From Spirochaetota bacterium (lineage in GTDB: Bacteria > Spirochaetota > UBA12135 > COTS27 > JAFLEE01): a DNA stretch of 64,000 nt. A program made the position numbers and the translations under genes. A model generated the notes under the pieces. The model saw only the letters and a program-made list of their open reading frames with translations. It ran no database searches and was not told the origin of the DNA. Below are positions 1-64,000 of this stretch, piece by piece (the first letter of the stretch is position 1; each line of letters begins with the position of its first letter). Location: NCBI GenBank assembly GCA_017302015.1, contig JAFLEE010000003.1:1-64000 (forward strand), written 5' to 3'.

Positions 1-37
1 AGGCGCCACGGCCGCGGCCGCCCCTCCCACTCCGCGG

Positions 38-814
38 ATGGCCTTTGACCTGACCTTCCTCGGAACCGGCACCTCCGGCGGCATCCCCGAGATCTCGTGC
101 CATTGCCCGGTCTGCGAATCGACCGACCCCCGGGATAAGCGACTTCGCACTTCCGGGCTCCTTTCCCAAGGGGGCCACCACCTCCTCATCGACAGTTCGA
201 CCGACCTGCGCGCCCAATTCCTGAGGGAGGGCATCGACGACCTCGACGGGGTCTGCTACACCCACCTCCACGCCGACCATCTCCTCGGCCTCGACGATCT
301 CCGACGGATCACGCGCGCCAACAAGAAGGTCCTCCCCCTGCGCCTCCATCCCTCCCATCTTCCCACCTTGAAGCGGACCTTCTACTACCTGTTCGAGGAG
401 CGCAAACAGGATGGCGGGGGCGTCGTGCAGGTGTCTTTGGAGCCCTTCGAGTGGTACGAGGCGTTCCCGTGGCGCGGACTCTCCATCGAACCGCTCCTCG
501 TGCGCCACGGCATCCTCGACATCAGCGCGTTCCTCGTCGACGGTCGCCTGGCCTGGATCACCGACGCCAGCGAAATCCCCGCCCAAACCCTCGAGCGCCT
601 GCGGGGAGTCGAGGTGCTCGTCCTCAACGCGCTGCGCTTCCGCCCCCACCCCACCCACTTTTCCCTCGAGCAGGCCCTGGCCATCGCCGAGCGCGTCGGG
701 GCCCGGAAGACCTATTTCGTCCACATGTGCCACGATCTCGGCCACGGGGACGTCTCCAAGACCCTCCCCGGCGGCGTCTTCCTCGCTTTCGATGGGCTGC
801 GTCTCAGTCTATAA
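38..814 (+). CDS. Metallo-beta-lactamase-fold hydrolase (PhnP-like)
   Basis: The 258-residue protein is a single metallo-beta-lactamase domain. The N-terminal strand and loop LGTGTSGGIPE, the metal-binding motif HLHADH (about residues 77-82) and later histidines (VRHG, VHMCHD) fit the PhnP / lipoate-octanoyltransferase-associated branch of cytosolic hydrolases, which cleave phosphodiesters with two metal ions. An early cysteine pair (CHCPVC) is also typical of PhnP-like members, where it sits near a structural metal. Substrate is not predictable; no phosphonate genes are nearby. The gene ends 11 bases before prfB, and its stop codon lies inside a possible -10 box for prfB. Start is the first ATG; the 37 bases upstream hold no visible gene. 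Confidence 0.85.
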   Translation: MAFDLTFLGTGTSGGIPEISCHCPVCESTDPRDKRLRTSGLLSQGGHHLLIDSSTDLRAQFLREGIDDLDGVCYTHLHADHLLGLDDLRRITRANKKVLPLRLHPSHLPTLKRTFYYLFEERKQDGGGVVQVSLEPFEWYEAFPWRGLSIEPLLVRHGILDISAFLVDGRLAWITDASEIPAQTLERLRGVEVLVLNALRFRPHPTHFSLEQALAIAERVGARKTYFVHMCHDLGHGDVSKTLPGGVFLAFDGLRLSL

Positions 815-815
815 T
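810..815 (+). promoter_or_regulatory. Candidate -10 box (TATAAT) for prfB
   Basis: TATAAT overlaps the stop codon of the preceding hydrolase and lies 10 bases before the prfB ATG, so transcription would start only a few bases ahead of the gene. The matching -35 region (TTTCGA at 787-792) is weak, so this rests on the -10 alone. Confidence 0.35.
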
Positions 816-825
816 TTCGCCTCCC

Positions 826-1938
826 ATGTACGAAGAACAATCCAAGGAAGTCTCGGCCCTCCTCCATCGGGTGGCCGAAGACATGGACTCCCTGCACATC
901 AACGATTTCCGCCAGAAACTCGCGGACCTCCGCCTGCGCCAGAGCGACCCCGAGATCTACAATAACTTCGACAAGCTCAAGGGCATCAACATCGAGGTCA
1001 AGAAGATCGAGAACATCGTGAAGCCCTGGGACGACGTGAAGACCCGCCTGGAAGACCTTTCCGTGCTCATCGAGATCAGCGAGTCCGAGAAGGACGCCGG
1101 GGCCCGGGGCGAAATCCTCGGCGCGCTCACCGGCTCCCTCGCCGTCGTCAAGGAACTCGAACTGCGCCGCTTCTTCCAGGAAGATTTCGATGCCGGCAAT
1201 TCCTACCTCAGCATCCAATCCGGCGCCGGGGGCACCGAAAGCTGCGATTGGGCGCTCATGCTCTACCGCATGTACACGCGTTGGATGGAGAGCCGCGGCT
1301 ACGCCTACACCATCATGGACTACCAGGAGGGCGACGAAGCCGGCGTCAAGAGCGTCACGCTCCTCGTCGAAGGGCCCTATGCCCACGGCTTCCTCGCGTG
1401 CGAAGCCGGCGTGCATCGTCTGGTGCGCATCTCGCCCTTCGATGCCAACGCCCGGCGCCACACCTCCTTCGTGGCCGTCTACGCCACCCCCGAGATCGAG
1501 GACGATGTCGAGGTGACCCTCAACTGGACGGAAATCCGCACCGACACCTACCGCTCCTCCGGCGCCGGGGGGCAGCACGTGAACAAGACCGATTCGGCGG
1601 TGCGCCTCACCCACATCCCCTCCGGCATCGTCGTCTCCTGCCAGGCGGAGCGGAGCCAGATCCAAAACCGCGAGAAAGCCATCCGCATGCTCAAGGCCAA
1701 ACTCCACGAGAAGGCCCTCCTCGACCGCCAGGCCGCCATGGACGCCAAGGCCATCGAGAAAAAGAAGATCGAGTGGGGGTCCCAGATCCGTTCCTACGTG
1801 ATGCAACCGTACCAATTGGTCAAGGACCACCGCACCGAGTTCGAGACGTCCAACGTCAATGCGGTCCTCGACGGCGAGATCGAACCCTTCCTCGAAGCCT
1901 ACCTCCGCTCCGGACAGACGGCCACCGCGAAATCCTAG
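826..1938 (+). CDS. prfB: Peptide chain release factor 2 (RF2)
   Basis: A 370-residue class I release factor that recognises UGA and UAA on the ribosome and triggers peptide release. The RF2-type recognition tripeptide SPF is at residues 203-205 (RF1 has PxT), and the catalytic GGQ is at 248-250 in SGAGGQHVNKT. Length matches the family (about 365). The reading frame is open from ATG 826 through the end: no in-frame UGA stop and no programmed +1 frameshift near codon 25, so this prfB lacks the autoregulatory frameshift found in many bacteria. No Shine-Dalgarno sequence is visible before the ATG; a TATAAT box lies close upstream. RF3 (prfC) is also in the window at 25837-27450. Confidence 0.96.
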   Translation: MYEEQSKEVSALLHRVAEDMDSLHINDFRQKLADLRLRQSDPEIYNNFDKLKGINIEVKKIENIVKPWDDVKTRLEDLSVLIEISESEKDAGARGEILGALTGSLAVVKELELRRFFQEDFDAGNSYLSIQSGAGGTESCDWALMLYRMYTRWMESRGYAYTIMDYQEGDEAGVKSVTLLVEGPYAHGFLACEAGVHRLVRISPFDANARRHTSFVAVYATPEIEDDVEVTLNWTEIRTDTYRSSGAGGQHVNKTDSAVRLTHIPSGIVVSCQAERSQIQNREKAIRMLKAKLHEKALLDRQAAMDAKAIEKKKIEWGSQIRSYVMQPYQLVKDHRTEFETSNVNAVLDGEIEPFLEAYLRSGQTATAKS

Positions 1939-1940
1939 GA

Positions 1941-1967
1941 GAACCGGGGGGATGGGTTCCCCCGTTC
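1941..1967. terminator. Hairpin between convergent prfB and hydrogenase protease genes
   Basis: The arms GAACCGGGGG and CCCCCGTTC pair with one bulged C around a loop of about seven bases. It lies between two convergent genes and reaches into the stop codon of the protease. There is no T-run on either strand, so it could be a weak two-way terminator or just an RNA 3' stabiliser. Confidence 0.4.
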
Positions 1968-2448
1968 AGCGGGCCGCCAGCCAGCCCCTCACCTGCAGTT
2001 CGATTTCCCGCGCCACGAGCTCCGCTGCCGCCCGCGAACGGGGCGATAATTGAAACCCGATGGCCATCTCCGCCACGCCGATGGTGTAGAGCCAGGTTTC
2101 GGGCTCCCTATCGAAGAGGGCCCGAACGCTCCCCAGCACCGATTCGGGCGAGAGAAAATGCCCCACGGAAGGCAGCGGGGAACCATCCGCCGATGCGACG
2201 GCCACGATGGGCTTCCTCGTCCATTCCCCGGGGGCTACATTGACCGTAGCGTCCACGAGGACGAGCTTCTCGACCTGCGAAAAATCCACGATGAACTCGG
2301 GAAGCAGCATCTGGGCCTGCCGCACGCCGACGGGCATCCCCTCGAGGGTTTTTTCCAGGAGTTGGGCGACGAGGGGACCGACCCCGTCATCGCCGCGCAT
2401 CTCATTCCCGTAGCCGAGGATGAGGATCTTTTCGTCCGACATTCCCAT
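1966..2448 (-). CDS. [NiFe]-hydrogenase maturation endopeptidase
   Basis: About 161 residues, the usual size of the HyaD/HybD/HoxW protease family, which clips the C-terminal tail of the hydrogenase large subunit after nickel is inserted. The three metal-sensing residues of the family are present: Glu in GYGNEMRGDDGVGP near the N-terminus, Asp in LVLVDATV and His in VGHFLSPE. It is the last gene of the hox operon, immediately after hoxH, whose product carries the cleavable tail, so the substrate is clear from context. ATG 2448 is chosen; a second ATG six bases further in (2442) is equally possible because neither has a clear ribosome-binding site. It overlaps no neighbour. Confidence 0.93.
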   Translation of the reverse strand: MGMSDEKILILGYGNEMRGDDGVGPLVAQLLEKTLEGMPVGVRQAQMLLPEFIVDFSQVEKLVLVDATVNVAPGEWTRKPIVAVASADGSPLPSVGHFLSPESVLGSVRALFDREPETWLYTIGVAEMAIGFQLSPRSRAAAELVAREIELQVRGWLAAR

Positions 2449-2503
2449 CCTCGGTTCCGGTGCCGCCTCGCGTGTGGCAGGGTCCCCGCGTGGGCGCCCG
2501 CGT

Positions 2504-3928
2504 TCAGTCCCGGGTGACCCGGTCCAGCACGCGGCCCGACCGGTCGGCGATTTCCACATCCATGGGCATCTGTCCGTAGGCGTGGGTGGAGCAGGAGAGG
2601 CAGGGATCGTAGCAGCGAATGACCGCTTCGACCCGGTTGAGCATGCCTTCCTGGATCTTCTTCCCGTTGACGAATTTCTTGGCCACCTGGAGCACGCCCT
2701 TGTTCATCGCCAGGCTATTGTGCCCCGTGGACACGATGAGGTTGGCCCAGGTCATCCGGCCGAAGTCGTCGACCTTGTAGTGGTGGATGAGGGTGCCCCG
2801 CGGCGCCTCGGAGACGCCGACGCCCTCGTTACGGTTGACGCGGGCGCGGGCCCGCACCCGGGTATTGAGGATGGTGGGGTTGAGCAGGATCTCGTTGATC
2901 TTCTCGATGCCGTGGAGGATCTCGATGAGGCGCGCGTAGTGGTAGTGGAAGGAGGACTGCACGGGGTGCGAGAGCCGGCTGCGGTATTCGAGGAGTTCCT
3001 TATCGGCCAGGGGCGTTCCCGTGGTCTTGCAATTATTGAGGCGCGCCAGAGGGCCGACGCGGTAGATGCCCTCGGGGTAGCCCATGGGCTTGTAGTAGGG
3101 CGACTTGAGGAAGGAATGGTCTTCGACCGCCTCGGCGATGATCTCGCCGTAGCGTTTGGGGTCGTGCTTGTCGACGACGATATTCCCCTCGGCGTCGGTG
3201 ATGCGCAGGAACCCGTCATAGAAGGAGAGGGTTTCGTCCTCGTGCACCAGGCTCAGGAAGAGCGTGGGGAAATTGGCGAACGAGGCGATCTCGTCGTTGA
3301 AGCCCTCGAAGACTTTCTTGAACCAGGGCAGCGTCCGCTGGATGATATCCATCGCCTGGGGGATGGTCCGCAGGATTTCGTCGCGCTTCTCCGCCGTCAG
3401 CGGTTCGTTCACCCCGCCGCCCACCGTCCAGGCCGGATGCACCCGCTTGCCGCCGAGGATCTCGATGATATTCTGGCCGAATTTCCGCAGCAGCACCCCG
3501 TCCTTGGCCATGGCCGGGTTGGCCCCGATGAGCCCCCAGACGTTGCGTTTCGCGGGGTTGCTGTCGAGCCCCAGCACGAAATCGGGGGAGGAGAGGTGGA
3601 AGAACGAGAGCGCGTGGGATTGGACGAATTGGGCGTAGTTCATGAGCCGCCGCAGTTCGGCCCCGGTGGGGGGGATCTCGACGGCCATGAGGTCGTCGAC
3701 CGTCTTGGAGGAGGCCATGAGGTGGCTCACCGGGCAGATGCCGCAGATGCGCGCGGTGATGGCGGGCATCTCCGTCATGGGGCGGCCCTCCACGAATTTC
3801 TCGAACCCGCGGAACTGGGTGACGTGGAACTTGGCGTCGGTGACGGCGCCGGCGTCGTCGACCTGGATGCTGATCTTGGCGTGCCCCTCGATGCGGGTGA
3901 CGGGGTCGATGGTGATGGTCTGGCTCAT
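2504..3928 (-). CDS. hoxH: NAD-linked [NiFe]-hydrogenase large subunit
   Basis: The 474-residue catalytic subunit holds the Ni-Fe site where H2 is split or formed. Both nickel-binding CxxC motifs are present: [10 protein letters not shown] near residue 62 and DPCLSCSTH near the C-terminus. After the last histidine a 25-residue tail (starting AYGQMPMDV) remains, the piece removed by the maturation protease encoded next. The N-terminal [15 protein letters not shown] and the C-terminal motif are those of the group 3d (HoxH) bidirectional enzymes. It follows hoxY by 10 bases in the hoxEFUYH operon. The bases before ATG 3928 are CCTCC, not GGAGG, so initiation probably depends on coupling with hoxY. 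Confidence 0.97.
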
Positions 3929-3938
3929 GGAGGGTTTC

Positions 3939-4472
3939 TCACTTGCCGAAGCGGGTGTATTCGGTGGAATCGGGGATGCGGCCGGCCAGGAGTTCGGTGA
4001 CCGCGAAATGGATGGCCTTCGCGGGGGGCGGGCAGCCGGGGATCCACGCGTCGATCTTCACGTGCTCGTGCAATGGCCGGGCGGTGGGCAAATGCTTGGG
4101 GACGCCCCAATTCGGCGCGCGCTTGTTCACCGCGGCGTTCTCGACGTAGGCGCGCTCGAAGAGTTGGGGCACCTTCAGGGCGTTGCGCATGCCCGGCACG
4201 TTGCCGGTGACCGCGCAATCCCCGAGCGAGACCAGGATTTTGGTGCGGGAGCGGATCATCTCGAGCTTGTGGAGGTCCTCGTCGCTCGAGACGGCGCCCT
4301 CGATGATGCACACGTCGACGTCCTTCGGGTACTCCTTCGGGTCCACGGTCGGGCCCCAGACGACGTCGACTTTCTGGGCGAATTCCACGAGGAACTCGTC
4401 CATGTCGAGGAAGGACATATGGCAGCCGCTGCAGCCGTCGAGCCAGCAGGTCGCGATCTTGGGTTTGCTCAT
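3939..4472 (-). CDS. hoxY: NAD-linked [NiFe]-hydrogenase small subunit
   Basis: 177 residues, the short HoxY type with a single proximal [4Fe-4S] cluster that carries electrons from HoxH to the diaphorase. The cluster ligands are in [10 protein letters not shown] near the N-terminus, LGDCAVTGN in the middle and IPGCPPPAK near the end. There is no twin-arginine signal, so the enzyme is cytoplasmic. The ATG overlaps the hoxU stop as ATGA, and GGGAG lies upstream. The 33-residue tail after PGCPPPAK is the usual HoxY end. Confidence 0.96.
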
Positions 4473-5197
4473 GGCCGGTTCTCCCGCATGGTGGTCAGGT
4501 AGGGCAAAAAGCCGCTGCGTTTCTTCATCTCGTTCACGGCCGTGGTCTTCTCGACCAGGGCGCCCACCGGGCAGGCGTGGATGCATTTGCCGCAGCGCGT
4601 GCACGACTCGCTCTGGCCCCAGGGCAGGTTATTGTCGGCGACGACCTCGGTCTCGATGCCGCGGCCCTTGAGGTCCCACACGTGGGCGCCCTCGATCTCG
4701 TGGCAGACGCGCACGCAGCGGGTGCACATGATGCAGCGGTTATGGTCGAGCCGGAAGAGGTCGTGGGTGGAATCGACCTCGTATTTCGCGTAGCGGTAGG
4801 GGAAGCGCACGTGGGTCACGCCGTTCTTCTGGGCGAGGTCCTGCAATTCGCAGCGCCCGTTGGAGACGCACACCGCGCAGACGTGGTTGCGCTCGGCGAA
4901 AAGCAGCTCCAGGATCATCTTGCGGTACTTCTTGAGCCGATCGCTGTCGAGGACGATCTCCATCCCCTCGGCGGCCTTGGTCGTGCACGCGGGCAGGAGC
5001 TTGGGCGAGCCCTTGAGTTCGATCATGCACAGGCGGCAGGCACCCCAGGGGGTGAGGCCCTCGAGGAAGCACAGGGTGGGGATCTCCATCCCCTGCTCGC
5101 GGGCGACCTCGAGGATGGTCTGCCCGCGGGTGGCGCTCACGTCGCGGTCGTTGAGCTTGAGGGTGACGACTTCGGTGGATACGGGGGTGGCGGCCAT
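4469..5197 (-). CDS. hoxU: Hydrogenase diaphorase iron-sulphur subunit
   Basis: 242 residues, homologous to the N-terminal part of NuoG. In order it shows a plant-type [2Fe-2S] ferredoxin domain (residues 10-90; [15 protein letters not shown] and a later Cys), a His/Cys-ligated cluster region ([12 protein letters not shown], near 105-117) and two ferredoxin-type [4Fe-4S] motifs ([11 protein letters not shown] and [12 protein letters not shown]). It wires electrons between HoxFE and HoxY in the cytosol. It starts 12 bases after hoxF and overlaps hoxY by four bases. Confidence 0.96.
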
Positions 5198-5209
5198 AGC
5201 GGGTTCCTT

Positions 5210-6838
5210 TTACCGGGCGGCGGCCGGTTTCCCGGGGCCGTCCTTGAGGAGGCTGGTGTACTCTTTCTCGAAATAGTGCAGGGTGCTCATCACGGGGTTC
5301 GGCGCCGTCTGGCCGAGGCCGCAGAGGCTCGTGGTGCGCACCAGGTCGCAGAGCTCCTTGAGCAGCTCGAGGTCGGCCTTCACCGCCTCGCCGGCGTGGA
5401 TCTTCTCCAGCAGCCCGTACATCTGGGCCGTGCCGGTCCGGCAGGGGACGCATTTCCCGCAGCTTTCGCTCATGCAGAACTCGGTGAAGAACTTCGCCAC
5501 GTCGACCATGGAGGAGTCCTCGTTCATCACGATCATCCCGCCCGAGCCCATGATCGAGCCGGCTTCCCGCAGCGACTCGTAGTCCACCGACATGTCGAGC
5601 TTGGATTCGGGGATGCAGCCGCCCGAGGGGCCGCCGGTCTGCACGGCCTTGAATTTCTTCCCGTCGGGCACGCCGCCGCCGATGTCGAAGATGATGTCGC
5701 GGAGTTTGGTGCCCATGGGCACTTCGATGAGGCCGGTGTTCTTGATCTGGCCGGCGAGGGCGAAGACCTTGGTGCCCTTGCTCTTCTCCGTGCCGATCGC
5801 GCTGTACCATTCCCAGCCGTTGCGCAGGATGGGCGGCACGGTGCTGAAGGTCTCGACGTTGTTGATGAGGGTCGGCATGCCCCAGAGGCCGGCCTCGGCG
5901 GGGAAGGGCGGGCGCGGGCGCGGCATGCCGCGGCTGCCCTCGATGGAGACCAGGAGCGCCGTTTCTTCGCCGCAGACGAAGGCCCCGGCGCCCAGGCGGA
6001 TCTCGAGGCGGAAGGAGAAGGTGGTCCCCAGGATCTTGTCGCCCAGGAGGCCCTTGCCCTCGGCCTGCTTGATGGCCGTCTTGAGGCGCTTGATGGCGAG
6101 CGGGTACTCGGCGCGCACGTACACGTAGCCCTGGGAGGCGCCGACGGCGTAGCCGGCGATGATCATGCCCTCAATGACCCGGTGCGGGTCGCTCTCGAGC
6201 ACGCTGCGGTTCATGAAGGCGCCCGGGTCGCCCTCGTCCGCGTTGCACACGACGTACTTGCGGCTGCCCGCGGCCTTGGCGACCGTGGCCCATTTGAGGC
6301 CGGTGGGGAAGCCCGCGCCGCCGCGGCCGCGCAGGCCGCTTCGCGAGACGGCGTCGATCACTTCGGCCGGCTCGAGATCGGTGAGGGCCTTGATGAGGGC
6401 CTCGTAGCCGCCGGCGGCGAAATACTCCTCGATGCGCTCGGGATCGATGACCCCGCTATTCTCGAGGATGATCTTCTGCTGGCGAGCGAAGAAGGGGATG
6501 TCGAGGGAGAGTTCGAGGCGCTTGACCGGGGCCTTCCCCAGCTTCTCCACGACCTCGGCCACATCGGCCTCCTTCACGGCCTGGTACATCGCCTTCTTGC
6601 CGTCCGACTCCAGGGAGACCAGGGGGCCGGCGGCGCAGAGGCCGAGGCAACCCACGCTCTTCACGTTGACCTCGGATTCGAGCCCCTTCAATTTGACCTG
6701 CTTGTCGAGGGCGTCCTTGATCTTATCGCTGCCCATGGATTGGCAGCCGGCGGCGCAGCACACCCCGAGGATGTGCTTGCAGGCGTGGCTTTTCTGCCTC
6801 TCGGCTTCGGCGGACTGACGGAGTTCTTCGGGCGTCAT
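5210..6838 (-). CDS. hoxF: Hydrogenase diaphorase NAD/FMN subunit
   Basis: 542 residues. The N-terminal 100 residues form a thioredoxin-like [2Fe-2S] domain (Cys27, Cys32, Cys64, Cys68), followed by the NuoF-type FMN/NADH domain with the glycine-rich GRGGAGFPTGLKW near residue 170, and a C-terminal [4Fe-4S] site (SCGKCVPC, near 460, plus SLCGLG). It oxidises or reduces NAD(H) at FMN. ATG 6838 is chosen because AAGGAAC sits eight bases upstream and because the text further upstream overlaps hoxE. It is the second gene of the hox operon. Confidence 0.96.
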   Translation of the reverse strand: MTPEELRQSAEAERQKSHACKHILGVCCAAGCQSMGSDKIKDALDKQVKLKGLESEVNVKSVGCLGLCAAGPLVSLESDGKKAMYQAVKEADVAEVVEKLGKAPVKRLELSLDIPFFARQQKIILENSGVIDPERIEEYFAAGGYEALIKALTDLEPAEVIDAVSRSGLRGRGGAGFPTGLKWATVAKAAGSRKYVVCNADEGDPGAFMNRSVLESDPHRVIEGMIIAGYAVGASQGYVYVRAEYPLAIKRLKTAIKQAEGKGLLGDKILGTTFSFRLEIRLGAGAFVCGEETALLVSIEGSRGMPRPRPPFPAEAGLWGMPTLINNVETFSTVPPILRNGWEWYSAIGTEKSKGTKVFALAGQIKNTGLIEVPMGTKLRDIIFDIGGGVPDGKKFKAVQTGGPSGGCIPESKLDMSVDYESLREAGSIMGSGGMIVMNEDSSMVDVAKFFTEFCMSESCGKCVPCRTGTAQMYGLLEKIHAGEAVKADLELLKELCDLVRTTSLCGLGQTAPNPVMSTLHYFEKEYTSLLKDGPGKPAAAR

Positions 6839-6860
6839 GGCTTCGTTCCTTGTGGCGCGT

Positions 6861-7382
6861 TCAGGCGGGGACCGCGGCGGTCGGGGTTTTGAGCATCGAC
6901 TCCACTTTCTTCCCGAAGTCGGCGACGGACAGGTTGCCGGCGACCTGCCCATCGAAGACGACGGCCGGGGCCATGCTGCACGACCCGATGCACCGGGCCT
7001 GGATGACGGAAAGTTCGCCGTCGGGGGTGGTCTGGCCGGGCTTCACTCCGTAGGTCTTCTCGGCGTCCTTCAGCAGTTCGGGCGCGCCCTTGATATAGCA
7101 CGCCGTGCCCATGCAGACGACGCAGGTGTGCTTTCCCTGGGGCTTCAAGGTGAAGAAGTGGTAGAAGGTCGCGACCCCGTAGACCTTGGAGAGGGGCAGC
7201 CGCAAAGCCTTGGCCACGTAGACCAGGGACGGGTCATCCAGGTAGCCGAAGACCTCCTGGACCGAGTGGAGGACCTCGATGAGCGCCTGGCCTTGGGCGC
7301 CGTTGCGCCGGATCGTGGCCTCCACGATGCGCCAGCGTTTGTCTTCGGTCGGCGGTTTCACCGCCGTTTTGGATTGGGTCAT
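6861..7382 (-). CDS. hoxE: Hydrogenase diaphorase [2Fe-2S] subunit (NuoE-like)
   Basis: 173 residues, homologous to NuoE: a helical N-terminal half followed by a thioredoxin-like domain whose four cysteines bind [2Fe-2S] (CMGTACYIKG and RCIGSCSMAP). HoxE marks the pentameric HoxEFUYH type of group 3d enzyme. ATG 7382 is preceded by AAAGGA six bases upstream. It is the first gene of the operon; the AT-rich region ahead of it carries the promoter. Confidence 0.95.
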   Translation of the reverse strand: MTQSKTAVKPPTEDKRWRIVEATIRRNGAQGQALIEVLHSVQEVFGYLDDPSLVYVAKALRLPLSKVYGVATFYHFFTLKPQGKHTCVVCMGTACYIKGAPELLKDAEKTYGVKPGQTTPDGELSVIQARCIGSCSMAPAVVFDGQVAGNLSVADFGKKVESMLKTPTAAVPA

Positions 7383-7458
7383 GGGAAATCCTTTGATGAA
7401 AAGGTGGCTTTCCAAGTCATATCAATTTAGCAAATCGGGTCTCTGATGTCTCATATTG

Positions 7459-7488
7459 ATTGTAGCACCGAAAATATTTTAAATGCAA
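7459..7488 (-). promoter_or_regulatory. Candidate promoter of the hox operon
   Basis: In the AT-rich gap 7383-7680 between hypE and hoxE, the minus strand reads TTGCAT (7488-7483), 18 bases, then TACAAT (7464-7459). Expected transcription start is near 7452, giving a leader of about 70 bases before hoxE. The -10 has five of six consensus bases; the -35 is poor, which suits an activator-dependent promoter. ATCAAT (7421-7426) and ATTGAT (7455-7460) form a spaced inverted pair downstream. The rest of the gap (7510-7680) shows no gene. Confidence 0.5.
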
Positions 7489-7506
7489 TAGAGAATTTTT
7501 TCTCTA
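7489..7506. promoter_or_regulatory. Perfect inverted repeat just upstream of the hox -35 box
   Basis: TAGAGAA-TTTT-TTCTCTA is a perfect palindrome with 7-base arms that abuts the -35 element, centred about 45 bases before the expected transcription start. That is a normal place for an activator of the Crp/Fnr or similar type, though the sequence matches neither the Fnr nor the Crp consensus. It is not a terminator because no T-run follows on either strand. Confidence 0.5.
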
Positions 7507-7680
7507 AAAAAAGCCGCAAATTCTACTCTTTTAGGAATTATCGCGACGGATTCCGCAGTAGCTTCCATGCCAAACCCGGCTTTAAAATATCTGAGAAAAT
7601 CCTCTGACCCTAAAAGCAGAAAACGAAGGAAAACTCGCGAATTTAGGCGATTTCCCTGTCGTGATTATTGCCAAACCGCC

Positions 7681-8697
7681 TCAGCAAATTCGAGGCAATT
7701 GTTCTCCGTAGGGTTTCTGGAGGATCCGGCGCCCCCCGATGGCGGTGAGAATTTCGCACCGCGCCGGGCCCTTTTCCACCCGACCGATGATCTCGCTCTT
7801 TTCGCCATAAGGGTGGCCACGCAAGGCCTCGAGGGCCTTCTGGGCGTCTTCCGGGCGCACGACCACGAAGACCTTACCCTCGTTGGCGACCTCCAATGGG
7901 TCGAGGCCGAGCATCTCCGCCGCATGCCGGGTTTCCGGAAGGACGGGGATGCGCTTCTCATCCAGCACGAAGAGGTGCCCCGTCGTCTTGGCCAGGTCCG
8001 AGGCGACCCCGGCGAGGCCGGCCCGCGTGGGATCCCGCAAAAAGACGACCCCGGGCACCGCGGCGAGGAGCCTCTCGATGAGGCCGTTTAGCGGGGCCGC
8101 ATCGCTTCGCAGCGCGCTCTTTAGCTCGGGCATTTGCCTCGCCAGCATGACCGCGAGGCCGTGGTCCGCGAGGGTCCCGCTGATGAGGAGGACATCCCCG
8201 GGGGCGATCTTTTTGGGATGGAGGACCCGGCCTTCCGGGATGATCCCGATGCCGGCGGTGGTGAGGAAGATCCCATCGGCCTGGCCCCGCCCGACGACCT
8301 TCGTATCACCGGTGATCACGGGCACGCCGGCCTCCCGGGATGCCTCTGACACCGAATCGAGGATCTTCTCCAGGACGCCGCGGGGAAGGCCCTCTTCGAG
8401 GATCATCCCGAGGGCCAACCCCTGGGGACGAGCGCCGCTGACGGCCAGATCGTTGACGGTCCCGCAAACGGCGAGGCGCCCCAGGTCTCCCCCGGGGAAG
8501 AAGAGGGGCTTCACCACGAAACTATCGAGGGTGAGGGCCGGGCGCCCGGGAATGCTTTGGATGATACCGCTATCGAGAAGTTCGTCGAGGAGGGGATTGG
8601 AGAGGCGGGGCCAAACGACCTGCTCCAGGAGCCTGTCGGTGAGTTGCCCGCCGCCCCCGTGGGCCAGGGCGACCTGGTCGAATGATTCCGCTTTCAC
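7681..8697 (-). CDS. hypE: Hydrogenase maturation factor HypE
   Basis: 338 residues. HypE dehydrates the carbamoyl group received from HypF to the cyanide ligand of the Ni-Fe site. The N-terminal ALAHGGGG motif, the PurM-type ATP-binding fold (VNDLAVSGARP, ITGDTKVVG) and the C-terminal PRIC with the essential terminal cysteine are all present. The start is GTG 8697, which overlaps the hypD stop codon as GTGA; upstream in-frame sequence belongs to the hypD reading region. Confidence 0.96.
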   Translation of the reverse strand: MKAESFDQVALAHGGGGQLTDRLLEQVVWPRLSNPLLDELLDSGIIQSIPGRPALTLDSFVVKPLFFPGGDLGRLAVCGTVNDLAVSGARPQGLALGMILEEGLPRGVLEKILDSVSEASREAGVPVITGDTKVVGRGQADGIFLTTAGIGIIPEGRVLHPKKIAPGDVLLISGTLADHGLAVMLARQMPELKSALRSDAAPLNGLIERLLAAVPGVVFLRDPTRAGLAGVASDLAKTTGHLFVLDEKRIPVLPETRHAAEMLGLDPLEVANEGKVFVVVRPEDAQKALEALRGHPYGEKSEIIGRVEKGPARCEILTAIGGRRILQKPYGEQLPRIC

Positions 8698-9803
8698 GCC
8701 GAAGCCTTGGAGGGCTCGGGGATGCGGGTGCCCTGGTACTTGAACCAGGCTTGGCAGGTTCCCTCCGAGCTCACCATGCAGGGCCCCACGGGATTGGTCG
8801 GGGTGCAGACGGTCCCGAAGAGGCCGCACTCCGCGGGGGTCGTTTTCCCCAGGATCACCTCGCCGCAGCGGCAACCGGCCGGCTCGGGAACTTCGGTGTC
8901 GGGGAGGGCGTACTTCCGCCGCGCGTCGAACGCTTCGTAGGCCTGGTTCAAAACGAGGGCGCTCCCGGGCAGGGGGCCGAGCCCCCTCCAGGAGGCATCG
9001 CCGACCCGAAAGACCTTCTCAAGCAGGGCCAGCGCCGCGGGATTCCCCAGGGGCTTCACCGCCTGCGGGTAGACGTTCTCGAGATCGACCTTCCGGGCCG
9101 AAGCGAGTTCGGCCAGGCGCATGAGGGCGGCGATCATGTGGATGTCCTCGAAGCCCGAGATGACGCAGGGGATGCGGTAGCGCTCCACCACCGGCCGGTA
9201 GGCCTCGGAGCCGATGATCACCGAAACATGCCCCGGCAGCAGGAACCCATCGAGGCGCGAGGCATCCCCGGAAAGCAGCGCATGCATGGCCGGGAGGATC
9301 GTCTTATGGCTGATATAGGCGTGAAAATTGGCCAGGCTGCGGGCCTTGGCCGCGTCGATGGCCGCGGCCGTGGCCGGGGCGGTGGTCTCGAAGCCGATGG
9401 CGGCGAAGACCACGGGCCGGGAAGGGTTCTCGCTCGCGATCTTCACCGCGTCCATGCTGGAGTAGATGACGCGTAGATCCGCCCCGTTCGCCCGGGCGCG
9501 CTCCAGGCTCCCGTTGCTGCCGGGCACGCGGATCATGTCGCCGTAGGTGCACACGATGGCATGGGGGATATCGGCTAGGGCGACCAGGGCATCGATGTCG
9601 CCCTGGGAAGTCACGCAAACGGGGCAGCCGGGCCCGCTGATGAGCCTAAGGCCCGCGGGAAGCAGGCTATGGAGCCCGCTGCGGAAGATCGCCATCGTAT
9701 GGGTGCCGCAGACCTCCATGAAGGTCAGGGGGCGCCCGGCGCCCTCCACCGCCATATTCAGGCGGCCGAGGATGGCCTCCAAGGAACCGTAGCGACCGTT
9801 CAT
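8694..9803 (-). CDS. hypD: Hydrogenase maturation factor HypD
   Basis: 369 residues. HypD is the iron-sulphur scaffold on which, with HypC, the Fe(CN)2CO unit is built. Conserved motifs include FMEVCGTHT (Cys that binds iron), GPGCPVCVT, GFETTAPA, PGHVSVIIG and the C-terminal [4Fe-4S] cysteine set (CRCGEVILGK, CGLFGTVCTP, CMVSSEGTC). The ATG overlaps the hypC stop as ATGA and hypE follows with a GTGA overlap, so the three genes are translationally coupled. Confidence 0.97.
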   Translation of the reverse strand: MNGRYGSLEAILGRLNMAVEGAGRPLTFMEVCGTHTMAIFRSGLHSLLPAGLRLISGPGCPVCVTSQGDIDALVALADIPHAIVCTYGDMIRVPGSNGSLERARANGADLRVIYSSMDAVKIASENPSRPVVFAAIGFETTAPATAAAIDAAKARSLANFHAYISHKTILPAMHALLSGDASRLDGFLLPGHVSVIIGSEAYRPVVERYRIPCVISGFEDIHMIAALMRLAELASARKVDLENVYPQAVKPLGNPAALALLEKVFRVGDASWRGLGPLPGSALVLNQAYEAFDARRKYALPDTEVPEPAGCRCGEVILGKTTPAECGLFGTVCTPTNPVGPCMVSSEGTCQAWFKYQGTRIPEPSKASA

Positions 9804-10048
9804 GCGCCGGCCTTCGGCCGAATGGATTCTTCGGAGGCCTCCTGGAGATCGGCTAGGATAGCCCAAGTCTCCTCCGCCTCCTTCTCATCGAGGATCTGGA
9901 TGGCGAAGCCCGCGTGCACGAGCAGCCAATCCCCCACCTTCGCCTCCGGCGTGATCTGAACGCTGACCTTCATCCGATTGCCGTGCATATCGATGAGGGC
10001 CTCGTCGCCGTTTCGTTCGAGTATCTTCGCGGGTACAGCGAGGCACAT
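9800..10048 (-). CDS. hypC: Hydrogenase maturation chaperone HypC
   Basis: 82 residues starting MCLAVPAKI; after removal of Met the N-terminal Cys is the iron-binding residue that HypC uses to hand the Fe(CN)2CO unit from HypD to the large subunit. AAAGGA lies seven bases before the ATG. A gap of 141 bases separates it from hypF; within it TACAAT on the minus strand (10089-10084) could be a -10 box but no good -35 is visible. Confidence 0.96.
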   Translation of the reverse strand: MCLAVPAKILERNGDEALIDMHGNRMKVSVQITPEAKVGDWLLVHAGFAIQILDEKEAEETWAILADLQEASEESIRPKAGA

Positions 10049-10189
10049 AGTGGATCCTTTCCCTGGGGGGAGCGAGCAGCGTAATTGTACAACGGAACCC
10101 GTCCCGTTCCCGCCCCTTTTCTCGGGACGATGGACGCTTTGCCGTTCGCGTCTGCGCCAGAAACGCCGCGGCTCAGACGGCCCAGAACC

Positions 10190-12556
10190 TCACGGGGTGA
10201 GGATCCTCTGGGCCGCCACCGCGGCCTGCCCGAGGGCCAAGCCCCCGTCATTGGGGGGGACCTGCCGGTGCCGAAGGACGACCATGCCGCGCTTTTCCAA
10301 CGCTTCCGACAGGAAGCGGGTGAGAAGTACGTTACTGAATACGCCCCCCGATATTCCCACGGTTCGAACTCCCGTCTTGCCCGAAAAATGGGCGACAAGC
10401 TCGTCCCAGGCGCTCGATAAGCCCTGATGGAAATACGCGGCCCATCGGGCCACCCCCTCCCTTCCCGCCGGGGCGATTGCCGCCTCGATGAGCGGAATGA
10501 GGATCGGTGAGAGATCCAGGGTGGCCGGCTCTCCGGGAAGCAGCATCGCTTTCGGCGTTTCCAATACCCCGTCGCTCCATGCGCTTGCGCTGGCCTCCAG
10601 GGCTTGGCCCGAGAGGGCTTCGTGATGGTTGTAGGAGGCCAGACCCATGAAGGCGGCCACGCCGTCCACATACCGCCCGGCGCCGCTTGACTGCGCGCAG
10701 GAGATGTTCCCGCGGATCATGGAACAGGCGAGCCCCCGCTCCCCGGCATCGGGGTAGAGCCGCTCGGCCATGGGGTGATCATGGAAAGAATCTCCGAAGC
10801 AAGCATGGAGGATGGCCAAGGCGCAGCGCCGAGTCTCCCGGGAGGCCGCCTCTCCCCCGGGAAGGCGCAGGGGAGCCAATCGAGCCAAGCGCGTGAAGCG
10901 CCCTCCGTCGATGAGGAGCAATTCGCCGCCCCAGGTCGTCCCGTCTTCCCCGTAGCCGGTCCCGTCGCAGACCACGGCGAGGGCGGGCCCCGCATGGCCG
11001 TTCTCCGCCAAGACCGAGGCCCCGTGGGCGTGGTGGTGCTGGACCTCGATGAGGCGCGCTCCCAATTCCCGTGAAAGCTCTCGGCCCCACCCGCCCCCGA
11101 AATAGCGTGGGTGGGCGTCGATGGCGATGAAGCGCGGCTTCACCCGGTAGAGATCCATGAGGTCCGAAACCGTCCTCTGGAACTGGTCGAAGGCGAGGGG
11201 GTTCTCCAGGTCTCCGAGATGCTGGCCGAGGACCACCCGACCCTCGCAGATGAGGGCCGGCGCCGCCTTTAGATCGCCGCCGAGGGCCAAGCCCGAAAGC
11301 CCCCCTCCGATATCCCCCACAGGAGCGGGGGCGTAACCCCTCGCGCGCCGAAGGGGGAGGACTCCCCCGCGGGGGCCTGGGCCCAGGTCGGCCCAAACCG
11401 AATCATCCACGGGGCGCTGGATCGGCCGGTTATGGAGAAGCATGGCGTCGGCCAGGGGCGCATCCCCGGGGGCCGCCTCCAATAAACGCTTCCTTGCCTC
11501 GCTGTCGTCGATGCATAGGGGTTCATCGCTCACATTCCCGCTCGTCATCACGAGGGGGCCCAAGCCCGGCCCTCTATCGAAGAGCAAGTGGTGGAGGGGC
11601 GTATAGGCGAGCATGACGCCGAGGCGCCCCTGGCCGGGGGCGACGCCCGGCGCCACGTCTGCGCCGGCTTTCCGGCGGGCGAGCAGGATGGGGGCGCTCG
11701 TCGACTCCAGGCACTCGAGGCCGTCGGGGGAGAGCTCCACGAGATCCCGGGCCGCAGGGGAATCCGCCACCATGAGGGCGAAGGGCTTGGTCTCCCGCCG
11801 CTTCCGCCCGCGAAGCCGATCCACCGCGGCGCGGTCGCGGGCGCGCACGGCTAAATGGTAGCCGCCCAGACCCTTGATGGCCACGATCCCCCCGGCCATG
11901 AGCGCCTCCACGGCGCAGGAAACCGGGTCGCCCACGAAAAGGCGATCCCCGCCCACCCACCACTCCAATTGGGGCCCGCAGACGGGGCACGCGTTCGGTT
12001 GGGCGTGGAATCGTCGACTCTCCGGGCTTTTATACTCGGCCAGGCATTCGGAGCACATGGGGAAACCCGCCATGGTGGTCGACGGCCTGTCATAGGGCAG
12101 CCCCCGGAGGATGGAAAACCGCGGCCCGCATTGGGTGCAATTGATGAGGGCATAGCCGTGTCGCCGATCTCCGGCGCTGCGCATTTCCGCCAGGCAATCC
12201 GGGCAGACCGCGGCGTCGGATGCGGCGAACGCGAGGGCGCTTTCCCCGCCGCGGCTGTCCAGGATCCTGAAACCGAGTTCCCCTACGTCAAGGGGCACCT
12301 CTTCGCGCCGGCGCGAAGCCAGGAAGGCCAGCGGGGGAAGTCGATTCGTGAGGTGCTCCTCGAAGGCCTCCAAACGGGATGGAGATCCCTGGAGTTCCAC
12401 GACGACCCGATCGGCCTCGTTATAGACGACGCCGGTGAGGGACTCCCGATGGGCGAATTGCCAAACGAAGGGGCGGAAGCCGACCCCCTGGACCCGGCCG
12501 GAGAGGATCCACCTCGCGCGATGCGCGCCGAGGGGCGAAGACTCGGGGATCGCCAT
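10190..12556 (-). CDS. hypF: Carbamoyltransferase HypF
   Basis: 788 residues, full length. Domains in order: acylphosphatase (GRVQGVGFRPF, residues about 12-100), two zinc-finger motifs (CPDC, CTQC, CSEC, CPVC, about 110-190), a YrdC-like nucleotide-binding domain (KGLGGYHLA near 225) and a Kae1-like domain with the metal-binding HHHAHG near 490. HypF makes the carbamoyl-adenylate that becomes the cyanide ligands, passing it to HypE. It begins 18 bases after nrfA, so it may be cotranscribed with the nitrite reductase genes. Confidence 0.96.
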   Translation of the reverse strand: MAIPESSPLGAHRARWILSGRVQGVGFRPFVWQFAHRESLTGVVYNEADRVVVELQGSPSRLEAFEEHLTNRLPPLAFLASRRREEVPLDVGELGFRILDSRGGESALAFAASDAAVCPDCLAEMRSAGDRRHGYALINCTQCGPRFSILRGLPYDRPSTTMAGFPMCSECLAEYKSPESRRFHAQPNACPVCGPQLEWWVGGDRLFVGDPVSCAVEALMAGGIVAIKGLGGYHLAVRARDRAAVDRLRGRKRRETKPFALMVADSPAARDLVELSPDGLECLESTSAPILLARRKAGADVAPGVAPGQGRLGVMLAYTPLHHLLFDRGPGLGPLVMTSGNVSDEPLCIDDSEARKRLLEAAPGDAPLADAMLLHNRPIQRPVDDSVWADLGPGPRGGVLPLRRARGYAPAPVGDIGGGLSGLALGGDLKAAPALICEGRVVLGQHLGDLENPLAFDQFQRTVSDLMDLYRVKPRFIAIDAHPRYFGGGWGRELSRELGARLIEVQHHHAHGASVLAENGHAGPALAVVCDGTGYGEDGTTWGGELLLIDGGRFTRLARLAPLRLPGGEAASRETRRCALAILHACFGDSFHDHPMAERLYPDAGERGLACSMIRGNISCAQSSGAGRYVDGVAAFMGLASYNHHEALSGQALEASASAWSDGVLETPKAMLLPGEPATLDLSPILIPLIEAAIAPAGREGVARWAAYFHQGLSSAWDELVAHFSGKTGVRTVGISGGVFSNVLLTRFLSEALEKRGMVVLRHRQVPPNDGGLALGQAAVAAQRILTP

Positions 12557-12574
12557 GGGCGGCCCCGCTTCGGC

Positions 12575-14092
12575 TTAGCGCCCGCCGCTGGACTCGAGGG
12601 CCTGCTCCCGCTCCGCGCCCTTCTGGAGCCATTTGGGGAGGATGTTCTTCAGGAAACTTTCTTTTTGGGCGCGCAGTTCGCCCATATTGAGCCCGATATG
12701 GGCCTGGGCCTTCTCCTTCGTGGACAGGTCCGGGAGGGGCACCGCTTGGTGGTAGCCGTTCTGGGCGAGCACCCGGACGAGTTCGATGCGGGCGGCCTGG
12801 GCCTTCTCGATGCCGACGGCGATGAGGCGGGCGGTCTCGACGGTGGAGTGGAAGCTATTGCCGTGCCCGGCGACGGCGAGGTCCCACCGCCATTGGGCGG
12901 CGCGGATGAGGCCCAGGGCCCCTTCCATCTGGGCCTCGGTGGCGCCCTTGTCCCAGGCGAACTTCGCCTCGAGGTGGGCCTTCACCAGGGCGTCCTCCAA
13001 TTGGAGGCGGATCTCCTGGATCTTGTCCTGGCGCGCATAGACGGTGCTGCGGAGTTCGTCCTCGCTTTCCCGGTGGCAGACCTGGCAGGAGGCGGCGATG
13101 TTATTGAGGGGCGACTGGATATGGTGGTCGGTGAATTTCTGCCCGCCCTCGCTGCGGTAGGGCATATGGCAATCGGCGCAGGCGACCCCGCGGCGCGCGT
13201 GGAGCCCCGTCTGGTAGACCTCGTAGTCCGGGTGCTGGGCCTTCAGCATCGGGGCCTTGGAGAGCGCGTGCTTCCAGTCCGAGAATTTGGCGGTGTCGTA
13301 ATAGGCCTCCATGGATTCGGCGTCCATGCCCTTATCCCAGGGGAATGTGAGGTACTTGCCCTCGCCCTTGAAGTAGTACTCCACGTGGCATTGGGCGCAC
13401 ACGAGGGAGCGCATCTCCTGGTGGCTGGCCTTGGTCACATCGACCCCCCGGCGGGCGAAGGCCTCGACGAGGGCCGGCCGGGAGATCTGGAGGGACATGG
13501 TGTTCGGCTCGTGGCAATCGGCGCAGCCGATGGGGTTCACCACCTCGCTCACCAGGGCCGCCCATTTCCCCTTGTAGAAATTGCTGATGCCGTTCTTCGA
13601 CATGAGGCGGGGCACGTCGGGGCTCTTGCAGGTCCAGCAGGTGCCGGGCTGGGGGCCGTCCTTCTCGTTGGTGGGGGCGCCGGTGCGCAGGCTCTGGTGC
13701 ACGTCGGTCACCGCATAGGCGTGGCCGCGGGGATGCTTGTAGTCCTTCGAGAAGGCGTAACCGGCCCACAGGACCGCCATGCGGGGGTCTTCGGCCAGGT
13801 CATCGCGCACGGTATTGCCGTTGTATTTCGTGGGCTTGTCCATCTCGGCCGTTTTTTTCCAGGATTCGTACTCGCGGGGATGGTTCTTGCCCCAAACCGC
13901 GTTCCTCGATTCGAAGGGCCCGATCTTGGCCAGGGTCCGGTTGGCGTAGAGCGCCTCGGCCCGCCGTTCCATGATCGTGGAGGCGAAAAGCCCCACCAGG
14001 AACACGACCAGGATGGTCGCGCCGAAGACGACCCAGGCCAGGCGGGGATTTTTTTGGATGCGCTCGGCGAGGTTCCATTTGAAGTTGGGCAT
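12575..14092 (-). CDS. nrfA: Ammonia-forming cytochrome c nitrite reductase
   Basis: 505 residues with five haem-binding motifs in the NrfA pattern: CWTCK, the lysine-ligated active-site haem, then CADCH, CAQCH, CADCH and CQVCH. It reduces nitrite to ammonium with six electrons on the outer face of the cytoplasmic membrane. A hydrophobic segment at residues 18-37 is a signal or anchor. ATG 14092 is preceded by TAGGAG at six bases. The upstream neighbour nrfH is the quinol-oxidising partner. Confidence 0.96.
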   Translation of the reverse strand: MPNFKWNLAERIQKNPRLAWVVFGATILVVFLVGLFASTIMERRAEALYANRTLAKIGPFESRNAVWGKNHPREYESWKKTAEMDKPTKYNGNTVRDDLAEDPRMAVLWAGYAFSKDYKHPRGHAYAVTDVHQSLRTGAPTNEKDGPQPGTCWTCKSPDVPRLMSKNGISNFYKGKWAALVSEVVNPIGCADCHEPNTMSLQISRPALVEAFARRGVDVTKASHQEMRSLVCAQCHVEYYFKGEGKYLTFPWDKGMDAESMEAYYDTAKFSDWKHALSKAPMLKAQHPDYEVYQTGLHARRGVACADCHMPYRSEGGQKFTDHHIQSPLNNIAASCQVCHRESEDELRSTVYARQDKIQEIRLQLEDALVKAHLEAKFAWDKGATEAQMEGALGLIRAAQWRWDLAVAGHGNSFHSTVETARLIAVGIEKAQAARIELVRVLAQNGYHQAVPLPDLSTKEKAQAHIGLNMGELRAQKESFLKNILPKWLQKGAEREQALESSGGR

Positions 14093-14100
14093 GGCGGCTC

Positions 14101-14697
14101 CTATCGGGGGGATTCTTTCGTGCTCGCCCGCAGCCACGAGGGCACGGGCGTCGTGGGCAGGGGAACTTGGGCATCGGGGACGCTGGCGAGGCTATGGACG
14201 CGCCCATGGGGCGTGTAGCGGTGGCACTCCACGCACAGGCGCCCCTCGCCGTGGGGGGCGTTCTTTCCGGTGACCCGCAGGGTGGAGACGCGCTCGTTGC
14301 GGAAGGCGTGGCAGCGCTTGCAATTTTCCTGCACCACCGCCCGCCCGGGTTCCCGGATGCGGATCACCTGGGGTTCGAGGCGCAGGGTGAACATCGTGCT
14401 GTGCCGCATGCCGTCATAGGCCTTGAAGGCGTACTTGGCCAGTGCGCTGGTATGGGGCACATGGCAATCATTGCAGGAGACCTGTCGGTGGGAGGAATGG
14501 GACCACGTGGCGTACTCCGGCGACATGATGTGGCAATTCACGCACACCTTGGGATCATCGGAGAGGTAGGACCAAGCCTTGCTCAGGTAGAACGCATAGG
14601 CGCCCATCCCCGCGAAGACCGACAAAAGAAGGAGCACCGGCAGCCGCCAGGAAGGGGGCGGGATCAGCGAGGACAGGAGTTTGGAAAAACCGGGCAT
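14101..14697 (-). CDS. nrfH: Cytochrome c nitrite reductase small subunit
   Basis: 198 residues: an N-terminal membrane helix (about 20-37) and four c-type haem sites (CVNCH, CNDCH, CKRCH, CVECH). The first site is CVNCHIM, the CxxCHxM form characteristic of the quinol-oxidising haem of NrfH. It carries electrons from the membrane quinol pool to NrfA, and an extended, low-complexity tail of about 40 residues follows the last haem. The stop lies eight bases before nrfA. No Shine-Dalgarno is seen. Confidence 0.94.
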   Translation of the reverse strand: MPGFSKLLSSLIPPPSWRLPVLLLLSVFAGMGAYAFYLSKAWSYLSDDPKVCVNCHIMSPEYATWSHSSHRQVSCNDCHVPHTSALAKYAFKAYDGMRHSTMFTLRLEPQVIRIREPGRAVVQENCKRCHAFRNERVSTLRVTGKNAPHGEGRLCVECHRYTPHGRVHSLASVPDAQVPLPTTPVPSWLRASTKESPR

Positions 14698-14744
14698 CGT
14701 TAATTCGTATAAATTTGAGATATCTTATCTATCTTAAGATGAAA
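14698..14744 (-). promoter_or_regulatory. AT-rich region ahead of nrfH with possible operator
   Basis: The 47-base gap is far more AT-rich than its surroundings and contains two small palindromes, AGATATCT (14718-14725) and ATCTTAAGAT (14731-14740). On the minus strand this gives two AAGATA units three bases apart. AAGAT-type half sites resemble those of the nitric-oxide sensor NsrR, which controls nrf genes elsewhere, but the fit is partial. No clear -35/-10 pair. Confidence 0.35.
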
Positions 14745-15182
14745 TCAGGCCCGATAAAAGTCCTTCACTTTTTGGCTCCTCACATTCCATAGAAAGACCC
14801 CGAAAACCAGCGAAAATCCGGCGGCGCTCAGAAGTTCCAGATGATGCCCCCGGGAGGCGGCCTGGGCGATGAACGAAAACGTGAAAAACCCGAGAGAAAG
14901 CATGATGAGGATGAGCAGGAACTGGGATGAGATCCAAGCCCAATAGCGGGCCCGGGCCATGAAGACCACGGTGAGGATCGGCCAGAAATAGAAGGTGCCG
15001 TAGGTAAAGAGGTAGAACACCCGGGTCACGACGGGGGTTTTCTGGGCCACGAAGACGAGGGTCTCCCACACCGAAAGGAGGAAGGCGACCGTGAAGACGC
15101 CCACGATGATCATGCTCGCCCAGACGGCCAATGGGGGCCACCCCGTCTTTTCCGCCGGTCTTTCGGATTCGGGTTCTGTCAT
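14745..15182 (-). CDS. Four-helix membrane protein of unknown function
   Basis: 145 residues with four predicted membrane segments (about 17-39, 50-75, 80-105, 113-130) and short charged ends; no cysteine or histidine pair that would suggest haem. I do not recognise the family. It lies between a glycosyltransferase gene and nrfH on the same strand, 28 bases after the former, so it could belong to either group. Its composition would suit a quinone-side accessory or an assembly factor, but nothing in the sequence proves that. Confidence 0.7.
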   Translation of the reverse strand: MTEPESERPAEKTGWPPLAVWASMIIVGVFTVAFLLSVWETLVFVAQKTPVVTRVFYLFTYGTFYFWPILTVVFMARARYWAWISSQFLLILIMLSLGFFTFSFIAQAASRGHHLELLSAAGFSLVFGVFLWNVRSQKVKDFYRA

Positions 15183-15210
15183 AGGGGTCCTGCCAAACCG
15201 CTCGCCCCGA

Positions 15211-16284
15211 TCAGCGCAGGCGACTTTTCAAATTTTTCGTGAGGAGGCCCCGGATGAATTGGAACCCGTAGACCAGGTGGCTGGCGAATACCATGGCGGT
15301 CGTCAGCGCGGTCAGCTGCAGGCGCCTTAAAGGCGGCCGCCCCCCCGTCAAGAACCAGGCATTCACCAGGTTGAACAGGTGGTAGAACCCGAGACCGCCG
15401 AGATACAAGCTTCCCCAGGGAGCCCAAAAGAGGGCCGGGATCCAACCGAGCGCCACCCCGGCGAGGAGGAGGGAAGGCGCAAAATACGTCGGACGGCGGG
15501 AGGTTTCGGGGAAGCGCTTGACGAAAAATCCCCGGTGGAGCCCGTAGGCCCCCAATTGCTTCAGGTGGGCGCGGATCTCCGGCCGGCGATGGTGCCACAC
15601 GAGCACCTGGGGCGCATAGCGGATGCGGAAACCGGCCTTCACGAACTCCAGGCAGAATTGGGTATCTTCCCCGGGCCAATAGGGGCTATGGAAGCCCCCG
15701 ACCGCGAGGAAGGCCTTGCGCCGCACGAGCAGGTTGACCGAGGGGAAATCATCCACCCATTTGGGTTCCCCCAAGGGGCGGTAGCGGTAGCGGCTCGTGC
15801 CACCCCCGGCGTAGGTTTCGAACACGAGGCCGAGCCCCTCTTCCATCACCCCGGCCGTCTCGGGCGTCACGGCCGGCCCGCCGACGGCATCGGCCCCCGC
15901 GTCGAAGAAGGGGAGGGCGTTCTTGAGCCAATCGGAGCGCGGCCAGGCGTCGTCATCGAGGAAGGCGAGGACCTCGCAGCGCGATAATTGGGCGGCCAGA
16001 TCCCGCTTGCCCGCGGGGCCCATGGGGCCGGTGGGCACGAGCTTTAAGCGTTGGGCCCCGGTTTTCCACCCGCCGAGCGTGGTAAAATAGGGATCCTTCG
16101 ACAAGCGCGAGACGGGAACCCGCTTTCCCGCCGGAAAGCCCGCGTACTCGTTGGGCAGAAGCCAGATCTCAAACCCAGGCCCCCCCATCCGCAACAATAC
16201 CGGAAGCGATTCCTTCAAATACGCGTTGAGCGCCTTGACGGGGATGATGACCGAAACGCGTGGTCGCACCGCGGATTGTCGCAT
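15211..16284 (-). CDS. Family 2 glycosyltransferase
   Basis: 357 residues. A GT-A domain begins with RVSVIIPVKALN; the metal/nucleotide-sugar motif is FLDDDAWP near residue 125, and the acceptor-side motif PGEDTQF near 200 matches the ED of GT2 enzymes. Two or three hydrophobic segments in the last 110 residues indicate membrane attachment. It probably adds a sugar to a lipid-linked surface glycan, consistent with the flippase and glycosyltransferases that run divergently from it. Its ATG lies only 12 bases from the ATG of the divergent flippase gene. Confidence 0.85.
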   Translation of the reverse strand: MRQSAVRPRVSVIIPVKALNAYLKESLPVLLRMGGPGFEIWLLPNEYAGFPAGKRVPVSRLSKDPYFTTLGGWKTGAQRLKLVPTGPMGPAGKRDLAAQLSRCEVLAFLDDDAWPRSDWLKNALPFFDAGADAVGGPAVTPETAGVMEEGLGLVFETYAGGGTSRYRYRPLGEPKWVDDFPSVNLLVRRKAFLAVGGFHSPYWPGEDTQFCLEFVKAGFRIRYAPQVLVWHHRRPEIRAHLKQLGAYGLHRGFFVKRFPETSRRPTYFAPSLLLAGVALGWIPALFWAPWGSLYLGGLGFYHLFNLVNAWFLTGGRPPLRRLQLTALTTAMVFASHLVYGFQFIRGLLTKNLKSRLR

Positions 16285-16296
16285 CACTCGGTCGGG

Positions 16297-17619
16297 ATGC
16301 CCCCGATGAATCCCTACCTCCGGGGCGCCCTCGATTTCAGCGGTCGCGTGGCGAAAGACCGCTTCTTCCGAAACACCGTCCTCCTCACGGGCTTCACCCT
16401 CTTGGGCAGCCTCGCCAATTATGTCTGGCAGGTTTTCGCCAATCGAAACCTCGACCCCGCCCAGTACGGTCTGCTCAACGCCCTGCTCGCTTCCACCGCG
16501 CTCTTCTCCATCTTCGGGGAAGTGTTCTCCCAGTGGGCCCTGAAGGGGTACACCGAATTGGCCGCCCACCAGCGGGCTTCCGGCCTCGGCGGCCTCACGC
16601 GCTTCTTCTCCCTACGCATCGGGCTCCTGGCCACGCTCTTCATCATCATCGCCGCGGTGGGCACCCTCCTGAACCCTGGGTTCTTCAAGCTCACCTCCCT
16701 CCAGGAGGTGCCCCTCTTCGCGGCAATGCTCCTCCTCTATTTCGCCTCGATCCTGCCGGCGGCCTTCCTCGACGGCCACCAGCGCTATTACCTCAATGCC
16801 ATCGGGGGTTTCCTCGGCGCCGGGGTGCGGCTCGGCTTCCTGGCCCTCTTCCTGTATTCCGGGCTGAGCATCACGAAAGCCCTCTCGAGCCATCTGCTCT
16901 CTATCCTGACCGTATTTCTCTTCATCACCCTGGCCTCGCTCCTGGTGGCCCGGCGCCTGCCCGGGCGCGAAGAGGCGCCGGGGGCGCCGCCGAAGGCCCA
17001 GGAACTCTTCTACTTCTTCCGTATCGGGCTGTCCTCGATCTTCCTGACCCTCATCCTCAACCAGGACATGCTCCTGGCCCGCTACCGGCTCGACCCCGCC
17101 TCCTCCGGGCAATGGGCGACGCTTTCGGTCTTCGGGAAGGCGGTCTTCTTCGCCGCCACCGCCGCGCTCTCCATCCTCTTCGTCTCGGTCGCCGACCGTT
17201 TCCATAAGCGCCTCCCCTACGGCCGGGCCTTCCTCAAAAGCCTGGCCGGGGTGGGCGGCATCGCCCTCCTGGGCACCATGGGGCTCGCGATCTTCATCCA
17301 ACCCTTCCTGGCCTTCCTGAACCCCGCCTACCGCAGCCTCGTGCCGGAGGTGATGATCTTCGCCGTGACCACCCTCCCGTTCATCTTCATCAAGTTCTTC
17401 GCCGTCTTCTACGTTTCGGTCAACCGCTTCCGGGTCTTCCTCCCGATGCTGGCCCTCGCCCTCGTCCAGGCGGGCCTCTACTCGGCCCTGGGCACCACCC
17501 TCCACCGATTCCTATGGATCCGGGGCATTTCGGGCTTCCTCATCCTGGCGGCCATGGCGGGTTATTTCGCCTGGAAACGGGGGAAGTTCTACCCCACCGA
17601 CGGCGATGCGGAGCATTGA
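16297..17619 (+). CDS. Polysaccharide flippase (MOP/Wzx-like membrane protein)
   Basis: 440 residues with about twelve hydrophobic segments and the loop pattern of the MATE/Wzx export superfamily: first helix TVLLTGFTLLGSLANYVW, then LDPAQYGLLNALLAS. Such proteins move lipid-linked oligosaccharides across the cytoplasmic membrane. ATG 16297 is used; ATG 16306 is also possible, and neither has a Shine-Dalgarno sequence. The 3' end overlaps the next glycosyltransferase gene by 14 bases. Placement among glycosyltransferases supports the role; the substrate is unknown. Confidence 0.85.
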   Translation: MPPMNPYLRGALDFSGRVAKDRFFRNTVLLTGFTLLGSLANYVWQVFANRNLDPAQYGLLNALLASTALFSIFGEVFSQWALKGYTELAAHQRASGLGGLTRFFSLRIGLLATLFIIIAAVGTLLNPGFFKLTSLQEVPLFAAMLLLYFASILPAAFLDGHQRYYLNAIGGFLGAGVRLGFLALFLYSGLSITKALSSHLLSILTVFLFITLASLLVARRLPGREEAPGAPPKAQELFYFFRIGLSSIFLTLILNQDMLLARYRLDPASSGQWATLSVFGKAVFFAATAALSILFVSVADRFHKRLPYGRAFLKSLAGVGGIALLGTMGLAIFIQPFLAFLNPAYRSLVPEVMIFAVTTLPFIFIKFFAVFYVSVNRFRVFLPMLALALVQAGLYSALGTTLHRFLWIRGISGFLILAAMAGYFAWKRGKFYPTDGDAEH

Positions 17620-18583
17620 ATTGGCCGAAACGAACATCAAACCGCTTAAGAACGACCTGGTCAGCGTGGTGGTGACCACGAAGAATGAGGAAGCCAACCT
17701 CGCGACCTGCCTGGAGAGTTTGCGCCTACAATCCTGGCCCCACCTCGAGATCTTGGTGGTCGACAACGGCTCAACCGACGCCACCCCCTCCATCGCACGC
17801 CGCTATACTGGGCTGGTTTTCGATAAGGGCCCCGAGCGCTCCGCCCAACGGAATTTCGGCCTGCTCGAGGCCGCCCAGGGCGAGTTCGCCATGTTCGTGG
17901 ACGCCGACATGGTCGCTTCCCCCATCCTCGTCGCCTCGTGCGTGGCGGCCCTGCGGGCCGACCCCGCTTCGGTGGCCCTCCATGTCGGCGAGGTGGTGCT
18001 GGGCGCCTCCTGGTGGAGCCGGGTGCGCCGGTTTGAGCGCGACTTTTACGACGGCACGGTCGTGGATGGGGCGCGCTTCTTCCGCCGCGGCGCCCTCCTA
18101 TCGGTCGGCGGCTTCGACGCCTCTATCTGGGCCGGCGAAGACTGGGATTTGGACAAGCGCTTAAAGCGCCTCGGTTCGATCCGGACCCTCGACCGAAATC
18201 CCGTAGAGTCGACGACTTCCTGGCCCTTGGAACCGTTTATCCAGGAGCGGGGCGTCGCCCCCCGCCCGCTGCGCCCGGTGCTCTACCATAACGAGTCCGG
18301 CTTCCGCCTGGGCCGCTACCTGGCCAAAAAGAAGTACTACGCCGGGAGCCTGGACGATTACGCCGCCAAGTGGGGCCGCAACGACCGGGATGTCGCCCGC
18401 CAACTCTCCCCCGTCTACCGCCTCTGGACGGTCTTCGTCGAGGGAGGACGCTGGAGGCGCCTGCTCCGCCATCCCCTGCTGGCGGCCGGGATGTACCTGC
18501 TGCGGGTATTAGTCGGTTTCGCCTGGATCACCCGCCCGCGGAAGAATCCCCCCATCGCCGAGACCCCGTCAAATAGAGGATGA
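17606..18583 (+). CDS. Family 2 glycosyltransferase
   Basis: 325 residues. The GT-A fold is shown by VSVVVTTKNEEANL, the nucleotide motif VVDNGSTDAT, the DxD-type MFVDADM near residue 98 and WAGEDWDL near 173. A hydrophobic stretch near the C-terminus (MYLLRVLVGFAWI) may bind the membrane. It overlaps the flippase by 14 bases upstream and the next glycosyltransferase by ATGA downstream, so the three are one operon for surface glycan assembly. Confidence 0.88.
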   Translation: MRSIELAETNIKPLKNDLVSVVVTTKNEEANLATCLESLRLQSWPHLEILVVDNGSTDATPSIARRYTGLVFDKGPERSAQRNFGLLEAAQGEFAMFVDADMVASPILVASCVAALRADPASVALHVGEVVLGASWWSRVRRFERDFYDGTVVDGARFFRRGALLSVGGFDASIWAGEDWDLDKRLKRLGSIRTLDRNPVESTTSWPLEPFIQERGVAPRPLRPVLYHNESGFRLGRYLAKKKYYAGSLDDYAAKWGRNDRDVARQLSPVYRLWTVFVEGGRWRRLLRHPLLAAGMYLLRVLVGFAWITRPRKNPPIAETPSNRG

Positions 18584-19833
18584 CCTTCCCCATGAGCGAG
18601 CCCTCCCCCGAAGCCCGGCCGACGATCATCGCCATCTTCAACGGCACCCCCCAATGGAACACGCCCGAGACGGTGGGGCTCAGCGGAGGAGACCGCATCC
18701 TCTTCGAATCCCTGCGCCATTGGACCCGCTTGGAGGGCGGCCCGAGAATCGAACTCCTCACCGACCCCAGCGGCTTTGAGATGCTCAAACTCTACGACGG
18801 CGACTTGGCCACGCGCCTCACGGTGCGCCTGACCCGGGTTAAAAGGTCGGATTACCGATTTCTCGCCTGGCTTTTCCCCAAAAAAACCCGGGCGGCCTGC
18901 CGCGCGATTTCGAGGATGCAGGTCGAGCCGGGCACCATTTTTTTCAGCGCCTCCGACCTATTTCCCGACTCCCTCCCCGGCCTCTACGCCCGCCGCCGCC
19001 ATCCCCAGGCGCGATGGTGCGGCGCGCTCTATTTTTTCTCGGCTCCCCCCTGGTCGAAAGAAGCCCCCTATCGGGGTCTCGTCGCCAGGGCCCGGGGCTT
19101 CCTCTACTGGGCGAGCCAGCGCTATTGCTACCGGCAACTTCGCCGACACGCCGATACCGTGGTGACTTGCAACGACGCCGACCGCGAGGTCTTCATCCAA
19201 GACGGCTACCCCGCCCACCGCCTCTGGTCCATCTACGGCGGGGTCGACCTATCCGTCTGCGACGCCGTTCCCGAGCCACCCCAGAAGACCTATGACGCCG
19301 TCTTCATGGCCCGCTTCCACCCCCAAAAGGGCCCCTTGGAGGCCGTGAAGGCCTGGGCGCAATTCGTGCGCCGCCGCCCCGAGGCCCGCTTGGCCATGAT
19401 CGGTAACGGTCCCGAAGAAGGCGCCGTGCGCGCTTTTATCGCCGCGAACGGACTGGAGAAGAACATCCACCTCATGGGGTATATGGACGGCGAAGCGAAG
19501 TACCGGGTGCTCAAGGCCTCCCGCCTCTTCCTCCATCCGGCCGTCTACGAAACCGGCGGCATGGCCGCCGCGGAAGGCATGGCCGCCGGCCTGCCCGTGG
19601 TCGCCTTCGACCATCGCGGCTTCGACTATTGCTACCCCAAGGGCCTGGTGCGCATCGCCCCCGTGGGCGACACCCAGCGGTTCGCCCTCGCCATCGAACG
19701 CCTTCTCACCGACGGGGCGGAATACGCGCGCGTCCGCGGAGAAGCCCTGGAACTCTCCCGAACCTGGGATTGGTCCTCGCGCAGCGCCCTCCTCCTGGAA
19801 CATATCCTCAAAGCGGGGCGAGAAGCCCGTTAA
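18580..19833 (+). CDS. Family 4 glycosyltransferase
   Basis: 417 residues with the GT-B fold of group 1 (GT4) enzymes. The C-terminal donor domain begins YDAVFMARFHPQKG near residue 230 and carries the EX7E motif in YETGGMAAAEGMAAG near 325. It has no clear membrane segment. The ATG overlaps the preceding gene as ATGA; an internal ATG five codons in is an alternative. The gene converges with the sugar epimerase at 19851. Confidence 0.9.
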   Translation: MTFPMSEPSPEARPTIIAIFNGTPQWNTPETVGLSGGDRILFESLRHWTRLEGGPRIELLTDPSGFEMLKLYDGDLATRLTVRLTRVKRSDYRFLAWLFPKKTRAACRAISRMQVEPGTIFFSASDLFPDSLPGLYARRRHPQARWCGALYFFSAPPWSKEAPYRGLVARARGFLYWASQRYCYRQLRRHADTVVTCNDADREVFIQDGYPAHRLWSIYGGVDLSVCDAVPEPPQKTYDAVFMARFHPQKGPLEAVKAWAQFVRRRPEARLAMIGNGPEEGAVRAFIAANGLEKNIHLMGYMDGEAKYRVLKASRLFLHPAVYETGGMAAAEGMAAGLPVVAFDHRGFDYCYPKGLVRIAPVGDTQRFALAIERLLTDGAEYARVRGEALELSRTWDWSSRSALLLEHILKAGREAR

Positions 19834-19850
19834 GAAGGCCGGGAGGGCGG

Positions 19851-20765
19851 TCAGGCACCCCCAGAATCGAGGCTGGTTCGGACCAGTTCCTCGACCCCGA
19901 GAGTCGTCGAGTATCGGGGCTTCCAGGCGAGGTTCGAAAAAAGCAGGCTGAGGTCGGGGGTGAGGTCGAGGGGTTCGCTGCCCCGGCCTTCCGGCTCCTC
20001 GAAGCGCAGCAGCCCTTCCCGGCCGAGGCGCCGCGCGATGGCGAGCGCCAGGTCTCCGAGGGTCGTCGTCTCCGGCGAGCCGACGTTCACCGCCCCTTGG
20101 AAGGCGGATCCCAAAAGACCGGATAGGGCCTCGGCCGCATCCGCCACGTGGAGGAAGGCCCGACGGCGATTGGGCCACTGCAAGGTGAACCCCTGGCCCG
20201 AGGCCAACGCCCCGTGGATCTTCGGCCAAAGCCTCGTGGGGAGTTCCCCGGGGCCATAGAGGTGGAAGAGGCGGGCCCAGCAGAGGGAAAGGCCGGGGAT
20301 CTCCCGGGCCCCCCGGTGGAGGCGGTCTTTGCACGCCCCGTAGATGGTTCTGGGATTCACCGGAGTGCGGTCCTCGCGGTAGGGACCTTCGACCCCGTAA
20401 TCGTACTCGGCGCAGGTCCCGGCGCAGAGGGCGCGCTCGCCCCCGGCCTGGCGAAAGGCCCTGAGCAGCTCCAGGCTTCGGTCCTGCCAAGCGTAGTTTT
20501 CCGGCGCTTCCCAATACTTCCCGTGGGCGACGTACCAAGCGAGGTGGACGAGGCCCCGGGCCCCGATGCCCTCCATCAGGCGGGGGAGGGAGACGACGGG
20601 ATCGAGGAGGTCGGCTTCATGCCAGTGGATGCCCGTCTCCCCGATCGCAGCCGGAGGGGAACTCGTGATTCCGTGGACCTCGTAGCCCCGTCGCAATAGG
20701 GCTTCGACCAGCCGTTTTCCGATGAACCCCCGCGCCCCGGTGACGAGCACCCGGGAGGGGGTCAA
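19851..20765 (-). CDS. NAD-dependent sugar epimerase/dehydratase (extended SDR)
   Basis: 304 residues. The N-terminal nucleotide site is VTGARGFIG and the catalytic pair is YGACK with the preceding AGTCAEYDYG. It belongs to the family that acts on nucleotide-linked sugars. The start is TTG 20765, supported by a four-base TTGA overlap with the stop of the methyltransferase and by GGAAG a few bases upstream; the Rossmann strand starts within six residues, so no longer start is needed. It forms a sugar-modification operon with the methyltransferase and RmlC-like genes. Confidence 0.88.
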   Translation of the reverse strand: MTPSRVLVTGARGFIGKRLVEALLRRGYEVHGITSSPPAAIGETGIHWHEADLLDPVVSLPRLMEGIGARGLVHLAWYVAHGKYWEAPENYAWQDRSLELLRAFRQAGGERALCAGTCAEYDYGVEGPYREDRTPVNPRTIYGACKDRLHRGAREIPGLSLCWARLFHLYGPGELPTRLWPKIHGALASGQGFTLQWPNRRRAFLHVADAAEALSGLLGSAFQGAVNVGSPETTTLGDLALAIARRLGREGLLRFEEPEGRGSEPLDLTPDLSLLFSNLAWKPRYSTTLGVEELVRTSLDSGGA

Positions 20766-21985
20766 AAGACTTCCAGCCGGGGCACGGCCACGGCGAAACG
20801 CGCCCCCCAGGCGCGGGCGAAATCCAGGCGCTTGGCGATCTCGTCGCGGAAATTCCAGGGAAGGATGAGGATCGTCTGGGGCTTCTCGAGGGCGACCCGT
20901 TCGGCGGAGACGACGGGGATGCGGCTCTGGGGAAGGAACTTCCCCTGCTTGAACGGGGTATCATCCCCCACCCAGGCCAGGAGGTCGGGCTTGACCCCGG
21001 CGTAATTGAGGAAGGTATTCCCCTTGGCCGCGGCGCCGAACCCCACCACGGTGCGCCCGGCTTCCCTCTCGGCGATGAGGAATTTCAGGAGGCCGTTCTT
21101 GGCCTCTTGCGCCTTCTCCTGGAAACCGGCGGTGTAGGCGTCCGTTTCGACCCCGGCCTGGTGCTCCTTCTTCAGGAGCGCGTCGACCGCCGGCCCCTGC
21201 CGATGGGAGGCCGCCTGGCGGCAGGCGTAGAGGCGAAGGCTCCCCCCGTGGGTCGGGAGGGTCTCGACGTCGAACACGCGCAGGCCGTGGGCTTCCATCA
21301 CCCGCCGCACCGTGGCGAACGAAAAGTAGGAGTAATGCTCGTGGTAGATCGTGTCGAACTCGCCCCGGGAGAGGAGTTCATGGAGGTGGGGAAACTCGAG
21401 GACGAGCACCCCCTCTTCTTTCAGGAGGATCGGGAAGCCCGCCACGAAGGCGTTGAGGTCGGGCACGTGGGCCAGGACGTTATTCCCGATGACCACGTCG
21501 GCCTTCCGACCGCCCGCGGCCAGGCGCCGGGCGAAGGCCTCGTCGAAGAAATCGGTGAGGGTTTCCAGCCCCTTCTCCCGGGCGAGGCGGGCCGTGCTCT
21601 CGGTGGGCTCGATGCCCAGGCAGGGCACCCCCGCCTGCCGCACGAACTGGAGGAGGTAGCCGTCGTTGGAGGCCACCTCGACGACCAGCGAGGCGGGCCC
21701 GAGGGAAAAACGGGACACGAGGGCTTCGACGTTACGCCGGCAATGCTCGAGCCAGCCCTTGGAGACGGAGCTCGCGTACACGTAATCGGCGGTGAAGAGG
21801 TCTTCCCGGCGGCGCGTCTCGCCGACCTGGGCCAACCGGCACTGGTCGCAGACGAAGACCTTCAGCGGGTAGATCGGTTCGGCCCGATCCAGGTCGCCCG
21901 CGGAGAGGAACGCGTTGGAGACGGCGGTGGCGCCCAGGTCGATCATGACCCGGGTGAGGGGGGCGCTGCAGAATCGGCAATTCAT
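20762..21985 (-). CDS. SAM-dependent C-methyltransferase (deoxysugar type)
   Basis: 407 residues in the three-part layout of deoxysugar C-methyltransferases such as TylC3 and NovU: an N-terminal zinc-binding region (CRFC at the start and CDQC near residue 46), a central SAM-binding Rossmann domain (VEVASNDGYLLQ near 100) with HEHYSYFS near 205, and a C-terminal Rossmann-like domain (GFGAAAKGNTFLNY near 300). It most likely methylates a nucleotide-linked keto-sugar with the neighbouring epimerases. Confidence 0.9.
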   Translation of the reverse strand: MNCRFCSAPLTRVMIDLGATAVSNAFLSAGDLDRAEPIYPLKVFVCDQCRLAQVGETRRREDLFTADYVYASSVSKGWLEHCRRNVEALVSRFSLGPASLVVEVASNDGYLLQFVRQAGVPCLGIEPTESTARLAREKGLETLTDFFDEAFARRLAAGGRKADVVIGNNVLAHVPDLNAFVAGFPILLKEEGVLVLEFPHLHELLSRGEFDTIYHEHYSYFSFATVRRVMEAHGLRVFDVETLPTHGGSLRLYACRQAASHRQGPAVDALLKKEHQAGVETDAYTAGFQEKAQEAKNGLLKFLIAEREAGRTVVGFGAAAKGNTFLNYAGVKPDLLAWVGDDTPFKQGKFLPQSRIPVVSAERVALEKPQTILILPWNFRDEIAKRLDFARAWGARFAVAVPRLEVF

Positions 21986-21994
21986 GGGCGGGTC

Positions 21995-22465
21995 TCAGTC
22001 GATCGGGACGCCGCGCGTCCAATCGTAGCCGATGGACGGATCGTCGTGGGGCAGGCGCCCCTCGTCCCCGGGGTCGTATTCGCGGCTCGTGATATAGAAG
22101 AGGTGCACGGGCCCCTGGAGGGCCTTGCAGCCGTGGGCCACGCCGGGCGGGATGCGCAGCACCCGGGGCGTTTGGTGGTCCCCCAGGATCAACTCGACCA
22201 CCTTCTTCGGGGCCCCCGGCCTTCGGTCGCACAGGGCCACCTTGAGGACGCCGGCGGCCACATACCACCAATCGACTTGTTTCTGGTGGAGATGCCAGCC
22301 CTTCGCCACCCCTTGGAGCACGAGGGAATGGGAGAATTGGCCGAAACCCTCTTGGAAGAACGGGTCGCTTCCCCGGATCAATTCGCGGAAAAAACCGCCC
22401 TCCCCCCCGTGGGTGGAAAGCGTCTTGAGGATCACCCCGGGGATGTCGAGCGTTTTTTCTTCCAT
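21995..22465 (-). CDS. dTDP-sugar 3,5-epimerase-like cupin (RmlC family)
   Basis: 156 residues, shorter than classic RmlC (about 180). The cupin core is clear: SLVLQGVAKGWHLHQKQ carries the catalytic histidine, although the usual RGxH is KGWH here, and IPPGVAHGCKAL matches the second conserved block; the C-terminal DDPSIGYDW is typical. It probably epimerises or isomerises a nucleotide-linked keto-sugar used with the adjacent methyltransferase and SDR. The bases before ATG 22465 (CTCCCTCCCT) contain no ribosome-binding site. Confidence 0.82.
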   Translation of the reverse strand: MEEKTLDIPGVILKTLSTHGGEGGFFRELIRGSDPFFQEGFGQFSHSLVLQGVAKGWHLHQKQVDWWYVAAGVLKVALCDRRPGAPKKVVELILGDHQTPRVLRIPPGVAHGCKALQGPVHLFYITSREYDPGDEGRLPHDDPSIGYDWTRGVPID

Positions 22466-22515
22466 AGGGAGGGAGTTGGGTCGCGGCGGCGGAAGCCGCA
22501 AGCGGATTTCGGGGC

Positions 22516-22737
22516 CTATTGCCAGGAGATCTTGCAGTTCGCTCCGAAGCCGATCTCCCGGTAATGCAGGCCGTCGCAGGCATTGTATCGCAGCGTCACG
22601 CTGGGGATCGTGGCCACGTTGATTTCGGCCACCCGGCCCTTGCCCTCCGCATTGCAATCGTCGGAGGCGACGCAACGGCTGCAGCCCGCGAGGAAGGCCA
22701 AGGAGAGGGATAGCAGGACGGGAAGCGTCTTCTTCAT
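22516..22737 (-). CDS. Mini-lipoprotein with patterned cysteines (copy A)
   Basis: 73 residues. A classic lipoprotein signal (MKKTLPVLLSLSLAFLAGC) leaves a mature protein of about 55 residues beginning with the lipidated Cys. Cysteines follow the layout C-x2-C-x5-C-x25-C-x13-C and the chain ends KISWQ. The same layout occurs in two neighbours at 22750 and 23530, so this is a local paralogous family. No known domain is recognised. The lipidated protein is likely anchored to the outer membrane or the outer face of the inner membrane. Confidence 0.75.
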   Translation of the reverse strand: MKKTLPVLLSLSLAFLAGCSRCVASDDCNAEGKGRVAEINVATIPSVTLRYNACDGLHYREIGFGANCKISWQ

Positions 22738-22749
22738 GGGAACTCCCGG

Positions 22750-23037
22750 TCAATTGGTGGCGAGCGTCCAGGTGACCTTGCAAGTCGAAAGATTGTTCGA
22801 CCAGACATTGCTGCTGATGCTCGTGAGGGATGCGGCCGACCCACACAGGATCTCGCGATTCTGGTAATCGAGGATGGTCGTGCTATTGTTGATGAAGTCA
22901 TCGACTTGCTTGGTGTAGGCCGGGGTGCACCCGCTCGTATAGCACTTGTAACACCCGGAAAGCGCCAAAAAGGAAAGAAGGGCCAAGGGACCGAGGATTC
23001 GACCCGCGCATCTGGTTTGCATTTGAACCGTTTTCAC
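22750..23037 (-). CDS. Mini-lipoprotein with patterned cysteines (copy B)
   Basis: 95 residues from GTG 23037, or 90 from ATG 23022, which leaves a short leader after a possible TACACT -10 box and may be the better start. The signal peptide ends LALSGC. Mature layout is C-x2-C-x4-C-x27-C-x20-C, ending KVTW before a short tail, matching copies A and C. Function unknown. It is transcribed toward copy A, 12 bases away. Confidence 0.75.
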   Translation of the reverse strand: MKTVQMQTRCAGRILGPLALLSFLALSGCYKCYTSGCTPAYTKQVDDFINNSTTILDYQNREILCGSAASLTSISSNVWSNNLSTCKVTWTLATN

Positions 23038-23070
23038 GATTTAGTGTACCGGAGAACCTTTGAGGTGTCA
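23038..23070. promoter_or_regulatory. Short divergent promoter region between two lipoprotein genes
   Basis: Only 33 bases separate the minus-strand lipoprotein from the plus-strand one. The minus strand has TACACT ending five bases before GTG 23037. The plus strand has GAGG six bases before ATG 23071, so the region holds a ribosome-binding site and at least one -10 box. The core TAGTGTAYCG also occurs near 57142 in another divergent gap. Confidence 0.35.
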
Positions 23071-23529
23071 ATGAAAATCCCCCCCCCCGCACGGCCCGAT
23101 TTCTTGCCCGCCGCCGCCATCCTGGTCCTCCTTTTTTCCATGCTCGGCGCCTGCGCCGACCGCCGGCCGGTGGCGCTTCTTTCCCTGGAGATGGAATCCT
23201 GCTCCCCCGCGGACGCCGGATATATCGAAAAATCGCTCCTCGAAGGCCTGGGAAGCCGCCGACCGGTCGTCGCCCCCTTCGCCGTACGCCAACAATTGGG
23301 GGAGGCCTGCGCCGCCGCGGCCTGCAATGCCGAAACAGCCAAGGCCTTGGGCAGCAGCGATGTGTTTTCAGGAAGGCTCTCGAAAAAGGAGGGCGAGTGG
23401 CGGCTGCGGCTGGAGCGCTATCGGGCCAAGGACGGGGCGAACCTGGCGAGGTCGTGGCGGGAAACTTCGGTCGAAGCGCTCGCCCAGCGGGCGCGACGGG
23501 GCGCCGTCGAACTCATCGACGCGGAATAA
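23071..23529 (+). CDS. Lipoprotein of unknown function
   Basis: 152 residues. The signal peptide runs to LFSMLGAC (lipidated Cys near residue 28), after a proline-rich n-region. The mature part (PVALLSLEMESC, then an ADAGYIEKSLLEGL helix and a beta-rich end) recalls the N-terminal domain of CsgG/TolB-type secretion lipoproteins that assemble at the outer membrane, but similarity is by eye only. GAGG lies six bases before the ATG. It converges directly on the copy C mini-lipoprotein with no gap. Confidence 0.7.
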   Translation: MKIPPPARPDFLPAAAILVLLFSMLGACADRRPVALLSLEMESCSPADAGYIEKSLLEGLGSRRPVVAPFAVRQQLGEACAAAACNAETAKALGSSDVFSGRLSKKEGEWRLRLERYRAKDGANLARSWRETSVEALAQRARRGAVELIDAE

Positions 23530-23808
23530 TTACCGCCACTCCACCACGCACCCGGCGCCCCAAGAGGCCGTCTGGGAGAAGGAGAGCCGGTCGCAATAGG
23601 CCCGGCGAACCCACGGGGCGGCGTTGGAATAATTGATCGCGGTATCGACCTGGTCCTGGGTCAAGCCGACGCAGCGGGGCCCCACCTGGCATTGCCCGCA
23701 ACCCGAGAGGAGCAGCGCTCCCGCCAGGGCCAAGACCCCGAGCGCGGCCATCGGAGCGGCGGCGGGGCGTAGAATAAAAGGGAAGCGACGGGGAGGGTTT
23801 CGAGGCAT
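23530..23808 (-). CDS. Mini-lipoprotein with patterned cysteines (copy C)
   Basis: 92 residues from ATG 23808; a start at ATG 23751 would give 73 residues with a more usual signal peptide. The lipobox is LLLSGC. Mature layout is C-x2-C-x5-C-x25-C-x14-C ending VVEWR, the same design as copies A and B. The gene follows the YD-repeat-like exported protein by eight bases. Function unknown. Confidence 0.72.
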   Translation of the reverse strand: MPRNPPRRFPFILRPAAAPMAALGVLALAGALLLSGCGQCQVGPRCVGLTQDQVDTAINYSNAAPWVRRAYCDRLSFSQTASWGAGCVVEWR

Positions 23809-23816
23809 GGGCGGGC

Positions 23817-24866
23817 TCAGTAATTGTAGGTGATTTTCACCGCTTGGGAAAGATCCCAAGCGGTTTCCCCGAATTTCGGGCTGAATTGGAGGCGGCGGAG
23901 TTCCACCGGATTCCCCTTGGGATCCCGCAGGTATTCAAATTTCCACCCGGGCGTCTGGGCATCCTTGAACCAGAACTCTTCGGATTTTCGCCCCTGGGGG
24001 TCGTAGGCGTTGGTCATGCGCGCCCGGAACACGGAGGCCCCATCCCATTTGCGCACCTCGGCGAGGCGTCCCGATGCGTCATAAAAAAACTCGCTGCGCT
24101 CCCGGAGTTCGCCATCGCCCCGGTAGATCCATTCCCCGCTCGGTTGGCCGGGCGCGCGGGCATTGGTGTAGGCCCAACGGATGCGTCGGATGATCTGTCC
24201 TTCCATGTCGTAAGTGTTCTCGGATGCGGCCGCGCGGTTGGACCAGGTCCAAACGACCCGCTCTTGGATCGTCCCGGTTCCACGGAACAGGATCCGCTCT
24301 AGGGGATTGCGATTGGAATCCCATGCTTGAACCTGGCGGTATTCAAGAAGCCCGGTGTGGTTGAACATCAATCGCTTCGTTTCGGACCCCGCGCCGTCGT
24401 ACTGGTAGAGATTTCGGGAATGGATCGACCCATCGGCCTGATAGCGGGTTTCTTCGGTGATCAACCCGGGCAACGGCCAGTTCGTGCGGGTGTACGTCCA
24501 TTTGTAGAATACGTCCGCCAATCCCCGTAGGCGCAGGGACTCCAAGGCGAAGCCCTGGAGATCGAGGGTGTTGGTTTCCATCCCCTCGATGGAGCCCTCT
24601 CCCCCGTACACCTTCCGCGAGACCATGAACCCCCGGCCGTCGAAGGCGCGGATCTCGCGGCGGCGCAGCAGGTACTCATCCAGCCCGAATTTCTGGATGA
24701 CGTTGTATTCCTCCACCGTCATGAGCTTCGGGCTCCCTTGATTGCTCCATTGGAGGTGGTACCCGGGAAAATCGTTCTCGAGCCCGGGGCGCATCATCCC
24801 CGAAACTTCGGCCGCCCCGACGAGGGCGGGGAACGCCGACAAGAGGAGGGCGAGCCGGACGATCAA
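23817..24866 (-). CDS. Exported YD-repeat-like protein
   Basis: 349 residues. Signal peptide MIVRLALLLSAFPALVGA, then a beta-rich chain with repeated YD-type units (LYQYDGAGSE, NTYDMEGQIIRRIRW, FFYDASGRLAEVRKWDG, NAYDPQGRKSEEFW), each about 40 residues apart, like the repeats of RHS and teneurin proteins but without the RHS core shell. It is probably periplasmic or surface-exposed. Start is TTG 24866, which overlaps the stop of the MauE/DoxX gene as TTGA and places the signal peptide at the exact N-terminus. Toxin domain: none seen. Confidence 0.75.
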   Translation of the reverse strand: MIVRLALLLSAFPALVGAAEVSGMMRPGLENDFPGYHLQWSNQGSPKLMTVEEYNVIQKFGLDEYLLRRREIRAFDGRGFMVSRKVYGGEGSIEGMETNTLDLQGFALESLRLRGLADVFYKWTYTRTNWPLPGLITEETRYQADGSIHSRNLYQYDGAGSETKRLMFNHTGLLEYRQVQAWDSNRNPLERILFRGTGTIQERVVWTWSNRAAASENTYDMEGQIIRRIRWAYTNARAPGQPSGEWIYRGDGELRERSEFFYDASGRLAEVRKWDGASVFRARMTNAYDPQGRKSEEFWFKDAQTPGWKFEYLRDPKGNPVELRRLQFSPKFGETAWDLSQAVKITYNY

Positions 24867-25339
24867 CCGGCCGCTCCCGGGTGGCGCACGAAGTCCGCGC
24901 GGTAGCGCCGCTGCTCCAAGATCACCCAGACCGAGGCCGCCAGCAGCAGCGCGTTGCGTCCGATGGAGAGCCAGCCCACCTTGCCGCTGCCCTTGCCGAA
25001 GCAACCGCAGGAAAGGTCGAGGCCCCGAAGGATCGCCTGCCCCTCCCCAAAGAGGAAGCCCAGGAGGAGGAGGGCGATCCACGCCGCGGCTTCGCCCTTC
25101 ATCGGCCCGGCGATGACGAAGATCCCCGCCACCAATTCGAGGGCGGGCACGAGGAGCGCGGCGTAGGGCAGGAGCCCATCGGGCAGGAGGCGGTAATTGG
25201 CGATATCCAAAGAGAACGCGTGGGGATCGATGATTTTCGAAAGTGCCGCATAGAGGAACACCCCGCCGAGCGCGTAGCGCAGCAGGGATTCGAAGAGACT
25301 CCGCGGGGACAGGGCCGGGGTGGCGGGAAGAAGGCTCAT
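24863..25339 (-). CDS. MauE/DoxX-family membrane protein
   Basis: 158 residues with four hydrophobic segments and the motif LDLSCGCFGKGS between segments two and four, the cysteine pair typical of MauE-like members. MauE helps form disulphides in methylamine dehydrogenase, and DoxX relatives take part in thiol or quinone chemistry. ATG 25339 overlaps the rhodanese stop by ATGA, suggesting the two work together on periplasmic sulphur or thiols. Confidence 0.82.
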   Translation of the reverse strand: MSLLPATPALSPRSLFESLLRYALGGVFLYAALSKIIDPHAFSLDIANYRLLPDGLLPYAALLVPALELVAGIFVIAGPMKGEAAAWIALLLLGFLFGEGQAILRGLDLSCGCFGKGSGKVGWLSIGRNALLLAASVWVILEQRRYRADFVRHPGAAG

Positions 25340-25800
25340 GGCAGGGCTCCTTTGGCGGCCATGCGGTTGGTGTACTCGTCCCAGCCGCCCTCGTAGACGG
25401 AAAGGTGGAGGAAGCCCAGGGCGGAGAGGAGGCGCGCCGCATTCATCGAAGCGTGGCAGTCGCCCCCGTCGCAATAGAGGATGTAGCGGTCGTTGGCGTT
25501 GAGCCGGAGGGACTCGAGGCGTTGGGGGAGGAAATCGAACGGGAGGGAGAGGGCGCCCGGCAAGTGGCCCTCACGATAGGCCTTCTCCGGCCGGACATCC
25601 AGGAGCCGGGCGGAATGGTTGGAGATGGCGGCCTCGACGGCATCGAGGCGCGCCGCGAGGACCCCCTTGGGCAGGCGGCTTAAGGCGGGGTTCCCGGAAC
25701 TCCGCGTGAGCAAGCCGGTGCGCACGGCGTTCGCGCCCGCGACGAGCAGCGCCACGCCCAGGACCACCAGGAAGGGGAGGGGGCGGAGGAGGGATTTCAT
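25336..25800 (-). CDS. Membrane-anchored rhodanese-like protein
   Basis: 154 residues: one N-terminal membrane helix (LPFLVVLGVALLVAGANAV) and a single rhodanese domain (LLDVRPEKAYREGHLPGAL; active loop CDGGDC near 110). Such domains carry persulphide sulphur on the active cysteine. Most of the protein lies outside the cytoplasmic membrane. It is the first gene of a run leading to the MauE-like and YD-repeat genes. The gap to prfC is 36 bases. Confidence 0.85.
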   Translation of the reverse strand: MKSLLRPLPFLVVLGVALLVAGANAVRTGLLTRSSGNPALSRLPKGVLAARLDAVEAAISNHSARLLDVRPEKAYREGHLPGALSLPFDFLPQRLESLRLNANDRYILYCDGGDCHASMNAARLLSALGFLHLSVYEGGWDEYTNRMAAKGALP

Positions 25801-25836
25801 GGCCCTGATTGTATCGCCGAGGGCCGTTTGGCGCCA

Positions 25837-27450
25837 CTAAATTTCGGCGGTTTTGCGGAAGCGGATCTTGGGGAAGTCGCCCTCCATCTGCGCGGCGAAC
25901 CACCGGCTTTCCGCGAGCCAAACCGGGTGGTCGTACTTGTCGCGCACCATGCTCGAGGGCCTGGGGCGCATGAAGTCGTCGAGCACCCCCGGCTCGTCGC
26001 AATCGAGCCAGAACGCCTTCCAGATGTTCATCGCCTCGAAGCGGCAGGAGGCCCCGTACTCGTGGAGGAGGCGGTGCTGGATGACCTCGAATTGGAGGGC
26101 GCCGACGACGCCGACGATGCGCCGGTTATCCATGGCGCTGGTGAAGAGCTGGGCCACGCCCTCGTCCATGAGGTGCTCGAGGCCCTTGGAGAGCTGCTTG
26201 CTCTTCATCGGGTCGGTATTGATGACGAGGCGGAAGAGTTCGGGCGCGAAACGGGGAATGCCCTGGAAGATGAGTTTCTCGCCCTCGCTGAGGGTGTCGC
26301 CGATGCGCAGGTTGCCCGTGTCGTGGAGCCCCACGATGTCGCCGGGCCAGGCGTCGTCGATGATCTCCTTGTTCTGGGCCATGAAGGCCGTCGGGTTGGC
26401 GAAGCGCACCTGTTTGCCGCTCTTGACGTGCAGGTAGAACTGGTTGCGCTCGAAGCGCCCCGAGCACACGCGCAGGAAAGCGATACGGTCGCGGTGCTTG
26501 GGATCCATATTGGCGTGGATCTTGAAGATGAAGCCGGTGAAGGCCTTCTCGTCGGGCTCCACGGGGCGCACGTCGGTGGGCCGGGGCTTCGGGGGCGGGG
26601 CGACGTCGACGAAGCAGTCGAGGAGTTCCTTCACGCCGAAATTATTGATGGCGCTGCCGAAGAAGACCGGGGTGATCTTCCCGGCGAGGTAGGCCTCACG
26701 GGAGAAGGGGGGATAGACGCCCCGCACGTAGTCGAGGTCTTCGCGCAGCTTGAGGGCCTGGTCGCCCACGTGGGCCTCGAGCTGCGGGTCGGCGAGGTCC
26801 CGGATGACCACGACGTCCTTCTCGTCCTCGCGCTTTCCGTGGGGGCGGAAGAGCACGAGGCTCTCGGTGTGGAGGTTGTAGACGCCCTTGAAGATCCGCC
26901 CGCCGCCGATGGGCCACGAGAGGGGCACGACCTTGATCGAAAGTTTCTTCTCGATCTCGTCGAGGAGGGCGAACGGATCCTGCCCTTCCCGGTCCATCTT
27001 GTTGATGAAGGTGAGGATGGGGGTCTCGCGCATGCGGCAGACCTCGAGGAGCTTCTCGGTCTGGCTCTCGACCCCGTTGACGGAATCGATGACCATGACG
27101 GCGCTGTCCACCGCGGTGAGCGTGCGGTAGGTATCCTCGGAAAAATCGTGGTGGCCCGGCGTGTCGAGGAGCCGGATGCCGATCTCGCGGTAATCGAAAC
27201 CCATCACCGAGGTGGCCACCGAGATGCCGCGCTGGCGCTCGATCTCCATGAAATCGCTGGTGGCGTAGCGCTTGGTCTTATTGGCCTTCACCGCCCCGGC
27301 GGTATGGATGGCGCCCCCGAAGAGGAGGAGTTTCTCGGTCAGGGTGGTCTTCCCGGCGTCCGGGTGGCTGATGATGGCGAAAGTCCGACGACGTGAAATT
27401 TCGCGACTGAGGGACTCGGAGTGGGTCGAAGGGGTGGTTTCGTTGGACAT
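25837..27450 (-). CDS. prfC: Peptide chain release factor 3 (RF3)
   Basis: 537 residues, the usual length. This translational GTPase removes RF1 or RF2 from the ribosome after peptide release. GTP-binding motifs are SHPDAGKTTLTE (G1), ERQRGISV (G2), DTPGHHDF (G3) and NKMD (G4), followed by the RF3-specific C-terminal domains. It lies upstream of the rhodanese gene on the same strand and divergent from the VKOR-DsbA gene. Confidence 0.96.
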   Translation of the reverse strand: MSNETTPSTHSESLSREISRRRTFAIISHPDAGKTTLTEKLLLFGGAIHTAGAVKANKTKRYATSDFMEIERQRGISVATSVMGFDYREIGIRLLDTPGHHDFSEDTYRTLTAVDSAVMVIDSVNGVESQTEKLLEVCRMRETPILTFINKMDREGQDPFALLDEIEKKLSIKVVPLSWPIGGGRIFKGVYNLHTESLVLFRPHGKREDEKDVVVIRDLADPQLEAHVGDQALKLREDLDYVRGVYPPFSREAYLAGKITPVFFGSAINNFGVKELLDCFVDVAPPPKPRPTDVRPVEPDEKAFTGFIFKIHANMDPKHRDRIAFLRVCSGRFERNQFYLHVKSGKQVRFANPTAFMAQNKEIIDDAWPGDIVGLHDTGNLRIGDTLSEGEKLIFQGIPRFAPELFRLVINTDPMKSKQLSKGLEHLMDEGVAQLFTSAMDNRRIVGVVGALQFEVIQHRLLHEYGASCRFEAMNIWKAFWLDCDEPGVLDDFMRPRPSSMVRDKYDHPVWLAESRWFAAQMEGDFPKIRFRKTAEI

Positions 27451-27465
27451 GCGGGGAGGGAGTCC

Positions 27466-27493
27466 TTGGAGCGCGCCTTTGGGGGCGTAAAAT
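27466..27493 (+). promoter_or_regulatory. Candidate promoter of the VKOR-DsbA gene
   Basis: TTGGAG (27466-27471), 16 bases, then TAAAAT (27488-27493). Expected start of transcription is near 27500, followed by AAAGGGGGG, a plausible ribosome-binding site just before TTG 27510. Confidence 0.4.
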
Positions 27494-27509
27494 GCCGTGA
27501 AAGGGGGGG

Positions 27510-29294
27510 TTGATAATACAATGGCCGACGATGCCGAGGCGCCTAAGGCTCTTTTTAGCCCTTCTTTTCGTGCTCGTCGGCGGGATGGCCGCCCTCTCCG
27601 AGACTTTGGAGTTGGCGTCGGCGTTCACGCTGATCCCGCTCTCGCTCCTCTGCCAAGCCGTCACCGGGGGGCCATGCAACGCCCTCGCCAGCGAGGGGCT
27701 CCGCTTCCCCTTGGGCATGCCCATTTCCTTCCTCGGGCTGGCCTATTGGGTCGTTTCGCTTCTCCTCTTCCCTTGGCGCGGCCTTCTGCCCCCCCGCTTC
27801 GCCCGTCACCGCATGGAGACGGGCCTTTGGTCCATCCGCCTCTGGTTCCTCGCCGGCTCCTTCTTCGCCCTCATCGGGTTCGCCGCTTGCCAATGGGCGG
27901 TGCGTTCCTGGAGCGCCTATTTCGTCCTGACCTGGGCGCCGGCGATCGCCGCCATGGCGCTGGTGCTCCCGGGGATCGATACCGGCTCCTGGCGCCGAAG
28001 CCTTCGGCAATGCTTCACGGCGGAAACCCTCCTGCGTCCGCTCCTCTCGCTCCTGCTCGTCTCGATCGCCTTGGCGGCGGGCACCGCTTATTATTGGCAG
28101 ACGGCGTTGCGCCAGGTCCGCGACGAAGACCGCAGCATCCCCGAAATCTACAGGGAATGGAAGGGCGCAAAGGCCGTCGCCATCCCCGTTCCCCCGGGCG
28201 CGATCGAATTGGGCCTCATGCCGACCGAGATCCGGGGGGATGCCCCGGTGCTCCATGTGGTGGAGTTCTTCGATTTCGAATGCCAACCCTGCCTGGAGAG
28301 CCTCAAAGCCGTCGTGCCGCTTCCCCCCGATCTGCGCCAGCGCATCCGATACACCCTCATCCACTTCCCCCTTTCCTCCGATTGCAATCCGTCCACCCCC
28401 ACCCGAATGCATCCCCACGCTTGCGACCTGGCCCTGCGGGCGCTGGCCTTGCCCGACCGAGCCCAAACCCTCGCCATGCTGCGCCGCCGCGTCGCCTACC
28501 CGGCCGAGAACCCCAAAGCGCTCTTGACCGCGATTCCGGATGTTCGCCAGCGCGAAACCCTCGCCCGCCATGTAGAGGCCGGGCGCGCCTTGGGGATCCG
28601 AGCCACCCCTTCTCTTTTCGTCAACGGGAAACCCCTCCCGCGCCTGAAGAACGGGGACCGGCTTCCGGCATTGCTTCGTTTTTTCGACCAGCGCGAAACC
28701 CCCGAAAATCCCCCGGGCCGCATCCCCGGGCTGTCCCGCGGCCTGAATCGGGTGCCGTTGGCGGTGCTCGGGAACCCGGATTCGGCCATCGAGATCCTGG
28801 AAATCAGCGCCTATGATTGCCCCTATTCCAAAGCCATGAACCACGCCCTCAACGAACTGAAGTCCCGGCGCAGCGTGGCCCTTGCCCATAAGAGCGCCCC
28901 GCTCCACTTGGACGGCCGCTTCGAGTTCGTCTCCCGTTTTTGGATCGCCCTCAATCATCTCGCCCTTTCGAGGCCCGACCCCGAGGAACGGCGCCTCTAC
29001 GCCCAGGCCGCGGTTTTCTTCCGGGACTGGCAGTACCGCCTTGCAGGCCGCGAGGTCGCCGCCATCCAGAAAGCCGTGGAAGTCAAGGCCCGTGAACGCG
29101 GGCTCGACCTCGCGCTCCTGAAGGCGACCTACGCCTCCGAGTCCAACCAGATCCTCTACCGCGAGAACTTAATCGACCTGGAGCGGAACAAGTTCCACAG
29201 CACGCCGACCCTCTACATCAACGGCGCGCCCTATCGCGGTGAAGCGACCCCCGCGGCCCTGGAAGCGTTCATCGACCGGGGAGCCCCGTTTTGA
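27510..29294 (+). CDS. VKOR-like / DsbA / DsbA fusion protein
   Basis: 594 residues from TTG 27510 (a purine-rich AAAGGGGGG lies just upstream; ATG 27531 would remove seven residues). Residues 10-200 are a VKOR-type membrane domain with the loop cysteines Cys48 and Cys56 and the PLGMPISFLGLAYW motif. The position of the redox CXXC is SAYF (135-138), so the quinone-linked centre appears lost. Two extracytoplasmic DsbA-like domains follow: the first with CQPC (258-261) and cis-Pro ATPSLFVNG, the second with CPYS (437-440) and cis-Pro STPTLYING, hence one thiol. It should act in periplasmic disulphide chemistry. The rhomboid gene follows with a TTGA overlap. Confidence 0.85.
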   Translation: MIIQWPTMPRRLRLFLALLFVLVGGMAALSETLELASAFTLIPLSLLCQAVTGGPCNALASEGLRFPLGMPISFLGLAYWVVSLLLFPWRGLLPPRFARHRMETGLWSIRLWFLAGSFFALIGFAACQWAVRSWSAYFVLTWAPAIAAMALVLPGIDTGSWRRSLRQCFTAETLLRPLLSLLLVSIALAAGTAYYWQTALRQVRDEDRSIPEIYREWKGAKAVAIPVPPGAIELGLMPTEIRGDAPVLHVVEFFDFECQPCLESLKAVVPLPPDLRQRIRYTLIHFPLSSDCNPSTPTRMHPHACDLALRALALPDRAQTLAMLRRRVAYPAENPKALLTAIPDVRQRETLARHVEAGRALGIRATPSLFVNGKPLPRLKNGDRLPALLRFFDQRETPENPPGRIPGLSRGLNRVPLAVLGNPDSAIEILEISAYDCPYSKAMNHALNELKSRRSVALAHKSAPLHLDGRFEFVSRFWIALNHLALSRPDPEERRLYAQAAVFFRDWQYRLAGREVAAIQKAVEVKARERGLDLALLKATYASESNQILYRENLIDLERNKFHSTPTLYINGAPYRGEATPAALEAFIDRGAPF

Positions 29295-29959
29295 TCCTAC
29301 CCGGCCTCGACTGGGTCACCCTCGTTCTCCTCGCCGCGATCGCGCTCGGCTCCTCCCTGGCGTGGCGCAACCCTTGGCTGTTCGACCGGTGGGCCTTCGA
29401 CGTGGCCGCGCTGCGTCGGCGACAAGGCCGGGATCGCCTCCTCACCAGCGGCCTGGTGCACACGGGGGTCTTCCATCTGCTCTTCAACCTGCTCACCCTC
29501 TGGTCGTTCGGCCCGATCCTCTATCGCGGTCTCGGGCCCCTCCGCTATGCCCTGCTCTTCCTCGGCAGCCTCCTTTGCGGGAGCGCCCTCTCGTGGGCGG
29601 TCCACCGCCGCGATCCCTCTTACCGGGCCGTGGGCGCTTCGGGCGCCATCAGCGGGGTCCTCCTCGGGGTGACGGCCCTCCATCCCCATATCGGATTTTC
29701 CATCTTTCTTCTCCCCCTCTTCATCCCGGCTTGGATCTTCTCCGTGGTCTTCACGGTCTTGTCCCTTTTCGGCCTGAAGCTCGGGTTGGGGAATATCGGC
29801 CATGACGCCCACCTGGGCGGCGCCTTTTTCGGCGCGCTCTTCACCCTCTCCGTACGCCCCGATTTGTTCCGCGAAAACTTCATCTACCTGTCTCCGGTGG
29901 TGCTCCTATGCCTCGGCTTCCTCGTCATCCTGAAGCGCGATCCCCGGGCCTTTTCATGA
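29291..29959 (+). CDS. Rhomboid-family intramembrane serine protease
   Basis: 222 residues, about six membrane helices. The rhomboid signature is complete: HTGVFHLLFNLLTLW in helix 2, the catalytic serine in GASGAISG and the catalytic histidine in HDAHLGGAFFG. It cleaves membrane proteins within or near the bilayer; the substrate is unknown. The start is TTG 29291 overlapping the preceding stop as TTGA, and the downstream hydrolase overlaps as ATGA. Confidence 0.9.
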   Translation: MILPGLDWVTLVLLAAIALGSSLAWRNPWLFDRWAFDVAALRRRQGRDRLLTSGLVHTGVFHLLFNLLTLWSFGPILYRGLGPLRYALLFLGSLLCGSALSWAVHRRDPSYRAVGASGAISGVLLGVTALHPHIGFSIFLLPLFIPAWIFSVVFTVLSLFGLKLGLGNIGHDAHLGGAFFGALFTLSVRPDLFRENFIYLSPVVLLCLGFLVILKRDPRAFS

Positions 29960-30798
29960 ACCCGGCCATCGAAGCTTCCTTCGAGACCGCCGATGGCCTC
30001 GACCTCCACCTGGGCATCTTCCCGGAGCGCGAGGCTGCCCGTCCCCCTCGTGGGGTCGTGGTGCTCACCCATGGCCATGGCGAGCATTTCAGGCGTTATC
30101 TCCACGTTATCCAGGCCATGAACGCGGCGGATTTCGCCGTGGTCGCCTATGACCTGCGCGGCCACGGGGAATCCGACGGCCCACGGGGGCATTGCCCCCG
30201 CTTCGAATCCTATCTCGATGACCTCCGGGGCGTGCGCCGCATCGCCGAAAACCGCTTTCCGCACCGACCCGTGTTCCTTTTCGGCCATAGCCTCGGCGGG
30301 ATGATCACCCTCGCCGGCGCCCTCGCCGACCCGGGTGTGCGCGGGGTGCTCGTCAATGCGCCTGCGCTGCGCATGGCCTATCTCCCCCCCGCGTGGAAAA
30401 TCCTCCTCGCGAGGGTTTTTTCCCGCCTCCTCCCCGGGCTCGCCCAAAAGACGGGCCTGGCTGACAGCGCCCTCTCCTCGGACGGGCCTTTCCTCGCCGC
30501 CCTCCCGCAGCCGGAACTGCGCCACACCCTCATGAGCGCGCGACTCGGCATGGAGATGCTCACCCGCGGCGCCCGGCTCATCGCCGATGCGGGCGCCTTC
30601 CGCTGCCCGGTCCTCATCACCCATGGGGAAGCCGACCCCGTCATCGATCCCGCCGGATCCCGCGCCTTCTACCAGGCGTGCGGCGCGGTGGAAAAGACCC
30701 TGCGCACCTTCCCGGGCCTGCGCCATGAAACCCAGAACGACGCCGGGCGCGACGAGGTGATCGCCACCTGGGTCCGTTGGCTGGAAGCCCGCGCTTGA
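29956..30798 (+). CDS. Alpha/beta hydrolase (monoacylglycerol lipase-like)
   Basis: 280 residues of the serine aminopeptidase S33 / lysophospholipase family. The oxyanion segment is VVVLTHGHGEHF, the nucleophile elbow GHSLGG near residue 115, the acid is in ITHGEADPVID and the histidine in LRHET near the C-terminus. No signal peptide. It overlaps the rhomboid gene by ATGA. A lipid-acyl ester substrate is probable from the family. Confidence 0.88.
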   Translation: MNPAIEASFETADGLDLHLGIFPEREAARPPRGVVVLTHGHGEHFRRYLHVIQAMNAADFAVVAYDLRGHGESDGPRGHCPRFESYLDDLRGVRRIAENRFPHRPVFLFGHSLGGMITLAGALADPGVRGVLVNAPALRMAYLPPAWKILLARVFSRLLPGLAQKTGLADSALSSDGPFLAALPQPELRHTLMSARLGMEMLTRGARLIADAGAFRCPVLITHGEADPVIDPAGSRAFYQACGAVEKTLRTFPGLRHETQNDAGRDEVIATWVRWLEARA

Positions 30799-30829
30799 GG
30801 CGCCCACGCCCTTCATCGGATACTTTCCC

Positions 30830-31363
30830 ATGAGCAGCTTTGATTTCGACAAGGTCATTCGCAAGGTCCCCGATTTCCCGAAGAAGGGCATCCTCTTCTA
30901 TGACATCACCTCGCTCATCGCCGACCCCCCCGCGATGCGCGCCGTGAAGGAAGAGATGGTGCGCCGCTACCAGGGTCGCGGGATCACCAAGATCGTCGCC
31001 GTGGAAAGCCGCGGGTTCCTCTTCGGCACCCTGCTCGCCGACGCGCTGTCGCTCCCCCTCGTCCTGGCGCGCAAGAAAGGGAAACTCCCCAATCCCACCT
31101 TCAGCCGTTCCTACGCCCTCGAGTACGGCCAAGACACCCTCGAGATCCAGAAGGTCGACCTGGCCGCCGGCGACCAGGTGCTTCTCCTCGACGACCTCAT
31201 CGCCACGGGCGGCACCCTGGGGGCCGTCAGCGAACTCATCGAACAAGAGGCCAAAGCCAAGGTGGTCGGCATCTTCGCCGTCATCGGGCTGCCCTTCCTG
31301 AACTACGAGAAGGTGATCGGGAAATACAACGTCGCGACGCTCATCAATTACCATAGCGAATAA
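30830..31363 (+). CDS. apt: Adenine phosphoribosyltransferase
   Basis: 177 residues, family-typical. It makes AMP from adenine and PRPP. The PRPP-binding motif is VLLLDDLIATGGTL (near residue 120), the N-terminal RKVPDFPKKGILFYDITS and the AVESRGFLFG segment are those of bacterial APRT. Located 31 bases after the hydrolase and three bases before psd. Confidence 0.95.
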   Translation: MSSFDFDKVIRKVPDFPKKGILFYDITSLIADPPAMRAVKEEMVRRYQGRGITKIVAVESRGFLFGTLLADALSLPLVLARKKGKLPNPTFSRSYALEYGQDTLEIQKVDLAAGDQVLLLDDLIATGGTLGAVSELIEQEAKAKVVGIFAVIGLPFLNYEKVIGKYNVATLINYHSE

Positions 31364-31366
31364 CGG

Positions 31367-32194
31367 TTGGTCCGGATCCAAGACGCCCTTTTCCGCCTCT
31401 TCCTCGCCCTCGTTCCCCTGCTCGGGGCGCCGGCCGGCCGCCTGACCGCCGCCCTTGTGCACTTGCGTCGGCCGCGCTTCCTGGTGCGCGGGTTCATCGA
31501 CTCCTATTTCGTCCGCCGGCTCGGGGTCGACCTCGACGAGGCGGAAAAGCCCGCCGCCGCCTACCCGACCATCCTGGATTTTTTCACCCGCCGGCTGAAG
31601 AAAGGGGCGCGTCCGGTGGACAGAGCCCCGGGGGCCCTGGTCAGCCCCGCCGATGGCGTGCTTGCTTCCTTCGGCCGCATCGATGGCGGCACGGTCCTCC
31701 AGGTAAAGGGGATGCCCTACCGGGTCTCCGAACTCCTCGAGGGGAGCGCCGATGCCTGGGAGGGCGGTACGTGGCTTACCATCTACCTCTCTCCGAAGGA
31801 TTACCACCGCGTCCACCATCCCGCCGAGGCCCGGCTGGTGGGGATGCGCCCGATCCCCGGACGCCTCTACCCCGTCAATGACCGCACCGTTTCCCGGGTC
31901 CCCCGGGTCTTCTCCCGGAACCGGCGCACGATCTTCGAGTACCGCCGCGGACGCACCCCGATCACCCTGGTGATGGTGACGGCCTTCAACGTGGGACGGA
32001 TCACACCCCTGTTCGGCGCCGCCTCGTTTCCCGGCCTCGGGCTACCCGTGAAGCGCGGGGGCGAACTCGCGGCCTTCGAGCTCGGCTCCACCGTCGTCCT
32101 CCTGCTCCCGAAGGGCGCCGTGCGCTTTTCTAGCCTGAAGGCGGGGCTTCCCTTGCGCATGGGCCGTAGACTCGGCGTCTTTACGGGGAAATAG
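31367..32194 (+). CDS. psd: Phosphatidylserine decarboxylase proenzyme
   Basis: 275 residues. It converts phosphatidylserine to phosphatidylethanolamine and matures by self-cleavage at the LGST motif (FELGSTVVLL, near residue 242), where Ser becomes the pyruvoyl group. Other landmarks are LVSPADG and LSPKDYHRVHHP. The N-terminal 25 residues are hydrophobic and membrane-facing. Start is TTG 31367, three bases after apt; no ATG or GTG lies near and the Shine-Dalgarno is weak. The product implies PE in the membranes of this organism. Confidence 0.94.
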   Translation: MVRIQDALFRLFLALVPLLGAPAGRLTAALVHLRRPRFLVRGFIDSYFVRRLGVDLDEAEKPAAAYPTILDFFTRRLKKGARPVDRAPGALVSPADGVLASFGRIDGGTVLQVKGMPYRVSELLEGSADAWEGGTWLTIYLSPKDYHRVHHPAEARLVGMRPIPGRLYPVNDRTVSRVPRVFSRNRRTIFEYRRGRTPITLVMVTAFNVGRITPLFGAASFPGLGLPVKRGGELAAFELGSTVVLLLPKGAVRFSSLKAGLPLRMGRRLGVFTGK

Positions 32195-32196
32195 GC

Positions 32197-34041
32197 GTGG
32201 ATTTCCCTTCCCCAGCGCGACTGCTTTTCATCCGCTGGGTCTTCCTTCCGCTGCGGTCCTTCCTCGCCGAACGGACCTGGTGGTTCTACGTCACCCTCGT
32301 CGTCCTCGCCATCACCGGCGTGGGCTTCCTTTACTCGGGCCGTTTCCTGGTGGACTTGATCTGGGAGCCCGAGATGGCCCGCCTCGTCTCCAAGCCCGTG
32401 CTCGCTTTCTGCATCTTCTTCCCCGCCTGGCTCGTGGTCTTCATGCTGGCGGTGCTCGGCAAGGTCTTCCTCGATTGGGTCACCCGCCGCGAAGGAACGC
32501 GCATCCGGTCCCGGTTGGTCGCCTATTTCCTGGTGGTGACCCTCATCCCCTCCCTCGTCCTCATCGTGGCCTTCGACCGCCTGCTCAACGCCTCCCTCGA
32601 CGTCTTCTTCCGCGAGACCGTGGTCGAGGCCATGGACAATAGCCTCGCCATCCTCAAGAACAACGTCCAGCGGACCCAACAGGGCCTCGGCCGCCTGCTC
32701 TCGCTCCTGGCGGACGCCGGGAGCGCCGTGACCCCGGAAGGCCCCAACTTCGATCCCGAAGGGCTGACCCGGGTCTTAAGCGGTTCCGAGGCCGATCTCT
32801 TCTGCGTCTATGACGGAGGGCAGAGGATCTTCTCCTGGGCGCGACGCGGGGAGCCCCCCCACCTGCGCGGCCTCCTCGACCAGCTCCCATGGGACCGCCT
32901 CCCCTGGGACCACGGCGGCTGGCAGACCTACCGGATGAACGAGGACGTGATCCTGCGGGCCCGCCAATTGGAGGGGGGCCGCGTCTTTCTCGTCGCCTCC
33001 CTGCCGACCGGGGACCTCTCCCCCCGGGTCGCCACCACGGTCGATGCCATCCGCCGGTTCAAGCAATTCCAGATCCTTCGGGAACCCCTCAAGGGATCCC
33101 TGCTCCTCCTCTATTTCTACTTCTACGTTCCGATCCTTTCCCTGGGCCTCTTCTTTTTCTTCTACAAGAGCAACCAGATCACCCGCCCCATCGGCCGCAT
33201 GCATTACGCGGCCACGCGCATCGCGCGGGGAGACTTCTCCCAGAGGGTGGACGTGCGCATCGGCGACGACGAGATCCAATCCCTCGTCAACGCCTTCAAC
33301 CGCATGGCCCGTGAACTCTCCAATAACCGCTTCCGCCTCCAGCACATGAGCCAAATGGAGGCCTGGCGTGGGGTGGCGGTGCGCTTGGCCCACGAGATCA
33401 AGAACCCCCTCACCCCCACCGGCCTGGCCCTCGACCAGCTGGAAAAGGAGGTCCAGAAGGACCTCGATCTCTACGCCCGGACCGTGGAGGAGTTCAACAT
33501 CATCCGCATCGAACTCGACCACCTGCGCCGCCTCACCACCGATTTCGGCAGCTTCTCCCGGGGCACCACCCTCTCCCGGGAGAACCTGCGCATCCGGCCC
33601 TTCATGCTCCGGTTCCGGGAGACCCTCGACCTGCTGCCCGGGATCCGCGGGGAACTCTCCATCGAGCACGAGGGCGACCTCAGCCTGAGCATCGATGAAG
33701 CCAAACTTCGGCAAGTCGTGCTCAACCTGATCCAGAACGCCGCGGAAAGCCTCTCGTCGGGGGCGGGCGCCCCCGAGCCGACGCTGCGCCTCGTTTCGCG
33801 CACGGAGAACGCCGAGGGGTCGCTGTCTTGGTGCCTCGATGTCATCGACAACGGGCCCGGCATCCAGGAGGAGGTGCGCGAGAAACTCTTCCAACCCTAC
33901 GTCACGAGCAAGGCGCACGGCACGGGGCTCGGCCTGGTCATCTCCCAGGAGCTCATCGCGGCCCACGGGGGACGCCTCTACTGCGAATCCATACCCGGCC
34001 GCACGGTCTTCACGATCCAGATCCCGGTAACCCCCGTATGA
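32197..34041 (+). CDS. NtrY-like sensor histidine kinase
   Basis: 614 residues. Three N-terminal membrane segments, an extracytoplasmic sensing stretch (about 140-290), another segment (SLLLLYFYFYVPILSLGLF, near 310), a HAMP domain and a kinase core: H-box RLAHEIKNPLTPTGL with phospho-accepting His399, N-box LIQNAAES, G1 DNGPGI and G2 GTGLGL. This layout is that of NtrY/nitrogen-type kinases. No response regulator gene is in the window. Start is GTG 32197, two bases after psd. It overlaps the next gene, a helical-repeat protein, by ATGA. Confidence 0.9.
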   Translation: MDFPSPARLLFIRWVFLPLRSFLAERTWWFYVTLVVLAITGVGFLYSGRFLVDLIWEPEMARLVSKPVLAFCIFFPAWLVVFMLAVLGKVFLDWVTRREGTRIRSRLVAYFLVVTLIPSLVLIVAFDRLLNASLDVFFRETVVEAMDNSLAILKNNVQRTQQGLGRLLSLLADAGSAVTPEGPNFDPEGLTRVLSGSEADLFCVYDGGQRIFSWARRGEPPHLRGLLDQLPWDRLPWDHGGWQTYRMNEDVILRARQLEGGRVFLVASLPTGDLSPRVATTVDAIRRFKQFQILREPLKGSLLLLYFYFYVPILSLGLFFFFYKSNQITRPIGRMHYAATRIARGDFSQRVDVRIGDDEIQSLVNAFNRMARELSNNRFRLQHMSQMEAWRGVAVRLAHEIKNPLTPTGLALDQLEKEVQKDLDLYARTVEEFNIIRIELDHLRRLTTDFGSFSRGTTLSRENLRIRPFMLRFRETLDLLPGIRGELSIEHEGDLSLSIDEAKLRQVVLNLIQNAAESLSSGAGAPEPTLRLVSRTENAEGSLSWCLDVIDNGPGIQEEVREKLFQPYVTSKAHGTGLGLVISQELIAAHGGRLYCESIPGRTVFTIQIPVTPV

Positions 34042-36245
34042 ACCGCACCGGGGAATGGTTCCGACGGCTTCGCGCGGTGGCCCAGAGCGCCGACTTCCGA
34101 GCGGCCATCGAGGAGGCGGTGGAGCGGTGGAATTTCGAGACCGCCGCGGCCTTCGACCGCTTTTGGGGCTGCGCCGCCTTCGAGCAGCGCCTGGAGATGG
34201 TCCGGGGCCTGCGCCGCCTCGACCCTTCCCTCGGCCAGAGCGCCGTCGCCCTGCTTTGCATCTGGGCCTATACCCGCGACCGCGCCCTGAAACTCGAAAT
34301 CCTCGAGACCCTGGATCTCCTGCCGTCGACGCCGGCGCTTTGGCGCCTATGGGCCGTCTACAAGCGCAGCACCCACCGGGAAACCCGCCTTCGGTGCCTG
34401 GGGATCTTCACCCGCCTCGCCTGCGGCCTGTTCCTCAAAGAGGCCCTGGCGGACTACGGCGCCGAGGAGCCCGCCGTACGCGAAGCGCTCCTCGGGTGGG
34501 CCGCTCGCGTCCCGATCCTGGATGAGGGGGAGCGCAAGGCGCTCGGGGAGGCGCTCCGTCTCCAAGTCGCCGAACTCACCCCGCCGGAAGCCGAGGGGTT
34601 TTTCCGCCGGCACCATCCCCTGCTCACCCGCCACGGCATCTCCCTGGCGCGCCTCTTCCGCCGATTCCTCAAGGATGAACCCAAGGCCCAGGCCAGCGGG
34701 AAAGCGACGACGACGGAGGAAGCGTATGGGTCGGAACGCGAGCCCGAAAGGATGCGCGCGCCGTTTTCCGCGGATATCATCGCGGAATTGGTGACGGGCT
34801 GGGACCGTCGCCGAAGCCGAGTCCGACCGGCCCGGTTTTGGGAGAATTTCCAGAACCCCCATTTCGACCCCGATTTCGGCGCCTGGGATCCGATCCTGCG
34901 CCAGCACGCCTCCATTTGGGCCACCGCCCACCTCTCGGAATGGTCCAAATCCTCCAACCTGACCCTCGCCCACATCGCCCTGGACCGCCTGCGGGGCTTC
35001 GACCAGGATGTTTTCGAGGTATTCTCCCTGGCCGTCACGGGCGAGGGCACCTTCGCCTTCAAGCAGGGGGTGCTCGATCACCTCCTCTTCTGGCGCATTC
35101 CCGAAGAAAGGCGCGCCGGTTTCCACGCCTCCCTCAAGGCCCTCCTCAGCGACGGGGAGCATGTGCGCATCTTCACCTCGTTGGCCCGTATCCTCTCCCT
35201 TCAATTCGGCGAGGAGGGGATGCGCGACCTCCTCGGAGCCTTCGAACGCCACGGGGACCCCGGCCACAAGACGGCGCTCCTGCGCGGCCTTGTCCACGCA
35301 CTAAGGGAAGACGGGGCCCTTACCCGGCTCACGCCCGCATCCCGAGAACTCATCAGTCGGATGGCCTCGAACGTCGCCGCGACGCTGCGCGGCGCGAAGC
35401 GGGGCGAAACCGCGCTCTTCGACCACTGGTGCCGCCTCGTGGCGCTCCTGCGCCTCGAGGAGTGCGAAGGCGAACTCCTCGCCCAACTCAAGGGGGGGCC
35501 CGTCGAACGCAGCGCCCTGGCCGCCCTGGTGGCCCTCGATTCCCAGGCGTCCATGGAAGTCGTGGCGGCCTGGCTCGTCCAAGCCCGCGCCAACCCCCGG
35601 GAGGAATGGGAGAAGGTGGTGAAGCTCTTCTCCGACCTCTGCGAAACCCGCCCGCGCCAGGCTGCAAGCCTCAGCGATGCGGTGCTCGAACCCTGGCTCT
35701 CCGACCCGGAGTACTCGGCGGACGTCATCCGCTACCTGGCCTCGACCCAACGCCCCTCCTTCCGGGCGCGCATCGCAAAACTCGTCGTCGGCGAATCTCT
35801 TTTGACCCGACTTTGGGCGCTGGAATACCTCGCCCAATTCCCCCCCGAAACCTTCCTTCCCGAGACCGTGGCCGCCTTCCGAAGCACCCGGGAACCGCTG
35901 CTTTGCGATCGGGCCGCCAAACTCCTGGCCCCCGCCGCCGATGACGGGCTCCTGGGTGAAATCATGGATTACTTCATCAATGAGCGCGGCGAGGTGCGGC
36001 CCCTGGGCGAGTTCCTCGCTTCCCTCGAAGAGCATCCCGGCGTCTTGGAGCGCGTGCTCCATAAGATGCTCCAGCACCGCGGCCACCCCCGCTTCGGCCA
36101 TTTCTACCCCCTCCTGCGATTTTTTCTCCTCTCCCGGGATGACGGCGCGACGGTCCTGCCCCTGGACGAAGTCCTCAAACTCGCCATCCCGTCTTCCCCG
36201 GGTCCGGGCGATCGATCCCAGGGAAAGGGCGGCCCGCGCGCGTGA
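34038..36245 (+). CDS. Large helical-repeat (HEAT-like) protein, unknown
   Basis: 735 residues, almost entirely alpha-helical and without cysteine motifs, membrane segments or a signal peptide. Repeating leucine-rich helix pairs of about 35-40 residues, for example around EGMRDLLGAFERHGDPG and LSDPEYSADVIRYLAS, suggest an alpha-solenoid scaffold. No known domain recognised. The ATGA overlap with the histidine kinase makes cotranslation likely, so it may be a kinase partner. A charged linker (residues 215-245) splits the chain in two. Confidence 0.7.
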   Translation: MNRTGEWFRRLRAVAQSADFRAAIEEAVERWNFETAAAFDRFWGCAAFEQRLEMVRGLRRLDPSLGQSAVALLCIWAYTRDRALKLEILETLDLLPSTPALWRLWAVYKRSTHRETRLRCLGIFTRLACGLFLKEALADYGAEEPAVREALLGWAARVPILDEGERKALGEALRLQVAELTPPEAEGFFRRHHPLLTRHGISLARLFRRFLKDEPKAQASGKATTTEEAYGSEREPERMRAPFSADIIAELVTGWDRRRSRVRPARFWENFQNPHFDPDFGAWDPILRQHASIWATAHLSEWSKSSNLTLAHIALDRLRGFDQDVFEVFSLAVTGEGTFAFKQGVLDHLLFWRIPEERRAGFHASLKALLSDGEHVRIFTSLARILSLQFGEEGMRDLLGAFERHGDPGHKTALLRGLVHALREDGALTRLTPASRELISRMASNVAATLRGAKRGETALFDHWCRLVALLRLEECEGELLAQLKGGPVERSALAALVALDSQASMEVVAAWLVQARANPREEWEKVVKLFSDLCETRPRQAASLSDAVLEPWLSDPEYSADVIRYLASTQRPSFRARIAKLVVGESLLTRLWALEYLAQFPPETFLPETVAAFRSTREPLLCDRAAKLLAPAADDGLLGEIMDYFINERGEVRPLGEFLASLEEHPGVLERVLHKMLQHRGHPRFGHFYPLLRFFLLSRDDGATVLPLDEVLKLAIPSSPGPGDRSQGKGGPRA

Positions 36246-36248
36246 TGG

Positions 36249-36254
36249 TAGAAT
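36249..36254 (+). promoter_or_regulatory. Candidate -10 box (TAGAAT) for trpE
   Basis: TAGAAT ends six bases before ATG 36261, so transcription would begin at or next to the A of the start codon and the trp mRNA would be leaderless. No -35 of quality is visible; there is no attenuator-like leader or tryptophan-rich leader peptide. Confidence 0.4.
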
Positions 36255-36260
36255 TTTTGG

Positions 36261-37736
36261 ATGTTTTTCCCATCGCCTGAGACCTACGCAGCCCACACCG
36301 GCGCCTTCAACCTGATCCCGGTGGCCGCCGTGTGGCGTGCGGATTACGAGACGCCCCTTTCCCTCTTCCGCAAGGTCGGCGGCGAGTTCCTCCTCGAGTC
36401 GGTGGAGCACGACGGCCAGGTCGGCCGCTATTCCATCATCACCCTCGGGCGCCTCGATTCCTTCCAGATCGACGGCCAGACGATCTGCCACCGCGACCAC
36501 CGCCCGGGGGCCGGACCCGAATCCCGGCGGACCGCTCCCAACCCGCTCCTTGCGGTGCGCGAGTACATGGCCGGGGTGCGCTGCGCGCCAATCGAGGGGT
36601 TGCCGCCCTTTTATGGCGGGCTCGTCGGCTATCTCGGCTACGAGAGCGTGGCCTTCTTCGAGGAGATCCCCGTGGTGGACGCGGGGAAGAAGGTCCCCGA
36701 CGGCATCCTCGTCGTCCCCCGAACGCTCCTGGTCTACGACAATCTGCGCCGCAGCGCGCACCTCATCGAGATGAGCGAACCCGGTTCCGACGGCCCGGCC
36801 TCCCATGGCCGCGCCTGCGCCCGGCTGAAGGATCTCATCCGGCGCCTCGAAGCCCCCCTGGCCGCCGAAAACGCGGCCGACTTCGCCGACGCCGACCCCG
36901 CCGTGCGCGCCGAGTACCCCCGGGAGAAATTCCTCGGCGACGTCGGCCGCATCCGCGAGGCCATCGCCGCCGGCGAGATCATCCAGGCCGTGCTCTCCCA
37001 GCGCTTCGTCACCCGCACCCGGGCCGCCGCGTTCGAGATCTACCGCAGCCTGCGCATCCTCAATCCCTCCCCCTACCTCTTCTTCCTCGACTTCGGCGCC
37101 TTCCAACTCATCGGAAGTTCCCCCGAGGTCATGGTGAAACTCCAGAAGGGCCACCTGCTCCTCAAGCCCATCGCCGGCACCCGGCGCCGGGGCGAGACGC
37201 CCGCCGAAGACAGCGCCCTGGCCGACGAACTCCTCGCCGACCCCAAGGAGCGCGCGGAACACCTCATGCTCGTCGACCTCGGCCGCAACGACCTGGGCCG
37301 CGTCAGCGAAGCCGGCAGCGTCGCGGTTTCCGAATACATGTCCGTGGAGCGCTATAGCCACGTCATGCACATCGTCTCCACCGTCCGAAGCCGCATCGCC
37401 GCGGGGAACGACGCCTTCGACGTCATCCGGGCCGTTTTCCCGGCGGGCACCCTAAGCGGCGCCCCCAAGATCCGCGCCATGCAGATCCTCGCCGGCCTCG
37501 AGCCGGTGCGCCGGGGCCCCTACGGGGGGATGGTGCTCAACCTCGGCTGGAACGGCGACCTCGACTCGTGCATCACCATCCGCACGCTCCTCCTCAAGGA
37601 CGGGGAGGCGACCATCCAGGCCGGCGCGGGCATCGTCGCCGATTCCGTGCCCGAGACCGAATACGAAGAGACCGTGAACAAGAGCCGGGCGCTCCTCGCG
37701 GCCATCGAAGAGACCCGGCGGAGGCATACCCCTTGA
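36261..37736 (+). CDS. trpE: Anthranilate synthase component I
   Basis: 491 residues. TrpE makes anthranilate from chorismate using ammonia from TrpG. The chorismate-binding domain is complete: [48 protein letters not shown] and [15 protein letters not shown]. The N-terminal feedback region contains [15 protein letters not shown]. It starts the short operon trpE-trpGD-trpC; the stop overlaps the trpGD start as TTGA. Confidence 0.96.
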
Positions 37737-39325
37737 TCCTCGTCATCGACAATTTCGACTCCTTCACCTGGAACATCGTCCAGTACCTCCAGAAGCTCGG
37801 GCAGGAGGTGGTCGTGAAGCGCAATAACGAGATCACCCTCGACGAGATGGCCCGTCTGGAACCCCGGCAACTCATCATCTCTCCGGGCCCCGGGAACCCC
37901 GACACCGCGGGGGTTTCGATGGCGGCCATCCGGCATTTCGCCGGGAAGATCCCCGTGCTCGGGGTCTGCCTCGGGCACCAGAGCATCGGCCAGGCCTTCG
38001 GCGGCCGGATCGTGCGGGCGAAGAAACTCTACCACGGCAAGACCAGCGACATCTCCCACGACGGCAAGGGGGTCTTCTCGGCCCTGCCCTCCCCCTTCAA
38101 GGCCGCCCGCTACCACTCCCTGGTCATCGAGCAGGCCACCTGCCCCCCCGAACTCGAGATCACCGCCTGGAGCGAGGACGGCGAGATCATGGGCGTGCGC
38201 CACCGGACCCTCGACATCGAAGGCATCCAATTCCACCCCGAGAGCATCGCCACCGAGCACGGATACGCCATGCTCGAGAATTTCCTCAATCGGGGCGCCC
38301 CCCTGGCCGAGCCCAAGATCCGCCTCGCCATCCGCCAAGCCTGGAGGGGGCAGGAACTCACCGAGCCCGAAGCCGAGGCCGCCATGGAGGAGATCGTCTC
38401 GGGCCGCGCCACCCAGGCCCAGATCGCCGGCTTCCTCACGGCCCTGGCGATCAAGGGCGAGACCGCCCCGGAGATCGCCGCCTTCGTGCGGGTCATGCGC
38501 CGCCACGTGGTCGCCGTGGCCAAGCCAAGCGGGCGCCTCGTCGTCGACATCGTGGGGACGGGGGGGGATGGAAGCCATACCTTCAACATCAGCACCACCT
38601 CGGCCTTCGTGGTGGCCGGCGCCGGCCTGACGGTTGCCAAGCACGGCAACCGCTCCATCACCTCCAAGTGCGGCAGCGCGGACGTGCTCGAGGCCCTCGG
38701 CGTGCCCATCGACCTGCCCCCCGAGGCCGCCGCCCGTTGCCTCGCCGAGGCCGGCATGGTGTTCCTCTTCGCCCAGAAGCACCACCCCGGCATGAAGCAC
38801 GCCGGGCCTGTGCGCAAGGAACTCGGCATGCGCACGGTCTTCAACGTGCTCGGGCCCCTGACGAACCCCACCGGGGCCGACGTGAAGGTCATCGGGGTCT
38901 TCGACCCCCGCCTCACCGCCGTCTTCGCCGAGGTGCTCCACCGCCTGGGCCACCGCCGCGGCATGGTCGTCCACGGCTGCGACGGCCTCGATGAGATCAC
39001 CCTCACCGGCCCCACCCAGATCAGCGAACTTAAAGACGGCTGGATCAAATCCTGGACGCTGCACCCCGAGACCCTGGGCTTCGACCGGTGCGATCCCGAG
39101 GCCCTCAAGGGCGGCGATGCCGAGGCCAATGCCGCGACCACCCGGGAGGTCCTGGGGGGAAAGAAGGGACCGATGCGGGATATCGTCCTGCTGAACTCGG
39201 CCGCGGTGATTTATACCGCCGACAAGGCCCCCGACTTTCCGGAAGCGCTGCGCCTCGCCACCCAAAGCCTCGATTCGGGCGCCGCCCTCAAGAAACTCCA
39301 GGCATTGGCGGCCTTCCGGGCATGA
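37733..39325 (+). CDS. trpGD: Fused anthranilate synthase component II / anthranilate phosphoribosyltransferase
   Basis: 530 residues. Residues 1-195 are the glutamine amidotransferase TrpG (oxyanion PGPGNPD, nucleophile GVCLGHQS, and FHPES with the catalytic His and Glu). Residues about 200-530 are TrpD ([14 protein letters not shown], SSxxGxxD-type [12 protein letters not shown], and NVLGPLTNP). The fusion order is the same as in E. coli TrpGD. The start is TTG 37733, fixed by the TTGA overlap and by the typical N-terminus [13 protein letters not shown]. Start and end are both coupled (trpC follows as ATGA). Confidence 0.96.
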
Positions 39326-40101
39326 GCGATACCCTGCGCCAAATCGCCGACCGCATCGCCGTCGACGAGGCCGATTTTTTCCGATCCTTCCGGGCCGATG
39401 CCTGGAAACCCGCGAGCGCCCGGAAGCCCGTGGAGGTTTCGGCGCGCCTCGCCCGGGGCTTCTTCCTCGTCTGCGAACTCAAGAAGGCGTCGCCCAGCAA
39501 GGGCCTCATCCGGGAATCCTTCCATCCGGTGGCCTTGGCCCGGGCCTACGAGGAGGGGGGCGCGGGGGCCCTCTCCGTCCTGACGGAAAAGAATTATTTC
39601 CTCGGCTCCAAAGAGTACCTGCGGGAAGTCAGGGGGGCCACCTCGCTGCCCCTTTTGCGCAAGGACTTCATCTTCCACCCCGCCCAAGTCTACGAAGCCT
39701 TCGACCTCGGGGCCGACCTTGTCCTCCTGATCGCGGCCCTCCTCGACGACGAGACACTCGGGGCCCTCCACCGGCTCATCCGCTCCCTCGGCATGACCCC
39801 GCTGGTCGAAGTCCACGACGAGGGGGAATTGGAGCGCGCCCTCCCATTAGCCCCCCCCCTCTTGGGAATCAATAACCGCGATCTACGCACCTTAAAGACC
39901 GATTTCTCGACGTGTCTACGCCTTAGAAAGCGGGTCCCGGCCTCGGTGGCCGCCATCGCCGAGTCTTCCATCGAGACCCCCGAGCAGCTGCGTACGCTCC
40001 AGGACGCCGGGTTCGCCGGGGCCCTGGTGGGCGAATCGCTTATGCGCCAGGACGACGTCGCCCAGGCCGTCCGCCGACTCAAAGGCCTGCTCGCCCCTTG
40101 A
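39322..40101 (+). CDS. trpC: Indole-3-glycerol phosphate synthase
   Basis: 259 residues, a (beta/alpha)8 enzyme that closes the indole ring. Conserved motifs are [13 protein letters not shown] (catalytic lysines), [44 protein letters not shown] and IAESSI. It is a stand-alone TrpC without fused TrpF. trpF, trpB and trpA are not in the window. The next gene, proS, begins 76 bases on. Confidence 0.95.
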
Positions 40102-40177
40102 GGGAAAGCGTCTTCCCCCCACTGAAAATAACCGCCGCCCCTCCTTCGACCCAAGCCCACCCCCCCAGGATACGCCC

Positions 40178-41704
40178 ATGAACGACCCCAAACCCCGCAC
40201 CGCCATCTCCCCCACCCGGGAAGACAATTACCCCGAGTGGTACCAGCAGATCGTGAAGGCCGCCGACCTGGCCGAGAACTCACCGGTGCGCGGGTGCATG
40301 GTCATCAAGCCCTGGGGCTACGGGGTCTGGGAGAATATCCAGCGCGCCCTGGACGACCGGTTCAAGGAGACGGGGCACGTGAACGCCTATTTTCCCCTCT
40401 TCATCCCCGTGAGTTTCCTCGAGAAGGAAGCCGCCCACGTGGAGGGCTTCGCCAAGGAATGCGCCGTGGTGACCCACCACCGCCTCGAGGCCAACGCCGA
40501 GGGGAAGCTCATCCCCGCCGGGGAACTCGACGAGCCCCTGGTCGTGCGCCCCACCTCCGAGACGATCATCGGGGCCATGTTCTCCAAGTGGGTCCAATCC
40601 TACCGCGACCTACCGATCCTCATGAACCAATGGGCCAACGTCGTTCGCTGGGAGATGCGCACCCGCATGTTCCTGCGCACCGCCGAGTTCCTGTGGCAGG
40701 AGGGGCATACCGTCCACGCCACCGAAGCGGAGGCCCAGGCGGAGACGCGCAAAATGCTCGACGTCTACGAGGCCTTCGCCCACGAGTACATGGCCATGCC
40801 CGTCATCAAGGGCGAAAAGACGGCGGAAGAGCGCTTCCCGGGGGCGGTAACCACCTATTGCATCGAGGCTATGATGCAGGACCGCAAGGCCCTGCAGGCC
40901 GGCACCTCCCATTTCCTCGGCCAGAACTTCGCCAAGGCCTCCGAGATCAAATTCCTGTCCGCCGCCGGGGTGCAGGAGCACGCCTGGACCACCTCGTGGG
41001 GCGTTTCGACGCGCCTCATCGGCGGGCTCATCATGACCCACGCCGACGATAACGGCATGGTGATCCCCCCGAAACTCGCCCCCTCCCACGCGGTCATCCT
41101 GCCGGTGATCCATAAGGAGGAGACCCGGGCCGAAGTCATCGCCTATTGCGAGCGGCTCCAGAAGGAACTGAAGGCCCTGCATTACGCCGGGCGGTCCGTC
41201 AGCGTCCAACTCGACCTCGGCGAGGGCCGCGGGGGCGAGAAGTACTGGTCGTGGGTCAAGAAGGGCATCCCGGTCACCATCGAGGTCGGGCCCCGCGATA
41301 TCGCCAATGACTCGGTGTTCGTCGGCCGGCGGGACCGCATGGACGAGAAACGCGCGGGCATGGCGCGCAAGGACTTCGTCGCCGGCTTCCTGGGCCTGCT
41401 CGACGGGATCCAAGAGGGCCTCTTCCGCAAGGCCCAGGACCTCCAGAAGCGGCATACTGTGACCCTCACCAACCGCGACGAGATCTACGCCTATTTCACC
41501 CCCAAGAACGCCCAGCAGCCCGAGATCCACGGCGGCTTCGTCGATTGTTTCTTCGCCTGCGGCCCCGAAGAGAGCGCCCGGCTCAAGGAAGACCTCGCCG
41601 TGACGGTTCGGTGCATCCCCCTGGCGCACCTCGAGGAGCGAGGCACCTGCGCCATCACCGGCAAAAGCGGCGCGCGGCGGGTGATCCTGGCGAAGTCCTA
41701 CTGA
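40178..41704 (+). CDS. proS: Prolyl-tRNA synthetase, archaeal/eukaryotic type
   Basis: 508 residues. It lacks the editing insertion of the long bacterial form and carries the C-terminal zinc-type domain with cysteines (VDCFFACG, VRCIPL, GTCAITG) and a Tyr end, marking the type 3 (archaeal/eukaryotic) enzyme found in scattered bacteria. Class II motifs: PLFIPVSFLEKE, RPTSETII (motif 2 region), and GVSTRLIGGLIMTH. CAGGA sits a few bases before the ATG. Its 3' end overlaps the uracil-DNA glycosylase gene on the other strand by seven bases. Confidence 0.95.
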   Translation: MNDPKPRTAISPTREDNYPEWYQQIVKAADLAENSPVRGCMVIKPWGYGVWENIQRALDDRFKETGHVNAYFPLFIPVSFLEKEAAHVEGFAKECAVVTHHRLEANAEGKLIPAGELDEPLVVRPTSETIIGAMFSKWVQSYRDLPILMNQWANVVRWEMRTRMFLRTAEFLWQEGHTVHATEAEAQAETRKMLDVYEAFAHEYMAMPVIKGEKTAEERFPGAVTTYCIEAMMQDRKALQAGTSHFLGQNFAKASEIKFLSAAGVQEHAWTTSWGVSTRLIGGLIMTHADDNGMVIPPKLAPSHAVILPVIHKEETRAEVIAYCERLQKELKALHYAGRSVSVQLDLGEGRGGEKYWSWVKKGIPVTIEVGPRDIANDSVFVGRRDRMDEKRAGMARKDFVAGFLGLLDGIQEGLFRKAQDLQKRHTVTLTNRDEIYAYFTPKNAQQPEIHGGFVDCFFACGPEESARLKEDLAVTVRCIPLAHLEERGTCAITGKSGARRVILAKSY

Positions 41705-42429
41705 ACCTTCAGGGCCTTGAGATCGTCCCAGGCCTCTCGCTTGAGGGCCGGGTCGTCGGAGAGATCGCGGGGATGGTGGGTGAAGCGCATGGGCACGCCG
41801 TTCCACTCGAGGTCCTTCCCCCGGATGCGGGCGAAATCGTCCCGTTCGAAGAGGAACCGGTAGGTCAGCGCTCCGAAGCCCACCACCAGGCGGGGACGGG
41901 CGAGGAGCAGTTCCGCGGCGAAATGCTCCCGACAGACGAGGTAGGGCCTGAGGTCGGACCCCGGCACGATCGTGGAATGGCATTTGATGACGGCGCTGAG
42001 CCAAATGGTCGCGCGGCTTAGCCCGAGGGCGGCGAGCATCTTGTCGAGGAGGGCGCCGCTCTCCGCCGCGAATTGGCGGCCCTGCACCTCGTCGTAGAAC
42101 TCGGGATAATCCGTGAGGAAGAGCAGGGAGGAGGGCGCGGGATTCCCAAAGTCCACGAAATTCTTCCGCCGGGCGGCGAGGCCGCAAGCTTGGCAAGTCT
42201 TCACTTTTTGGCGCAAGGCCTCGAGGGCCGGACCGCTGGATTGGGCGCTAGATTGCGCGCTGGGGTAGCCCTTTAATGCTGGCGATGGCTCCCGGGGGAC
42301 CCTTTTTAGGGCGGGGGGATTCTCGATGGGACGGGGAGGGAGGGTGGCCGGGTGGAGCGCATCGGCCTCGACGCCCAAGGTTTCCCCCAACCACCTGCGG
42401 CAAAGTTCCAGGTACTCTCCCCGGTTCAT
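41698..42429 (-). CDS. Iron-sulphur uracil-DNA glycosylase (family 4-like)
   Basis: 243 residues. Four cysteines that would bind [4Fe-4S] are in place: KTCQACGLAARR, VIKCHS and LVCREHF. The catalytic-type segment DYPEFYDEVQGRQFAAESG and the LVVGFGALTYRFLF core are those of family 4/5 uracil-DNA glycosylases, which remove uracil from DNA in base-excision repair. An N-terminal extension of about 75 residues (ELCRRWLGETLGV then a proline/serine-rich linker) is unusual. The ATG overlaps the stop of the outer-membrane protein as ATGA, making it the last gene of the operon starting at 46651. Confidence 0.85.
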   Translation of the reverse strand: MNRGEYLELCRRWLGETLGVEADALHPATLPPRPIENPPALKRVPREPSPALKGYPSAQSSAQSSGPALEALRQKVKTCQACGLAARRKNFVDFGNPAPSSLLFLTDYPEFYDEVQGRQFAAESGALLDKMLAALGLSRATIWLSAVIKCHSTIVPGSDLRPYLVCREHFAAELLLARPRLVVGFGALTYRFLFERDDFARIRGKDLEWNGVPMRFTHHPRDLSDDPALKREAWDDLKALKVQ

Positions 42430-43181
42430 TTCCCTTTCATCCCATTTGTTCGAGGTTCCCCAGGCGCCCGCTTTTTTTCCCCCGCGACCTCGGTTTGGGC
42501 CTTTTTCGCCGGGCTGGGGTTCATGGAAGCGATCTCCAATTGGAGGCTGATGGAAAAGAACGGGTAACTGAACAGGGGATTCTGGATGAGGAAGGGCTGC
42601 TGGTAGGACAAGACGATCAGAGCGTGCAGGTTCGACCGGTAGAGTAGTTCCACCCCGGGGCAGACCACGGGAGCGCTCTGTTGGAACGGGAAGTTTTCTT
42701 CCCGGACATTGGTCTGCCCGGGGCCCACCGTGGTCAAATTTCGGCGCTGGAGGTGCTGGGAGACCAGGCCCCCGCCGAGGCGGAAGGAAAAATTCCAAAA
42801 GGCGGAATAGGGTTTGACGTACCAGTTCAGCCGGGCCATGAACGGCGTGTGGTTGAGATGGTCTACTTGCTGCTTCCCGTTAGTCGGCTGGCCGACGAGG
42901 AACCCCCGATCCAGATCCCCGGTTTCAAAGCCGAGGGAAAAGCGCTCCCCGCGAAAGAGGTATCCGAGGTGGAGCAGGAGGCCCGGGGCGGGGAATCCCC
43001 GGGTCTCGGCGAGTTGATAGCGGTCGCGGTAATCCTGCTCCCCCAGGCTGAAGAGGGTGAGCGTACTGACCCCGGCGCCGAAACCGATGAGGAGTTTTTG
43101 CCCGTGGACCGGAACACAACACAGAGCGGCGAGGAGGAGCGTCGGAAGGAGCGGGATGCGGAACTTGCGTAATGCTGGCAC
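42426..43181 (-). CDS. Probable outer-membrane beta-barrel protein
   Basis: 251 residues from GTG 43181 (TTG 43208 would add nine residues). A hydrophobic signal peptide ends near CVPVHGQ, and the mature chain alternates hydrophobic and polar residues with aromatic strand ends (FSLGFETGDLD, MARLNWYVKPYSAFWNFSFRLGGG, ALIVLSYQQPFL), the habit of a small outer-membrane barrel; it ends in a charged tail of about 30 residues. GGTGGG lies eight bases before the GTG. Its place in the catabolic operon suggests uptake, but the fold is a by-eye inference. Confidence 0.7.
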   Translation of the reverse strand: MPALRKFRIPLLPTLLLAALCCVPVHGQKLLIGFGAGVSTLTLFSLGEQDYRDRYQLAETRGFPAPGLLLHLGYLFRGERFSLGFETGDLDRGFLVGQPTNGKQQVDHLNHTPFMARLNWYVKPYSAFWNFSFRLGGGLVSQHLQRRNLTTVGPGQTNVREENFPFQQSAPVVCPGVELLYRSNLHALIVLSYQQPFLIQNPLFSYPFFSISLQLEIASMNPSPAKKAQTEVAGEKKRAPGEPRTNGMKGK

Positions 43182-43208
43182 GGGAGGACCCACCGGGGGG
43201 AGCGCCAA

Positions 43209-44399
43209 TTATGGTATGGGTTCAAGCCCCCGACCCAGCGCGAGGGCCACGAATAGGCCCACGCCGTTGGCCAAAGCCGCATCCGGAAAATCGAAGGCGG
43301 GCGCGTGCAGGGGCGGCTGTTTTTCTCCGAGGCCTAAGCGGAACATCGCCCCGGGGACCTTCCGGAGCATGTGGGCGAAGTCTTCCGAGGCCATGGACGG
43401 GGCGGACGCCGGCATCCATACCCCCCGCCCGAGGCTGGCCGCCGCCCCACGGATCCGTTGGACGCTTTCCGCGCTGTTCATGACGGGATACCGGTAGGAA
43501 CGATCGACGATGATTTTCACGGCGATGGCGCGCTTGCGGCAGATTCCCGTGATCGCCGCCCGGAGGTCCGCCTCGATGCGGGGCCCTTCCAGGGGCGAAA
43601 GGCTTCGGAACGTCCCCGCGAGGGTCGTGGTCGAGGGGATGACGTTCGAAGCCGTTCCCCCGTTCGATTGGCAGAGGGAGACCACGGCCCCGCTTCGCCC
43701 GTTCCATTTCGCGTGGAGATCCTCGATGGCGAGGGCGATTTCGCCCGCCGCGCCGAGCGGATTGCGCCCTTTTTCGGGCGTGGCCCCATGGGTGCCTCGC
43801 CCCCTCAATTCGATGCGGAAAAAGAAACCCGCGGCGAAGATCGCCCCGGCCCGGCTCGAAATTTTCCCGACGGGGATCCCCGGCCAGCCATGGAGCGCGA
43901 AGAGTTCGTCCACCCCGCGCAGGGCCCCGGCCTTCACTAGCGGCACCGCCCCGCATTTCACCTCTTCCCCCGGCTGGAAAATAAATCGCACGTTCACCCG
44001 CAGTTTTGCCTTGAGCCTGGAAAGGGCCCGGGCGCTAGCCAGGAGGATCGCCGTGTGGCCATCATGGCCGCAGGCGTGCATGAAGCCCGGATGCCGCGAT
44101 CTCCAGGGCGGATTTTTCGCCTCTTCCATCGGAAGGGCGTCGAGGTCGGCGCGCAAGCCCAAACGGACGCGGGCGCGGGGGACGTCCAAATCGGCCACCA
44201 CATCCGTTCCGATCATCGGCGCGCGCATACGCAGGCCGAGGCCGGCGAGTTTCTGCCGCACGAAAGCCGAGCTCTTTTTTTCCTGGAAGGCCAATTCGGG
44301 GATTTGGTGGAGGGCCCGCCGCCAAGAACTGGCCAAAGCGACCGCCTCGGCAACCGCTTCGGCAACCTCCGGCCCCTCACTCCGCGAGGTGTTCGTCAT
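43209..44399 (-). CDS. M20-family amidohydrolase (hippurate/IAA-amide hydrolase-like)
   Basis: 396 residues. Zinc-binding and catalytic motifs of the M20D family: GLRADLDALPMEE, HACGHDGHTAILL, FIFQPGEEVKCGA, then the dimerisation domain (FFRIELRGRGTHGATPEKG) and the closing MASEDFAHML. These enzymes cut amide bonds in N-acyl amino acids. ATG 44399 is chosen because GGAGG lies five bases upstream; earlier ATGs at 44423 and 44480 have no such site. It lies in an operon with a DapA-like aldolase and an SDR. Confidence 0.9.
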   Translation of the reverse strand: MTNTSRSEGPEVAEAVAEAVALASSWRRALHQIPELAFQEKKSSAFVRQKLAGLGLRMRAPMIGTDVVADLDVPRARVRLGLRADLDALPMEEAKNPPWRSRHPGFMHACGHDGHTAILLASARALSRLKAKLRVNVRFIFQPGEEVKCGAVPLVKAGALRGVDELFALHGWPGIPVGKISSRAGAIFAAGFFFRIELRGRGTHGATPEKGRNPLGAAGEIALAIEDLHAKWNGRSGAVVSLCQSNGGTASNVIPSTTTLAGTFRSLSPLEGPRIEADLRAAITGICRKRAIAVKIIVDRSYRYPVMNSAESVQRIRGAAASLGRGVWMPASAPSMASEDFAHMLRKVPGAMFRLGLGEKQPPLHAPAFDFPDAALANGVGLFVALALGRGLEPIP

Positions 44400-44464
44400 C
44401 GCGGCCTCCGCTCGCTTTCCCATCCCCGTTTTTCCGGTCTCATCGGCCTGATCTTCCGATGGGG

Positions 44465-45538
44465 CTAGTCTCCCAGCCATTGGGCCAGATGCTGTTTGAC
44501 GAAGACATCGTCATGGAGCATGGGGTAGGAGGCCTGGATCCGGTCGAGTTCCTCCGCCTGGCCCCGGGAGAGGGTCTCATGGGGGTTGAGGCACAGGATG
44601 GTCGAGAGGAGCCCCTGGCGGCGGAGCACCTCGTGGATGCCGGGGATGCACCCCGCGAAGCCGTTTGCCGCGTCGAAGAGCACGGCGTTGCTATCGGTGA
44701 TTTCCGCGGCCCGCGTCAGCCACTCCGCGGGGAGCACCGACTGTTCCCGCGCGGCCTTGATCTCGGAAAGGAGCTCGACGGCGCGGCGCGTCCAGACGCA
44801 CCAATGCCCCAGGAGGCCCCCCTTCACCCGCAGGCGCACCTGGCGCCCCCCGACCCGCAGGTTCCACTGGGTGAGCAGGTCGACGACGATATTATCGTCG
44901 TTGCCCGTGTAGAGGGTGATGCGATCCTCGGCCCCCGCCTCGGCCACCGCGCGAACCACATCGAAGGTTTGGTAGCGGTTGAAGGGAGCCATCTTGATGC
45001 CGATCACCCCGGGCAATTCGGCGAAGCGCCGCCAGAATGAAAACGGGAGCACGCGCCCCCCGACGGACGGTTGCAGGTAGAAACCGATGACCGGGAACAC
45101 CTCGGAAACAAGGGTCGCGTGGCGGATGAGTTCATCCACCCCGGCCTCCTTCAGAGCGGAGAGGCTAAGGAGCCCGGCGTGGTACCCGAGGCTCTTGGCC
45201 AGCGCCGCTTCGGCGAGGGCCTGCTGGGTGCCCCCGCAGATGCCGGCGACCTTGAGGAGCTTCCTTCCTCGGCGCTTGCCCCAGTCATTGAGAGCCTCTG
45301 AAACGAGGGAAAGCACCGGTTGGTAGAGCCCGTGTTTTTCATCGCGGATCTCGAATTGGGTGGAGTGCACCCCGACGGCCAAGCCGCCCGCGCCCGCGTC
45401 GACGTAATAGCGCGCCAAGGCGCGTTGGCGCCGCTCATCCAAGGACCTTTTTTCATCCAAAGCCAGGGGCATGGCCGGGATGACCATCCCGTCGCGGAAG
45501 GCCGACAGCAGGCCGGCATCGATGGATTTTTGGATCAT
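44465..45538 (-). CDS. Dihydrodipicolinate synthase-family aldolase/lyase
   Basis: 357 residues of the DapA (N-acetylneuraminate lyase / DHDPS) superfamily. A TIM barrel is indicated by LARYYVDAGAGGLAVGVHST (phosphate/keto-acid site region) and VIGIKMAPFNRY, where Lys would form the Schiff base with a keto acid. It is longer than classic DapA (about 290). AAGGAG lies five bases before ATG 45538. The neighbours (SDR, amidohydrolase) suggest a degradation route rather than lysine biosynthesis, so no gene symbol is given. Confidence 0.85.
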   Translation of the reverse strand: MIQKSIDAGLLSAFRDGMVIPAMPLALDEKRSLDERRQRALARYYVDAGAGGLAVGVHSTQFEIRDEKHGLYQPVLSLVSEALNDWGKRRGRKLLKVAGICGGTQQALAEAALAKSLGYHAGLLSLSALKEAGVDELIRHATLVSEVFPVIGFYLQPSVGGRVLPFSFWRRFAELPGVIGIKMAPFNRYQTFDVVRAVAEAGAEDRITLYTGNDDNIVVDLLTQWNLRVGGRQVRLRVKGGLLGHWCVWTRRAVELLSEIKAAREQSVLPAEWLTRAAEITDSNAVLFDAANGFAGCIPGIHEVLRRQGLLSTILCLNPHETLSRGQAEELDRIQASYPMLHDDVFVKQHLAQWLGD

Positions 45539-45586
45539 GGGAACTCCTTGAGCACCGACTTGGGAAGGACGTTCTGGCGTCTGGGC

Positions 45587-46651
45587 CTAGAATTTTCCGC
45601 TGGATTCCTCGAAGTGGGTGGGCTTCCCCAGGGATTTCAGGCCGCGGGAAATCCAATCCGCCGTCCAATCCAGCACCCGAAGCACGGGGACGCGGGGATA
45701 GCCGAATAGGGCGCAGGCCCTGGCGGCGCTGCTGATGAAAGCCTCGGGCTTTTCTTCCCCGGTGAACACCGGCTCTTTGCCGAAGCGGCGGCCGAACTCC
45801 AGGGCGAGCCGGCGCACCGAGAGGAGTTCCGGGCCGGTGACATTGAGGATCGCCGCGGGGGAGGAGGCGAGTTCCAGGCAGAGGAGCGATTGGAGCACCG
45901 CATCGCCCTGCCACAGGAGATTCACCCAACCATTGGAGAGGCCCACCGGTTCGCCCTTCCACACCTTCTCCCCGATATCGCGGAGCACCCCGTAACGGGG
46001 CTCGATGGCGTAATTGAGGCGGAAAAGGCAGACGGGGAGGCCGCGCTGGCCGGCGTGGTAGGAAAAGATGCGCTCCCGGCCCAGGGCGGATTGGGCGTAG
46101 TCGCCGATGGGCGCCGGTGCCTGGTCTTCGGTGGAGCCGCCCGTGGCCGGGGAGACGAAAGGGTAGACGCAACCGGTGGAGTAGACCACGGTGCGCGCTT
46201 TGGGGTAGCGCTCGGCGGTGAAACTCGGGGCGATGGTATTCATCGCCCAGGTGAGGTCTTCGCTGCCCGTCGTGCCGAATTTCTTGCCGGCCATGAAAAC
46301 GACGTTCGAGGCGTCGGGGAGTTTGTCGACGGCCGCGCGCTGGGTGAGATCGGCGGCCACGGGCGTCACCCCGTTCTCTTCGAGTTTCAACCGGATGCCC
46401 GGGTCGGAAAAGCGGGCGACCCCGTAGATCTTGCGCTTCACCCCGGCCTCGCGGGCCGCGCGGGCGGCCATGACGGCCAGATGCACGCCCATTTTCCCCG
46501 CGACGCCCAGGATCGCCAAGTCGCCTTCGAGGCGGCGGAAGAGGTCGACCAGGCGGGGGGAGGGCTCTGTGATCAGTTGATCCGCGTGCGCCTCGTCTTC
46601 CAAACGCTCGGGGAGCCCGTCTGGCCCGAAGGCCGGTTTGATCGCGTCCAT
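45587..46651 (-). CDS. NAD-dependent epimerase/dehydrogenase (extended SDR)
   Basis: 354 residues. A Rossmann fold begins LAILGVAGKMGVHL (residues about 45-60), with the VVFMAGKKFG strand and a YSTGCVY catalytic segment near 170; it belongs to the atypical extended SDR family often found next to DapA-like aldolases. It is the first gene of the operon. ATG 46651 follows GGTTGGAATAAAT inside the operator palindrome; a perfect consensus promoter lies just upstream. Substrate unknown. Confidence 0.85.
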   Translation of the reverse strand: MDAIKPAFGPDGLPERLEDEAHADQLITEPSPRLVDLFRRLEGDLAILGVAGKMGVHLAVMAARAAREAGVKRKIYGVARFSDPGIRLKLEENGVTPVAADLTQRAAVDKLPDASNVVFMAGKKFGTTGSEDLTWAMNTIAPSFTAERYPKARTVVYSTGCVYPFVSPATGGSTEDQAPAPIGDYAQSALGRERIFSYHAGQRGLPVCLFRLNYAIEPRYGVLRDIGEKVWKGEPVGLSNGWVNLLWQGDAVLQSLLCLELASSPAAILNVTGPELLSVRRLALEFGRRFGKEPVFTGEEKPEAFISSAARACALFGYPRVPVLRVLDWTADWISRGLKSLGKPTHFEESSGKF

Positions 46652-46655
46652 ATTT

Positions 46656-46677
46656 ATTCCAACCTTATGGTTGGAAT
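46656..46677. promoter_or_regulatory. Palindromic operator over the promoter of the SDR operon
   Basis: ATTCCAACC-TTAT-GGTTGGAAT: perfect 9-base arms with a four-base centre. It overlaps the last bases of the -10 box and the expected transcription start and ends five bases before ATG 46651, exactly where a repressor would block initiation. No repressor gene is adjacent in the window. Confidence 0.8.
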
Positions 46678-46704
46678 TATAGGCGCCCGGGGGATCCCTG
46701 TCAA
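46676..46704 (-). promoter_or_regulatory. Perfect sigma-70 consensus promoter of the SDR operon
   Basis: On the minus strand TTGACA (46704-46699), 17 bases, TATAAT (46681-46676): both boxes and spacing match the consensus exactly. This is rare in a genome whose other promoters look weak, and suits a promoter kept off by the overlapping operator. Confidence 0.85.
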
Positions 46705-46708
46705 GCAG

Positions 46709-46737
46709 TAGACTCGGGGCGATGCCGGGTCTATACT
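46709..46737 (+). promoter_or_regulatory. Candidate promoter of the serine dehydratase gene
   Basis: TAGACT (46709-46714), 17 bases, TATACT (46732-46737). Expected start near 46744, then AAAGG seven bases before ATG 46758. Its -35 lies back to back with that of the divergent SDR promoter, four bases away. Confidence 0.6.
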
Positions 46738-46757
46738 TCGCTCCTTCAAAGGTCCCC

Positions 46758-48173
46758 ATGAACACCAGCGTCCTCCAACTCTTTTCCATCGGCATCGGCC
46801 CCTCTAGCTCCCATACCGTCGGCCCCATGCGGGCCGCCGCCCGCTTCCTCTCCGACCTGGAGGGCCGGGGGCTCCTTTCCGCGCTCCACGGGGTGACCAC
46901 CGATCTCTACGGCTCCCTCGCCCTCACCGGCCGGGGCCACGGCTCCGACAAGGCCATCCTCCTCGGCCTCTCGGGGGCGCGCCCGGAATCCATCGAGCCC
47001 AACGAGGTGGAGCCCCTCCTCGCCGCCGTGCGCGCCAAGGGAACGATCCGCTTCGCCGGGAAGCATGAGGCGCCCTACCTGGAGGAGACCGATCTCCTGC
47101 TGCGGAAGAGCGAACGCCTGCCCTTCCACTCCAACGGGATCCGTTTCACGGCGCGCGACCGGCAGGGCAAGACGCTACTCCAGCGCACCTATTACTCCAT
47201 CGGGGGCGGCTTCGTCCTCGACGAGGCGGAGGCCGCCGAGTCCTCGAAGGGCCCCGGCGCCGCAGCGGTCGGCCCGGGCATCGGGGGCGCCGCCGTTCCC
47301 TTCCCCTTCGCCACCGCGGGCGAACTCCTGGCCCATGTCGGGAAGACCGGGCGCACCATCGCGAGTCTCGTGATGGAAAACGAGAAGGCGTGGCGCAGCG
47401 AGGAAGACGTGCGCGCCGGAATTCTACGCCTCTGGGAAGTGATGGAGGCCTGCGTGGAGCGGGGCCTCCAGGAAAGCGGGGAACTTCCCGGCGGCCTGGG
47501 CATCCACCGCCGCGCCCCGAAACTCTGGAAGCAACTAAAGGAAAACGGCGAACCCGCCCGCGACCCCGGGGCCGTCTTCGATTGGGTGAGCCTCTTCGCC
47601 CTCGCCGTCAATGAAGAGAACGCCTCGGGGGGCCGGGTGGTGACCGCCCCCACCAACGGGGCCGCCGGGGTGATCCCCGCGGTGCTCCACTATTACCGCC
47701 GCTTCGTGCCGCTGTGGACCGAAGAAGGGGTCATCCGCTTCTTCCTCACCGCCACCGCGGTGGGCAACCTCTACCGCATGGGCGCTTCCCTCTCCGCCGC
47801 GGAAGTCGGGTGCCAGGGCGAGGTCGGGGTGGCCTGTTCCATGGCCGCCGCCGGGCTCACCGCCGCCCTGGGCGGCACGGATGCCCAGGTCGAGAACGCC
47901 GCCGAGATCGGCATGGAGCATAATCTCGGCCTCACCTGCGACCCGGTCGGGGGCCTCGTCCAGGTTCCCTGCATCGAGCGCAACACCATGGGGGCGGTGA
48001 AGGCCATCAACGCCGCCCGCCTCGCCCTGCGCGGCGACGGCAAGCACCGCGTCAGCCTCGACCAGGTCATCCGGGCCATGCGCCAGACCGGCGAAGACAT
48101 GAAGCGAACCTACAAGGAAACGAGCGAAGCCGGCTTGGCCATCAACGTGCCGGTCAGCCAGCCCGAATGCTAG
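46758..48173 (+). CDS. sdaA: L-serine ammonia-lyase, iron-sulphur type
   Basis: 471 residues, a fused SdaA with beta and alpha domains. It turns L-serine into pyruvate and ammonia using an oxygen-sensitive [4Fe-4S] cluster. Landmarks: SIGIGPSSSHTVGPM at the N-terminus, ENASGGRVVTAPTNGAAG in the middle, and cysteines GCQGEVGVACSMAAAG and CDPVGGLVQVPC. AAAGG seven bases before ATG 46758 fixes the start. Transcribed away from the SDR operon and convergent with the methyltransferase. Confidence 0.95.
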   Translation: MNTSVLQLFSIGIGPSSSHTVGPMRAAARFLSDLEGRGLLSALHGVTTDLYGSLALTGRGHGSDKAILLGLSGARPESIEPNEVEPLLAAVRAKGTIRFAGKHEAPYLEETDLLLRKSERLPFHSNGIRFTARDRQGKTLLQRTYYSIGGGFVLDEAEAAESSKGPGAAAVGPGIGGAAVPFPFATAGELLAHVGKTGRTIASLVMENEKAWRSEEDVRAGILRLWEVMEACVERGLQESGELPGGLGIHRRAPKLWKQLKENGEPARDPGAVFDWVSLFALAVNEENASGGRVVTAPTNGAAGVIPAVLHYYRRFVPLWTEEGVIRFFLTATAVGNLYRMGASLSAAEVGCQGEVGVACSMAAAGLTAALGGTDAQVENAAEIGMEHNLGLTCDPVGGLVQVPCIERNTMGAVKAINAARLALRGDGKHRVSLDQVIRAMRQTGEDMKRTYKETSEAGLAINVPVSQPEC

Positions 48174-48178
48174 GGGCG

Positions 48179-48919
48179 TCAAGGCCGTTGGGCGACGACC
48201 ACCCAATCGACGCTTTGAGGCTCCACGAACGGGGAGCGGTCCATCCCCCCGTACCACTCCAAGCGTTCGAACCCCGCGCTCCCCAATAGATCCCCGAGTC
48301 GGGCGGCACCCAGGTCGAGGAGGATCGCCGTCTCGCTCGCGCTCTCCCAACGCTTCCCCCCGTCCACCTGGAAAGAGGAGAGGGTGAGCGCGCGCCTCCC
48401 CTGGTGGGGGACGAGGGATTTGACCACGAGGATCTCGACCCCCTCGCGCCGGGCGGTCTTCACGACCTGCTTGGGTAGCAGCGCCCCGGCGGCGGCCGGA
48501 TTGAGCCCTTGGAGCAGGAGCGACGCGCCGGGGGCCATGACGCGCCGGAGGGCCGCGAGGGCTTCCCCCACCCGAGCCTCATCCGGGAGGAGGTTCAGGC
48601 TATTGCCGAGGATGAACACCCGATCGAAAGGGCCCTCCGGAGGGGCCAACATGTCCGCCACCCGGTATTCGAGGCCGTGTACTTGGTAAGTCTGCGCGGC
48701 TTTTTGCACCATCGCCGGGGAAAGATCGGTGGCGAGGACCCTACGACCGGGAACGCCGGCGCCCGCCAAGGCATGGGCATGGGCCCCGGGGCCGCAGGCC
48801 AACTCCAGGACGCGCACCCCGGCGCCGGCCCAATGGAGGAGGAACTCCCGTTCCCGCGGGAGGCGGGCCTCGGGCGGGGAGAGGAGGTCGTAGGTGTCGG
48901 CGCTCCGGACGAACGCCAC
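48179..48919 (-). CDS. SAM-dependent methyltransferase
   Basis: 246 residues. Class I Rossmann methyltransferase: motif I VLELACGPGAHAHAL near residue 35, motif II VLATDLSPAMV, and FDRVFILGNSLNLLP as motif IV. Substrate unknown. Start is GTG 48919, two bases after the stop of the preceding gene; earlier in-frame codons lie inside that gene. It runs convergent to sdaA with five bases between. Confidence 0.85.
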   Translation of the reverse strand: MAFVRSADTYDLLSPPEARLPREREFLLHWAGAGVRVLELACGPGAHAHALAGAGVPGRRVLATDLSPAMVQKAAQTYQVHGLEYRVADMLAPPEGPFDRVFILGNSLNLLPDEARVGEALAALRRVMAPGASLLLQGLNPAAAGALLPKQVVKTARREGVEILVVKSLVPHQGRRALTLSSFQVDGGKRWESASETAILLDLGAARLGDLLGSAGFERLEWYGGMDRSPFVEPQSVDWVVVAQRP

Positions 48920-48921
48920 GC

Positions 48922-50202
48922 CTAGTCGCCCAATTCGAGGTCGGTGAGGATGTTGAACATCTCGAAGGTGCGGGCGGCCTTCTCGGAAAAGTCCTTCATT
49001 TTCTGGACGACCCGATCGCAACCGATCTCCTTGAGGAGGAAGATGTCTTCGCTGAACTGGCGCTTGAACTGGTCCTGCCAGATCTTCTGGGAGGCGTCGT
49101 GGGTGAAATTGCGCCGGCGCGCCTTGTCGTCGTAGCCGTCGATGGCCGACAATTGCTTTTTCCCCGGGACGAGCCGGGGGATGTCTTCGGCCCCGACGAG
49201 GCCGAGGAGCAGGTCGGGGGTGACGTCATCGGGCTTGAGGTCTTCCTTGTCGACGAAGCAGGGGCCGATGGACCCCGAGAGATGGGCGATGTCGACCTTC
49301 TTGCTGAGGTCGAGGATCTGGTCGTAGAGGTCGAGTTCCCGCTCGTAGAAGACCGGCTTCCCGGGCTCGACGAGGAAGCCGTGGGTCTCGAGGCTCTCCC
49401 GGTGCTCGTGGTTAAGCTCGATCTTCCAGAGGCGCATGAGCGCCTCGTTCTTCACGTTGAATTTCCTGGAGAGGAGGACGAGGTTGCGGAAGTATTCCAT
49501 GTCGAGGGAGAGCCCGACATCGTGCTCCCGGCAGATCTCGGTGAGTTCCCGGGTGTAGCGGGGGAAATCGCCCTTTTCGAGGAGGCCGGGGATGAAGGAG
49601 GCCCCGCCCCCCACCGCCTCGAGGGGATAGCCCTTCTGGATGAAGGGGGCCTCCGTCTTCTTGTCGAGGAGGATGTAGTCGAGGCAAAGGTTCTTCACCA
49701 GGAGGCGGATGCCGGCGTCCCGGGCGATGGCGCTCATGGGGTGCAGGAGTTCGAAGCCCTGGCGCATGAACTGGAGGTAGGTGTGGAAATCGTAGGTGGC
49801 GCAGAAGAAGCGCTCGCGCTCCTGGGCGGCCTCCAGGGGCCGCTCCGCGAGGTCCTGGATCACCGAACTGTGGCGCGACACCCCGAAACCATAAAGGGAC
49901 CCGAAATGGTAGGAGACGGATTCCACATGGGGCGCGTGGCGGTTGAGGAGCACGTAGAAGGCGAGGTTGCGGCCGAGGGTGTACTCGTTGTCGGGGTGGA
50001 GCAAGTTCTTGTCGTGGACGCAAAAGCGGACCTCGACGTGGTTGGAAAGCCAGGCGGCGAAACTCGAGATCTCCTCCAGGCGGCAGACGCGGGGGAAGAA
50101 GATGAAGAAATTCCTGCGGCCGAGCTCGACCATGCGCTCGAGGTCGCGGGGGAAGAACCCGCCGCGGTCGTCGAAGGCGGCTACCTGGTAATACTGGCGC
50201 AT
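48922..50202 (-). CDS. Conserved-looking protein of unknown function
   Basis: 426 residues, no signal peptide or membrane segment. The chain alternates strands and helices and may be a TIM barrel (for example YHFGSLYGFGVSRHSSVI, VGLSLDMEYFRNLV and VDIAHLSGSIGP), with scattered histidines and acids that could bind metal, but I do not recognise a family. ATG 50202 lies inside the rsfS coding sequence, giving a 22-base overlap, and GTG of the methyltransferase follows two bases after the stop. Cotranscribed with lytR and rsfS. Confidence 0.7.
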   Translation of the reverse strand: MRQYYQVAAFDDRGGFFPRDLERMVELGRRNFFIFFPRVCRLEEISSFAAWLSNHVEVRFCVHDKNLLHPDNEYTLGRNLAFYVLLNRHAPHVESVSYHFGSLYGFGVSRHSSVIQDLAERPLEAAQERERFFCATYDFHTYLQFMRQGFELLHPMSAIARDAGIRLLVKNLCLDYILLDKKTEAPFIQKGYPLEAVGGGASFIPGLLEKGDFPRYTRELTEICREHDVGLSLDMEYFRNLVLLSRKFNVKNEALMRLWKIELNHEHRESLETHGFLVEPGKPVFYERELDLYDQILDLSKKVDIAHLSGSIGPCFVDKEDLKPDDVTPDLLLGLVGAEDIPRLVPGKKQLSAIDGYDDKARRRNFTHDASQKIWQDQFKRQFSEDIFLLKEIGCDRVVQKMKDFSEKAARTFEMFNILTDLELGD

Positions 50203-50525
50203 GACTTGTAGAGGGCTTCGAGGTGGTAATGGGCCCGGGACTCGGCCAGGAAGAGGTGGACGACGAAGTCGCCGTAGTCGAGCACGACCCAATGGGAAGG
50301 CTCGTCGCGGCGGCGGGCGAAACGGGGGGTCTGCCCGGCCTCGGCGAGCCGGTCGACCAGGTAGCGGGAGAGGGCGCGGATGTGCACGTCGCTGGTGGCG
50401 GTGGCTAGCACGACCCAGTCGGTGAAGATGCCCATGGGCTTCACGTCATAGGCCACCAGGTGCTCGGCCTTGCGTTCCCCCAATTCCTCGAGGGCGTTCA
50501 TCACCCATTCCTGCGTATCGGCCAT
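50181..50525 (-). CDS. rsfS: Ribosomal silencing factor RsfS
   Basis: 114 residues of the RsfS/Iojap family: DVKPMGIFTDWVVLATATSDVHIRALSRYL and SHWVVLDYGDFVVHLF are the family hallmarks. It binds ribosomal protein L14 and blocks subunit joining in poor nutrition. ATG 50525 is chosen because AGGAG lies five bases upstream; GTG 50531, overlapping the lytR stop as GTGA, is the alternative. The order lytR-rsfS is found in several bacterial groups. Confidence 0.92.
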   Translation of the reverse strand: MADTQEWVMNALEELGERKAEHLVAYDVKPMGIFTDWVVLATATSDVHIRALSRYLVDRLAEAGQTPRFARRRDEPSHWVVLDYGDFVVHLFLAESRAHYHLEALYKSCASITR

Positions 50526-50527
50526 GG

Positions 50528-51679
50528 TCACTCCTGGCGGTTGGTGAGGTAGGGAATCGCGTAATAATCTTCCCCCAACACCACGCTAAAGTCAAAACCG
50601 TCGCGCCAGTCGACGTCGTAGTAGACGCGCTCGATCTTGGTCACCTTCTGCATGTAATCCCGCTGGGCGGCCGACCCGGAGCGGCAGACCAGCACCGAAT
50701 GCTTTAAGCGGTAGCGCGTGTTGAGGTATTCCCGCACGTCGCACTTCTTGAGGCGGAGGATGCCCGCGGTCTTGGCCGCCAGGCGGGGGATCTCGGTGGC
50801 GTTCTTGACCTGGACGCTCACGGGGAAAACGCGGATGCTCTTGTCGTCGACCTCGAATCGCCCCAGGAGCATCTTGAGTTTGTCGGCGTCGAAGCGCCCC
50901 GCTTCCAGGGGGGCCAGGTTCGTCGCGCCCCGATCGGCCACCTGCTCCTCCACGTTCATCCGGCTCATGGATACGTAGAGCTGGCGATGCCGCTGGGCGC
51001 AATACTGGAAGAGCCTGTAGAACAGGCCCTTGGGCAGGTTGGTCTCGTCGAACGACGCCCAGAGGGCCGAGGCCCCGGAATCGGCGCTGGGAAAGCGGCT
51101 GTGGAACTCCAGGTGCCTCAGGAGCCCGTTGAACCAGAGGTGGAACGCGGCGTCCTGGCGCAGCGAAGCGTTCCCCTTCACGCCGGAGAGGTAATTCTCG
51201 TAGGCGTCCGCGGTGATCACCGTTTCTCCCTGGAGCGCCGATTCGGAGATCTCGTTGAAGCACGGCAGCCCCCCCAGGCGCTCGACGAGTTTCAGGCACG
51301 AGGCGTCGCCGAGGACGACGTAATAGGGGATGGGGACGCGCAGCGTCTTCTCGAGGGTGCTCACGGCGCTGCCGATGCTCTTCTCCGTGATCTTTTCCCG
51401 CGACCCCCACCACTGCCGGAAGCTCACCTCGGGGTTGACCCGGTAGATATGGAGGTATCCTTTTTGGGGGTGGAAGAAGAGGACGTGGGCGGAGGCCGGC
51501 TTGCCCGTTTCGTCCTGGGCCATCACGAGCACCGTGACCAGATTGGGGAAACGGGTCTCCCAAGCCGGGCGCAAGAGGCCGTAGCGCAAGAGAAGCCAAG
51601 CCAAGCCAGCCGCCGCGAGGGCCCCCGCCACGACGAGGACCCGCCGAATGCGCGGGTTGCGCAGGAGGCGTTTCAGCAT
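50528..51679 (-). CDS. LytR-CpsA-Psr-like membrane protein
   Basis: 383 residues. One N-terminal membrane helix (VLVVAGALAAAGLAWLLLRY), then an extracytoplasmic LytR-CpsA-Psr-type region with the weakly conserved strands LVTVLVMAQDETGK and FFHPQKGYLHIYRV and the later LVERLGGLPCF segment, and a C-terminal LytR_C-type domain (IRVFPVSVQVKNATEIPRLA). Family members attach glycans to the cell wall or act on surface polymers; the catalytic arginines are not obvious here, so activity is uncertain. Upstream is an exported protein eight bases away. Confidence 0.82.
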   Translation of the reverse strand: MLKRLLRNPRIRRVLVVAGALAAAGLAWLLLRYGLLRPAWETRFPNLVTVLVMAQDETGKPASAHVLFFHPQKGYLHIYRVNPEVSFRQWWGSREKITEKSIGSAVSTLEKTLRVPIPYYVVLGDASCLKLVERLGGLPCFNEISESALQGETVITADAYENYLSGVKGNASLRQDAAFHLWFNGLLRHLEFHSRFPSADSGASALWASFDETNLPKGLFYRLFQYCAQRHRQLYVSMSRMNVEEQVADRGATNLAPLEAGRFDADKLKMLLGRFEVDDKSIRVFPVSVQVKNATEIPRLAAKTAGILRLKKCDVREYLNTRYRLKHSVLVCRSGSAAQRDYMQKVTKIERVYYDVDWRDGFDFSVVLGEDYYAIPYLTNRQE

Positions 51680-51686
51680 GGGGCCC

Positions 51687-52376
51687 CTATCGGCCGCGGA
51701 ACTCGGCGGCGTTCAGTGGATCGAATTTGAAGTCGGTGAAGCGCACGCTCAGATTCGTAAGCCGCTTGTCCTCGCGAACGCTCAGCGCGAGGGTCGACAC
51801 CACCGATACCTCGCCCAGTTTCTGCCATGAGAGGGCGAGCGTCGCCCGGATTTGATTGCCCTCGAAGAACTCGGACTTCTGGAGCGTCCAGTCCGCGGAG
51901 AGGTAATAGATCCCGTAGTCGCCGGGGAGACCGTCCCGTTCCCGCACCTTGATGCGGCGCAGACCCCCCTCTTCGGGGAGTTCGGAGATCTCCCAAGCCC
52001 GGCTGAAAAGCGCCCAGGTATTGCGGCGCCCCACGCCCACGAAGAGCCCCGATTGCTCGAGGATGTCCTCGAAAATCCCCAATTTGCGCACGTAATAATC
52101 GTCGACATGGCGGACCATCAGCCGGAACCCCACGCCCTTTTTAAAAAGCAACTCGGCGTACGGGACGGCGTTGAACTCGATCTTGTCGCGGGGAATCTGG
52201 CGGATCTGGGCGTCGACGAGGGGAGAAACGATGCGGCAGCGAAGGTGTTCCGGCGTATTCCGGTCGGCCGCTTGTTGGAGCGCGTTAAAGAGTTCCGCGG
52301 GGGTCATGGAGACCGCAGCGAGGCCCTGAATCCAAAGAAAGAGGGGCAGGAGGGCCGCGGCCGATCTGAATTTCAT
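51687..52376 (-). CDS. Exported protein of unknown function
   Basis: 229 residues with a signal peptide (LLPLFLWIQGLAA) and a beta-rich mature part. The alternation in ADWTLQKSEFFEGNQIRA and LSVRFTDFKFD recalls the LolA/LolB half-barrel that carries lipoproteins, but this is a by-eye impression only. No lipobox. First gene of the lytR-rsfS run; ATG 52376 follows a TATAAT box by 13 bases. Confidence 0.72.
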   Translation of the reverse strand: MKFRSAAALLPLFLWIQGLAAVSMTPAELFNALQQAADRNTPEHLRCRIVSPLVDAQIRQIPRDKIEFNAVPYAELLFKKGVGFRLMVRHVDDYYVRKLGIFEDILEQSGLFVGVGRRNTWALFSRAWEISELPEEGGLRRIKVRERDGLPGDYGIYYLSADWTLQKSEFFEGNQIRATLALSWQKLGEVSVVSTLALSVREDKRLTNLSVRFTDFKFDPLNAAEFRGR

Positions 52377-52380
52377 GCGT

Positions 52381-52400
52381 TATCGTACCATTATAAACTT
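52381..52400. promoter_or_regulatory. Bidirectional promoter motif (copy 1)
   Basis: TATCGTACCATTATAA (52381-52396) fills the 33-base gap between divergent genes. The minus strand shows TATAAT (52395-52390) for the exported protein; the plus strand shows TACCAT (52386-52391) for the helical protein. A near-identical copy (14 of 16 bases) lies at 63021 between another divergent pair. Confidence 0.5.
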
Positions 52401-52409
52401 GGGTTCCCC

Positions 52410-53621
52410 ATGCCCGTGACGCTGACCGATGAACAGATCCAAACCATCGCCGAAGCGCTATCCCGCGGCTTCTGCGAAGCCCTGCAGGCGGATGAGGTCG
52501 ATCCCCCCACCTGGATTTCCCAGATCGAATCGTCGCTCCCTTTCCTCGGGGGGCAATTTGCGGCCCGTGTCAGGGAGCACTGGCTAACGCGCAATCAAGA
52601 AAAGCCGGAATCCCGCCGCCGTCCCCTCGAACAGCCCCTCGTCCTGTTGGGTGGCTACGGCGAAGGCGCCCCCGAAGAACGCGTGAGGGCACTCATCCCC
52701 GAAGAGAAGATCTTTATCAATCGGAAAGTCTTCCACGACATCCTCGATGGGGTCGATTTCACCAAACTCGATCCGGTCCAGGAAAAACGCCTTTTGGGAA
52801 CGCTCAAGACGGAGAGCATCGGCCTGAGCGACCAGGAGGCACTCCTTTATTTCACCCTCATCAAATTGAGCCGGAGCCCGATGGTCCCCGAAAAGTCCGT
52901 CTCGCCAACGCTGCCCCCAAAGGAAGCCTCCCTGGTGGTGCTCGAGCGGCTCATCAAGCAATTCGGGGACTTGGGCCGCTTGACCGCTTTCAACGAAAAC
53001 CGCGAAATACCGCTCGCCTCCTTCCAGGATCTCTTTTCCCGCAAGCTTTCAGCGCGCAAGCCCTCTGCAGCCGTCGCTTTCTTCCTCTGCGGAGCCTGGC
53101 CCCGCAATCCCCACCCCGTCCTCCTCGTGCGCTCCTTCCTTCAGCAGATGTCCGAAAAATGGGGGGCTGATACGGCAGATTGCCTCCTCCTCTACGAAGC
53201 GCTCTTCCTATTGGGAGGCCTCGATCCCGCCGTCTCCGGGGTTTCCCGGGCTTTGGCCGCTTTCTTGCGCGGGGAAAGTACCCGCCTGGTCAAGCCGGTG
53301 ATGTCCATCTCCATCCATTTTATCCATGCCTTCTCCCAGACCCTCGCCCTCCAAGTGGTCGAGATCAACCGCAAATATTCCTGCGCGCCGCCGGACCAGC
53401 AACCCAAGCTCGTGAAGCTCTACGCCGCACCGGAGCGACGATCGCTCCTCATCGCCAACGCGGCCGCAAACGGGTTCCAGGCGGTCTCCTACGCCAAATC
53501 CGAATCCCTTGAAATCACAAAAATCTGGAGGGCCTTCGCGCCCAAACTTTCCGCCTTCCTCACCCCCGAAGACCTCTTCGCCACCGATTACGGGCAAACG
53601 CCCCCGAGGGAATCCCCGTGA
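52410..53621 (+). CDS. Helical protein of unknown function
   Basis: 403 residues, cytosolic, mainly alpha-helical with no recognised motif. N-terminal LTDEQIQTIAEALSRGFCEAL reads as a short helical domain; a longer repeat-like body follows (LLLYEALFLLGGLDP). It overlaps the voltage-sensor gene by GTGA and opens a four-gene operon (voltage-sensor protein, pseudouridine synthase, HAD phosphatase). ATG 52410 lacks a Shine-Dalgarno sequence. Confidence 0.7.
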   Translation: MPVTLTDEQIQTIAEALSRGFCEALQADEVDPPTWISQIESSLPFLGGQFAARVREHWLTRNQEKPESRRRPLEQPLVLLGGYGEGAPEERVRALIPEEKIFINRKVFHDILDGVDFTKLDPVQEKRLLGTLKTESIGLSDQEALLYFTLIKLSRSPMVPEKSVSPTLPPKEASLVVLERLIKQFGDLGRLTAFNENREIPLASFQDLFSRKLSARKPSAAVAFFLCGAWPRNPHPVLLVRSFLQQMSEKWGADTADCLLLYEALFLLGGLDPAVSGVSRALAAFLRGESTRLVKPVMSISIHFIHAFSQTLALQVVEINRKYSCAPPDQQPKLVKLYAAPERRSLLIANAAANGFQAVSYAKSESLEITKIWRAFAPKLSAFLTPEDLFATDYGQTPPRESP

Positions 53622-54907
53622 CCCTGAAACCGCACCCCCTCCTGCGTCGGCCCATCGCGTGGCTCGACGCCGTCAACCCGTACATCGTCATCGCCTCCAT
53701 CATCGGGCTTCTCCTCGAGTTCACGCCGCTGAAGGGCCTCGGGCCCGTCATTCCCGGCCTCGGAAAGACGCCCTTGCCCTATTTCAACGCGGTCACGGAC
53801 GTGGTCTTCGTCATCGATTTCCTGGTGCGGTTGCTCGCCTTCCCCAAGCGCGCCTATTTCTTCCGCCACTACGGCTGGGTCGACCTCCTCGCCGCCGTCC
53901 CGGGGCTGCTTTTGGTCCTGGAGCAGGTCCCCTCGCTCCTGGCGGCCTTCAAGTTCCTGCGCATCGGCCGCTTTTTTAAGATCATCCGGTTGCTTCGGTT
54001 CCTCAAGATCTTCTCCTTCCTGCGCCGCATGCGGGAGGACAGCCCCTGGGTCCAGGACCGCATCATGAAAATCGGGGTGGTGGTGGTGCTCGTAGGCGTG
54101 GCCACCATCGGGGTGGCCGAGACCTTCGTGGAGCGCCATTACCTGCGCACCACCCGCGAGAAACTCGACATGTACGAGAAACTCACCGGCAGCTTCGCCC
54201 TCGCCGTGCAGATCCTCCCCTCCAAAACCCTGGTGGCGTGGCAGCAGGGGCAGAATTTCAGCCGTCCGACCACCTCCACCTCCACCCTCCAGGAGGAGAC
54301 GCTAAGCCCCGGCGAATACGCGCTCCTCGCGCAGCATGAAGACGCTCTCCTCGTCCGCCTCGACCCCGCCCGTTCCGCCATCCTCCATGACAAGCCGTAC
54401 CTGCAGGACCGCAATAACGTCGCGCTTACCCTCATGCTCGCCCTCATCCTCACCCTCCTCATCCTCCTCTTCTACATGGGCGCCGTCTTCGCCCGGGACA
54501 TGAGCCTCGTCGCCCTCATTTCCGATTCGATCGATGCGGGCGACTACACCCTGCTCCTCGAAGAGGGCAAGGCGCTCTTCCCCGACGGTTCCCTGGAAAC
54601 CCGCCCCGGAGAGGACGAACTCCTCTCCCTGGTGAAACGGATGAACCGCCTCGTGGCCGAAAAAAGCCTGCAGGACGATCCGGGAAACGGGGAAGGCGTC
54701 AGTGAAGCATCGCTCCACGCCGCTGGCTTCGCCGAGCTCCCGGCCAGTGCGCAGATCGAGGAAAGCCTTCGCGCCTTCAAGGAGTCGTTCCGCGAGGAAC
54801 TTTTGGCCGACCTCAGGGCCCAGGGCCGGGAGACCGCCATCGAAGCCGTGCGGATCTCGGCGCGCAGCATCGTCGACTACCTCAAAAAACACGGCTTCCA
54901 AGCGTGA
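53618..54907 (+). CDS. Voltage-sensor-domain membrane receptor without a pore
   Basis: 429 residues. Residues 20-135 are a voltage-sensor domain: S1 (20-36), S2 (56-75, Asp61 and Asp67), S3 (86-101, Asp89) and S4 with seven basic residues exactly three apart (Lys112, Arg115, Arg118, Lys121, Arg124, Arg127, Lys130). No pore helix or selectivity filter follows. Instead come a membrane helix (150-168), an extracytoplasmic domain (169-265), a helix (268-290), a HAMP-like region and a helical tail to 429 with no enzyme domain. Start GTG 53618 overlaps the upstream stop. Function unknown: perhaps a voltage-responsive signalling or structural protein. Confidence 0.8.
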   Translation: MTLKPHPLLRRPIAWLDAVNPYIVIASIIGLLLEFTPLKGLGPVIPGLGKTPLPYFNAVTDVVFVIDFLVRLLAFPKRAYFFRHYGWVDLLAAVPGLLLVLEQVPSLLAAFKFLRIGRFFKIIRLLRFLKIFSFLRRMREDSPWVQDRIMKIGVVVVLVGVATIGVAETFVERHYLRTTREKLDMYEKLTGSFALAVQILPSKTLVAWQQGQNFSRPTTSTSTLQEETLSPGEYALLAQHEDALLVRLDPARSAILHDKPYLQDRNNVALTLMLALILTLLILLFYMGAVFARDMSLVALISDSIDAGDYTLLLEEGKALFPDGSLETRPGEDELLSLVKRMNRLVAEKSLQDDPGNGEGVSEASLHAAGFAELPASAQIEESLRAFKESFREELLADLRAQGRETAIEAVRISARSIVDYLKKHGFQA

Positions 54908-55818
54908 ACGAGAAATCCCCCGGGAAAGGCGGAATCCTCCGCTTCACCGTCCGTACGCGGACCACGGTCCTGGATTTTTTGGGGGAGCGCTTCCCGGGTT
55001 CCCACCGCGGGACGCTGCGCCAACGCCTCGCCCACCACGGCGTGCGCATGGCGGGCAAACCCGTCACCAATCCCAAGACAGTCCTGGAGGCCGGGGATGA
55101 GGTCGAAATCCTCCGCCAGGCCGTGCGGTCCCAACCCCTCCCCCCGGGCATGCGCATCGTCTGGAAAGATGCCCACCTTATCCTCATCCACAAGCCCGAC
55201 GGCCTGCTTTCCATGGCCAACGAGAAGGAAAATCACCGCACCGCCTATTGGCACCTCACCGATTGGGCCCGGGAGGACGCGGGAGACCCGAAGGCGCGGA
55301 TCTTCATCGTCCATCGCCTCGACCGGGACGCTTCCGGCCTCCTCCTCTTCGCCCGCGATGAGGCCACCAAGCGGTATTTTCAGGACCATTGGGACGCCGT
55401 CGAGAAGATCTACGGCGTCGTCACCGACGGGATCCCCAGGCCCCCCGAGGGCGCGTGGAGATCCAAGTTGACCGAGGGCCCCCAGCACCGCATGAAGAGC
55501 CGCCCCGCCAAGAACTGGAGGGATCAGGGGGCGGAGGACGAGGGCAAGGACGCGGTCACCCATTACCGCACCCTCCGCACGCGCGATGGCCTGGCTTTTC
55601 TCGAAGTGCGCCTAGAGACCGGCCGCAAGAACCAGATCCGCGTCCACGCCGCTTCCTGCGATTGCCCCGTGGTCGGAGACTCGAAATACGGCCAGGACGC
55701 GCGCAATCCCTTCCACCGGCTCGGGCTCCACGCCTGGAAGCTGAAGTTCACCCATCCGGTCACGAAGCAAATCATGGGGTTCGTCGAACCCCTCCCGAGA
55801 GGATTCGAACTCCGATGA
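54904..55818 (+). CDS. RluA-family pseudouridine synthase
   Basis: 304 residues. An S4 RNA-binding domain (residues about 15-75; RLAHHGVRMAGKPV) precedes the catalytic domain with HRLDRDASGLLLF, whose Asp attacks the target uridine, and RKNQIRVHAASC near the C-terminus. It converts uridines in rRNA or tRNA; the exact target cannot be told. GTG 54904 overlaps the previous stop as GTGA, and the next gene overlaps by ATGA. Confidence 0.93.
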   Translation: MNEKSPGKGGILRFTVRTRTTVLDFLGERFPGSHRGTLRQRLAHHGVRMAGKPVTNPKTVLEAGDEVEILRQAVRSQPLPPGMRIVWKDAHLILIHKPDGLLSMANEKENHRTAYWHLTDWAREDAGDPKARIFIVHRLDRDASGLLLFARDEATKRYFQDHWDAVEKIYGVVTDGIPRPPEGAWRSKLTEGPQHRMKSRPAKNWRDQGAEDEGKDAVTHYRTLRTRDGLAFLEVRLETGRKNQIRVHAASCDCPVVGDSKYGQDARNPFHRLGLHAWKLKFTHPVTKQIMGFVEPLPRGFELR

Positions 55819-56462
55819 AGCCCTATAGCGCCTACCTCTTCGATCTCGACGGGACCCTCCTCGATTCCACGGACCTCATCGTCGAGACCTTCCGCCATTC
55901 GCTCAAGGCCGTCGCCAACCTCGAGGTCGATGCCGAACTCGTGCGCCGCCATATCGGGATCCCGCTGAAGGACCAGTACCCCATCTACCTCCAGGGCCGC
56001 CCCATGGCGCTCCCGATGGAGGAGACGCTCCAGCTCCATATGGATTACCAACTCACCATCTGGCGCGATTACTTGAAACTCTTTCCCGAGGTGGGGGAAA
56101 CCCTCGCCGCCCTGAAGGCGAAGGGGGCCAAGCTCGCCGTGGTGACTTCCCGCCGGATCGCCTCGGCGGAACTCTATACCCGCGGCGTCGGCATTTGGCC
56201 CTATTTCGATTTTTTCATCACCCCCGAATCCACCCCGAAGCATAAGCCCGACCCCGGCCCGGCGTTGGAGGCCCTGCGCCGCCTCGGCGTACCCGCTGAG
56301 AGAGCGCTCTTCATCGGGGACGCGACCTTCGACATGCAGTGCGGCGCCGGGGCCGGTTGCGACACCTGCTACGTCTCCTGGGGACACGTGCCGCCCCATG
56401 AGGTGACGCCGAAGCCGACCTGGGTGCTGAGCCGGTTTTCCGAACTCCTCGTCTCGCCCTAA
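55815..56462 (+). CDS. HAD-superfamily phosphatase (phosphoglycolate/pyrophosphatase-like)
   Basis: 215 residues. HAD motifs: FDLDGTLLDST (I, nucleophile Asp), VVTSRR (II), KPDPGPALEALRRL (III) and FIGDATFDMQCGAGAG (IV). The helical cap domain lies between motifs I and II, as in Gph and PpaX. It removes phosphate from a small molecule such as phosphoglycolate or pyrophosphate. Last gene of the operon starting at 52410; convergent with the LiaF-like gene, with an 87-base gap that shows no strong hairpin. Confidence 0.9.
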   Translation: MKPYSAYLFDLDGTLLDSTDLIVETFRHSLKAVANLEVDAELVRRHIGIPLKDQYPIYLQGRPMALPMEETLQLHMDYQLTIWRDYLKLFPEVGETLAALKAKGAKLAVVTSRRIASAELYTRGVGIWPYFDFFITPESTPKHKPDPGPALEALRRLGVPAERALFIGDATFDMQCGAGAGCDTCYVSWGHVPPHEVTPKPTWVLSRFSELLVSP

Positions 56463-56549
56463 CGCCGTTTCCTCGCGGTTTCCCGCCGGATCGGCCGACG
56501 GTTACGGATTCCCCTCGTTCAAGCGGCCCCCAACGGCGGGGAAGGAACG

Positions 56550-57089
56550 CTATTCGAGAACGAGTACGGTCTGCCCGAAGACCGTGTTCACTTCCAAACG
56601 CGTCTTGGGAGTTCCGGGGGCCCCCGGTTTGGTGCGCAGCAGGGTATCGCCGAAATTGGGCGCTTGGGTACCGTCCGGTAGGAGGGTGGATCCGAAGGCC
56701 GTGTGGATCTGGACGGTGAGGTCGAGGTTCTTCGGGAGAAGGATCACGCTCTTCCCGAAGACGGTGCTGGTGCGGATGGGATTCGCGGCGCCCTCGGCGG
56801 GCAGGTCTTTGAGGTTCACCGTGGAACTCGAGAAGACGCAGCTATATTCCCGCGAGTCGCCGTCGTACTTCATCTCGCCCGATCCGAACACGTTGGAATG
56901 CCCCGTGGAGACGCCCCCGGTGAGCCAGCGTCCGCCGGCGATGATGCGAGCCCCTACATAGATAAGGAGCACACCGAAGAGGATGCGAAAAATGGGGAGG
57001 TCGATGTGGAAGACCGCCTTGAGGATCACGGCCAACCCGAAGAGAATGATGATGACGCCCCAAAACGCGGCGCTAAACAGGAAACCCAT
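56550..57089 (-). CDS. LiaF-like membrane protein
   Basis: 179 residues: two closely spaced membrane helices (WGVIIILFGLAVILKAVF and FRILFGVLLIYVGARII) followed by a beta-solenoid-like domain (FSSSTVNLKDLP, TSTVFGKSVILLP, HTAFGSTLLPDG, VNTVFGQTVLVLE). This matches the DUF-type LiaF/cell-envelope stress family that modulates LiaRS-type two-component systems. ATG 57089 is used because the first helix starts right after. Divergent from panB across 147 bases. Confidence 0.85.
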   Translation of the reverse strand: MGFLFSAAFWGVIIILFGLAVILKAVFHIDLPIFRILFGVLLIYVGARIIAGGRWLTGGVSTGHSNVFGSGEMKYDGDSREYSCVFSSSTVNLKDLPAEGAANPIRTSTVFGKSVILLPKNLDLTVQIHTAFGSTLLPDGTQAPNFGDTLLRTKPGAPGTPKTRLEVNTVFGQTVLVLE

Positions 57090-57236
57090 GGATTTCACCC
57101 CGTGCCCCTTTCCGGCTGCCTGCCGGTGGATATGACGCCTAGTGTATCGTGTTTTACCCCCGACGGACCCCCCGAGAATAGGGCGCCCAGCGGTGGACGG
57201 TTGCATTCCCCGGGAAAACACGGTTTCCTTGCCTCC

Positions 57237-57977
57237 ATGAAACAAGAATCGGAACTGCGCGGGATGAAGGGCCGGGAAAAAATCGCCATGCTGACCGTCT
57301 ATGATTTTCCCGGGGCGCTCATGCTTCGGGGATCGGGCCTCGACATGGCGCTCGTGGGGGATTCGCTGGCCGAAGTCGTCTACGGCTACCCGAACACCAC
57401 CCACGCCGACATGGACCTCATGCTCCGCCACGTGGAAGCCGTGCGTCGGGGCCTGGGAGACGAAATCCACTTATTGGGCGACATGCCCTTCCGGTCGTGC
57501 GAAGAACCGCAGCAGGCCCTCGCCAATGCCAAGCGCATGATCGACGCCGGGGCCCAGAGCGTCAAAATGGAGAACCCGACCCCCGCCGTGGTGGAGCGCG
57601 TGGTCCGTGAAGGGATCCCGGTTTTCGGGCACGTGGGCCTCACGCCCCAGACCATCCATGAGTACAAGAAGCAGGGGAAAGACCCCGTCTCGGCGGCGCG
57701 CATCCTCTCGGAGGCCCATGCCCAGGAGAAGGCGGGCTGCTTCGGCTTGGTGGTGGAAGCGATCCCCGAATCCCTCGCCGGGGAGATCGCGGACGCGCTC
57801 TCGATCCCGGTGATCGGCATCGCCGCGGGCGGGCATTGCGATGGCCAGGTGCTCGTCTTCCACGATGTCTTCGGCTTCTACGCCCGCGATCGTTCGTACG
57901 CCCCCAAACTCTCCCGCGTGTTCGAGTCGGTGCATACCGCGGCGGCCGCGTTCGTGCGCCAGGTCAAAACCCCATAA
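57237..57977 (+). CDS. panB: 3-methyl-2-oxobutanoate hydroxymethyltransferase
   Basis: 246 residues, slightly short for PanB (about 265). It adds a hydroxymethyl group to ketoisovalerate in pantothenate synthesis. Landmarks: MLTVYDFPGALML, VGDSLAEVVYGYPNTT, FGHVGLTPQTI, VVEAIPESLA and GGHCDGQVLVFHDVFG. Some residues differ from the usual pattern (KMEN instead of KLEGG, and GDSLAEVV instead of GDSLGMVV), so a related aldol reaction is possible. The panC and panD genes are not in the window. Confidence 0.88.
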   Translation: MKQESELRGMKGREKIAMLTVYDFPGALMLRGSGLDMALVGDSLAEVVYGYPNTTHADMDLMLRHVEAVRRGLGDEIHLLGDMPFRSCEEPQQALANAKRMIDAGAQSVKMENPTPAVVERVVREGIPVFGHVGLTPQTIHEYKKQGKDPVSAARILSEAHAQEKAGCFGLVVEAIPESLAGEIADALSIPVIGIAAGGHCDGQVLVFHDVFGFYARDRSYAPKLSRVFESVHTAAAAFVRQVKTP

Positions 57978-57989
57978 GCGCGGGGCCCC

Positions 57990-58073
57990 TCAGAGTTCGG
58001 GGGCCAGGGCCTCGATGAGGTCGCCCAGGTCTTCGCAGAGTTCGCGCTGTCGGCGGAATAATTCTTCGTTCAT
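57990..58073 (-). CDS. Possible 27-residue small protein
   Basis: MNEELFRRQRELCEDLGDLIEALAPEL would be an amphipathic helix. GGGAGG lies six bases before the ATG, stronger than at most genes here, and the ORF sits in the otherwise empty gap between panB and the glycosidase. The size means it could be chance. Confidence 0.3.
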   Translation of the reverse strand: MNEELFRRQRELCEDLGDLIEALAPEL

Positions 58074-58118
58074 GAGGTCCCTCCCAAAGAGACGGTCCTC
58101 AAAGCATAATGCACCTTC

Positions 58119-58135
58119 GGGACAAAAACTGTCCC
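58119..58135. promoter_or_regulatory. Inverted repeat at the start of the GH31 gene
   Basis: GGGACA-AAAAC-TGTCCC ends one base before the GTG start of the glycosidase. It could be a repressor site or an RNA hairpin that hides the start; there is no ribosome-binding site in this gap. Confidence 0.35.
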
Positions 58136-58136
58136 C

Positions 58137-59705
58137 GTGTTGGAGGCGAATGTGCCGCTTGATCTTGACCCAGACATCCGAAGGATCGAACTCCTCCCCG
58201 GCGAACGCTGGTGGGGGGGGGCCATCCGAGACGGTATCCACGCCCCGTTCGGCAAAACTTCCTACGAGTGCGACCTCCATGAGCACACCGGCAACCAGAG
58301 CGCGCCGCTGCTGCTCTCCTCGAAGGGCCGAGTCATCTGGGGCGAGCATCCCTTCCATTTCCGCTTCGAGCCCGGCGCCGTCGAGATCATCCACACGGGC
58401 CACAAGATCCGCCTGAACCAGCCCGCGCGCAACCTGGCGGGCGCCTACCGGGCCGCCTGCGCCAAATGGTTCCCGTTCTCGGGCCAGATCCCCCAGGCGC
58501 TCGCGTTCACCGCGCCCCAGTACAATACCTGGATCGAGATGAAGTACGAGCCCACCCAAGAGAAGGTGCTCGACTACGCCAAACGCATCCTCGCGGAAGG
58601 CTTCCCCCCCGGGATCCTCATGATCGACGACAATTGGATGAACGATTACGGGGATTGGACCTTCCATCGCGAACGCTTCCCCGACCCCAAATCGATGGTG
58701 GCGGCGCTCCACAAGATGGGCTTCAAGCTCATGCTGTGGGTCTGCCCCTATGTCAGCCCCGACAGCGCCCTCGGCCGCGGGCTCCTGGCGCGCAAGTTCG
58801 TCCTCAAGTGGAAGAACGGCGAACCGCTTCTGAAAAAGTGGTGGAACGGCTACAGCATGCTGCTCGACTTCACCCATCCCGAGGCCCTCTCCTGGTTCAA
58901 GGAACGCCTGGACGTGCTCGTCCACCAATTCAAGATCGACGGCTTCAAATTCGACGCCGGCGACCCCCTGGCCTCCGAACTCGACCTCGCCTGGCACAAG
59001 CGCCCCGCCCCCAGCGAAGACTGCGAGAAGTACGCCCAATTCGGCCTCCACTGGCACCTCTCCGAGTTCCGCGAGTGCTGGAAATGCGGCGGGGAAGCCC
59101 TCATCCAGCGCCAACGCGACAAGCACCATTCCTGGAAGCGCGACGGGGGGCTGCAGAGCCTCATCCCCAACGGTAGCGCCCAAAGCCTCGTCGGCCACGC
59201 CTTCCATTGCCCCGACATGATCGGCGGCGGTCTCGACGGCGATTTCAACGCCCCCGACTTTAAACTCGACGCCGAACTCTTCGTGCGCTACGCCCAATGC
59301 GCGGCCCTATTCCCCATGATGCAATTCTCCCTCGCCCCATGGAAGGCCGTCTCCGGCAAGGCGATGGAGGCGGTAAAGCAGGCGGTCAAACTGCGCATGG
59401 AGTTCGGCCCCCGGATCCTTCAACTCGCCCAGAACGCCTCCGAGACCGGGGAACCCATCCTGCGGCCCATGGAGTACGCCTTCCCAGGGCAGGGCCTCGA
59501 AGAGGTCGACCAACAGTTCATGCTGGGCGAAGAGATCCTCGTTGCCCCGGTGGTGGAGAAGGGCGCCACCGAACGCAAAATCGTCTTCCCCGAGGGGGAA
59601 TGGAAGAACGCCCAGGGGAGCACGTTTACGGGTCCCGCCACCCAATCCGTGGAGGCCCCGCTCGGGGTGCTCCCCTGGTTCCAGCGGGTCAGTCGAGGCG
59701 GGTAA
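58137..59705 (+). CDS. Family 31 glycoside hydrolase
   Basis: 522 residues. The (beta/alpha)8 catalytic domain has the GH31 nucleophile in IDGFKFDAGD (Asp273) and an acid/base candidate in FHCPDMIGGG, plus GILMIDDNWM near 162 and the closing MLGEEILVAPVV before the C-terminal beta domain. It cleaves alpha-linked sugars with retention; substrate (alpha-glucoside, xyloside or sulfosugar) cannot be fixed. No signal peptide, so it is probably cytoplasmic. Start GTG 58137 is uncertain. Its end overlaps the map gene on the other strand by 17 bases. Confidence 0.9.
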   Translation: MLEANVPLDLDPDIRRIELLPGERWWGGAIRDGIHAPFGKTSYECDLHEHTGNQSAPLLLSSKGRVIWGEHPFHFRFEPGAVEIIHTGHKIRLNQPARNLAGAYRAACAKWFPFSGQIPQALAFTAPQYNTWIEMKYEPTQEKVLDYAKRILAEGFPPGILMIDDNWMNDYGDWTFHRERFPDPKSMVAALHKMGFKLMLWVCPYVSPDSALGRGLLARKFVLKWKNGEPLLKKWWNGYSMLLDFTHPEALSWFKERLDVLVHQFKIDGFKFDAGDPLASELDLAWHKRPAPSEDCEKYAQFGLHWHLSEFRECWKCGGEALIQRQRDKHHSWKRDGGLQSLIPNGSAQSLVGHAFHCPDMIGGGLDGDFNAPDFKLDAELFVRYAQCAALFPMMQFSLAPWKAVSGKAMEAVKQAVKLRMEFGPRILQLAQNASETGEPILRPMEYAFPGQGLEEVDQQFMLGEEILVAPVVEKGATERKIVFPEGEWKNAQGSTFTGPATQSVEAPLGVLPWFQRVSRGG

Positions 59706-60462
59706 GCACCTCGACCCCCGTCGGGGTGACGAGGAGCGTATGCTCGAACTGGGCCGAAAGCGAGCCGTCTTTCGTCCAGACCGTCCACCCGTCGTCTTCG
59801 TCGACGTAGACGTCCCAGTGGCCCTCGTTGACCATCGGCTCGATGGTAAAGGTCATGCCCGGCTTCATCCGGGGCCCCCGGCTGCTCTGGCGATGGTGGG
59901 GCACGAACGGCCCCTCGTGGAAATGCCGGCCGATCCCGTGGCCGCCGAGGGCCCGCACGATCCCGTAGCCGAACGGTTTGAGGTAGGCTTCGATCCGCTC
60001 CCCGATGGTCCCCATGAACTCGCCCGGGCGCACCGCTTCGATCCCCACCCACATGGCCCGCTCGGCGCGCTCCATGAGGAGCCGCGCCGGCTCGCTGAGG
60101 GCGCCCACGGCGAAAGTGCGCGAACAATCGCCGTACCAGCCGTCCAGGATCACCGTGATGTCGACGTTGACCAGATCGCCGTTTTTCAGCCGGTCCTTGG
60201 CCTTCGGGATCCCGTGGCAGACGACTTCGTTGATGCTCGTGCAGAGGTGCATGGGGTAGCCCCGGTAGCCCAGGGTGGCGCTTTTCCCGTGGTGCTCCTT
60301 CATGAAGGCCGCGCAGGCGTCGTTGATCTCCAGGGTGCTCACCCCCTCCTTCACCATGCGGCCCGCCAGGTCCAGGGTTTCCGCGGCCAAGCGGCAGGCG
60401 CGCCTCATGCCGGCGAGGTCGGCCTCGGATTTCAGGTGGATGCGGTCGCTGTCTTCGGGCAT
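59689..60462 (-). CDS. map: Methionine aminopeptidase, type I
   Basis: 257 residues, the type Ia length. It removes the initiator Met from new proteins. Metal ligands and motifs: VCHGIPKA, VNVDITVILDGWYGDCSRTF (two Asp), GGHGIGRHFHEGP (His), FTIEPM (Glu) and FEHTLLVT (Glu). ATG 60462 is chosen because homologous sequence starts just after; AAGAAG lies upstream. Follows the WYL regulator by 16 bases. Confidence 0.95.
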   Translation of the reverse strand: MPEDSDRIHLKSEADLAGMRRACRLAAETLDLAGRMVKEGVSTLEINDACAAFMKEHHGKSATLGYRGYPMHLCTSINEVVCHGIPKAKDRLKNGDLVNVDITVILDGWYGDCSRTFAVGALSEPARLLMERAERAMWVGIEAVRPGEFMGTIGERIEAYLKPFGYGIVRALGGHGIGRHFHEGPFVPHHRQSSRGPRMKPGMTFTIEPMVNEGHWDVYVDEDDGWTVWTKDGSLSAQFEHTLLVTPTGVEVLTRLD

Positions 60463-60478
60463 TTTTTCTTCTTTTTCC

Positions 60479-61357
60479 TCAGAGGGCGTCGAGGGCTTCT
60501 TCGAGTTCTTCGGCGTAGCGCTGGCGCACATCCCTGGGGCCGAGAATTTGGAAATGCCCGAGCCACGTATTGAGGAAGGCGCGGGCCTCGCTATAGCCCG
60601 AGAAGGAGAGTTCCACGTCGGTGACCCCGGGGTCCTTCGGATCGGGTTGGGAGACGCCGCCGAGGTGGGGGATCTTCTCGCGCAGGAAGGGCGCGGCGAA
60701 AAAGAAGCGCAAGGTGAGGTTCATGGGCTCGAGCGCGTTGAGGTCGACGAAGATATTATGGGAACGGCGGATGCGATCCGCCGCCGCGACCTTCCGCGCC
60801 GCCAGATCAGCGGGGATCTTATCCGCCGAAAGGAGCGGTCGCCGGGTGTTCTTCACCTGATCGAGGCGGAATTTGAGGATGAGCCCATCGGCGAGGTTCA
60901 GGAAAAAGAGGTACCACCGCTCGGCGTAGTGGCAGAAAAAGAGCGGCACGCCCCGCCGGATTTTTTCGCGGTAGAAGAACTCGATCGCATGGCCTTCCAG
61001 CACCGATTCCAGGAGCACCCGGAACTCGGGGCCCTCCAATGCCTGGGCGCCCGAGCCGGAATGGATGACGAACGCCTCGGCGGGAACATCCTGGGAGATG
61101 CCCGGCGCGGGGGCCGAGGCCGGGGACTCCGCGCGCTTCTGGAGGAGGGCGATATTCGCGTAGAGGCGTTCTTCCTCCCGGTCGTAGCGGACCGCCATCG
61201 GGAAGATCTCCACGAGCTCCTGGACATCCCGTGAAAAAGTCTTCTCCGAGATTTGATATTCGTCGCACACCCGCTCCCGAGAAAGGCCCGTGCGCCCGTC
61301 CTTCTGGAGCCAGAGGATCAGGTCGAAAAACCGGCGTGTCTTGCTTTGGTCGGCCAT
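60479..61357 (-). CDS. HTH-WYL transcriptional regulator
   Basis: 292 residues. An N-terminal winged helix (RRFFDLILWLQKDGRTGLSRERVC, then ISEKTFSRDVQELVEIF as recognition helix) and a WYL domain (AIEFFYREKIRRG, ERWYLFFLN) that binds small ligands or nucleic acids. The family regulates stress and defence genes. ATG 61357 lies directly at the stop of the upstream membrane protein (GTGATG); GTG 61360 is possible. Target unknown, perhaps the neighbouring membrane protein. Confidence 0.88.
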   Translation of the reverse strand: MADQSKTRRFFDLILWLQKDGRTGLSRERVCDEYQISEKTFSRDVQELVEIFPMAVRYDREEERLYANIALLQKRAESPASAPAPGISQDVPAEAFVIHSGSGAQALEGPEFRVLLESVLEGHAIEFFYREKIRRGVPLFFCHYAERWYLFFLNLADGLILKFRLDQVKNTRRPLLSADKIPADLAARKVAAADRIRRSHNIFVDLNALEPMNLTLRFFFAAPFLREKIPHLGGVSQPDPKDPGVTDVELSFSGYSEARAFLNTWLGHFQILGPRDVRQRYAEELEEALDAL

Positions 61358-62988
61358 CACTTCATCCGGGCCAGGAAGACGAGGGATCCCAGGGCGAAGA
61401 CCCCGCAGAAGGCGCCCAACGCCACGCGCATCGGGGTGACCCCCAGGGCGGCGGATTGCCATGCGGCGGCGTACGCCCCGGCGAAATAGACGAGGAGTAG
61501 AAGGGGGATGAGGAAGAGCAGGGCGAGGAAGTATAGGGGGTCGATGAGATGCTCCCGATTCCACCAAGAAAGCCCGGTAAGGAAAAGGCATAGGCCGAGG
61601 ATCCAGGCGGGAAGGAACCATTTGGCTTCCCGCAGGGCCCGGGTGAACCGGTCTCCCTGGCCGAGGCCTTGGGTGGCCAGCACGCGGTATTTTTCGAGGG
61701 CGAGGGGGGACAGGAGCCAGAGTTCCTGGTGCCAGGCCGGAAGCAAAAGAAGCGCCTGCTCCAGCGTGGCCGAAAGACCGGGAACCGCGAACGAGAGGCT
61801 TTTTTCGTCGCCGTTTTTAAGGAGGATGCGGTCTCCCTCCGCGCGCGCAAATCGGTAGGTGTGCCGGGTTTTTCCTTGGATCAGGACGACCTCTTCGAGA
61901 TAGACATAATCGATGCTCCAAAGGAACCGGGAAGCGGTGAGGGTGCCCTCCCCGACGCGGAAGGTCGTCTTACCGAGCCACGCGGCGTTGGTGAGGAAGC
62001 GGACGCGTAGCTGGTAATCCTGCACCAAGAACTCGTCGCGGCGCATGAGGGCCTCTGCCTTCTCGTAGCGCGCCTTCGCCTCGTCGCTCTTCGGATGGAG
62101 CAGCAGGAGATCCCGGGCCTTGGGGAAGGCTTCGTGCACCCGCCCGCCCGAGAGTTCTCCGTCAAGGGCCGCGAGTTCTTCCCGAAACCTCGTCTCGCGC
62201 ACCTCGGCCTCGGTCCGGCGGGATGCGGGCTCCGCCTCGAGGGCGAGCACCGTATCGCGCGCGGCCTCCAAGCGCCGCCGTTCGGCGAGAAACGGGCGGC
62301 CGGGGGGTACCTGCTCGAGGAGTTTCCCGTAGAGGAGGACGGCCGTGGCCCAATCCCGGCGGTTGCGGGCCTCCTCCGCCTTGGCTTCGATCCCGAGGAG
62401 GAGATCGCTGCGCTTGGGTTCCTTCTTCTCGAGGCCCCGCAGTGTCGCGTCTTTTCGGATGCGGTCCATGAGGCGGAACAGGTCGAGGTGGAAGGGGAAT
62501 TCCCGGCCCATGGCCTCGAGCCGGGATAGAACCTGCGCGCTGGAGGCTACGGGATCGCGTTTCCACCGGCTCTCCAACTCCTCCAAATCGGAGGCCCGCC
62601 GGATCTCCTCCAAGAGGGTCGCTTCCTCCGCCTTCCAGACGGCCTCCATCTTCAGGCGCAGGAGCGTGTCGGAGACGAGAAATTGCCCGACGACCGAGAG
62701 CCCGATGCCGAGGAGCACGAAACCCACCACCGGCGTCACCCAATGGGCCTGACTGCGGCTTTCCGCGTCGTGGAGGCCGGCGAACGCGAACGCGGGGGGC
62801 CCGAGGGCCGCGACGGGGAGGAGGACGGCGAAGTACTGCAGGAGTTGGACGAAGAATTGCCGGTTGGTCAGGGTTCCCAACGCCTCGGGGCCTGGAAAGA
62901 CCGTGAACACGAGGACTACGGAGGCGCCCGCGAGGAGGAGCAGGGCCACCAGGTAGGTCACCAAGAGGTTGAAGAGGACCCTGCTCAT
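61357..62988 (-). CDS. Membrane protein with helical repeats, unknown
   Basis: 543 residues. Three membrane helices at the N-terminus (about 5-30, 45-70, 83-105), a long extended helical region rich in Arg and Glu (about 115-330) that may form TPR-like or coiled-coil pairs, a beta-rich segment (about 330-415) and three helices near the C-terminus (about 450-470, 485-505, 520-540). No known family recognised. Divergent from the PASTA protein gene over a shared promoter gap. AAGG lies eight bases before the ATG. Confidence 0.72.
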   Translation of the reverse strand: MSRVLFNLLVTYLVALLLLAGASVVLVFTVFPGPEALGTLTNRQFFVQLLQYFAVLLPVAALGPPAFAFAGLHDAESRSQAHWVTPVVGFVLLGIGLSVVGQFLVSDTLLRLKMEAVWKAEEATLLEEIRRASDLEELESRWKRDPVASSAQVLSRLEAMGREFPFHLDLFRLMDRIRKDATLRGLEKKEPKRSDLLLGIEAKAEEARNRRDWATAVLLYGKLLEQVPPGRPFLAERRRLEAARDTVLALEAEPASRRTEAEVRETRFREELAALDGELSGGRVHEAFPKARDLLLLHPKSDEAKARYEKAEALMRRDEFLVQDYQLRVRFLTNAAWLGKTTFRVGEGTLTASRFLWSIDYVYLEEVVLIQGKTRHTYRFARAEGDRILLKNGDEKSLSFAVPGLSATLEQALLLLPAWHQELWLLSPLALEKYRVLATQGLGQGDRFTRALREAKWFLPAWILGLCLFLTGLSWWNREHLIDPLYFLALLFLIPLLLLVYFAGAYAAAWQSAALGVTPMRVALGAFCGVFALGSLVFLARMK

Positions 62989-63020
62989 CGTGTTACCTTC
63001 GTTCGAAAAACCCCGATTTC

Positions 63021-63036
63021 TATCGTATCATTAGAA
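63021..63036. promoter_or_regulatory. Bidirectional promoter motif (copy 2)
   Basis: TATCGTATCATTAGAA lies between the divergent membrane-protein and PASTA genes. The plus strand has TATCAT (63026-63031) and the minus strand TCTAAT (63035-63030) as overlapping -10 boxes. It matches the copy at 52381 in 14 of 16 bases. Confidence 0.5.
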
Positions 63037-63046
63037 CTTCACCCCG

Positions 63047-64000
63047 ATGAACCGCTTTCGCCGCCTCTGGGCGAACCTTAAAACCCTCTATGGAGCCTTC
63101 GTGGATTCCACCGTGCGCGATGCGGTGGAAACGCGGAGGCTGCTTCGCTTCGCCCTGCTTTGCCTCGCCATCTTCTTCGTGCTCTTCGGGGTCACCTTCG
63201 TGGCGCTCCTGCGCTTCTCCAAGGAAGTGCAGGTTCCCCAGACCGCGGGGAAAGACCTACTCACCGCCCTGAAAGAGATCCAGGCCCGGGGCCTTCGGGC
63301 AAGCGCCGTCCCGGTTTGGGACGACTCCCATCCCCGCTACATTGTCCTTTCCCAAAAGCCCGACGCTGGGATGTCCGTCCGACAGGGGCGCGTCGTGGAA
63401 CTTCGCGTCAGCCAAGGCAAGCGCCAATTGCCGATGCCCGACTTCAAGGGCATGCAGGCCTCCGAAGCGCGCTCCAGGCTCCTGGAACTCTTCTCTGGCC
63501 TCGACCGAATGCCTGAAATCCTCGAAATCCCCGGGGAAGAGCGGCGCGCGGGCTCGAACGCCCGGAAATTGCCGCCCGGGGCGGTGATCTCCCAGACTCC
63601 GGCCGCCAACGGGCTTATTTCTCCGGAACGCGATATCGTCCTCGTGGTCAGCCGTGGAAGCGGGGAGGGCCAATTCAAGGCCCCCAATTACCTCCTCCGC
63701 AGCATCGCCACCGTTTCGGCCGAACTGAAATACCTCGGCATCGAGGTCAAGAAAGAGGTCCGGGAAGCCTCCCGGCCCCAGGATGTGGGACGCATCTTCG
63801 GCCAGTCCGTCAGCGAAGGGAGCGAACTCCAGAAGGGCGACGCCATCACCTTCCTCGTCGGGGGCGAAAAGGGGCGCGGCTCCTCCCCCGATCGGCAACT
63901 CCTTCGCGTGCTCGTCGTCACGGTCCCCCTGGGTGACGATACCAACAAGAAGCGCAAGGTCCAACTCGTGGTGCACGACCAACTCGGCGACAAGACCGTG
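63047..64000 (+). CDS. PASTA-domain membrane protein, 3' end outside the window
   Basis: Open through the window end: 318 codons from ATG 63047. A basic cytoplasmic N-terminus (about 30 residues), one membrane helix (about 33-56) and three PASTA-type repeats follow (about 61-127, 130-205, 208-275), each about 65-75 residues, then the start of a beta-rich tail. There is no serine/threonine kinase domain before the helix, unlike PknB-type PASTA proteins. PASTA repeats bind peptidoglycan fragments, so it probably works at the cell wall. Confidence 0.85.
   Translation, partial: MNRFRRLWANLKTLYGAFVDSTVRDAVETRRLLRFALLCLAIFFVLFGVTFVALLRFSKEVQVPQTAGKDLLTALKEIQARGLRASAVPVWDDSHPRYIVLSQKPDAGMSVRQGRVVELRVSQGKRQLPMPDFKGMQASEARSRLLELFSGLDRMPEILEIPGEERRAGSNARKLPPGAVISQTPAANGLISPERDIVLVVSRGSGEGQFKAPNYLLRSIATVSAELKYLGIEVKKEVREASRPQDVGRIFGQSVSEGSELQKGDAITFLVGGEKGRGSSPDRQLLRVLVVTVPLGDDTNKKRKVQLVVHDQLGDKTV

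Follow-up and report, generated by a model that had tools for sequence, protein, structure and literature searches.

The 64-kb window (the whole stretch of DNA analyzed here) encodes a 429-aa receptor on its forward strand, the gene of which starts with GTG at position 53618 and ends with its stop codon at 54907. It overlaps both neighbors by 4 bp, i.e., GTGA at 53618 with the upstream gene and GTGA at 54904 with the downstream gene. Because of these overlaps, and with the gene of a HAD-family hydrolase following at 55815, the genes for c1B, the receptor, an RNA pseudouridylate synthase, and the HAD hydrolase look like a single operon. The RNA pseudouridylate synthase gene is a probable operon member whose function is probably unrelated to that of the receptor, and the HAD-hydrolase gene is a further probable member. 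The features, all on the plus strand, are the following:

52410 to 53621 (+): partner gene c1B, 403 aa, without a Pfam or PDB match; 4-bp overlap with the receptor start
53618 to 54907 (+): voltage-sensor/HAMP-type receptor gene, type B of its family, 429 aa (ORF, Pfam, AlphaFold model, HMM)
53636 to 53722 (+): S1, residues 7 to 35, containing E34 (AlphaFold model; E or D in 65/67 members)
53771 to 53839 (+): S2, residues 52 to 74, containing D61 and D67 (model and alignment)
53873 to 53923 (+): S3, residues 86 to 102, GWVD motif with the invariant D89 (model and alignment)
53930 to 54031 (+): S4, residues 105 to 138 (about), seven basic residues at every third position from 112 to 130 (model and alignment)
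54044 to 54127 (+): TM5, residues 143 to 170, start of the receptor body (model helix 143 to 198; TM limits approximate)
54128 to 54412 (+): extracytoplasmic part, about 95 residues (171 to 265), poorly conserved and missing in some relatives (model, conservation)
54413 to 54493 (+): TM6, residues 266 to 292, approximate (model helix 259 to 306)
54494 to 54673 (+): HAMP-like cytoplasmic segment, residues 293 to 352 (homology to HAMP receptors via the family profile)
54674 to 54904 (+): helical C-terminal tail, residues 353 to 429, without a known domain (model, Pfam)
54904 to 55818 (+): RNA pseudouridylate synthase gene (PF00849); 4-bp overlap with the receptor stop
55815 to 56462 (+): HAD-family hydrolase gene (PF13419)

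The receptor protein matched no entry of NCBIfam, and comparison with plasmid sequences gave no match. Elsewhere in the window, a 456-aa ORF at 48922 to 50292 on the minus strand is without a Pfam match.

The N-terminal part of the receptor has the hallmarks of a voltage-sensor domain (VSD). Pfam Ion_trans (PF00520) covers residues 24 to 134 only (E value of 1.2e-11) and is matched by 66/67 family members, and the sequence matches in the PDB fall on S1 to S4 of Kv2.1, the Kv1.2 chimera, Kv4.2, and Cav3. The earlier note on this DNA had claimed a canonical voltage sensor with seven basic S4 residues exactly three apart and acidic partners in S2 and S3, and this description holds. The basic residues K112, R115, R118, K121, R124, R127, and K130 are spaced by exactly three positions; all seven positions are basic in 65 of the 67 aligned members, and R124 and R127 are invariant. 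Among 200,000 random permutations of the protein's own residues, 16 contained a run of at least seven, which together with the conservation rules out a chance run. The acidic partners are E34 in S1, D61 and D67 in S2, and D89 in S3; residue 67 is E in 66/67 members and D in the window protein, and D61, F64, Y80, G86, W87, D89, and P95 are invariant across the 67 sequences.

The AlphaFold model of the receptor, built with 67 sequences, is of moderate quality (mean pLDDT of 73, pTM of 0.64) and places the four helices of the sensor at residues 7 to 35, 52 to 74, 86 to 102, and about 105 to 138. Foldseek returned weak E values for this model, with nearly all of the top matches being voltage-sensor proteins. 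Structural alignment gave Z scores of 8.5 for Kv4.2 (126 residues), 8.4 for the isolated VSD of Ci-VSP (4g7v; 127 residues, model positions 1 to 134), and 8.2 for CatSper (127 residues), and the S4 arginines align with the VSD fold. A Z score of about 8 is middling alone, but in combination with the Pfam match and the charge pattern it makes a convincing case for a voltage-sensor fold. Judged by modeled fold and sequence, S1 to S4 of the receptor is a canonical VSD with a predicted movement in response to voltage.

Behind S4, the model continues with a long helix (143 to 198), two short strands (234 to 247), a second long helix (259 to 306), and further helices at 333 to 353 and 376 to 401. 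An extracytoplasmic domain of about 95 residues and a second helix, both described in the earlier note, are found there as residues 171 to 265 and TM6, and its helical tail without an enzyme agrees with the Pfam scan of residues 293 to 429, in which no domain, and hence no cytoplasmic output domain, was recognized. The scan after S4 revealed no PTEN-like phosphatase domain either. The note had also proposed a HAMP-like stretch, and this part stands through homology with relatives but not through Pfam: the HAMP model has no match in the window protein, whose segment is too divergent, and matches weakly in 3/67 members and in L072 (E value of 0.072). Positions 153 to 363 of the family profile align to residues 11 to 264 of L213 (E value of 7e-15), a two-TM sensor with a Pfam HAMP domain at 193 to 245 followed by a SpoIIE domain; HisKA, adenylate cyclase, and MCP receptors with a Pfam HAMP domain show weaker matches in the TM/HAMP region. 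Because of these profile alignments, the body from TM5 to the HAMP-like segment is, at the level of sequence, homologous to that of ordinary two-TM/HAMP receptors.

The same body could be taken for the conduction domain of a voltage-gated ion channel, be it ordinary or unusual, with a pore built from TM5, the loop, and TM6 and a filter that went unrecognized. The Pfam name Ion_trans for S1 to S4, the channel-like order of S1 to S4, helix, loop, and helix, some Slo1/Nav alignments that reach over TM5 and TM6, and the occurrence of true K+ channels in the same phylum would fit this explanation. However, the search for a pore helix in the model, residues 150 to 290 included, was negative, as the earlier note had anticipated for pore helix and filter. 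Conservation amounts to 0.56 in S1, 0.63 in S2, 0.78 in S3, and 0.69 in S4, and to 0.47 in TM5, 0.37 in the extracytoplasmic part, 0.54 in TM6, and 0.60 in the HAMP-like segment. The loop is thus the least conserved piece of the membrane portion, which argues against a pore loop, since the latter is expected among the most conserved parts. In two relatives of about 298 aa, L012 and L014, the link between TM5 and TM6 consists of a few residues and is too short to hold a pore loop. With the model, the conservation, and the loopless relatives ruling out a hidden filter, and with a body homologous to HAMP receptors, a channel is a very improbable explanation.

Beyond the single protein considered in the earlier note, the layout defines a spirochete family that spans the phylum and has its own partner gene upstream. 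Relatives with the whole layout are present in the first 100 related genomes and in many of the phylum's 393 genomes; at a threshold of 1e-6, 111 of the 393 had some profile match, a count that includes some true channels and HAMP proteins. The named records with relatives in a separate scan belong to Spirochaetota and comprise Spirochaetales MAGs, Exilispira, Candidatus Marispirochaeta, an Olavius symbiont, Leptospiraceae MAGs, and Brevinematales (genes of relatives were called mechanically as ORFs). An HMM from which the window protein had been left out gave it 56.7 bits over S2 through the HAMP-like part. In the tree, the window protein belongs to a divergent eight-member type-B clade (SH-aLRT of 100) together with L087, L088, L089, L090, L171, L172, and L174, and its C-terminal tail end is similar to those of L087 and L090. 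Outside this clade are 101 rows of type A and two rows, L072 and L190, of a third kind. An isolated odd fusion or an assembly artifact can be ruled out, given the phylum-wide recurrence of the layout and the co-occurrence of c1B with the type-B clade.

L072 (576 aa) has the same VSD and receptor body, followed in cis by an HD-GYP-type domain (HD_5, E value of 7e-25; motifs HDLGK and HHEKIDGSGYP). Its gene (L072:3589-5316, minus strand) is predicted to encode a possible voltage-controlled c-di-GMP phosphodiesterase. L190, which comes from the same class as the window and the gene of which is cut by a contig end, may be another HD-GYP fusion.

The partner gene distinguishes the two main types. 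In 72 of 98 distinct loci, which are dominated by type A, include a few type-B loci, and stem from two overlapping searches whose locus sets were deduplicated for this adjacency count only, a gene of about 310 aa termed c1 is located directly upstream of the receptor on the same strand; the median gap is 3 bp, and 63 loci are within 30 bp. Over the 393 genomes, 60 have both the type-A receptor and c1, 17 the receptor only, 43 c1 only, and 273 neither (Fisher P value of 2e-27, with shared ancestry ignored and the type-A membership list taken by hand from the search tables). Those c1-only genomes that were opened belong mostly to Borrelia and Brachyspira, and in these two groups a degenerate receptor is adjacent to c1. 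G179 was assigned to Borrelia by a plasmid match, and G077 to Brachyspira because it contains the plasmid of B. hyodysenteriae ATCC 27164. The type-B receptors of the window, L088, L089, L171, L172, and L174 are preceded by c1B instead. This gene occurs in 10/393 genomes, which are spread over several families of the phylum, namely, in each of the 8 that have a type-B receptor (two of which carry it at a different locus) and in 2 others, i.e., G220, with an adjacent type-B receptor whose VSD is degenerate, and G003, in which the contig ends inside c1B. A profile comparison of c1 and c1B resulted in a probability of 0.4%, and their union in one family is unsupported. A conserved protein of about 1,000 aa without a Pfam match is encoded divergently next to the c1-receptor pair in 63 loci (cluster c2; L062:6474-10001 and equivalents). 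In L068, the receptor gene shares one base with a gene (L068:2342-3871, minus strand) whose membrane-protein product matches GGDEF weakly (E value of 0.0026).

This co-inherited partner also bears on a second explanation, an Hv1-like voltage-gated proton channel that conducts through the VSD and uses the receptor body for dimerization or regulation. Hv1 shares the plan of a VSD lacking a pore domain, and the conserved acidic residue in S1 is present, but the conserved HAMP-like body and the partner gene would be left unexplained. A proton channel thus appears distinctly improbable, if somewhat less so than a channel with a pore of its own.

The sequences of c1 and c1B gave nothing meaningful against Pfam and the PDB. 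The AlphaFold model of c1 is confident (pLDDT of 94, pTM of 0.91), and a Foldseek search with it returned no significant match. In a structural alignment with candidates (VIA-align), the first six rows were HD-GYP/HD domains with Z scores of 7.5 to 9.1 and an rmsd of 4.4 to 5.5 angstrom, scores that helical folds can reach by chance; they include DvhD (9.1), PA4781 (9.0), Bd1817 (8.6), 4mcw (8.2), and PgpH (7.5), with more HD-type folds thereafter. The match covers about residues 84 to 311. Among 61 c1 proteins, F14, E33, R128, and S280 are invariant, and no conserved His-Asp pair or metal-binding HD residues were found. A sequence comparison of c1 with the HD-GYP domain of L072 gave no match. 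It is moderately supported by the modeled fold that c1 is a degenerate HD-fold signaling protein without catalytic residues. The HD-GYP domain of L072 fits this reading of c1, as it would provide the same kind of output on one chain.

In several lineages, the gene pair is retained and the voltage sensor is not. In Borrelia and Brachyspira, the gene after c1 encodes a receptor that follows the family plan and whose VSD is degenerate or cannot be aligned, e.g., in the Borrelia-like L178, L207, and L210 and in L191 and L206 of Brachyspira, where the pair is kept and the VSD charges are lost; the same applies to a paralogue in G162 and to G220. In a genome of family f20 (L231:4213-6614), the receptor behind c1B is of type B, and it has a degenerate VSD and a tail that is long and acidic. 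The sequences suggest that host-associated spirochetes underwent an evolutionary loss of voltage sensing and retained the receptor. Since the pair is kept with a degenerate VSD, its core function in those lineages needs no voltage sensing. These cases would accord with the explanation that the VSD has by now become chiefly an anchor or scaffold in the membrane and that the extracytoplasmic domain of a ligand receptor is the true input. For an anchor, however, the conservation is the opposite of what is expected, with seven S4 charges and the S2 and S3 countercharges nearly invariant among the 67 members and the extracytoplasmic part conserved least; moreover, several members have no extracytoplasmic part. 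This explanation is improbable, although it fares better than a proton channel.

Overall, the architecture, the receptor body, and the co-inheritance of the partner, as computed here, favor a membrane-potential receptor in which a movement of S4 acts through TM5, TM6, and the HAMP-like segment to switch a soluble partner dedicated to it, an explanation to which we assign a probability of roughly 0.6. From these features we infer the voltage dependence of the receptor and its output. Depolarization or hyperpolarization would move the S4 charges of the four-helix sensor at the input end, and since S4 is joined to TM5, the latter would take up the movement and hand it on to the extracytoplasmic domain, to TM6, and to the HAMP-like segment. 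This segment would then switch the protein encoded immediately upstream, i.e., c1B in the window and c1 in most other spirochetes; co-occurrence and gene order are computed results, and the two proteins would be in direct contact. The output is assigned to the upstream-encoded protein because there is no enzyme on the receptor chain. A ligand bound to the extracytoplasmic domain may bias the same switch, and the receptor is probably dimeric, as HAMP proteins are. A weak point of this explanation is that c1 and c1B have no detectable homology, and their sequences do not indicate a single common output.

The downstream target would likely be motility or cyclic-dinucleotide signaling, for which the gene neighborhoods provide mixed and weak hints. 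A cyclic-nucleotide-gated K+ channel gene directly follows the type-A receptor in L158, L162, L164, and, by sequence, L081. On the motility side, a c1 homologue lies inside the fliO-fliP-fliR operon of L198, and the c1B-receptor pair adjoins fliG in L172. In L198 (positions 2624 to 3532) and L199, the c1 homologue directly follows fliO, fliP, and fliR, and no receptor was detected. The Borrelia pair, which we take to be BB0674/BB0675, adjoins CheW-CheR and CheX genes; a literature search for these locus tags returned nothing relevant. Many type-A pairs have a ComFB gene nearby, and both c-di-AMP and c-di-GMP are ligands of ComFB (PMC12313861).

A narrower form of the membrane-potential receptor would act directly on the flagellar motor or the chemotaxis machinery and coordinate the two cell ends electrically. 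The fli and che neighborhoods fit this form, as does clade f49, which largely accounts for the absence of FliG from 44/393 genomes and whose listed genomes all lack both the receptor and c1. It would also be consistent with an inhibition of chemotaxis in Spirochaeta aurantia by voltage clamp, as reported in a title in the reference list of PMC4841586. Nevertheless, motility genes are missing from the surroundings of most loci, the joint absence in the single clade f49 represents one evolutionary event at most, and many flagellated genomes of family f20 are without the system. A direct action on the motor is therefore doubtful, yet it is less easily set aside than an anchor.

Whatever its immediate target, a membrane-potential receptor could be of interest for signaling over the length of the spirochete cell. 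According to the titles of two papers by Goulbourne and Greenberg (1981 and 1983), which are cited in PMC4841586, membrane potential takes part in the chemosensing of S. aurantia, and voltage clamp inhibits it. Signal transduction between the two cell ends was listed as unresolved in a 2020 review, with the diffusion of CheY-P calculated to be too slow (PMC7225975). It is conceivable, although we consider the odds to be somewhat below even, that a VSD driving a HAMP-type switch that controls HD-like soluble partners constitutes an electrical pathway across the long cell, faster than CheY-P diffusion, and maybe the missing sensor of the voltage-clamp-sensitive chemotaxis of S. aurantia. In view of those titles, the receptor family is a candidate voltage sensor for spirochete chemotaxis and provides named genes for probing the question of cell-end signaling. 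If true, these bacteria may sense the voltage across their own membrane and use it as a signal. The family also provides a natural chimera of VSD and receptor for protein engineering.

The coupling of a VSD to a nonchannel effector is already known in eukaryotes, and HAMP receptors are known everywhere, but their union appears to be new: a limited search of the open-access literature retrieved no description of a bacterial receptor with VSD input, of a VSD-HAMP union, or of c1 and c1B, in line with the earlier note, to whose author no family with exactly this order was known. Voltage-sensing proteins other than channels are known from eukaryotes, i.e., VSP, Hv1, and SLC9C1. Ci-VSP resembles the receptor in having a poreless VSD on a nonchannel effector, and the two VSD folds match (4g7v; Z score of 8.4, 127 residues), but its PTEN-like phosphatase resides on the same chain, whereas the receptor has a two-TM/HAMP body and its presumed effector is a separate protein. 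With Hv1, the receptor shares a VSD without a channel pore domain; Hv1 proton channels end in a coiled coil and are without a TM5/TM6/HAMP body. The voltage-gated K+, Na+, and Ca2+ channels (PF00520) are similar in sequence and fold of S1 to S4, but the receptor lacks their pore helix, filter, and S5-S6 conduction domain. HD-GYP and HDOD proteins are comparable to c1 with respect to the HD-superfamily folds matched by about residues 103 to 311 of its model and to the HD-GYP domain fused in the L072 relative, yet c1 is without the conserved HD catalytic motif or a sequence match. The two-TM HAMP receptors, e.g., chemoreceptors, sensor kinases, and SpoIIE-type phosphatases, are homologous in sequence over TM5, the extracytoplasmic part, TM6, and the HAMP-like segment. 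In contrast to them, the family described here has no MCP, kinase, cyclase, or phosphatase domain after the HAMP-like part, with the HD-GYP domain of L072 as the exception, and it carries an extra VSD before the first TM helix.
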